A DNA stretch of 35,089 nucleotides from Flavobacteriaceae bacterium (GTDB taxonomy: Bacteria > Bacteroidota > Bacteroidia > Flavobacteriales > Flavobacteriaceae), in assembly GCA_947457105.1 (NCBI GenBank), contig CANGUP010000014.1, forward strand, positions 1-35,089, read 5' to 3'. Numbering within the stretch: the first letter of the stretch is position 1; the number at the start of each line of letters is the position of its first letter. Position numbers and translations under genes: made by a program. The notes beneath the pieces were generated by a model, which saw only the letters and a list, made by a program, of their open reading frames with translations, did not search any database and was not told the DNA's origin. Of the stretch, positions 1 through 35,089 are shown one piece after another.

Positions 1-909
1 ATTTTTGCCATCGTTATGATTGCAATGGAATATTTTATAGACTCAGGAGACCAGCCAGCTTTCATAAAGTATCCAATGTTATCTTTATTTCTTGCTGTAT
101 TCCTGTTCTTGTTAGTAGCCATAGAAATTGTGGTTAGTGCAGTAGATAAAGTGACTTATTATTTGTTAACTAATGATCAGAAAAAACAATTAGAAGAAGC
201 ACAATCAATTCCATTTACTGAAAGTAAATTCTATCAAGGAATCATGAATAAATTTACTCGTTCTAAAGATATCGAGCAAGAATCTGATATATTGTTAGAT
301 CATGATTACGATGGAATTCGCGAACTAGATAACGTGCTTCCGCCATGGTGGGTAAATTTATTTTATGCAACCATAATTTTTGGACTAGTTTATATTGTTA
401 GATTCCATGTGGTTAATGATTATACTCAGGCAGAAGAATTTAATCAAGAAGTGGCATTAGCCAATATTGAAATTGAAAAAAATAAAGCAGCAAATCCAGT
501 TGAAGAAGTAACAGTTGATAAAGTTACCTTATTAACAGATTCAGAAAGCTTAGCAAAAGGAAAGGAAATTTTTACTAATGCTTGTGCTGCATGTCACAAA
601 GCAGATGGAGGAGGAGTAGTTGGTCCAAACCTAACTGACCAATTCTGGATTAATGGTGGCGGTATTAAAAATGTATTTAAACTGATTGCAGAAGGTAGTA
701 AAAACAATCCAACTATGGTTGGTTGGGCTAAAACACTTGGAACCAAAGAGGTTCAAAAAGTAGCAAGTTATGTTTTAAGTTTACAAGGAACTAAACCAGC
801 AGGAGAAAAACCAGCTGAAGGAGAAAAATGGGTTGAAGAAGCTGCTCCAAAAACTGATGCACCAGCAACAGCTGCAACAGATACAACTAATGTTGCAACA
901 ACAAAATAA
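1..909 (+). CDS. ccoP: cbb3-type cytochrome c oxidase subunit III (CcoP), 5'-truncated by the window edge
   Basis: Frame is open to base 1 (IFAIV-MIAMEYFIDSG...); CcoP-like N-terminal TM region, DHDYDGIRELDNVLPPWWVNLFY motif, and cytochrome c domain with CAACH haem site. Confidence 0.93.
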   Translation: MFAIVMIAMEYFIDSGDQPAFIKYPMLSLFLAVFLFLLVAIEIVVSAVDKVTYYLLTNDQKKQLEEAQSIPFTESKFYQGIMNKFTRSKDIEQESDILLDHDYDGIRELDNVLPPWWVNLFYATIIFGLVYIVRFHVVNDYTQAEEFNQEVALANIEIEKNKAANPVEEVTVDKVTLLTDSESLAKGKEIFTNACAACHKADGGGVVGPNLTDQFWINGGGIKNVFKLIAEGSKNNPTMVGWAKTLGTKEVQKVASYVLSLQGTKPAGEKPAEGEKWVEEAAPKTDAPATAATDTTNVATTK

Positions 910-918
910 TGTATTTAA

Positions 919-951
919 TGAAAGGTTTTAAGTTTAACTTAAAACCTTTCA
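919..951 (+). other. Intercistronic hairpin between ccoP and ccoG
   Basis: Near-perfect palindrome TGAAAGGTTTTAAGTT-T-AACTTAAAACCTTTCA, not followed by a T-run. Confidence 0.7.
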
Positions 952-988
952 AAATTATACGAGCTTAAATTCGTAAAAAACAAAAAAA

Positions 989-2410
989 ATGACATCCAAT
1001 TTACCTGATGATAGTTTTAGAGATACTATTGCAACCATTGATGAAACCGGAAAAAGAGCTTTTATTCATCCTAAAAAACCATCTGGACCTTTTTATGATA
1101 AGCGTAAAATAGTAAGTTATTTTTTACTACTGTTTTTATTATCAGCTCCATTTATCAAAATTAATGGAAATCAGTTTTTGATGTTTAATGTTTTGGAAAG
1201 AAGGTTTAATATTTTTAGTTTTCCTTTTTGGCCTCAAGATTTTCACCTTTTTGTGATTTCAATGATAATAGGAGTAGTTGGTTTAGCACTATTTACTGTT
1301 GCATTTGGTAGAATTTTTTGTGGTTGGTTTTGTCCTCAAACAATTTTTATGGAAATGATTTTCCGTAGAATTGAATTTTGGATAGATGGTGATAGAGCAC
1401 AACAAATTAGATTAGCAAAGCAAGATTGGGATGGAGAAAAGATAAAAAAGAGAGTAACTAAATGGATCATCTTTTTTATAATTTCTTTTATAATTGCTAA
1501 TGTTTTTCTAGCTTATTTGATAGGTAGTGATAAACTAATATCATTTATTTTAGATGGACCAACCAAAAACGTAAGCACATTAATATCTTTATTAATCTTC
1601 ACAGGAGTTTTCTATTTTATATACGCATGGTTTAGAGAGCAAGTTTGCATTATAGCTTGTCCTTATGGTAGAATGCAAGGTGTTTTATTGGATAATAAAA
1701 CCATAAATGTCGCTTATGATCACGTAAGAGGTGAAGGTGAAATAGGAAGAGCTAAATTCAATAAAAATGAAGATAGAGCTGCTTCAGGAAAAGGTGATTG
1801 TATCGATTGTAAAGTTTGCGTTCATGTTTGTCCAACAGGAATTGATATTAGAAATGGTACTCAATTAGAGTGTATCAATTGCACTGCCTGTATCGATGAA
1901 TGTGACACTATTATGGAGAAAGTTGGTTTGCCAAAAGGACTCATAAGATATGCCAGTGAGGATGAAATTGTAAAGAAAGGGAAGTTCAAACTTACTACAA
2001 GAATGAAAGGTTATATTGCAGTTTTAGCAATATTAATTGGAGTTTTTATAGGTATGCTTTTCTTAAGAAATGATGTTGAAGCAACAATTTTGCACATGCC
2101 AGGTCAATTATTTCAGCATGAAGGAAGTAATATTACAAATATTTATAATTACAAGATTGTCAATAAAACAGAAGGTGAATTTAGTAATGTGACTTTTAAA
2201 TTAATTGAGCCTAAAGGTGAAATTAAATTGGCTGGAAGCCCATTTATTAAAGTACCAAAACAAGGAATCACTGAAGGATCAATGTTTGTTAAAGTACCTG
2301 AAAAAGATTTAAAGGGAGAAAAAATTGATGTTAAAATTGAAGTTTACGATAACAATAAACTAATAGAAACAACAACAACCAATTTTACAGGTCCAAGAAA
2401 TTTCAATTAG
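989..2410 (+). CDS. ccoG: cytochrome c oxidase accessory protein CcoG (FixG/RdxA family)
   Basis: Polytopic membrane ferredoxin-like protein with GWFCPQT, CxxCxxCxxxCP clusters (CIDCKVCVHVCP, CINCTACIDEC) and FixG C-terminal domain; adjacent to ccoP. Confidence 0.95.
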   Translation: MTSNLPDDSFRDTIATIDETGKRAFIHPKKPSGPFYDKRKIVSYFLLLFLLSAPFIKINGNQFLMFNVLERRFNIFSFPFWPQDFHLFVISMIIGVVGLALFTVAFGRIFCGWFCPQTIFMEMIFRRIEFWIDGDRAQQIRLAKQDWDGEKIKKRVTKWIIFFIISFIIANVFLAYLIGSDKLISFILDGPTKNVSTLISLLIFTGVFYFIYAWFREQVCIIACPYGRMQGVLLDNKTINVAYDHVRGEGEIGRAKFNKNEDRAASGKGDCIDCKVCVHVCPTGIDIRNGTQLECINCTACIDECDTIMEKVGLPKGLIRYASEDEIVKKGKFKLTTRMKGYIAVLAILIGVFIGMLFLRNDVEATILHMPGQLFQHEGSNITNIYNYKIVNKTEGEFSNVTFKLIEPKGEIKLAGSPFIKVPKQGITEGSMFVKVPEKDLKGEKIDVKIEVYDNNKLIETTTTNFTGPRNFN

Positions 2411-2447
2411 AAAATAGATTAAAAAATTATTTTAATAAAGTAAAGTT

Positions 2448-2894
2448 ATGAAAATCAATTGGGGAACAGGAATAGTAATTGCATTTGCACTTTTTATGAG
2501 TTTTATCTTATTCTTTGTTTTTAAAGTGCAATCCGATAGTAAATATGACAACGAATTAGTGGTTGAAAAATACTATTTGAAGGAACAAACATTTGAAAAA
2601 CAAATGGAGAAAGAGCAAAATGCTCAAGATATGACTGAAGAAGTAAAAATTACTACTTCTGAAAATGGAATAATGATAGCATTTCCTGATGGATTTGATA
2701 TCTCAAAAATAAATGGAAAAGTGTCCTTATACAGACCGTCAAACAAAAAATTAGATTTTGAAATTCCTATTTCATTATCTAGTCCACATTTGCTCATACC
2801 TAAAAGTAATTTGGTTGGCGGTCGTTGGGACATTTCTATAGATTGGTCTTATGAAGGCAAAGAATTCTTAAGTAAAGAAACTATTTTATATTAA
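2448..2894 (+). CDS. fixH: FixH/CcoH family protein
   Basis: 148 aa, single N-terminal TM, position after ccoG, FixH-like pattern ending in GGRWDISIDWSYEGKEF. Confidence 0.88.
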   Translation: MKINWGTGIVIAFALFMSFILFFVFKVQSDSKYDNELVVEKYYLKEQTFEKQMEKEQNAQDMTEEVKITTSENGIMIAFPDGFDISKINGKVSLYRPSNKKLDFEIPISLSSPHLLIPKSNLVGGRWDISIDWSYEGKEFLSKETILY

Positions 2895-2902
2895 CAAGTG
2901 TC

Positions 2903-3607
2903 ATGCTTTACTCAGCTCTCATATTCGGATTAATTAGTAGTTTGCACTGTATTGGTATGTGCGGTCCAATTGCTATGATGTTGCCTGTTGATAGAAGTAA
3001 TCCAACAAAAAAAGTAATTCAAATAATGCTGTATCAAATAGGAAGATTATCTGCCTATGCATCATTAGGACTTATTTTTGGAATATTGGGTAAAGGATTT
3101 TACATGGCTGGTATCCAACAACACATATCAATAATTGTTGGAATTTTAATGATTTTAATTGTATTAATTCCTGAGCGATTGTTCATGAAATATAATTTTT
3201 CTAAACCAGTTTATAAGTTACTATCTAATGTAAAAACAAGTTTGGGAAACCAATTTAAAAGAAAATCTCCGGATGCTCTTTTTACCATTGGATTGTTAAA
3301 CGGATTTCTCCCATGTGGATTAGTTTACGCTGCTCTCTTTGGAGCCATAGCCATGCAAAATGTAACTTTAGGTGTAACCTATATGTTGCTTTATGGATTG
3401 GGAACCATACCAATGATGAGTGCTGTAGTTTATATCTCTAATTTCTTATCTATTCCATTACGAAGTAAAATGCAAAAGATAATTCCTTTAGTTACTGTTA
3501 TTATCGGAACGCTCTTTATTTTAAGGGGATTAGGATTAGATATTGCCAATATATCTCCAAGTAACATGAATTTGTTTGTGCAAGCAAACGCAAATTGTCA
3601 TAATTAA
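2903..3607 (+). CDS. SafE/TauE-like (UreH-type) membrane protein associated with cbb3 assembly
   Basis: Polytopic; HCIGMCGPIAMMLP and NGFLPCGLVYAALFGA motifs; located in the ccoGH cluster. Confidence 0.85.
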   Translation: MLYSALIFGLISSLHCIGMCGPIAMMLPVDRSNPTKKVIQIMLYQIGRLSAYASLGLIFGILGKGFYMAGIQQHISIIVGILMILIVLIPERLFMKYNFSKPVYKLLSNVKTSLGNQFKRKSPDALFTIGLLNGFLPCGLVYAALFGAIAMQNVTLGVTYMLLYGLGTIPMMSAVVYISNFLSIPLRSKMQKIIPLVTVIIGTLFILRGLGLDIANISPSNMNLFVQANANCHN

Positions 3608-3615
3608 TTAACTAA

Positions 3616-3858
3616 ATGCAAACTATTATGGAAAGACATGATTTAATCCACGAGTTTCCTGAATATCAGGATAAAATCCACCAATTAAAAGTTGAAGATA
3701 CTCATTTCAGAAAAATATTCGATGAATATCACGAATTAGAACATAGAATTCACAATATCAATACTGGTGAAGAAATTGTAATAGATGAATATGCTCATGA
3801 GTTAAAAGCAAAGTTACTACATCTTAAAGATGAGATTTATTCTCACCTTAATAGATAG
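3616..3858 (+). CDS. YdcH-like (DUF465) small coiled-coil protein
   Basis: 80 aa MERHDLIHEFPEYQDKIHQLKVEDTHFRKIFDEYHELEHRIH..., typical YdcH/DUF465 sequence. Start may be the second Met. Confidence 0.85.
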   Translation: MQTIMERHDLIHEFPEYQDKIHQLKVEDTHFRKIFDEYHELEHRIHNINTGEEIVIDEYAHELKAKLLHLKDEIYSHLNR

Positions 3859-3882
3859 TAATTTTTATTTTGGGTTTTAAAG

Positions 3883-3909
3883 AAAAGCACGCTGTAAGGC
3901 GTGCTTTTT
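3883..3909 (+). terminator. Rho-independent terminator of the cco operon
   Basis: AAAAGCACGC-tgtaag-GCGTGCTTTT followed by T, 24 bp after the stop. Confidence 0.85.
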
Positions 3910-4051
3910 GATTTTGTAATATTGTTTAAACATTTTAAAAGAATCTACTTATAATCAAAGCTAAAATAACTTTCATAATTACTAACTTTTTAATTAGTAA
4001 AACATACTAGTTTTATACTAATTTCGTTATCGATTTAATACCAATATTTCA

Positions 4052-5194
4052 ATGTATAAAAAACTCCTTTTTCCGCTAGTTGCGTTGTTATTTTTATCTT
4101 GCGAAAGTAAAAAGAAACATGATGTCATTAAGTCTTTTTGCTATTGGAAAACCGATAGTTATTTTGGACAAGAAGAAGATACTCTTGCCAAACAAATGAA
4201 TCTAAAACACATGTACATTCGCTTTTTTGACGTCGATTGGAATCCATATGCAGAAGAAGCCCAACCTGTAGCAACCGTTTATAATATTCGAATTACTGAT
4301 GGTTTAAATATTACACCAAGTATTTTTATTACTAATGATGTACTTTTAAATTCGTCAAAGCCTCAATTGGATATTTTATCGGAACGAATGGCAATTCGCA
4401 TAAAAAAAATCATTGATAAATATCAAACTGAAAAAGCGAGTGCTTTAGCATACAAAATTGCAGATGCAGATTATGAAAGACAAAAAGGAAATGCTTTTCA
4501 ATCTAGATTAAGCACAGATTCCATAATAATAGCGGAAAAGCCAAAATTCGAGAAAGACATTCAAGAACTTCTTTTTGATTGCGATTGGACCGAATCATCT
4601 AAAGAGAATTATTTTTATTTGTTAGAAAAATTGAAATCAAAATTTTCTAATTATAAAATTGCTTCAACCATTCGACTTTGGCAATATAAATATTATGAAA
4701 AAGCAGGAGTTCCTCCGGTGGATAAAGGACTTTTAATGTGTTACAACATGACAAATCCTACTGAATATAATACCAAAAACTCCATTGGAACAAGTGATGA
4801 ATTGGCTGATTATATTACACATGATAAATATCCATTAGAATTAGACATTGCTTTGCCTTTGTTTAGTTGGTCCGTTTTATTTCGTGGTGGCGAATTTAAA
4901 GGTGTTATTTCCGATTATCAAGAGTTTGAAAAAAGTCCAACAATTTTCAAGAAAACTGATGATAATAAATACACTTTACAAGATGACATTCAAATAGGAA
5001 ATTTCTACGCAAGAAATGGTGATGAAATAAAAATTGAAAAAATTTCGGATGATGAAATTGAAAATATGATTGAAATAATTTCAGACAAAGTCAAGATTTC
5101 AAACAATACCAAAGTCACCTTCTTTTCATTCGATAAAAAATACATAAACGATTATGGAGTTCAAAATATATCCAAGTATTATGAAAGTTTTTAG
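4052..5194 (+). CDS. Uncharacterised lipoprotein, possibly a divergent TIM-barrel (GH18-like) protein
   Basis: Lipobox signal MYKKLLFPLVALLFLSC; FDCDWTESSKENYFYLLEKL and VDKGLLMCYNMT segments recall GH18-type barrels. Confidence 0.75.
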   Translation: MYKKLLFPLVALLFLSCESKKKHDVIKSFCYWKTDSYFGQEEDTLAKQMNLKHMYIRFFDVDWNPYAEEAQPVATVYNIRITDGLNITPSIFITNDVLLNSSKPQLDILSERMAIRIKKIIDKYQTEKASALAYKIADADYERQKGNAFQSRLSTDSIIIAEKPKFEKDIQELLFDCDWTESSKENYFYLLEKLKSKFSNYKIASTIRLWQYKYYEKAGVPPVDKGLLMCYNMTNPTEYNTKNSIGTSDELADYITHDKYPLELDIALPLFSWSVLFRGGEFKGVISDYQEFEKSPTIFKKTDDNKYTLQDDIQIGNFYARNGDEIKIEKISDDEIENMIEIISDKVKISNNTKVTFFSFDKKYINDYGVQNISKYYESF

Positions 5195-7520
5195 TGCTTT
5201 TTTGCTGTTATTTAGCATCCAAATTTTTGCTTGTGGATGGAGTGAATCTGCCGAAACTACTCGTTTAGCATTGTTTCGTGCAGAACGAATTAACAATGTA
5301 AAATTACGACCATTTTGCTATTCTGCCGATTATTACATGTCGGTAAAAGAAGGAAAAAATGCCGATCAAATTAGAAATTGTAAAGAATGGCAAGCCAAAC
5401 TTGGCAACCAAATTTCTATTGATGACATTTACGAAATTCTTTATAATACTGAATCGGAAAAGTTTGAAAATGCTTCTAAATCTAAAGTTTTACAAAATGT
5501 ATTTAAAGACAATTCCTTTATTGAAGCATTGGCTTTACCAAAGAACAAATTGTTTTTCGAATATATTTCATTAGCCAAAAAGATTGAATACAACAATTTA
5601 GGAGGAAATAAATGGGAATCTTGGGATGATATTCAAGTAGATTATTATCATGAAAAATCTAAAGTGAAAGCGGTAATTTCAAATTTCAAAAATAAATTGC
5701 AATCTACCAAAGATGCTTTTCTAATTAAAAGATATGCATTTTTATTGTTGCGATATGATTTTTATAACAACGGAACTTCTAAAGAAATTGAAGAGTTGTA
5801 TCAAAAATATTTTACATCTAAAGACAATTCTATTTTAAATCCTTGGGCAATGCATTATTTTGCTATGTCTATAGAAGATAAAGCATTACGTAATTATTAT
5901 TTAAGTAAAGTTTTCGTTTCATGCGATGAAAAAGCATTTGCTGTGATGCTAAATTTTGATGATAAAATCATTGAGGAAACATTGAAATATGCAAAAAATG
6001 ATTTTGAAAAAGGAATAATTTTGGCATTGAAATGTATGAGAAATCCTTCACCAGCTTTAAAAGACTTGAAGGAAATTCAACAATTAATTCCTCAAAGTGA
6101 ATATTTTAGTTTTCTTGTTGGAAGAGAAATCAACAAATTAGAAGATTGGATTTTTACACCAAAATATACCGAAAATTCTCCATCAGTGGTTTTTGAAACT
6201 CAAGATTGGTATACCGATTATGAAAAAGCCAAAAAAGAAAACGAAATTAATGATTATGCTTACTTAAATGAGTTGAAAGCATATCTGATAGAGATTCAAT
6301 CTCAAGCTATTGGTGAGCAAAAAGATTTTTATAATACTGCCATTGCACAATTATGTTTTATAAATGATGAAATTGATTTAGGGAAGCAATATTCCAATAA
6401 AATTTCATCTAATGCGAATGCTAGTATTCTACTTCAAAAGCATATTCAGTTGGCTTTAATTGCTTTAAAACAAGGAAATATCTCTGATGAAAAAACGAAA
6501 CAAATTCTATTCGAAAGTTTCAATGCTATTGAAGATATTGTAGAAAATGATGCGACACTTTTTAAAAGTATGTATTCTCTATATCGAATTGCAAGTAAAC
6601 AATATTTAGATAAAAAAGATGCCGCAACTGCTGGTTTGTTGTTTTTAAAATCAGAAAACAAGAAGACATATTCAGATAATTTTGGTGGATATTATAGCTA
6701 TTATGAAGACCAATACTACTATTATTACATAGGTTATTTCGAGCGTTTTGCAAAAGAAAAAGATATTGATAACCTGATAGCATTAATTCAAAAAGAAGAC
6801 AAAACTCCTTTTGAAAAGTACATTTGTTCGGGCACGACATTTCAAGACATAAATGCTTACAAAGATGTTAAAGGAACGCTTGCTTTTAGAAATAATAATT
6901 TAGAATTAGCTCAAAAAACCTTTGCTGAAATTCCTAAAGAGTTCTATGAAAAAACGTATGAGTTTAAATACTATTTAAATGAAAATCCATTCATTCCAAA
7001 GGTTTTAGTTTATGGAACTACAGATAGAAAGTATAATTACAAGTTTGATAAAGCCAATTTTGTTGCTACATTAATTAAGTTGAAAAAACAAAATACAGCC
7101 GAAAGTAATTTGAAGTTGGCTCATGCATATTATAATGTTTCTTCTGTTGGAAACGCTTGGATGATGACAGCTTATGGATTGTCTTCGGGTGAATATAGTT
7201 TTGCAGATTATGTTTTTGGTGGCAATAGAGTAGATAAAGAAGTAACATTTCAAAATGGGAATTTTTATAATCTTGAAATGGCAAGACAATATTATCAAAA
7301 AGCTTTGCAATTAGCTAAAAATAAAGAGATAAAAGCAATGGCAAGTTTAATGATTTTTGAATGTGATTTAACCAAACATTATTCCTTCGCAAAGCCTTAT
7401 GAAGAAAATCCGAAACCATTTATTGCAGGAATTGAAATTAAAAACTTTCTAACAATTTATAAGAATACTAAAACGTATCAGCAATATAATTGTCCATTGT
7501 TAGAACAGTTTATAAAGTAA
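5181..7520 (+). CDS. Uncharacterised large exported helical-repeat protein
   Basis: ORF listed from 5154, but ATG at 5181 gives a clean signal peptide MKVFSAFLLLFSIQIFA; overlaps the upstream stop by 14 bp; helical, TPR-like composition. Confidence 0.82.
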   Translation: MKVFSAFLLLFSIQIFACGWSESAETTRLALFRAERINNVKLRPFCYSADYYMSVKEGKNADQIRNCKEWQAKLGNQISIDDIYEILYNTESEKFENASKSKVLQNVFKDNSFIEALALPKNKLFFEYISLAKKIEYNNLGGNKWESWDDIQVDYYHEKSKVKAVISNFKNKLQSTKDAFLIKRYAFLLLRYDFYNNGTSKEIEELYQKYFTSKDNSILNPWAMHYFAMSIEDKALRNYYLSKVFVSCDEKAFAVMLNFDDKIIEETLKYAKNDFEKGIILALKCMRNPSPALKDLKEIQQLIPQSEYFSFLVGREINKLEDWIFTPKYTENSPSVVFETQDWYTDYEKAKKENEINDYAYLNELKAYLIEIQSQAIGEQKDFYNTAIAQLCFINDEIDLGKQYSNKISSNANASILLQKHIQLALIALKQGNISDEKTKQILFESFNAIEDIVENDATLFKSMYSLYRIASKQYLDKKDAATAGLLFLKSENKKTYSDNFGGYYSYYEDQYYYYYIGYFERFAKEKDIDNLIALIQKEDKTPFEKYICSGTTFQDINAYKDVKGTLAFRNNNLELAQKTFAEIPKEFYEKTYEFKYYLNENPFIPKVLVYGTTDRKYNYKFDKANFVATLIKLKKQNTAESNLKLAHAYYNVSSVGNAWMMTAYGLSSGEYSFADYVFGGNRVDKEVTFQNGNFYNLEMARQYYQKALQLAKNKEIKAMASLMIFECDLTKHYSFAKPYEENPKPFIAGIEIKNFLTIYKNTKTYQQYNCPLLEQFIK

Positions 7521-7526
7521 TTTGAA

Positions 7527-7568
7527 AAAATAAGGGAATTAAAATCAATTTTTTAATTCCCTTATTTT
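7527..7568. terminator. Bidirectional terminator between convergent genes
   Basis: 18-bp perfect stem AAAATAAGGGAATTAAAA / TTTTAATTCCCTTATTTT with 6-nt loop (tcaatt), between convergent stops at 7520 and 7585. Confidence 0.88.
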
Positions 7569-7584
7569 ATTATAATTGTGATAA

Positions 7585-8949
7585 TTATACAGTCATAGAA
7601 AACAATTCGGTCTGCGGAAGATTTCTTTTTAAGCGTAAATCAAATGCCATGCAAATGTTTCTCACAAATGGTTTACCTTTTTCTGTAACTTGTATTGATT
7701 GGCTAGAAATATTTACCAAACCATCGTTTTCCATTTCGTGAAGTTGGTTGATGATTTCTGGTAATTCAGGAAAAAAGTCGCTATCATTTTTCCAAGATGT
7801 TTCAAATTGACACATCAAGTTTAGAATATGTTTTCTAATAATTAAATCTTCATCGGTTAGAATATGACCACGGAAAACAGGCAATTCATTAGCATCTAAT
7901 TTTTTGTAATAGTCTTCAATAGTTTTTTCATTTTGAGCAAAACTATACCAACTATCACTTATAGAAGAAACACCAAGTCCAATCATCAATTGTGTTTTGG
8001 ATGAAGTGTACCCCATAAAATTACGATGCAAATTTCCTTTTTGAAAAGAATCATACATGCTATCGGTTTCTAAAGCAAAATGATCCATCCCAATTTCATG
8101 ATAATTATTCTGCGATAATCTATTTTTTCCTGCTTCATAAAGTTGACGTTTTTCATCATCTTTAGGCAAATCTTCACCTTTAAATCCGCGTTGTCCGTTA
8201 CCTTTTATCCAAGGTACATGAGCATAACTATAAAAAGCCAATCTATCAGGTGAAAGCGATTTAGTTTTATCAATCGTATCAATTACATCATTCAAAGTTT
8301 GAAATGGTAGTCCAAATATTAAATCGTGACCAATTGAAGTATAGCCAATTTCTTTGGCCCAAAAAGTAACTTTTGCCACATTGTGAAACGGTTGAATTCT
8401 ATGAATAGCCGTTTGAACTTTACTAGAGTAATCTTGCACACCAAAACTCACTCTTCTAAATCCTAAATCATAAAGTGATTGCAAATGTCTTCTTGTAGTG
8501 TTATTTGGATGGCCTTCAAAACTAAATTCGTGTTCTTTGGCTTTGATAGCACAAGTGAAAATTCCGTTGATTAAAGTTTCTAGATTTTCTGGTGAGAAGA
8601 AAGTAGGTGTTCCGCCACCAAGATGAATTTCTTTGATAATGGGTTTATTTGGTAATAAATCGCAATACACATTCCATTCTTTTAAAACAGCTAAAATATA
8701 TGGATTTTCAACTTCGTGATTCTTTGTTATTCGTTTGTTGCATCCACAAAAGGTGCACATGCTTTCGCAAAAAGGTAAATGAATATATAAACTAATACCT
8801 TCTGAAACATTAGATTCGTTGAATGATTTTATAAAAGTATTCTTCCATTGCTCCAATGAAAACAAATTTTCTTCCCAATAAGGAACTGTTGGATAACTTG
8901 TATATCTTGGTCCGGGAACATTATATTTTTGAATTAAGGAAATTGACAT
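7585..8949 (-). CDS. hemN: oxygen-independent coproporphyrinogen III oxidase (HemN)
   Basis: YNVPGPRYTSYPTVPYW, radical-SAM CESMCTFCGCN, IHLGGGTPTF, HIGMDHFA-like (YHEIGMDHFALE) motifs. Confidence 0.96.
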   Translation of the reverse strand: MSISLIQKYNVPGPRYTSYPTVPYWEENLFSLEQWKNTFIKSFNESNVSEGISLYIHLPFCESMCTFCGCNKRITKNHEVENPYILAVLKEWNVYCDLLPNKPIIKEIHLGGGTPTFFSPENLETLINGIFTCAIKAKEHEFSFEGHPNNTTRRHLQSLYDLGFRRVSFGVQDYSSKVQTAIHRIQPFHNVAKVTFWAKEIGYTSIGHDLIFGLPFQTLNDVIDTIDKTKSLSPDRLAFYSYAHVPWIKGNGQRGFKGEDLPKDDEKRQLYEAGKNRLSQNNYHEIGMDHFALETDSMYDSFQKGNLHRNFMGYTSSKTQLMIGLGVSSISDSWYSFAQNEKTIEDYYKKLDANELPVFRGHILTDEDLIIRKHILNLMCQFETSWKNDSDFFPELPEIINQLHEMENDGLVNISSQSIQVTEKGKPFVRNICMAFDLRLKRNLPQTELFSMTV

Positions 8950-8968
8950 GATGGAATACTTTAAGTTT

Positions 8969-8976
8969 CAAAAGTA
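8969..8976 (-). promoter_or_regulatory. Bacteroidota -7 promoter element for hemN
   Basis: Minus strand TACTTTTG matches TAnnTTTG. Confidence 0.6.
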
Positions 8977-8998
8977 ACCTGAGTTCTGTTATAAATAA

Positions 8999-9012
8999 AT
9001 GATAATTGTCAT
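8999..9012 (-). promoter_or_regulatory. FNR/CRP-type operator upstream of hemN
   Basis: ATGA-N6-TCAT (ATGATAATTGTCAT), centred about 42 bp upstream of the start site predicted from the TACTTTTG element. Confidence 0.6.
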
Positions 9013-9016
9013 ATTG

Positions 9017-9134
9017 AAGAGAGTTGAAAATAGAGAATAGAAAAGAGAAAATAGAGAAAAGAGAATGACTAAAATCTGAAATTTCGTGCAATCTATGTTC
9101 AATATAATTCGTGCAAATTCGCTTAATTCGTGGC
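9017..9134. repeat. Low-complexity intergenic repeat block
   Basis: Purine-rich (GAGAAWAGA)-like reiterations followed by TTCGTGCAA / AATTCGTGCAAATTCGCTTAATTCGTGGC units. Confidence 0.55.
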
Positions 9135-9146
9135 TAAAGCAAAAAA

Positions 9147-9174
9147 AAAAGCTCACCGTTTAAAGTGAGCTTTT
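9147..9174 (-). terminator. Terminator downstream of the DUF349 gene
   Basis: AAAAGCTCAC-cgtttaaa-GTGAGCTTTT; on the minus strand followed by a long T-run. Confidence 0.85.
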
Positions 9175-9177
9175 GTT

Positions 9178-11343
9178 TTATTTATTCAAATTTCTAATTT
9201 GTTTTAATTTGTCTTTCCAAGAAATTAATTCTTCTTTATGTCTTTCAATTGTTTTTCTAACCTCAGTTACAATTGAATTTTCTTTCTTAGCATTCTTAGT
9301 GTTTTGGAAGAACTGAATGTTGTTTTCTAATTGGAAAATTTCATTTTGAACTTCATCAATTTTTCTCATGATGAAGATTTTTTCATTATCTAATTTTCTA
9401 CTGTCTTCAGAACCAGCAATGTTATCCAAACGATTAGCAAAACGCAATTGCTCGCTTTCTTTTTTGCTTGAACTTAATTTTTCAAACAAAGCATCTAGAA
9501 TTTTATTGAATTTTCCTTCCACATGTCTTCTGTTAAAAGGAACTCTTCCAATAGATTTCCACGCTTCAATATGTGCTTTTATAGCATCTAAATCGGTTTT
9601 GTGATCACCAACTAATTCAAATGAACGCAACGTTTCTAAATATTCTTTTTTCTTTTCAAAAGCAGCAACTTCTTCAGCATTTTCTTCTTTTTTGCTGTCT
9701 TTTAAACGCTCAAAATAATGATTACAAGCCGCTTTAAATTCATCCCAAAGTTTATCAGAAAACTTTCTTGGCACATGTCCAACTTGTTTCCAATCTTCTT
9801 GAATTTGCTTCATTAAAGGCGTTGTAGCAGCAAAATCTTCACTTTCTTTCAATTCGTTTGCTCTGTCTACAAGTGCTTGTTTTTTGCTTAAATTATCGTT
9901 TTGATCTTTCTTAATGTCTTTGTAGAAAGAGTTTTTCAAAACATTAAAATCACGAACGGCATTTTTAAATTTTGCCCAAGTAGCTTCATTCACTTCACTT
10001 GGAACTTTTCCTGTAGCAAAGAATTGATTTCTCAAAGCTTCCACTTTTACAATTTGGTTCAACCAAGCTTGGTGCGAATCTACTTTCTCTTGAGCTAAAA
10101 CTTCTAATTGCGCAATGATTTCGTTTTTCTTTTCAAGATTTTCGGTTTCTTTTGCTCTAAAACTTTCGAAAAAAGTTTCACGTTTGTCGTGCATTTGTTT
10201 GGTCAATTCACTGAATTGTTTCCATAATTCTTCACGGTGTTCTCTAGAAACAGGTCCAATATCTTCTTTCCAAATACGGTGTAAATCTTGTAATTCACGG
10301 AACGATTTGTTGATGTCAGTTTCATGAATTAATTCACCAACACGAGCTATAATTTTGTTTTTTAATTCTAAATTGTGTTTAAATTCTTGATCGCGAGCAT
10401 CTCTATCCAAATGCAAGAAATCATAAAAATTCTCAATGTGGAAATGATAATTATTCCAAACGTGGTTGTACTTGTCTTTTGGAATTGGTCCAGCATTTTT
10501 CCAACGTTCTCTAATATCATTTAACTGTTTTAGAGCATTGGCAATATTTCCTGTTGAATTGTTTACCAAGTTTTTCAACTCTTCAACAATCGCCATTCTA
10601 TTTTCTAAATTCGATTTCAAATTATTTTGAAGCGATTTAAAATGTGTATTTTTCTTATCTCTGTATTGATTGTATAACGAATCAAATTTTGTTTTTAATG
10701 GAAAACTATAATGGAAATCCTCTGTAGTATCTGGATTTTCTGCATGAAATTCATCTCTTTTTTCATCCATAAAATGGTGAAATTTAGATAAAAATGCTTT
10801 TTTAACTTCTTCAACATGTTCGCGAACCGACATTACTTGGTCAGTTGCAACAAGTGTTTCCAACTCTTCAACCAATTTTTCCATTGGCAAAGCTTCATAA
10901 TCTTGCAACGGAATGTCATAACGACCTTTTACCGTTTCATCTTCGCTTTCTTCTGCATTCGCATTAGCAATAGCGTTCATTGCAAAATCATTTTCATCTT
11001 CTAAAACGATAGTGTCATCTGCAACTTGTTCGTCTGTTAATTCAATAACATTTTCTACAACTTCTTCTGTTGTGTTATCGATTGTTGGAACTTCTTCAGG
11101 TGTTTCTGTAATTTGTTCACCTATAAGGTCTTCAACTTCTAGAGCAGTTTCTTGTTCAGCTTCAGCTACTAATGGAGCTTCAACTTCGGTATCAGGAACC
11201 AATTCAACTTCTGTTTCAACAGCTTCTGCGATTGTTTCAACTTCTTGATTTTCAGTTTGAACAGCTTCTTGAGAGGCATTGTTTACGTTTCCATCTGTCT
11301 CGTTTTCGTTAACTGACAGGTTATCATTCTTTTCTTCTAACAT
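9178..11343 (-). CDS. DUF349 repeat protein with acidic N-terminal region
   Basis: Repeated W-K-x-x-G-x-x-(P)-(R/K) units (ERWKNAGPIPKDKYNHVWNNY, EDWKQVGHVPRKFSDKLWDEF, EAWKSIGRVPFNRRHVEGKF). Confidence 0.92.
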   Translation of the reverse strand: MLEEKNDNLSVNENETDGNVNNASQEAVQTENQEVETIAEAVETEVELVPDTEVEAPLVAEAEQETALEVEDLIGEQITETPEEVPTIDNTTEEVVENVIELTDEQVADDTIVLEDENDFAMNAIANANAEESEDETVKGRYDIPLQDYEALPMEKLVEELETLVATDQVMSVREHVEEVKKAFLSKFHHFMDEKRDEFHAENPDTTEDFHYSFPLKTKFDSLYNQYRDKKNTHFKSLQNNLKSNLENRMAIVEELKNLVNNSTGNIANALKQLNDIRERWKNAGPIPKDKYNHVWNNYHFHIENFYDFLHLDRDARDQEFKHNLELKNKIIARVGELIHETDINKSFRELQDLHRIWKEDIGPVSREHREELWKQFSELTKQMHDKRETFFESFRAKETENLEKKNEIIAQLEVLAQEKVDSHQAWLNQIVKVEALRNQFFATGKVPSEVNEATWAKFKNAVRDFNVLKNSFYKDIKKDQNDNLSKKQALVDRANELKESEDFAATTPLMKQIQEDWKQVGHVPRKFSDKLWDEFKAACNHYFERLKDSKKEENAEEVAAFEKKKEYLETLRSFELVGDHKTDLDAIKAHIEAWKSIGRVPFNRRHVEGKFNKILDALFEKLSSSKKESEQLRFANRLDNIAGSEDSRKLDNEKIFIMRKIDEVQNEIFQLENNIQFFQNTKNAKKENSIVTEVRKTIERHKEELISWKDKLKQIRNLNK

Positions 11344-11389
11344 TTGCTTAAATGTGTAAGGTTATACAATATTTTCCTTTTTGGAGGGC

Positions 11390-11420
11390 GAAAGGTAGTA
11401 AAGTAGCATCAAAAATCAAA
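11390..11420 (-). promoter_or_regulatory. Probable Bacteroidota sigma-70 promoter for the DUF349 gene
   Basis: Minus strand TTTG-N19-TACCTTTC, close to TTTG-N19-TAnnTTTG. Confidence 0.5.
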
Positions 11421-11474
11421 GAAAATCAATTGTTTCTGTTGGTTTTATTTGAAAAAAATAAATTTTAAATGATA

Positions 11475-11915
11475 TTATTTTTCATTTGAAGTGGAAAAAA
11501 ACTCAATTTCTTTTTTAGAATTTTTTGTATCAAATGGATGGTTCCAATTATAAGATTTATCCTCAAACGGACCGAAAAGGAAAGATAGAATTGAAATTAC
11601 TCCTAAAGTCATGATAATGAAGTTACTAATTTTCCTTACAATTCTTGGGATTTCAATTTTATTAAGAAGTATGGTAATTAAATAGAAGAACACTGTTCCA
11701 AAAATCAAATTATCAAATAAGCCAAATAAATAAACATTTTGTTCCATCGAATTTACCCAAGGAACACTTGTTTTACAAATAAATGGAAACCCAAATAAAT
11801 TTGGTTCATGTTCGTTGTGATTTTCTAAAATTGTTCGGAAAGTAATAACATTAAATTCAATAACAAATGAAGTTATAAAAAATGAAAGAAGTAGATTATA
11901 TCTGCTGATTTTCAT
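11475..11915 (-). CDS. Hypothetical membrane protein
   Basis: Several hydrophobic segments; ATG at 11915 (MKISRYN...) directly follows the aroE stop (11918). ORF track start is 11939. Confidence 0.65.
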   Translation of the reverse strand: MKISRYNLLLSFFITSFVIEFNVITFRTILENHNEHEPNLFGFPFICKTSVPWVNSMEQNVYLFGLFDNLIFGTVFFYLITILLNKIEIPRIVRKISNFIIMTLGVISILSFLFGPFEDKSYNWNHPFDTKNSKKEIEFFSTSNEK

Positions 11916-11917
11916 AC

Positions 11918-12664
11918 TTACATATTCCAAATTGTCCAAGCTTTTTCAGCTTGGAAAACTAACATTTCGTAGCCATTTTTAATAGTTGCTCCTTTTTTCT
12001 TGGCTTTCTTCAAAAACTGCGTTTCTTTAGGATTGTAAATTAAGTCAAAGGCAATGTGTTTTTCTGTAAAAAACTCATAAGGAATTGGTGGAAATTCCTT
12101 TGTATTCGGACTAGTTCCAAGTGGTGTGCAATTGATTATTATTTGAAAATTATCAAATGTTGTAACGTTTATTCTGTTGTAATCAATAGCATTTTCTTTA
12201 GCTTCTCTTGACACAAAAGTATAAAAAATTCCGAGTTTATCTAAAGCAAAGGCAACTGCTTTTGAAGCACCACCAGTTCCAAGAATTAATGCTTTTTTAT
12301 GATGCGGTAGGAGTAGTGGCTCTAACGATTTTTTAAAACCATACCAATCAGAATTATAACCTTTTAGATTTCCTTTTTTGGTAAAACGAATCACATTCAC
12401 AGCACCAATTCTGAACGCTTTATCTGACATGGTATCAAGAAATGGAATAATAGCTTCTTTGTAAGGAATAGTTACGTTTAAACCTTTCAAATCGGGATTT
12501 TCTTTCAATACATTCGGAAATTCTTCTATCGTTGGAATATCAAAATTCTCGTAAGTGCAATCATCAAAAAGTTCTTTTGAAAATTTTTCTGTAAAGTATT
12601 TTTTAGAAAAGGAGTAGGTGATGTTTTTACCTACTAACCCAAATTTTTTATGGTCTTGTTGCAT
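11918..12664 (-). CDS. aroE: shikimate dehydrogenase
   Basis: FGLVGKNITYSFSKKYF, GLNVTIPYKEAI, GTGGASKAVAFAL, IINCTPLGTSP motifs. Confidence 0.95.
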   Translation of the reverse strand: MQQDHKKFGLVGKNITYSFSKKYFTEKFSKELFDDCTYENFDIPTIEEFPNVLKENPDLKGLNVTIPYKEAIIPFLDTMSDKAFRIGAVNVIRFTKKGNLKGYNSDWYGFKKSLEPLLLPHHKKALILGTGGASKAVAFALDKLGIFYTFVSREAKENAIDYNRINVTTFDNFQIIINCTPLGTSPNTKEFPPIPYEFFTEKHIAFDLIYNPKETQFLKKAKKKGATIKNGYEMLVFQAEKAWTIWNM

Positions 12665-13154
12665 CGATAACTATTGGGATTAGAAAATTGCATCTCACAT
12701 TTTTACCTTTTTGAACTGCAGGCTTCCAATTTGGCATTCCTTTTAAAATACGAAGTAGTTCTTTTTCCGAATCATAACCAATATCTCTAAGAATTTTGAT
12801 TTCGCTTATATTTCCGTTTTTTTCTACAACAAAACTAGCTAAAACTTTACCTTTAAGTTGTGCTTCTTTCATTTCATTAGAATAATTGAATCTTTTAGAA
12901 ATATACAAATGAAATTTTTCAATTCCGCCAGGGAATTCAGGTTTTTCTTCAACTGCAAATACCGGATAAATACTGTTTTCATCATAAACAATTTCACCAG
13001 GTGCTTCAGTCAGTTCAGAATTGGGTTCAATAGTAACTGTTTCAATATTTTTTTCAGTTACGATAGTTTTTGAAACTGAATTTGTTGTTTCTTTTTTTTG
13101 AGCAAAAAAAGTATTTATAGCTAAAAAACAAATGATACAAAAGAACTTTTTCAT
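12648..13154 (-). CDS. TonB C-terminal domain (energy transducer TonB-like) protein
   Basis: Signal peptide; KPEFPGGIEKFHLYISKRF...LKGKVLASFVVEKNGNISEIKILRDIG...MPNWKPAVQKGKNVRCNFLIPI. Confidence 0.88.
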   Translation of the reverse strand: MKKFFCIICFLAINTFFAQKKETTNSVSKTIVTEKNIETVTIEPNSELTEAPGEIVYDENSIYPVFAVEEKPEFPGGIEKFHLYISKRFNYSNEMKEAQLKGKVLASFVVEKNGNISEIKILRDIGYDSEKELLRILKGMPNWKPAVQKGKNVRCNFLIPIVIDATRP

Positions 13155-13156
13155 AA

Positions 13157-14551
13157 TTATTTATTATGTTTCTTAATCAAACTCTGCACTTTTTTGATAG
13201 TCCAAACAGTAGGAAATAATTCTTCCAATAATGTGTGATTATTGAAGTTCAAACGCAATGCATTACTTAAATGAAATGTTCCTTTTTCTGTATCATTTAG
13301 CATAAAATAAAATCCTGCCAAACGGTATTCAATTTGATATTCTTCAGGGAAAAATTCGGTAGCTTGAAGCGATGTCATTACAGCAGAATCGAATTCACCT
13401 AAAAACTGTAAAATATCAATCCAAAACAACCAAGTATCTAAATGGTCATCACCAAATTCAACAGCTTTTCTATAACCAAGTTCGGCTTCTTCATAGAAGT
13501 TCATGGCTTTATTTATTGTTGCGAAACGTTTCCAATAAGCACGATTTTGGTCATCAATAGCTAATGCTTTGTTTACATAAAACAACGCTTTTTGAAAGTT
13601 CTTTTGACGTACATAAAAATCAGTAATCGCAATCCAACCTTTGTCTAATAAAGGATCTTCGTGAACTGTTTTATTGAAATATTTTAACGCTTCCGCTTTA
13701 TTGCCTAATTTTTCGTGACATTTTCCAATACGTAATAAAGCATACGAAGTTGGGTCGTCTAAATCGATAGTCCTTTGGTAGTTTTCAATAGCGTCTTCAT
13801 AACGTTTTAGACGTTCTAGAGCTTTTCCATTTTCCATGAAAGCACCCATAAATTCTTCGTCAATATAGGTAGCATATTCAAAAGCACGCACGGCATTTAC
13901 ATAATCTTTCAATCCGTAATACAAACGTCCTTGTTGATGCCAAGCAATTTCTGAATACGGATTTCTATCAATGTAGGTTTTAATATATTCAATTGCTTCT
14001 GCATTTTGGTCTAAAAATTCGTAGCAATAAACCACATTATAAAGTGCCGATTGGTCTTCAATATCTACTTCTAAACAACTTTTGAAATTCTCTTTTGCCT
14101 TTTCAAGATTGTCCATAAACAGATATTCCATCCCAATAAGGTTATAAACATCGGCTAAATCTTCGGTATATTTTAATGCTTCTTGAAGAAGTTCAACCGC
14201 TTTTACGTGGTTGTCTCTTTTAGAATAAATATTAGCTTTTTGGATAAAAATCTCTTCATTAGTTGGCTCTATGGCATACAATTCGTTAAGCATTTTTTCA
14301 GCTATTTCGAGTTTGTCATCATACACCAACATTTCTACTTGAACTAGCTTTAAACCAGTCGATTTAGGATGTTGTTCAAGTCCTAATTTTAAAGCTTTTT
14401 TAGCTAAATTAGCTTTGCCCATATCAAGATAATGAAGAATAATTTCTTCAAATTCTTCTGAATCAAAAAAGAAAACTTTATTGGTTTTCAACATGGATTC
14501 AAACTTCGATAAGGATAGATTGTAGTCTTCTTCGTCGTGATCCAAATGCAT
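13157..14551 (-). CDS. Tetratricopeptide repeat protein
   Basis: Multiple TPR units (e.g. AVRAFEYATYIDEEFMGAFMENGKALERLKRYEDAIENYQRTIDLD). Confidence 0.92.
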   Translation of the reverse strand: MHLDHDEEDYNLSLSKFESMLKTNKVFFFDSEEFEEIILHYLDMGKANLAKKALKLGLEQHPKSTGLKLVQVEMLVYDDKLEIAEKMLNELYAIEPTNEEIFIQKANIYSKRDNHVKAVELLQEALKYTEDLADVYNLIGMEYLFMDNLEKAKENFKSCLEVDIEDQSALYNVVYCYEFLDQNAEAIEYIKTYIDRNPYSEIAWHQQGRLYYGLKDYVNAVRAFEYATYIDEEFMGAFMENGKALERLKRYEDAIENYQRTIDLDDPTSYALLRIGKCHEKLGNKAEALKYFNKTVHEDPLLDKGWIAITDFYVRQKNFQKALFYVNKALAIDDQNRAYWKRFATINKAMNFYEEAELGYRKAVEFGDDHLDTWLFWIDILQFLGEFDSAVMTSLQATEFFPEEYQIEYRLAGFYFMLNDTEKGTFHLSNALRLNFNNHTLLEELFPTVWTIKKVQSLIKKHNK

Positions 14552-14680
14552 AGCTTTTTGTTTAAAATTATCCTTAATAAAAGTAGTTAACTAATGTCGT
14601 TATTTAAGGAAAACAGATTTTTGTTTTGAACAATTTAATTAACATTTAAGTTTGATGTTAATGGATTATTGTTGGTAATT

Positions 14681-14712
14681 AATAACTAACCATAAACTAA
14701 TAACTATAAACT
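14681..14712. repeat. Short imperfect direct repeat overlapping a CDS end
   Basis: AATAACTAaccATAAACT / AATAACTA-TAAACT; the second copy contains the stop codon of the 14704-15888 gene. Confidence 0.6.
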
Positions 14713-15888
14713 TTTTAAAACTTCATCCATAACTTCCAAAATAATTTGGCAACCTTCTCTAATTTCTTCTTCAGAAATCGTTAATGGTGGCGTAATTCGG
14801 ATGGCTTTTCCTTCAAATAATAACCAAAATAGAATCAATCCTCTGTCTTGACAACGCAAAATTACCTGATTTGTTATTTCTTCATCAGATGTCATTGCGG
14901 CTAACATCAATCCTTTTCCTCTAACTTCTTGTATCAAAGGATGTACCAAAAGTGTTCTAAAAAGTTTTTCTTTTTCTAAAGATTGTTTGGCGTAGTCTTT
15001 TTCTAAAACTTCTTGTAGTGTTGCCAAACAAGCGGCAGCAATCACAGGATGTCCGCCAAAAGTTGTAATATGTCCTAATTTAGGTTCGTGACTTAATAAA
15101 TCCATGTGTTTTTCGTTGGCAATGAAACCTCCAACAGGCATTCCACCAGCCATCCCTTTTCCGATAATGACTACATCTGGAACGATATTGTAATTTTCAA
15201 ATCCAAACAATTTTCCAGTTCTTCCAAAACCAGGTTGGATTTCATCCACAATCATTAAAGCTCCAACTTCTTCGCAACGTTTTTTAACTTTAGTCAAAAA
15301 GTCATTCTGAGGTTGGATAAAACCAGCTCCACCTTGAATACTTTCTAGAATAATTCCAGCAGTTTTGGTTGTTATTTTTTGTAAATCGTCTTCATTATTA
15401 AAGGTGATGAAATCAACATCAGGAATTAAAGGTCTAAAAACCTGTTTGCGTTCTTCAAATCCCATAACGCTCATCGAACCCATCGTATTTCCGTGATAAG
15501 CATTATGACACGAAATCAATTGACTTCTTCCTGTCACCCGTCTAACGAGTTTTAAGGCACCTTCACAAGCTTCAGTTCCCGAATTTACTAAATAAACTTT
15601 ATTGAGTTCTTTAGGTAAATTTTCAACCAATAATTTGCAATATTGCACCGCTGGACTTTGAGAATATTCTCCATAAACCATCACATGCGAATATTTATCC
15701 AATTGATCTTTAATGGCTTGATTCACTCTTGGATGTTGATGTCCAAGTGAGCAAGCCGAAACGCCAGCAACAAAATCTAAATATTTTTTATTGTTAGTAT
15801 CGTAAATATAAGAACCAATTGCATACGAAACCTCCATTCCCAATGGATAAGGTGATGTTTGAGCTTGGTATTTTAAAAAATCTTTCAA
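14704..15888 (-). CDS. Class-III aminotransferase (aspartate aminotransferase / acetylornithine aminotransferase family)
   Basis: YLDFVAGVSACSLGHQHP, NSGTEACEGALKLVRR, IVDEIQPGFGRTGKLF, VVIIGKGMAGGMPVGGF (PLP lysine). Confidence 0.92.
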   Translation of the reverse strand: MKDFLKYQAQTSPYPLGMEVSYAIGSYIYDTNNKKYLDFVAGVSACSLGHQHPRVNQAIKDQLDKYSHVMVYGEYSQSPAVQYCKLLVENLPKELNKVYLVNSGTEACEGALKLVRRVTGRSQLISCHNAYHGNTMGSMSVMGFEERKQVFRPLIPDVDFITFNNEDDLQKITTKTAGIILESIQGGAGFIQPQNDFLTKVKKRCEEVGALMIVDEIQPGFGRTGKLFGFENYNIVPDVVIIGKGMAGGMPVGGFIANEKHMDLLSHEPKLGHITTFGGHPVIAAACLATLQEVLEKDYAKQSLEKEKLFRTLLVHPLIQEVRGKGLMLAAMTSDEEITNQVILRCQDRGLILFWLLFEGKAIRITPPLTISEEEIREGCQIILEVMDEVLKSL

Positions 15889-15992
15889 TTTAATATTGGT
15901 ATAAAGTCAATTTTTTTTTGACTATTTTTTCTTTGGCAAATTTATGAAATTAGAATCAGCACAAATGTTTATTAAGATTTTTTTATTAGTAG

Positions 15993-16022
15993 TTTGAAAT
16001 GATTTTCAAATTTTTATATTTG
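15993..16022 (+). promoter_or_regulatory. Bacteroidota sigma-70 promoter for the GH13 gene
   Basis: TTTG-N18-TATATTTG, 32 bp upstream of the ATG. Confidence 0.65.
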
Positions 16023-16053
16023 TTGAATCATGTTATCATAAATAGAACTCATT

Positions 16054-17946
16054 ATGAAGAAATTCTTATTGCTTGCTTTGATTGGATTATCACTAACTGT
16101 CAATGCTCAAAATAAAAAAAGTATACCAACCGCCAAAAATAAAAAAGTTACCATTGTTGATAAGAAGAAAGTGACTCCATCAGAGAAGAAGAAAGTTGTA
16201 TATCAGGTTTTTACAAGATTGTTTGGAAATACAAATACTACCAATAAACCTTGGGGAACAATAGAAGAAAATGGAGTAGGGAAGTTTAACGACTTTACTG
16301 ACAAAGCTTTGCAAGAAATTAAAAATCTTGGAGTTACACACATTTGGTACACTGGAGTTCCACATCATGCTTTGGTGAGAGATTATACCAATATTGGAAT
16401 TTCAAATGATGACCCAGAAGTAGTGAAAGGTAGAGCTGGTTCGCCTTATGCTGTAAAAGATTATTATAATGTAAACCCAGATTTGGCTGTTAATCCAGCG
16501 AATCGTTTGCAAGAATTTGAAGCTTTAATTGCTCGTACGCATAAAAATGGTTTGAAACTATTGATTGATATTGTTCCTAATCATATTGCTAGAAAATATG
16601 AAGGAAAAAATAATCCAAAAGGAGTAAAAGACTTTGGTGCTGAAGACAATATATCGGTTGAATATGATAGAAATAATAACTTTTACTACATTCCGGAGCA
16701 ACGATTTGAAGTGCCAACATCAGATGATTATCGTCCTTTGAATGGAGAAAGCAATCCGTTGATTGATGGTAAGTTTGAAGAATATCCTGCGAAATGGACT
16801 GGAAACGGTTCGCGTTTGGCAAAACCAGACATCAACGATTGGTATGAAACGGTAAAAGTAAATTATGGAATTCGTCCAGACGGTTCTAAAGATTTTCCTG
16901 AACTTCCAAATGGTTTTGAAAAGAAATCTTATAAAGAGCATTTTGATTTTTGGACAGATAAAGACGTTCCAAGTTCATGGATAAAATTTAGAGACATTGC
17001 ATTGTATTGGACAGCAAAAGGTGTAGACGGTTTCCGTTATGATATGGCTGAAATGGTTCCTTATGAGTTTTGGAGTTATATGAATTCGTCCATTAAAATG
17101 AAAAATCCGAATGCTTTTTTATTGGCAGAAGTTTACAATCCGAATGAATATAGAAATTATATTTTCTTAGGAAAAATGGATTATTTGTATGATAAAGTCG
17201 AGACTTACGATCATTTAAAAGCCGTTATTCACGGAAAAACAACTCCTGATGGATTGACTGATATTCAAAACAGAATGAGAGATATTGAGCATCATATGTT
17301 GCATTTCCTTGATAACCATGACGAACAACGATTGGCAAGTCCAGAATTTGCTGGAAGCGGTGAAAAAGGAAAACCTTTAATGGTGATTTCTACTACTTTG
17401 AGTTCTTCGCCTACAATGGTTTATTTCGGACAAGAAGTAGGTGAGGCAGGGAATGAAGATGCTGGTTTTGGCAGACGTTCTAGAACTTCAATTTTTGATT
17501 ATGTAGGCGTTTCTAATCACCAACGATGGATGAATAATGGTAAATTTGATGGTGGACAATTGTCTAAAAGCGAAAAAGAACTGAGAGATTTTTACAAACG
17601 TTTATTAAATTTCACTATTAAAAGTGAGGCGTTGATGGGTAAATTTCAAGAAATTCAGTCTGTGAATAGACAAGGATCTTCGACTTATGGTCAAAATGTA
17701 TATTCATTTGTACGCTGGTCGGCTAATGAAAAACTGATTATTGTTTCCAATTTATCGCCAAACACCATCGAAATGTTTGATTTAAAAATTCCAGCCGATG
17801 TTATTAAGGAATGGAAACTTAAAGATGGAACGTATTTGTTAACAGAACAACTTTATGGTGTTGCTCATACTTTAAAAGTAACCAATGGAGAAGGAATTGT
17901 AAAGATAAGTTTGAAAGGTAGCGAGAGTTTTATTTTGAAGCTGTAG
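16054..17946 (+). CDS. Secreted alpha-amylase family (GH13) glycoside hydrolase
   Basis: Signal peptide; LLIDIVPNHIA, GVDGFRYDMAEM, FLLAEVYNP, HFLDNHDEQR catalytic regions. Confidence 0.93.
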   Translation: MKKFLLLALIGLSLTVNAQNKKSIPTAKNKKVTIVDKKKVTPSEKKKVVYQVFTRLFGNTNTTNKPWGTIEENGVGKFNDFTDKALQEIKNLGVTHIWYTGVPHHALVRDYTNIGISNDDPEVVKGRAGSPYAVKDYYNVNPDLAVNPANRLQEFEALIARTHKNGLKLLIDIVPNHIARKYEGKNNPKGVKDFGAEDNISVEYDRNNNFYYIPEQRFEVPTSDDYRPLNGESNPLIDGKFEEYPAKWTGNGSRLAKPDINDWYETVKVNYGIRPDGSKDFPELPNGFEKKSYKEHFDFWTDKDVPSSWIKFRDIALYWTAKGVDGFRYDMAEMVPYEFWSYMNSSIKMKNPNAFLLAEVYNPNEYRNYIFLGKMDYLYDKVETYDHLKAVIHGKTTPDGLTDIQNRMRDIEHHMLHFLDNHDEQRLASPEFAGSGEKGKPLMVISTTLSSSPTMVYFGQEVGEAGNEDAGFGRRSRTSIFDYVGVSNHQRWMNNGKFDGGQLSKSEKELRDFYKRLLNFTIKSEALMGKFQEIQSVNRQGSSTYGQNVYSFVRWSANEKLIIVSNLSPNTIEMFDLKIPADVIKEWKLKDGTYLLTEQLYGVAHTLKVTNGEGIVKISLKGSESFILKL

Positions 17947-18052
17947 TTGATATAACGTTCTCTTAAACAATTGTTATTTATCTAATTTAAATTGTTAAAA
18001 TTTAGTTGAGATAAAATGTGTTGATTAAGTTTGTTTACTAAAACAACTATCA

Positions 18053-18574
18053 ATGCAAATCATCCTACTGTTTTCAATATTATTAAATCCGATTTTATTA
18101 TTTGATTTTTCAAAAGGCAGCAACTTATCTAGTTGGAAAGTTGTTGATGATGGCGTCATGGGTGGCGTTTCCTCAAGTGATTTCTTTGTTGACGCTAATG
18201 GAAATGGAACCTTCAAAGGAACAGTTTCTACCGACAATAATGGTGGATTTTGTTCGGTACGTCATTTTTTTAATCCAATAAAGCTAACAGATAAAAGTGT
18301 TTTTAAAATCCGTTTGAAAGGTGACGGGAAAAAATACCAGTTTAGAGTTAAGAAAAGTGAGAGTGATTATTATTCATACATCTACGAATTTCAAACTTCA
18401 ACGGAATGGGAAACAATAGAAATTCCTGTAAATAAATTATATGCTTCTTTTAGAGGAAGAACTCTTCAACTTCCTAATTATGATGGTCAAAGCTTAGAAG
18501 AAATAGCATTTCTAATAGGCAATAAGAGAAATGAAAATTTTGAATTACTTATAGATAAAATTGAGGTTGAATGA
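18053..18574 (+). CDS. CIA30 family (NADH:ubiquinone oxidoreductase intermediate-associated protein 30-like) protein
   Basis: FDFSKGSNLSSWKVVDDGVMGGVSSSDFFVDANGNGTFKGTVSTDNNGGFCSVR is characteristic of CIA30. Confidence 0.9.
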   Translation: MQIILLFSILLNPILLFDFSKGSNLSSWKVVDDGVMGGVSSSDFFVDANGNGTFKGTVSTDNNGGFCSVRHFFNPIKLTDKSVFKIRLKGDGKKYQFRVKKSESDYYSYIYEFQTSTEWETIEIPVNKLYASFRGRTLQLPNYDGQSLEEIAFLIGNKRNENFELLIDKIEVE

Positions 18575-18649
18575 TTTTGTTACAAACACAATCAAATATA
18601 GAATGAAATATTAGAGTTTCAGTTTTGAGTAAAATTCATTTAATATTTA

Positions 18650-18892
18650 CTAATTAAAAAATAATTCAAGAATTCCAATAGTCAGCAAAATAAAAACACC
18701 CAAAACAATAAAGCTAATTGATCCCCAATATAATTTAAATTCCCAATAATCATTAAAGTACTCAGATAAGTTGTCTCTTTTTATTCCAACTTTTGGATTA
18801 CCCTTCTTTCTAAATTTAAAATAATGAATGGCAATTCCAATTACAATTAAACAAATTGCTGTCAGTATTAATTGAATCATTTCTGGAATCAT
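18650..18892 (-). CDS. Small two-TM hypothetical protein
   Basis: ORF listed to 18946, but its first codons (MVVIFKL) are encoded by a copy of an intergenic repeat; Met at 18892 (MIPEMIQLILTAICLIVIG...) is a more plausible start. Confidence 0.6.
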   Translation of the reverse strand: MIPEMIQLILTAICLIVIGIAIHYFKFRKKGNPKVGIKRDNLSEYFNDYWEFKLYWGSISFIVLGVFILLTIGILELFFN

Positions 18893-18926
18893 ATCTTTTT
18901 CGGTATCGGGGTAATTAATGATTAGT

Positions 18927-18963
18927 AACTTGAAGATAACCACCATAAACGATACAAATCTAT
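18927..18963 (-). repeat. 37-bp repeat, copy 1
   Basis: AACTTGAAGATAACCACCATAAACGATACAAATCTAT; 34/37 identical to 19678-19714. Confidence 0.85.
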
Positions 18964-18978
18964 ACTAAATTTTTTTGT

Positions 18979-19001
18979 TAGCACGAATTGCAAATTCGCT
19001 A
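18979..19001. repeat. REP-like hairpin
   Basis: TAGC-ac-GAATT-gca-AATTC-GCTA: 9-bp stem with a 2-nt bulge. Confidence 0.6.
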
Positions 19002-19021
19002 TCTGGAAGTAGTTATTTCTC

Positions 19022-19648
19022 TTATTTTTTATTAATTAGTTCAGTAGTTAGTTCCCATATAGTTGACTTTCCAAATTCACCAAAGTATGATATATATTTT
19101 CCATTTTTATCAATGACTACAGCACTAAAACACGGATAATGTAATTCAAAAAATGTTTTTTCAATAAATTGATTATTATCTTTTTCCCATTTTACTTGTC
19201 TTGGATGATAATATTTTAAATTTTCATCATCTTTATATATCCAAAAATGATTGAATTTAGTAATTTTATTAAGTTTTTTTAAATAATCATTATCAAAAAT
19301 ATTCCATCTAGAAGATCTATCCACTCTATTACAATTATCTTTTCCGGGATAATAAATAATTACAATTATTTCATAAATTAGTTCTTTATTTGGTAATAGA
19401 TTTTTTTGGAATTTTTTAAAAATGCTATCATTAAGCTGTCCGTAGTTTTTTCTTTTAATTAATAATGATGTTATAAGAGTATCGTTTTCAAAATATAAAT
19501 CTAAATTTCTTTCATAATTTTTCTGTTTATAAAAATTTGATTCAGTTACTTCTTCAAAATTATCGTTATAAAAAATTTTCTTTTTTGCTTGAGAAAAGCT
19601 TAAATTAATAATAAATAGTAGTAATGTAATTGAAAGATATTTCTTCAT
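19022..19648 (-). CDS. Hypothetical secreted protein
   Basis: Signal peptide MKKYLSITLLLFIINLSFSQA; 208 aa; FHLYP-like family not recognised. Confidence 0.75.
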   Translation of the reverse strand: MKKYLSITLLLFIINLSFSQAKKKIFYNDNFEEVTESNFYKQKNYERNLDLYFENDTLITSLLIKRKNYGQLNDSIFKKFQKNLLPNKELIYEIIVIIYYPGKDNCNRVDRSSRWNIFDNDYLKKLNKITKFNHFWIYKDDENLKYYHPRQVKWEKDNNQFIEKTFFELHYPCFSAVVIDKNGKYISYFGEFGKSTIWELTTELINKK

Positions 19649-19677
19649 TTTAGTTTTTTTTTGGTAAAATTACTGCC

Positions 19678-19714
19678 AACTTGAAGATAACGACTATAAA
19701 TGATACAAATCTAT
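19678..19714 (-). repeat. 37-bp repeat, copy 2
   Basis: AACTTGAAGATAACGACTATAAATGATACAAATCTAT; 34/37 identical to copy 1. Confidence 0.85.
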
Positions 19715-19823
19715 CCCAACTTACTACTTAATGCCTTAAATTGGTTATTTGTATTTCAAATATACTATTTTTTAATAATAAATACTCAGTAAAGTATGTA
19801 GCTTGTTTTTTGTTTACATAAAA

Positions 19824-19850
19824 AAATCCCAAACTTAAAATTTGGGATTT
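19824..19850 (-). terminator. Terminator downstream of purA
   Basis: AAATCCCAAA-cttaaaa-TTTGGGATTT, T-run on the minus strand. Confidence 0.85.
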
Positions 19851-19857
19851 CTATTTA

Positions 19858-21129
19858 TTACTTCAAAATTGTCTGTTTTCTATCTGGTCCAACAGAAACT
19901 ATTTTTATTGGTACTTCTACTTCTTTTTCTATGAATTCGATGTAGTCTTTGAGTTCTTTTGGTAGGCTTTCAAAAGTGGTTAAACCTGTTAAATCGGCTT
20001 GCCATCCTTTGAATTCGGTGTAAATTGGTGTTACGTTTTCTTCTTCGATGTTGTAAGGTAAATGTTGGATAACTTCTCCTTTGTAGTTGTAAGCTGTAGC
20101 AACTTTCAAAGTTTCAAATCCTGATAAAACATCGCCTTTCATCATCATTAATTGCGTTACACCATTCACTTGAATTGCATATTTCAAGGCAACTAAATCC
20201 AACCAACCGCAACGTCTTTTTCTTCCAGTTACTGAGCCAAATTCGTTTCCAACTTTTGCCATAACATCACCCGCATCGCCAAAATCTTCTGTAGGAAATG
20301 GTCCTGAACCAACACGAGTAGTGTAAGCTTTGAAAATTCCGTAAACTTCTTTGATTTTATTTGGTGCAATTCCTAAACCAGTACAAGCTCCAGCAGCAGT
20401 TGTATTTGATGATGTTACAAATGGATACGTTCCAAAATCTACATCTAACAATGAACCTTGTGCACCTTCGCAAAGAATTGATTTTCCTGCTTTTTGTGCT
20501 TGTGCCAAATATTCTTCACTATCAATGAATGTAAGTTTTTGTAAATCCTTTATGGCATCAAAGAATTCTTTTTCTAATTCAGGTAAATTGTATTGAATAT
20601 CAACATTGTAGAAAGCAATCATGGCTTCGTGTTTGTCTGCTAAAGCTCTGTAACGTTCTTTAAAATCTTCTAATTCGATATCACCAACACGAATTCCGTT
20701 TCTACCAGTTTTGTCCATATAAGTTGGTCCAATTCCTTTTAAAGTAGAACCAATTTTAGCTTTACCTTTTGAAGCTTCAGAAGCGGCGTCAAGTAATCGG
20801 TGTGTTGGAAGAATTAAATGTGCTTTTCTAGAAATGATTAATTTAGATTTGATGTCCAAATTGAATTTTGCTAAACCATCGATTTCACTTTTGAAAACGA
20901 CAGGATCGATTACGACACCATTTCCAATAATATTGATATTGTTATCATGAAAAATTCCAGAAGGAATGGTTCTCAAAACGTGTTTAATTCCATCAAATTC
21001 TAAAGTATGTCCTGCATTTGGGCCACCTTGAAAACGAGCAATAATATCGTATTTTGAGGTAAGTACGTCAACGATTTTTCCTTTTCCTTCGTCACCCCAT
21101 TGTAATCCGAGTAGTAAATCTACGGTCAT
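19858..21129 (-). CDS. purA: adenylosuccinate synthase
   Basis: MTVDLLLGLQWGDEGKGKIVD, GGPNAGHT, GIGPTYMDK, GRKRRCGWLDLV. ATG at 21129 preferred over the ORF-track start at 21159. Confidence 0.97.
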   Translation of the reverse strand: MTVDLLLGLQWGDEGKGKIVDVLTSKYDIIARFQGGPNAGHTLEFDGIKHVLRTIPSGIFHDNNINIIGNGVVIDPVVFKSEIDGLAKFNLDIKSKLIISRKAHLILPTHRLLDAASEASKGKAKIGSTLKGIGPTYMDKTGRNGIRVGDIELEDFKERYRALADKHEAMIAFYNVDIQYNLPELEKEFFDAIKDLQKLTFIDSEEYLAQAQKAGKSILCEGAQGSLLDVDFGTYPFVTSSNTTAAGACTGLGIAPNKIKEVYGIFKAYTTRVGSGPFPTEDFGDAGDVMAKVGNEFGSVTGRKRRCGWLDLVALKYAIQVNGVTQLMMMKGDVLSGFETLKVATAYNYKGEVIQHLPYNIEEENVTPIYTEFKGWQADLTGLTTFESLPKELKDYIEFIEKEVEVPIKIVSVGPDRKQTILK

Positions 21130-21180
21130 TGTGTTGTTGTTTATTGTTAGTTGAGACAAGGCAATTCCTTGTCTTTACGA

Positions 21181-21630
21181 TTATTTTTTAGTTGCGTAAA
21201 AATATAAAGAGTGATTAGTGATTTCGATGCCAAAAATTTCTTCCATAGTTTTTTTAATAGTTTGAATCCTTGGGTCACAAAACTCAATTACTTCACCAGA
21301 ATCGGTCATAATAATATGATCGTGTTGTTTATCAAAATAAGACTTTTCATAATGCGCTTGATTTTGACCAAATTGGTGTTTTCTAACCAAGCCACAATCT
21401 AAAAGTAATTCGATGGTGTTGTAAAGCGTTGCTCTTGAAACACGATAGTTTTTATTTTTCATTTTGATATACAAATTTTCTATATCAAAATGTTCTTGAC
21501 TATTATAAATTTCTTGAAGAATAGCGTAGCGTTCAGGCGTTTTACGGTGTCCTTTGTTTTCAAGATAAGCAGTAAAAACGTTCTTCACTGTTTCTTGATT
21601 TTTTGTGTTATCTGATGCTATTTGTGTCAT
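21181..21630 (-). CDS. Fur family transcriptional regulator
   Basis: [56 protein letters not shown]-track start at 21639 is TTG; ATG at 21630 is preferred. Confidence 0.92.
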
Positions 21631-21649
21631 AATGCGCAAAGATAAATTA

Positions 21650-21694
21650 TAGTTTATAAGTATGAAACTTTATGAGTTTAAAAGTTATAAACTA
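21650..21694. promoter_or_regulatory. Putative Fur/PerR-type operator region
   Basis: TAGTTTATAA...TTATAAACTA 10-bp inverted repeat enclosing AAACT-TTATG-AGTTT; adjacent 13-bp palindrome TTATA-GTT-TATAA at 21647-21659. Confidence 0.45.
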
Positions 21695-21710
21695 GTTGTT
21701 GATAATCTTG

Positions 21711-23930
21711 TTAGTTCTTGTAAACCCTTGAAACTTTTTCGATACCATCAATTTTTTTAATGTTATCAATAAGTTTTTTCAAGATGGTATTATTTTGTAC
21801 AACTACAGTCACTTGTCCATTGAAAATTCCTGCTTCACCACTCAAGGAAATGCTTTGAATATTCACGTGCATTTGATTTGAAATTACTTTTGTAAGTTCA
21901 TTAGTCAATCCTAAAGTATCCATACCGGTAATTTTCAATACGGCTTTAAATTCTTGTTGTGAAGAGTCAATCCATTTGGCAATCATAATTCTGTAAGCAT
22001 AGTTAGATTGTAGTGCAATTGCATTTGGACAATCTTTTTTATGCACTTTTATACCTTCATTAATGGTTACAAATCCAAATACTTCATCACCAGGAATTGG
22101 ATTACAACAACTTGATAATTTGTAATCTAATCGGTCTTGTTCTTTTCCAAAAACCAATAAATCATAATTACTGGTTAATTCTTGTCTACTTATGTCTTCA
22201 ACATTAGAATTTGGTGAACGTTTGATTTTATTTTTAAAGAAATTGATTAACGTATTGCTTTTTTGAGCAGCAAAATCTTTTAATTGTTGATTTTCAATAG
22301 CTCCAATACCAACACGATAAAATAAATCTAAACTTGTTTTTAGTTTGAAAAAGTTTACCAATTCATTTACAACAGTTTCATTTAAAGTAATTTTTAAATG
22401 TTTTAATTTTCTTGTTAGAAGTTCTTTTCCTTCTTCGGCTATTTTCTTGGTGTCTTCATTAAGAACACTTCTAATTTTATTTTTAGCTCTAGAGGTGGTA
22501 ACATATTCTAGCCAATGCATTGTAGGTTTTTGATTGACTGATGTTATCACTTCAATTTGGTCTCCACTTTTTAATTCGTGGTTTAGTTGTACTAATTTTC
22601 CATTAACACGAGTTCCTCTAGTTTTAATTCCAATTTCGGAGTGGATACTGAAGGCAAAATCTAATGAAGTAGCACCTTTTGGTAATGATTTAATTTCACC
22701 TTTGGGTGTAAAGACAAAGATTTCTTTAGCATAGAGGTTCATTTTGAAATCCTCTACAAAATCAACTGCATTGGTTTCAGAGTTTTCTAGTGCTTCTTTT
22801 AGTAGGTTTAACCAAACATCCAAACCATTTTCTTCGGTTGCACCTTGTTTGTATTTGTAATGCGCTGCGTATCCTTTTTCTGCAATTTCATCCATTCGTT
22901 CACTTCGCACTTGAATTTCTACCCAGCGACCTTTTGGTCCCATTACAGTAATGTGAAGTGCTTCATAGCCAGATGATTTTGGTGATGATATCCAATCACG
23001 TAAGCGACTTGGACTTGGACGATAATGATCGGTAATGATGGAATAAATTTTCCAAGCCAAGAATTTTTCGTCGTGAGCATTAGATTTGTATATGATTCGC
23101 AAAGCAAATTTGTCATAAACTTCATCAAAGCTGACATTTTGCGCCAACATTTTACGGCGAATAGAATATATAGACTTAGGACGACCTTTCATTGTGTATT
23201 CAACACCTTCTTCGTTAAGAGATTTTTTTAATACATCAGAAACCAATTTGATATATTCATCTTGTTCTTCTTTAGTTTCTTTTATCTTGCTTACAATATC
23301 ATTATAAACAGCAGGTTCAGTATATTTTAAACCTAAATCTTCCAATTTGGTTTTGATGTTATAAAGCCCTAAACGATGGGCAAGAGGTGCGTAGATGTAT
23401 AATGTTTCCGAAGCAATTTTGATTTGTTTGTAATCGGGCATTGAATCCATAGTTTGCATATTGTGCAATCTATCGGCAATTTTGATAAGAATTACTCGAA
23501 CATCATCATTCAATGTAAGCAACATTTTACGAAAGTTTTCAGCTTGCATTGAGATGTTTAAGTCTTTCTTTACTTGAGATATTTTGGTTAAACCAGCTAC
23601 AATTTGTGCGATTTTTGGATTAAACATTTTTTCAATGTCTTCTACTGTAATTTCGGTATCTTCAACAACATCATGCATTAAAGCTGCAGCTATACTTGTT
23701 GGTCCGAGTCCGATTTCAGAAGCTACAATTTTGGCAACACCAATAGGGTGAAAGATATAAGCTTCACCAGATTTTCTGCGTTGGTCTTTGTGTGCATCAA
23801 CAGCTACATCAAATGCTTTACGAATGAGTTTCTTGTCTTCAGGCGTAAGTGTTTGATAACTAATACGAAGTAACTCTTTATATTCGCGAGCTAATGCTTT
23901 TTTTTCTTCTTCTAAATCGATCTCTGTCAT
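21711..23930 (-). CDS. RelA/SpoT bifunctional (p)ppGpp synthetase/hydrolase
   Basis: HD domain (ALMHDVVEDTEIT), synthetase region, TGS (IFVFTPKGEIKSLPKGATSLDFAFSIHSEIG), C-terminal ACT. Confidence 0.96.
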   Translation of the reverse strand: MTEIDLEEEKKALAREYKELLRISYQTLTPEDKKLIRKAFDVAVDAHKDQRRKSGEAYIFHPIGVAKIVASEIGLGPTSIAAALMHDVVEDTEITVEDIEKMFNPKIAQIVAGLTKISQVKKDLNISMQAENFRKMLLTLNDDVRVILIKIADRLHNMQTMDSMPDYKQIKIASETLYIYAPLAHRLGLYNIKTKLEDLGLKYTEPAVYNDIVSKIKETKEEQDEYIKLVSDVLKKSLNEEGVEYTMKGRPKSIYSIRRKMLAQNVSFDEVYDKFALRIIYKSNAHDEKFLAWKIYSIITDHYRPSPSRLRDWISSPKSSGYEALHITVMGPKGRWVEIQVRSERMDEIAEKGYAAHYKYKQGATEENGLDVWLNLLKEALENSETNAVDFVEDFKMNLYAKEIFVFTPKGEIKSLPKGATSLDFAFSIHSEIGIKTRGTRVNGKLVQLNHELKSGDQIEVITSVNQKPTMHWLEYVTTSRAKNKIRSVLNEDTKKIAEEGKELLTRKLKHLKITLNETVVNELVNFFKLKTSLDLFYRVGIGAIENQQLKDFAAQKSNTLINFFKNKIKRSPNSNVEDISRQELTSNYDLLVFGKEQDRLDYKLSSCCNPIPGDEVFGFVTINEGIKVHKKDCPNAIALQSNYAYRIMIAKWIDSSQQEFKAVLKITGMDTLGLTNELTKVISNQMHVNIQSISLSGEAGIFNGQVTVVVQNNTILKKLIDNIKKIDGIEKVSRVYKN

Positions 23931-23984
23931 AGCAAATTCTTCAATTAGCTAAAAATAAGAAATATTATTGAAATTGCAATAAAA

Positions 23985-24021
23985 AAATCCAAATTCCGAT
24001 ATTTTTTCAGAATTTGGATTT
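23985..24021 (-). terminator. Terminator downstream of the serine hydrolase gene
   Basis: AAATCCAAATTC / GAATTTGGATTT 12-bp stem, T-run on the minus strand. Confidence 0.8.
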
Positions 24022-24056
24022 GAATACTTTACAAGTTTAGTGTAAAAATTTTGGAT

Positions 24057-25604
24057 TTAGTTATCTTTTCTTGAAAAGTCTAAATCATGAAAATCATAAC
24101 TAAAATCAGTAAGTGGAGATATCGCTTTCATTTTAAATTTTACAGCTTTTCCATCTGCATCAAGTTCGAAGAAAATATGAGCGTCTGCATTAAAACTTCT
24201 ATTGTTCCATCTCACAACAAAGTTTTGGTCTTTGTAAAATAAAATAGTTCCTGAAAGTCTTGGTGAACGTTTGGATTTAAAATTTAAGATTCCATTTTTT
24301 ACATAAATATAAACTTCTCCAAACCAGTTGTCATTATATGTTCCGATATATTTTGTAAAATCAATTTTTACACGAGTAATGTTATTTTGATTTACAGTTT
24401 TCCAAACTTCATCTGTAATTTTATCTGCGTTTTCTTCTCTGTTTTTGCGTTCCTCACTTAGCTTAATTACATGATCAGGATTTTTCAGACCCAAATAACT
24501 GTCTTTAATTGTATTTGAAATTGCATTAAAAGCAGCTCCAGATTGTTGGTTAGTTAATACAATAATACCAAGTTGGATGTTTGGAAACATGATGGTTTGC
24601 GTAACAATTCCGTCCAATCCTCCAGTGTGAGATACTTGTAAATGTCCGTTGATATCAGATAATTGCCAACCTAATCCATAAGCTTTGAAGTTGCAACTGT
24701 ATGGTTTCATCCCATTAATTGGAAGAATCGTTTGTGGTGTCCACATTTCTTTATGAACATCTTGACTAAATAATTGATTGGTTGAATCGTATTTTCCTTT
24801 GTTAAGTTGAGCAATAACCCATTTACTTAGGTCGTTTGTACTGGTATAAATCCCAGCAGCAGCATCAAAAATCGGATTGGTATATCGCTTGATAATTTCT
24901 AATTTGCCATTAGTTGGTACGTGAGGAACGATAGTATTTGTGGTGTCTTTTAGTCTGTTCCAAGAAGCAGCACTATTGTTCATTTGTAGAGGCTTCATGA
25001 TACGTGTTTCTACAAGTTCGCACCATGATGTTCCTGAAACTCGTTCAATAACTTCTCCAGCAATTACGTAAAGTAAATTATCATAATCGTATTGTGCTCT
25101 AAAAGAAGAAACTGGTTTTAAATATTGAATATTTTTGATAATGTCCTTTGGGGTAAAATCATGTCCATCTGGCCAAATCATTAAATCACCAGCGCCTAAT
25201 CCTAATCCACTTCTGTGGGTTAATAAATCTCTTATTGTGAATTCGTTTGTAACAAAATCATTATACATTTTAAATTCAGGAATGTATTTGATGACTTTAT
25301 CGTCCCAATTAAGTTTTTTTTCATCTACAAGCATTGCTAATGCTGCTGATGTAAATGCTTTGCTATTGGAGGCAATTCCGAAAAGGGTATTTCCGTCTAC
25401 TTTCTTTTGTGTATTTATATTAGCAACACCATAACCTTTTGAGATAACTACTTTTCCGTCTTTTACAATTGCAACAGCAATTCCAGGAACGTTAAAGGTT
25501 TTCATAGTTCTGTTTACAACATCATCTAATTTAGATTCAGAAATTTGTGCAAACGATAAAGCGCATGTAATAGTTGAAAATGCAGTAAAAAATAGTTTTC
25601 TCAT
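24057..25604 (-). CDS. Serine hydrolase / class C beta-lactamase-like protein, exported
   Basis: Signal peptide; SxxK (GIASNSKAFTSAAL), YDYDNLLYV, HTGGLDG motifs; C-terminal extension. Confidence 0.93.
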   Translation of the reverse strand: MRKLFFTAFSTITCALSFAQISESKLDDVVNRTMKTFNVPGIAVAIVKDGKVVISKGYGVANINTQKKVDGNTLFGIASNSKAFTSAALAMLVDEKKLNWDDKVIKYIPEFKMYNDFVTNEFTIRDLLTHRSGLGLGAGDLMIWPDGHDFTPKDIIKNIQYLKPVSSFRAQYDYDNLLYVIAGEVIERVSGTSWCELVETRIMKPLQMNNSAASWNRLKDTTNTIVPHVPTNGKLEIIKRYTNPIFDAAAGIYTSTNDLSKWVIAQLNKGKYDSTNQLFSQDVHKEMWTPQTILPINGMKPYSCNFKAYGLGWQLSDINGHLQVSHTGGLDGIVTQTIMFPNIQLGIIVLTNQQSGAAFNAISNTIKDSYLGLKNPDHVIKLSEERKNREENADKITDEVWKTVNQNNITRVKIDFTKYIGTYNDNWFGEVYIYVKNGILNFKSKRSPRLSGTILFYKDQNFVVRWNNRSFNADAHIFFELDADGKAVKFKMKAISPLTDFSYDFHDLDFSRKDN

Positions 25605-25625
25605 GGTATAAATTTAAATTGAAAA

Positions 25626-26414
25626 TCAAAATCCTCTTTGTCTTTTGGCTTCAAATAATAAAATAGCTGAAGCTACAGAGACATTCATAGAATCGATTTC
25701 GCCTTGCATCGGAATGATGATGTTTTGGGTAGCATTATCGCGCCAAGCTTGTGTTAAGCCAGTCGCTTCTGTACCTACAACCAATGCACTAGCTGTAGTA
25801 TAATCTTGAGTATGGTAGAAGTTGGAGTTCTGTAATGTGGCACTAAATATAGCAATTTTTTTGTCTTTTAAAAATTGTATTACATTTTCGGTAGTATCTG
25901 TGGCAATTTGATTGGTAAAAAGACATCCTACACTTGAACGTACAATGTTTGGATTGTACAAATCGGTCTTTGGATTGGCGATAATCACGGCATCAATATT
26001 GGCAGCATCACAAGTGCGGAGCATAGCACCAATATTTCCTGGCTTTTCAATTGATTCCATCACTAAAATCAAAGCATTTTCTGGTAATTTTAAATAGTTT
26101 AGCGATAAAGTTTTTGTTTTTGCAATCGCTAAAATACCTTCAGTTGTATCTCTGTAGGCTAATTTTTGATATACTTCTTTGGTAATTTCAATCAGTTCAA
26201 CTTTACTTTTAACAAGTTTATTGATTTCATTTTCTGTAATTAATTCAGGAAGAAATAAAATAGTTTCAAGTTGATAATTACCTTTAGTAGCAAGCTCAAT
26301 TTCACGTTTTCCTTCAATTAAGAAAGTGCCTGATTCTTTTCTAGCTTTAGCTTTTTCTTGTAATAAGACTAAAGATTTAATTAACGGATTTTGTATGGAA
26401 GTGATTTGTTTCAA
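25626..26414 (-). CDS. TrmH/SpoU family RNA methyltransferase
   Basis: ESIEKPGNIGAMLRTCDAA, NIVRSSVGCLF, VVGTEATGLT, IPMQGEIDSMNVSVASAILLFE. Confidence 0.95.
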   Translation of the reverse strand: MKQITSIQNPLIKSLVLLQEKAKARKESGTFLIEGKREIELATKGNYQLETILFLPELITENEINKLVKSKVELIEITKEVYQKLAYRDTTEGILAIAKTKTLSLNYLKLPENALILVMESIEKPGNIGAMLRTCDAANIDAVIIANPKTDLYNPNIVRSSVGCLFTNQIATDTTENVIQFLKDKKIAIFSATLQNSNFYHTQDYTTASALVVGTEATGLTQAWRDNATQNIIIPMQGEIDSMNVSVASAILLFEAKRQRGF

Positions 26415-26485
26415 ATGAAATAACTTGTTTATTGTGCGAAGTTACAGAGAATTTTAAAATATTCCATCTTAAAATTTACTTATGA

Positions 26486-28300
26486 TTATTTAGTAAAATA
26501 CAACCAACCCACAAAAGGTTTTGGGTAATCAGCATCATTTAAGTTTAAAATATAAAAGTAAGTTCCTTTTAAAGCTAATGAGGAACTTATGGTTTGTCCA
26601 ATAGTGATTTCACCATTCCAATCTTCTGATTGATTGGTTCCTTTCCAAATTAGCCTTCCCCAACGATTGTAGATTTCTAATTCAAAATTCACAAAAATGT
26701 TCCTTAATCCTTCTATAAAAAAAGTATCATTATAACCATCGTTATTGGAAGAAACATAATTGTAGATAGTTGGAGGACAATTTTTTGTAGTTAAATCAAA
26801 TGAGGTAATTGAGAAACAATGTTCATTTTCTATTCTTATAAAGATTTTCTTTGGAGTTGAAGTTGAAACATAATTTGAAGTATTTGCAATTGCATTACTA
26901 TTGTTTGCTGCATCAGCTTCTGTTTCAAAAAAATCAATAAAAGTATCAGTTGAATTGTTTAGAACTAGATTGGCATAATTTGAAAAATTGAAAGTACCAA
27001 TAGTAAATCCTTCGTTACAAGAGATTAAAGGCTCAAGAGGGTTAAAGTTTGGTGGCAACCAACTAGAAATTGTTTCCGAAAAAGTATTATTGTTTTCGAG
27101 TATTTCGGTTACTATCCCGTTGCCAGTTCCGTTGTCATCAACTACGAAAGTTAATGTGAAATCTGTTGGAACAGTGTTTGGTATTGTGATGGTAATTTGT
27201 CCGTTTTCACTTCCGTCAATTGGAATGCTATTTTGTGTTTGCGTTTGTCCAACAAGAATTCCATTTGCATAAATTGCAATAGGTGTTGCAGCAGGAAGTG
27301 GATTGGTGCAATTAAGATTTGACACAATATAATTTATGGTGTAAATTTTCGAGCTGCAAGATTGATTAATAGAATCTATAACAATCGTCGCATCTGGTAA
27401 TTGACTATTAAGTTTTGTAACTACAACGTTTATCAAAACAACATCTTGTCCCGATGTTAGTTGAATTAATGCTGAGGAATCTCCAATGTTTATGTTGTTT
27501 TGAATGTTATAAATATCCAAATCCATATTGTAAAGCGTAGTGCTTCCAGTAATACTGTTGGTGCTATTGAAGGCATTATTCGCAGGATTTAATGGCGGAT
27601 TACTAAGCGTATTTCCGTTAATTCTGAGGGTTTCATTTACGGCTAATGTACTATCTCCTTCCCAAGCAATAAAGCCAATTTGTGCATTGTTATTATCAAT
27701 TACATTCAAACTGTTTAAAGTAATATTCAAAGCATTGGGAATACTTTGTAAACCATCATAAATATTAATTTGATTCAAAGGCAAACTATTTTCCTTGTAA
27801 ACTATAACTATCGCCCAACCAGCAAAATTGGTTCTGTTATTGCAATATCCTTGTTCGTTTATAAGTGTTTGTGAAATATCTAAATCTGAAAGTGTATAGG
27901 TTCCGTTTCCTGTAGCGATGACTTGACTTGTAATATCTTTAAAAGCGCTAAAGTAGGGAAGGCCTGAACTTATTGAAATATTAGAAAAAGTTCGTTGAGC
28001 TATGATGTCAACAGCATTTAATTTCACATTAAAATCTCCAGTTCCAGAGCCTGCCCAATACAAATAAGCACTTTCTATTATCTGATTAGAATTTAAATTT
28101 AAAGTAGCGTCTGATGAAGTTAAAAGTAAATTTTCGCAACCGAAAGTGATGTTGTTTTCACCTAAGTTCATGGTATTTCCTATGAAAGTAAAGTTGTATC
28201 GTCCGTTAAATTGATTGTATAAGGTTACATTTTGCCCAAAACAGTTGCAAAAAGAAAGTAATAATATACTAAAAGTAAGATAATGAAGTTTTAGATCCAC
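26486..28300 (-). CDS. Secreted protein with T9SS type-B sorting (gliding motility-associated) C-terminal domain
   Basis: C-terminus NDGYNDTFFIEGLRNIFVNFELEIYNRWGRLIWKG...DWNGE...LKGTYFYILNLND...GWLYFTK. Confidence 0.92.
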   Translation of the reverse strand: MDLKLHYLTFSILLLSFCNCFGQNVTLYNQFNGRYNFTFIGNTMNLGENNITFGCENLLLTSSDATLNLNSNQIIESAYLYWAGSGTGDFNVKLNAVDIIAQRTFSNISISSGLPYFSAFKDITSQVIATGNGTYTLSDLDISQTLINEQGYCNNRTNFAGWAIVIVYKENSLPLNQINIYDGLQSIPNALNITLNSLNVIDNNNAQIGFIAWEGDSTLAVNETLRINGNTLSNPPLNPANNAFNSTNSITGSTTLYNMDLDIYNIQNNINIGDSSALIQLTSGQDVVLINVVVTKLNSQLPDATIVIDSINQSCSSKIYTINYIVSNLNCTNPLPAATPIAIYANGILVGQTQTQNSIPIDGSENGQITITIPNTVPTDFTLTFVVDDNGTGNGIVTEILENNNTFSETISSWLPPNFNPLEPLISCNEGFTIGTFNFSNYANLVLNNSTDTFIDFFETEADAANNSNAIANTSNYVSTSTPKKIFIRIENEHCFSITSFDLTTKNCPPTIYNYVSSNNDGYNDTFFIEGLRNIFVNFELEIYNRWGRLIWKGTNQSEDWNGEITIGQTISSSLALKGTYFYILNLNDADYPKPFVGWLYFTK

Positions 28301-28415
28301 AGAATTATAGTAATTATGATGCCTAAATTAGTCAATTATTTTTAATTATAACTATTTTTGAAATTCGTTTTAATATTAAATAATTGTGTAATTTTCCAAA
28401 GTTTTAATTTTAGTT

Positions 28416-29393
28416 GTGAAACACTACCAAATTCGATTATATAATTCAACAGATTTTGATCAATGGAATACTTTTATAAGTATTGCCAAGAATGCTACTT
28501 TTCTATTCAATAGAGACTTCATGGAATATCATTCAGATCGATTTCATGATTATTCATTGATGATTTTTGATGAAGATAAATTGGTTGCAGTTTTGCCAGT
28601 CAATAAGAATGAAAATACAGTTTATTCGCATCAAGGTTTGACTTATGGTGGATTGGTTTTAAATTCTAAAGCTAAATTAAGTTCAGTTATTTCAATTTTC
28701 AAAGGTGTTTTACATTTTTTGAATGAAAATTCAATTGAGAAATTGATTATTAAAACTATACCAAATTTCTATTTAGATTATTTTTCAGATGAATTAGAAT
28801 ATTGTTTGTTTATCACACAAGCAAAATTAAATAGGAGGGATTCACTTTCTGTAATCGATTTGACAAAACCTTATTCTATTACAAAAACTAGAAAAGAAAG
28901 TATCCGTAGAGGCAAAAAAAATAATTTAATTATAAAAGAAGAATTGAATTTTGAGTTATTTTGGAACGAAATTTTGATTCCAAATTTAGATAAAAAGCAT
29001 CAAGTAAAACCAGTTCATTCTGTTGAAGAAATCACTTTATTGCAAAAACGATTCCCAAATAATATTCGTCATTTTAATGTTTATGATAAGGATAAAATTG
29101 TAGCTGGAACAACTGTTTTTTGTACTGATAAAGTTGCACATCCACAGTATGTTTCTGGAAATTCGGATAAGAATGAATTGGGAAGTTTAGATTATTTATA
29201 CCATCATTTAATTACAGAAGTTTATAAAGACAAGCATTTTTTTGATTTTAATAATTCCAATGAAGAGCAAGGGACAAAAATAAATGAAGGCTTGTTATTT
29301 TGGAAAGAAAGTTTTGGCGCCAAAACGATAATTCAAAATTTTTATGAAGTTCAAACAAAGAATTATTCATTGCTAGAATCGGTTTTGATATGA
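28416..29393 (+). CDS. GNAT/FemAB-like acyltransferase
   Basis: 325 aa, GTG start; GNAT-like fold pattern (LVAVLPVNKNENTVYSHQGLTYGGLVL; DKIVAGTTVFCTDKVAHPQYVSGNSD); overlaps the aminotransferase start (ATGA). Confidence 0.75.
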   Translation: MKHYQIRLYNSTDFDQWNTFISIAKNATFLFNRDFMEYHSDRFHDYSLMIFDEDKLVAVLPVNKNENTVYSHQGLTYGGLVLNSKAKLSSVISIFKGVLHFLNENSIEKLIIKTIPNFYLDYFSDELEYCLFITQAKLNRRDSLSVIDLTKPYSITKTRKESIRRGKKNNLIIKEELNFELFWNEILIPNLDKKHQVKPVHSVEEITLLQKRFPNNIRHFNVYDKDKIVAGTTVFCTDKVAHPQYVSGNSDKNELGSLDYLYHHLITEVYKDKHFFDFNNSNEEQGTKINEGLLFWKESFGAKTIIQNFYEVQTKNYSLLESVLI

Positions 29394-30520
29394 TAAAATT
29401 TCTCGATTTACAGCAATTAAATTTAAGTTATCAAAAGCAATTTCAAGAAAAAATGAAGTTGGTTTTAGATAAAGGATGGTTTATTTTGGGTGACGAAGTA
29501 AAATCATTCGAAACTAATTTTGCTAATTATTGCGGAACAAAATATTGCATTGGAGTGGGTAATGGATTGGATGCTTTGGTACTGATTTTTAAAGCCTACA
29601 TTCAACTTGGAAAGTTACAAAAAGGTGATGAAGTTATCGTCCCAGCAAATACCTATATTGCTAGCATTTTAGCCATTTTACAAGCAGATTTAGTTCCAGT
29701 TTTAGTAGAGCCAAAATTGGAAACTTACAATATCAATCCAGATTTAATTGAAGAAAAAATCACATCTAAAACTAAAGCAATTTTGTTAGTTCATTTGTAT
29801 GGTCAATTGTGTGAAATGGATGCTATAAATGCCATCTCAAGTAAGTATAATTTGCTTGTAATTGAAGATGCAGCTCAATCGCACGGAGCAAAACATTCAG
29901 TATTCAGTAATCACTCGCAGTTTTCAGCAACCCGAAATCCGCAACCCGAAACTCGAAATGCTTCTGCGTATAGTTTTTATCCAGGTAAAAATCTTGGTGC
30001 GCTTGGAGATGGTGGTGCAATTACAACCAATGATGATGAATTAGCTAAAGTACTATTTTCATTGCGAAATTATGGTTCAGAAAAGAAATACCACAATGAA
30101 TTTGTTGGAATAAATTCAAGATTAGACGAACTTCAAGCGGCTTTTTTAAATCTAAAACTACCATGTTTAGACGCAGATAACGATAAAAGAAGAAGTATTG
30201 CCAAACGTTATTTGTCTGAAATTAAAAACGATAAAATAGTTTTGCCAACTTGGGATTTTTCTAGTAATCATGTATTTCATTTGTTTGTTGTTCGAACTGA
30301 TAATCGTAATGATTTGAAAGATTATTTACTAGAAAATGGAATTGAAACGGTAATTCATTATCCAATTCCGCCACACAAACAAAAGGCTTTTCCTGAATGG
30401 AATAATTTATTATTTCCAATTACTGAAAAGATTCACGATGAAGTATTGAGTTTACCAATAAGTCCAATTATGACTGATGATGAAGTTAGTATTGTTATTT
30501 CAATTTTAAATAAATACTAA
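29390..30520 (+). CDS. DegT/DnrJ/EryC1/StrS family sugar aminotransferase (FdtB/QdtB-like)
   Basis: FLDLQQLNLSY, GVGNGLDALVLIF, IVPANTYIASILAI, VIEDAAQSHGA, FYPGKNLGALGDGGAI. Confidence 0.95.
   Translation: MIKFLDLQQLNLSYQKQFQEKMKLVLDKGWFILGDEVKSFETNFANYCGTKYCIGVGNGLDALVLIFKAYIQLGKLQKGDEVIVPANTYIASILAILQADLVPVLVEPKLETYNINPDLIEEKITSKTKAILLVHLYGQLCEMDAINAISSKYNLLVIEDAAQSHGAKHSVFSNHSQFSATRNPQPETRNASAYSFYPGKNLGALGDGGAITTNDDELAKVLFSLRNYGSEKKYHNEFVGINSRLDELQAAFLNLKLPCLDADNDKRRSIAKRYLSEIKNDKIVLPTWDFSSNHVFHLFVVRTDNRNDLKDYLLENGIETVIHYPIPPHKQKAFPEWNNLLFPITEKIHDEVLSLPISPIMTDDEVSIVISILNKY
29894..29960 (+). repeat. Repeat-like insertion inside the DegT aminotransferase CDS
   Basis: CATTCAGTATTCAGTAATCACTCGCAGTTTTCAGCAACCCGAAATCCGCAACCCGAAACTCGAAATG: reiterated TTCAGTA/TTTTCAG and (C)CCGAAA units in an otherwise complex CDS. 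Confidence 0.6.
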
Positions 30521-31798
30521 TTGAGTTTTATCAAAGAAATACTGTCCAAACCTTTATTCAAAGCCACTTCTTTGAATGCAATAAGTATTTTAATAAAGAT
30601 TTTTGTCGGATTTATTACTTCTAAATTTATAGCCGTTTTTGTTGGTCCAAGTGGAATGGCTTTGGTTGGAAATTTGAGAAATTTTCTAACAACAACAGAA
30701 GCTTTTGCAACACTCGGATTTGAAAATGGAGTTGTAAAATATGTGGCCGAACATAAATTGGATGACAATCAACTTAAGAAAACACTTTCTACCATTTTTA
30801 TTACAGTTTTATTCACTTGTCTTTTAATTAGTTTGGGATTGTTTTTCTTTTCAGAATATTTGAATACTTCAATTTTCGGCAATCAATATCAATATGCTTT
30901 TGTATTTAAATCACTTTCAGTTGCTTTACCATTTTATATTGGAAACATCTTTTTAATAGCTACAATCAACGGATTTGGAGCTTATAAAAAAGTTATCTAT
31001 GTCAACATTATTGGAAGCTTAATTGGTTTGATTGCTTCTGTTTTATTGATTTGGAAATTGAATACAGAAGGTGCTTTGTTATCAATTATTTTGACGCCAT
31101 CTGTCTTGTTTTTTGTTTCTTTTTTCTCAATTAATAAAGAAATTAAGATTTTAAAAGCTATTGATTTGAAGTTCTATAATCTTACTTTTCTGAAAAATTT
31201 ATCATCCTATTCTTTGATGGCATTAGTTTCAGCCATATTTGGACCAATGGTTTTTCTTGCCATTAGAAAATACATTATAGCTAATTTAGGTATTGAACAA
31301 GCTGGATTTTGGGAAGCGATGAGTAGAATGTCTTCCTACTATTTTATGTTCATTACGTCAATTATTTCTATTTATTTTTTGCCGAAATTAGCTACAGCAA
31401 AAACTAATCAAGAAACCAAAACACTTTTTTGGAATTATTACAAAGGAATTTTACCAGTTTTTATAATAGGAATGATTGTAATCTATTTTCTAAGAGATTT
31501 TATTATTTACTTATTATTTACAAAAGATTTTTTGCCGGTTTCTAAATTGTTTTTTTGGCAATTAATTGGTGATGCTTTCAAAGCAGCATCTTTTATTTTA
31601 GGATATCAATTTTATGCTAAGAAACTTACTAAAGCTTTCATTTTTTCGGAGCTATTTTCTCTTTTTGTATTATATTTTAGTAGTATTTATTTGGTTTCCC
31701 AATTTTCAATTGAAGGAGTTGTAATGGCTCATGCTTTTACTTATTCAATCTATTTTATCACTTTGAGTATTTACTTTAGAAAAAGTTTATTTGCTTAG
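30521..31798 (+). CDS. O-antigen/polysaccharide flippase (Wzx-like)
   Basis: KPLFKATSLNAISILIKIFVGFITSKFIAVFVGPSGMALVGNLRNF, about 12 hydrophobic segments; TTG start directly after the upstream stop. Confidence 0.92.
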   Translation: MSFIKEILSKPLFKATSLNAISILIKIFVGFITSKFIAVFVGPSGMALVGNLRNFLTTTEAFATLGFENGVVKYVAEHKLDDNQLKKTLSTIFITVLFTCLLISLGLFFFSEYLNTSIFGNQYQYAFVFKSLSVALPFYIGNIFLIATINGFGAYKKVIYVNIIGSLIGLIASVLLIWKLNTEGALLSIILTPSVLFFVSFFSINKEIKILKAIDLKFYNLTFLKNLSSYSLMALVSAIFGPMVFLAIRKYIIANLGIEQAGFWEAMSRMSSYYFMFITSIISIYFLPKLATAKTNQETKTLFWNYYKGILPVFIIGMIVIYFLRDFIIYLLFTKDFLPVSKLFFWQLIGDAFKAASFILGYQFYAKKLTKAFIFSELFSLFVLYFSSIYLVSQFSIEGVVMAHAFTYSIYFITLSIYFRKSLFA

Positions 31799-32353
31799 CT
31801 GAAGCATTTCGTAATCTCCTTTTCCATTTCCGAAAACTAAAATTTTATCATAATTTTCTAAGTTTAATTTTTCTTTAATGCGATTTACTTTTTCAATTCC
31901 GTAGCAGTTTTTTGTTTTGAAATTCCCTGTAATTTTATTGTTTACAATTTCAAGCTTTGTGGTAATTAATTTTAAATTATTTTCTTCCGTCCAACCATAA
32001 ATCCATTCGTGAAAAGAGGCAGTTACAATATAAATATCTGCATTTTGCTCTTGAAACTGCTGAATTTTTTTCCAGATATTTTTGTTAAGATTTCTCGGAA
32101 TATTTTCGTTTGAAAATTGTTTTCCTTTTTCTAAAAACAAATTGTAATGCTCGTTTTTAAAAAAATAAGTCATGAATTTTTGTTTAGCAGTTTCATTAGA
32201 AATTTTACCAAGTTTCCACTTTATAAGTATTGGAGAAAGAGCTAATAAACCAATTGCTAATTGAAAAGTTCCTTTGTAGCATCTTGTAAATTCAATTAAA
32301 CTATCTTTTTTATACAGCGTTTTGTCAAAGTCAACTAATACTAATGTTTTCAT
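31787..32353 (-). CDS. HAD-IB family phosphatase
   Basis: VDFDKTLYKKDSL (motif I), IVTASF (motif II), VFGNGKGDYEML (motif IV). Confidence 0.9.
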   Translation of the reverse strand: MKTLVLVDFDKTLYKKDSLIEFTRCYKGTFQLAIGLLALSPILIKWKLGKISNETAKQKFMTYFFKNEHYNLFLEKGKQFSNENIPRNLNKNIWKKIQQFQEQNADIYIVTASFHEWIYGWTEENNLKLITTKLEIVNNKITGNFKTKNCYGIEKVNRIKEKLNLENYDKILVFGNGKGDYEMLQLSK

Positions 32354-32354
32354 A

Positions 32355-33224
32355 TCAGTTTCTGAAATATAATAAATAACTCATCAGCAGTAGCCAACCC
32401 AAAATTGTAAATTGAATAAATAGGTCATTCAATACTATTTTAGTTGGAGAATAGGTTGATTGATCTACAAAAACCAATTTCAAATACCTAAAAATTCCAT
32501 TAACAACAAAAATGATGGAAACATACAATAAATTGGAATGATAATGTAGTTGAACTTCTGGCGAAATACAATAGAATATATAGCTAACAATGATTATGGA
32601 TGCCAAAATTCCTAAAATGACATCAATAAAAACCAGATTATAACCTTCAATATTTTTACGAACAGCATTACCATTTTCTGCAAGAACAACATCGGTTCTT
32701 CTTTTAGAAATACCTAAGAATAATGCTAATAAATAAGTTATTAGTAAAATCCAAATCGATGGAACTACATCACTCACTACAGAACCAGCTACAATACGAA
32801 GTATAAAACCAACGGCAATGATATTAACATCAAGTATTGCAATGTGTTTAAGCCATTTTGAGTAAAGAAAATTTAACGCTAAATAAGAAATGATTACAAG
32901 AAACAATTCCACAGAAATCAAATAAGAAACTATTATGGAACTAATCATTAAAATTAGCATCAAAACTAATCCATTGTTGATACTAATACTTCCTGAAGCT
33001 AAAGGTCTAAATCGTTTTTGAGGATGGTTTTTATCTTCATTAATGTCAAAATAATCGTTAAAAATATAGACACTACTTGAAATGGAACAAAAGCAAAGAA
33101 ATGCCAAAGTTACATTGATCAAATTATCTATGTTTAGAAACTGACTATCAAAAAAAAGCGGTGCAAAAACAAACGCATTCTTTATATATTGTTCAACTCT
33201 AATTAATTTTAGGTATTGTTTCAT
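32355..33224 (-). CDS. UbiA family prenyltransferase, decaprenyl-phosphate phosphoribosyltransferase-like
   Basis: IRVEQYIKNAFVFAPLFF; NDYFDINEDKNHPQKRFRPLASG motif as in DPPR synthases; 289 aa polytopic. Confidence 0.9.
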   Translation of the reverse strand: MKQYLKLIRVEQYIKNAFVFAPLFFDSQFLNIDNLINVTLAFLCFCSISSSVYIFNDYFDINEDKNHPQKRFRPLASGSISINNGLVLMLILMISSIIVSYLISVELFLVIISYLALNFLYSKWLKHIAILDVNIIAVGFILRIVAGSVVSDVVPSIWILLITYLLALFLGISKRRTDVVLAENGNAVRKNIEGYNLVFIDVILGILASIIIVSYIFYCISPEVQLHYHSNLLYVSIIFVVNGIFRYLKLVFVDQSTYSPTKIVLNDLFIQFTILGWLLLMSYLLYFRN

Positions 33225-34848
33225 TAATTTTTAATCCGTTGTAAATTATAAAATAATTAGTTTCTTCAATTTTATTGAAATTTTTGTAAATGTAGTAAGC
33301 AATAATACTGAATTTTTCTTTCTTGTGAGGCATTAATTCTTCACCATTTATAAATGATTTTTCTATAAAAATATAGTTTTCCTTTTTTGAAGCTATGTTT
33401 ATGAAAGGCTTTGAATTTCTATTTACTTCAGTATTAATTATCCAGTCTGCAGGAAAAAGGCTTTTACTACCAAAAATATAATTAGTCATTGCCATGTTTG
33501 GAGCTACTATAGTTTTTGTACCATACTTTTCTCTTAACTCTTTTAATTCTTTGAGTTTTTTAAAATTACTTTCGGTAGTATAAATATAATTTAATTTTGG
33601 AGAGATTTGATTTAATGAACTATTGATTTTTGATAAGTTTTGCTCTCTGTAAGGCTTGTAATTGTAGGAAAATGCAAACAAACAAAGAAAAAAAATAATG
33701 ATAACTTTTAGTTTTGAAAATTTTTGCAATTCATTATGAAATAAAACAGCAATTGATACAATAATTCCTGTTGAGAATAGTATTGGAAAAGCATATCCCA
33801 TACTAATTGCAGAGCACCAAGCAATTCCCAGAAAAAGTAATAGAGGTAAATGGAACTTTATACTTTCAATACTTAATTTTATTTGATTCGATAAAGCTAT
33901 GGTACATGAAATTACAGCTATTCTTGATGCAATTAAAAATTGATTAGAAAAACATAAAACAATAGAAACTAATAAAAGCGTAATTGAAATAGTTTCAAAC
34001 AATTTTTTAAAACTAAATGTAGAATATTTAAATTTAAAATAATATAAGATTAAAGTAGCAATAAGTATTATGCTATATATTTGGATTTTATTATCATAAA
34101 TCCAGAAATAATTTAAAAATCCAGCATAAAATAAGTCTTTTATGTGAGTTTGACCTGTGGTTTGTTTTAGAAAATTATCTAACGTAGTTATTGTTGTAAT
34201 CCAATAAAGAAAAAGTGATATGAAGAATAAAATGAAAAGTAATAAAATCATTCCTTTTTGAATTCCTTTTTGAATTGTAATAAAAATAATAAAAAACAAC
34301 GGAATTAAATAAAATGATTGTTTAGTTAGAGCTGATAGAAAGCTAAAAAATGCAATAATAAACAAATGATATACCTTTATTTTATCGAGTTTTGAAGAAA
34401 AATATAAGGCTATAGATGCAAAAAATAAACCATCGGTTGTTGGCCAGGGATAAGGTGGAAAATTCAATAATGAAATTATAAATCCAACAATCATTATAGC
34501 CCATATATTGATTTTATATTTTGCTAAATCATAAAAATTATCAAATGCTTTTACAGTGAAAAATACCTGAAAAGCAAATAGCAAATAATTTGATACTCTA
34601 ATCCAATAAAACTGTCCAACTTCTGGAAGAAATTTCATGAAAAAAGCATGAAAGTATAAAGTAATTGGTGGTCCTTTGTAAAGGAAATCTTCATAAACTT
34701 TTTCGCCATAAACTATTCTCCATGAAAAACTAGGAATATAACCAGTATCCCAAAATTCAAATCCAATGTGAGCTAAAACCAAGCAATAAAATATGACTAT
34801 GAAGTTAAAAAGCAGAAAGTAACCATCTATTTTTTTTAATTCTCCCAT
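33199..34848 (-). CDS. Large polytopic membrane protein, possibly a GT-C-type glycosyltransferase
   Basis: 549 aa with about 10-12 TM segments and an N-terminal EFWDTGYIP acidic loop after TM1; overlaps UbiA-like and glycosyltransferase genes. Confidence 0.65.
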   Translation of the reverse strand: MGELKKIDGYFLLFNFIVIFYCLVLAHIGFEFWDTGYIPSFSWRIVYGEKVYEDFLYKGPPITLYFHAFFMKFLPEVGQFYWIRVSNYLLFAFQVFFTVKAFDNFYDLAKYKINIWAIMIVGFIISLLNFPPYPWPTTDGLFFASIALYFSSKLDKIKVYHLFIIAFFSFLSALTKQSFYLIPLFFIIFITIQKGIQKGMILLLFILFFISLFLYWITTITTLDNFLKQTTGQTHIKDLFYAGFLNYFWIYDNKIQIYSIILIATLILYYFKFKYSTFSFKKLFETISITLLLVSIVLCFSNQFLIASRIAVISCTIALSNQIKLSIESIKFHLPLLLFLGIAWCSAISMGYAFPILFSTGIIVSIAVLFHNELQKFSKLKVIIIFFLCLFAFSYNYKPYREQNLSKINSSLNQISPKLNYIYTTESNFKKLKELKELREKYGTKTIVAPNMAMTNYIFGSKSLFPADWIINTEVNRNSKPFINIASKKENYIFIEKSFINGEELMPHKKEKFSIIAYYIYKNFNKIEETNYFIIYNGLKINETIPKIN

Positions 34849-35089
34849 GCTTTCAAATATTTTTCAGCAACTGTCACATAATTATGCTCCTTCTCAACAA
34901 ATGCTCTAGCACGAATTCCAATAGCTTGAATCTCATTTGGATTTTCTATTAAAAAGGATAGTTCTGTTACTAGATTTTCGACATTTGGCAAAGCATTCAC
35001 AGCTACTTTTTCTGATAAATTGTAATAGTCTTCAAATTCTTTTTCGGCACCAGTAAATACTACTTTTCCTTTAGCCATAGCTTCCAACG
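34836..35089 (-). CDS. Glycosyltransferase (group 1 type), C-terminal fragment truncated by the window edge
   Basis: EAMAKGKVVFTGAEKEFEDYY...VENLVTELSFLIENPNEIQAIGIRARAFVEKEHNYVTVAEKYLKAWEN. Confidence 0.82.
   Translation of the reverse strand, partial: LEAMAKGKVVFTGAEKEFEDYYNLSEKVAVNALPNVENLVTELSFLIENPNEIQAIGIRARAFVEKEHNYVTVAEKYLKAWEN

Follow-up and report, generated by a model that had tools for sequence, protein, structure and literature searches.

Gene and repeat content of the locus

The window (the whole analysed stretch of 35,089 nucleotides) harbors two small minus-strand genes lodged between purA and a CIA30 gene, as originally predicted, and each of them is preceded by a copy of the same repeat (Table 1). 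On the minus strand this repeat has a length of 45 nt (18927-18971 and 19678-19722, copies 87% identical, same orientation, start-to-start distance 751 bp) and encompasses the 37-bp element of the original prediction, which proved to be real (34/37 identical, same orientation, 751 bp apart). The start codons (ATG 19648 and ATG 18892) are situated 29-34 bp beyond the respective copies, in agreement with the ~30-35 bp that had been proposed, and the second gene has an additional in-frame ATG upstream (at 18946, inside the repeat), from which its product would measure 98 aa instead of 80 aa. A TAGATTTG box that resembles the Bacteroidetes -7 motif (TAnnTTTG) is present in both copies, and the repeat does carry a shared 5' region, one of the two roles suggested for it at the outset.

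Table 1. Positions of genes, repeats and site-like features in and around the purA-CIA30 interval of the window.
Feature	Position	Strand	Remark
CIA30 gene (PF08547)	18053-18574	+	conserved right border where present
80-aa two-TM orphan protein, probable cargo	18650-18892	-	ORF
repeat copy 2	18926-18971	-	read as a partial attI-type site, in the place expected for the attC of the first unit
REP-like palindrome GTTAGCACGAATTGCAAATTCGCTATC	18977-19003	.	between first gene and copy 2
orphan gene for a 208-aa secreted protein (probable cassette cargo)	19022-19648	-	homologs in congeners, unrelated flanks
repeat copy 1	19678-19722	-	read as the 3' half of an attI-type site
probable decayed attI-type leader (copy 1 + upstream half)	19677-19771	-	attI profile match, orthologous leaders
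TATATTTG promoter-like box of the leader	about 19757-19764	-	
purA	19858-21159	-	conserved left border of hotspot

Allowing up to 3 mismatches, a 36-base pattern matched the window just twice, at the two repeat copies (0 matches expected, 100 shuffles), and Rfam yielded no family at the repeat. At the same tolerance a third close copy was absent from the source genome assembly (G000; 3.02 Mb, 93% complete, 229 contigs), and none of the 297 congeners searched had a close copy; the loose-pattern matches in G000:C108 and G155 fall within coding sequence and were regarded as chance. Confinement of the repeat to this pair, which the original prediction would have taken as a sign of simple local duplication, thus holds literally for close copies but misleads, since the site family is recognisable in relatives only at profile level: more diverged relatives of the repeat occupy the equivalent place in four related genomes.

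The 80-aa two-TM protein has no family at curated cut-off, and the 208-aa one has none in Pfam, NCBIfam or PADLOC; the structure of the latter is predicted confidently (mean pLDDT 86), and a fold search returned weak thioredoxin-like matches. Homologs of the 208-aa protein were recovered from 36 of 396 other congeners and have other surroundings in those examined, the similarity to the closest one (69%) being limited to the gene and ~20 bp on each side, while no flanking repeat was common to the homologs across 20 other genomes. By its behaviour the gene is a travelling orphan. Three homologs lie in settings of their own: one heads a cassette array with attC sites (G138, L032 7168-9172, minus strand), one is found between copies of an unrelated 23-bp direct repeat (G124; L035, oriented 9635-9657 and 10354-10376), and one occurs as a tandem duplicate (G279, L042 9119-10369; ~80% identity over 630 bp).

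The purA-CIA30 interval in close relatives

The examination of the locus in close relatives, as recommended in the original prediction, revealed that the gene content differs and that the leader is kept. Genomes with 91-95% identical purA differ entirely in the small genes of the purA-CIA30 interval: G048 has a lipoprotein gene among others, G040 encodes a protein with an HNH-like motif and G142 two secreted proteins, yet other small genes are present in G157, G068 and G199, and in G013 and G368 there is a single small gene or none. Where the contig extends that far (G040, G142 and G157) CIA30 is found on the far side, and in G068 it is absent. Following the purA terminator, the window, G048, G040, G157 and G142 have in common a ~95-bp leader, which carries the TATATTTG box, ends with ...TTTATRGYYGWTATNTNCAAGTT, and has unrelated sequence directly behind it. 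Copy 1 of the window is the end of this leader and copy 2 its 3' half, a second leader copy of the same kind (3' half) being found in G142 (L075:4114-4183). Furthermore, the last ~69 bp of purA together with its terminator are duplicated downstream in G048 (L073:4289-4357) and G157 (L076:1466-1533), and in both genomes CIA30-side sequence is joined ahead of the duplicated purA end, an arrangement suggestive of unequal exchange of the interval as a whole.

A probable integron system in Flavobacterium

A search with the leader pattern recovered four further copies, three of them in G013 and the fourth in G199 (Flavobacterium sp. LE19-8.1G; L107 = L112). In the latter the leader is positioned directly behind the gene of a 344-aa tyrosine recombinase and ahead of a series of cassettes (GTTACCAGTA..TACTGGTAAC, GTTAGCAGAT..ATCTGCTAAC, GTTAGAGGTT..AACCTCTAAC and GTTAGGCGAA..TTCGCCTAAC), with a hairpin of 119-149 bp after each cassette end and then the next GTT. 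Relatives of this integrase gene were found at 79 loci (scan with one genome per species), mostly in Flavobacterium, and most of the Flavobacterium loci display behind it a TAnnTTTG box, then a pair of short hairpins of lineage-dependent sequence, and finally ..TATATACWA|GTTR. The leader stands 3' of the integrase in about 61 loci, and the first cassette starts at AA|GTTR. By its layout, this Flavobacterium leader is the predicted attI site of the system. In G013 the three orphan attI-type leaders (L108:14572-15023, L109 near 13865 and L110 near 16813) each head an attC cassette array and each follow a copy of a 118-aa HTH (PF13443) gene in place of the integrase, that genome having nothing closely homologous to the 344-aa integrase.

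Complementary cassette starts and ends are present in most arrays (the automatic cassette chains include chance links, mainly at GTTT starts). The inter-cassette hairpins, considered for the part unused in finding them, gave a mean z of -2.5 against shuffles, as compared to -0.05 for control segments. An attC model, for which we used 48 hairpins of 108-126 bp only and with folding support, rests on an alignment with a three-helix structure (90.6% paired cells) and a covariation of 0.58 (0.17 shuffled; 0/500 shuffles as high; above all slid controls); as this set favours structured hairpins, the unbiased support is that of the z-score comparison. Again by layout, the inter-cassette hairpins are the predicted attC sites.

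The 344-aa integrase passes NCBIfam NF040815 (220.4 bits, cut-off 220) and remains below the cut-off of the integron integrase family TIGR02249 (199.8 bits, cut-off 265), which it matches in two stretches. In the three genomes searched, TIGR02249 matched at 2-176 and about 238-315 only, none of them above the cut-off, leaving its positions 177-237 unmatched, and at this same gap the alignment to IntI4 (2a3v) breaks, with ~42 residues fewer in the integrase. In 69/71 relatives, 58-59 residues separate the K-D-R motif from H-x-x-R. The IntI-specific insertion is reported to be essential for integron function (PMC8138268), and this additional domain is held to be a defining characteristic of IntI (PMC9668308). 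The genus system (G000:C49 included) comprises tandem cassettes bounded by attC with conserved pairing, and an attI-type site beside the integrase with the first cassette at GTT; by anatomy it works like an integron, but its integrase (again including that of G000:C49) is devoid of the IntI-specific domain and is not an IntI in the strict sense.

The source genome itself contains such a complete system: an integrase gene with 76% identity (G000:C49:17008-18039) is followed by an attI and by cassettes, the first of which is GTTGGCGGTA..TACCGCCAAC, and of the 25 attC matches in the whole assembly 3 belong to this integron. The statement that no recombinase is to be seen is accordingly true for the window but not for the genome. 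The G000:C49 attI is of another sequence subtype than the purA-locus site, and the orphan site of the window was therefore not recently copied from it.

The purA-locus leader as a probable attI-type site

An attI profile derived from integrase-adjacent leaders of the GCCATTTTATGGC subtype (purA-locus sequences excluded) finds the purA-locus leaders exactly in place (G048 E 5e-7, G040 5e-7, G157 6e-4, G142 0.02). With a second profile, to which the orthologous purA leaders were added and from which the window sequence was excluded, copy 1 is the best match in the 35-kb window, albeit a weak one (19754-19677, 78 nt, E 0.016-0.05), and copy 2 is the third-best (3' 41 nt, profile positions 48-88 only); by themselves, these scores of the window copies are of borderline strength (E 0.016-0.5). 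The window leader ends with CAA|GTTG, where the cassette begins, and the 208-aa unit starts with GTTGGCAGTAATTTTA, as do many cassettes of the genus.

The complementary ends of the purA-locus cassettes in G048 and G040 beat all 2000 random starts, and the G048 cassette has an attC (77.9 bits). At the G142 and G157 purA loci complementary ends were not significant and attC was absent, the ends of the second G142 unit (GTTATCTC..GAGATAAC) remaining unsupported by the null test (p 0.16). For the 208-aa unit no complementary cassette end was found in the window (copy 1, p 0.96), the one obtained for copy 2 (p 0.01) lies 2.4 kb off, beyond CIA30, and was treated as chance, and the attC model gives no match in the window at E <= 1, by which the palindrome behind the 208-aa gene was ruled out as an attC. 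The loci thereby form a series, from matching ends plus attC (G048), through matching ends only (G040), to decayed ones (G157, G142 and the window), and the window, having neither ends nor attC, represents its decayed end. From position and this graded series, we consider that the window leader is likely rather than certain to be of attI type.

Taken together, the above observations make it probable, as judged from comparative sequence analysis, that the repeats represent what is left of an attI-type docking site of an integron and that the 208-aa and 80-aa genes are captured cassette cargo. Copy 1 together with the upstream half would constitute an attI of full length, though decayed, that follows purA and lacks an adjacent integrase, and copy 2 the 3' half of an attI-type site, which may have originated as a partial-attI cassette end or by local duplication. 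In the intact system, a circular single-gene cassette would be taken up through recombination of its attC hairpin with attI (at AA|GTTR) by the 344-aa tyrosine recombinase, and every newly acquired gene would come to lie immediately after the leader with its promoter-like box; on the purA-locus site the integrase would act in trans. Recombination in the genus system is something that we infer from anatomy and comparison, and we read the window locus as most likely an integrase-less relic, with no attC left. The repeat-plus-gene cassettes that had been envisaged at the outset thus stand in so far as the layout is of cassette type, a copy precedes each gene and, in the relatives, genes turn over behind a kept leader; the platform, on the other hand, would be a decayed attI and not one of homology between repeats, and its copy 2 amounts to just the 3' half of a site.

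An alternative which we regard as unlikely is that the repeat is a shared 5' regulatory piece only (the promoter/leader of one orphan gene duplicated locally, or else a promoter that is mobile), the locus itself having no integron. The existence of just two close copies, both with the TAGATTTG box resembling TAnnTTTG, and the partial nature of copy 2, which has no attC neighbour, are in line with it, and a local duplication of the leader may indeed account for copy 2; it leaves unexplained, however, why the orthologous leaders of the relatives match integrase-adjacent attI, why different genes start right behind the same ...AAGTT, and why G048 and G040 have matching cassette ends. Still less probable is that the purA-CIA30 interval is an ordinary homologous-recombination hotspot, in which orphan genes are swapped via the flanks and the repeat is incidental: gene content varies also in the leader-less G068, G199, G013 and G368, in G157 the incoming piece came with another purA 3' end, and a second copy of the purA 3' end is present in both G048 and G157, but this reading would account neither for a leader that is retained as the adjoining gene is replaced, nor for the attC and the ends specific to cassettes. 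Flank exchange and cassette capture may both act at the locus.

Relation to known systems and distribution

The Flavobacterium system shares with chromosomal integrons and CALIN the integrase gene, the attI, the tandem single-gene cassettes with attC hairpins (layout R'-L'-L''-R'', AAC/GTT core) and the occurrence of attC also away from the integrase within the same genomes. It differs from chromosomal integrons by an integrase without the IntI-specific region (below the integron-integrase cut-off) whose gene has the same orientation as the cassettes, and by an attI with two lineage-specific hairpins. The window locus has no attC and is therefore not a CALIN. Its proposed order of attI, gene, partial attI and gene, found also in G142, resembles that of the delta-attI-type cassettes, which are described in mobile integrons of classes 1 and 2 and were functionally tested (PMC12901181), whereas the arrangement in the window is decayed, known from sequence, and of a kind that simple duplication would equally produce. 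Single chromosomal cassettes away from the integrase are likewise a feature of attG insertion (summarised in PMC12901181), in which the host site is an unrelated genomic one, while at the purA locus it resembles attI. As for the XerA/XerD-type recombinases, the core of the integrase has XerA-like proteins (4a8e, 5hxy) as nearest solved structures and it passes NF040815, but it possesses ~70 extra N-terminal residues and adjoins attI/attC arrays; a second, Xer-like gene of the same genomes has 33-36% identity to it.

Complete integrons are reported to be very rare in Bacteroidetes, with one Salinibacter genome (PMC9024848), and no description of the Flavobacterium variant was found in the literature searched, a search that lay outside preprints and most subscription journals; the genus system looks like a new integron variant, its novelty being provisional. 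We lean towards the view that ~40% of Flavobacterium species carry integrons missed by standard integrase criteria, as their recombinase would handle attC hairpins without the IntI-specific domain, and that orphan attI sites (at purA here, at the HTH gene in G013) act, or once acted, as extra docking points. If this is true, the need for the IntI domain in recombining folded attC becomes directly testable and a large unexplored pool of cassette genes is opened; the window locus would be of value mainly as a pointer to a widespread integron variant, the integrase of which is without the IntI domain.

Integrase relatives (E <= 1e-80) are present in 103 of the 248 sampled genomes of the genus, some of them broken. 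Many contigs (L112-L190) terminate no more than a few hundred bases from the integrase, as if cassette arrays broke short-read assemblies, on account of which the integron content of these genomes is probably underestimated. Outside Flavobacteriia, relatives of the integrase were observed in WOR-3 MAGs (L181, L182), Orenia (L179) and Geofilum (L186), and the WOR-3 loci have a hairpin leader too, which ends with TATAAACAAGTT.
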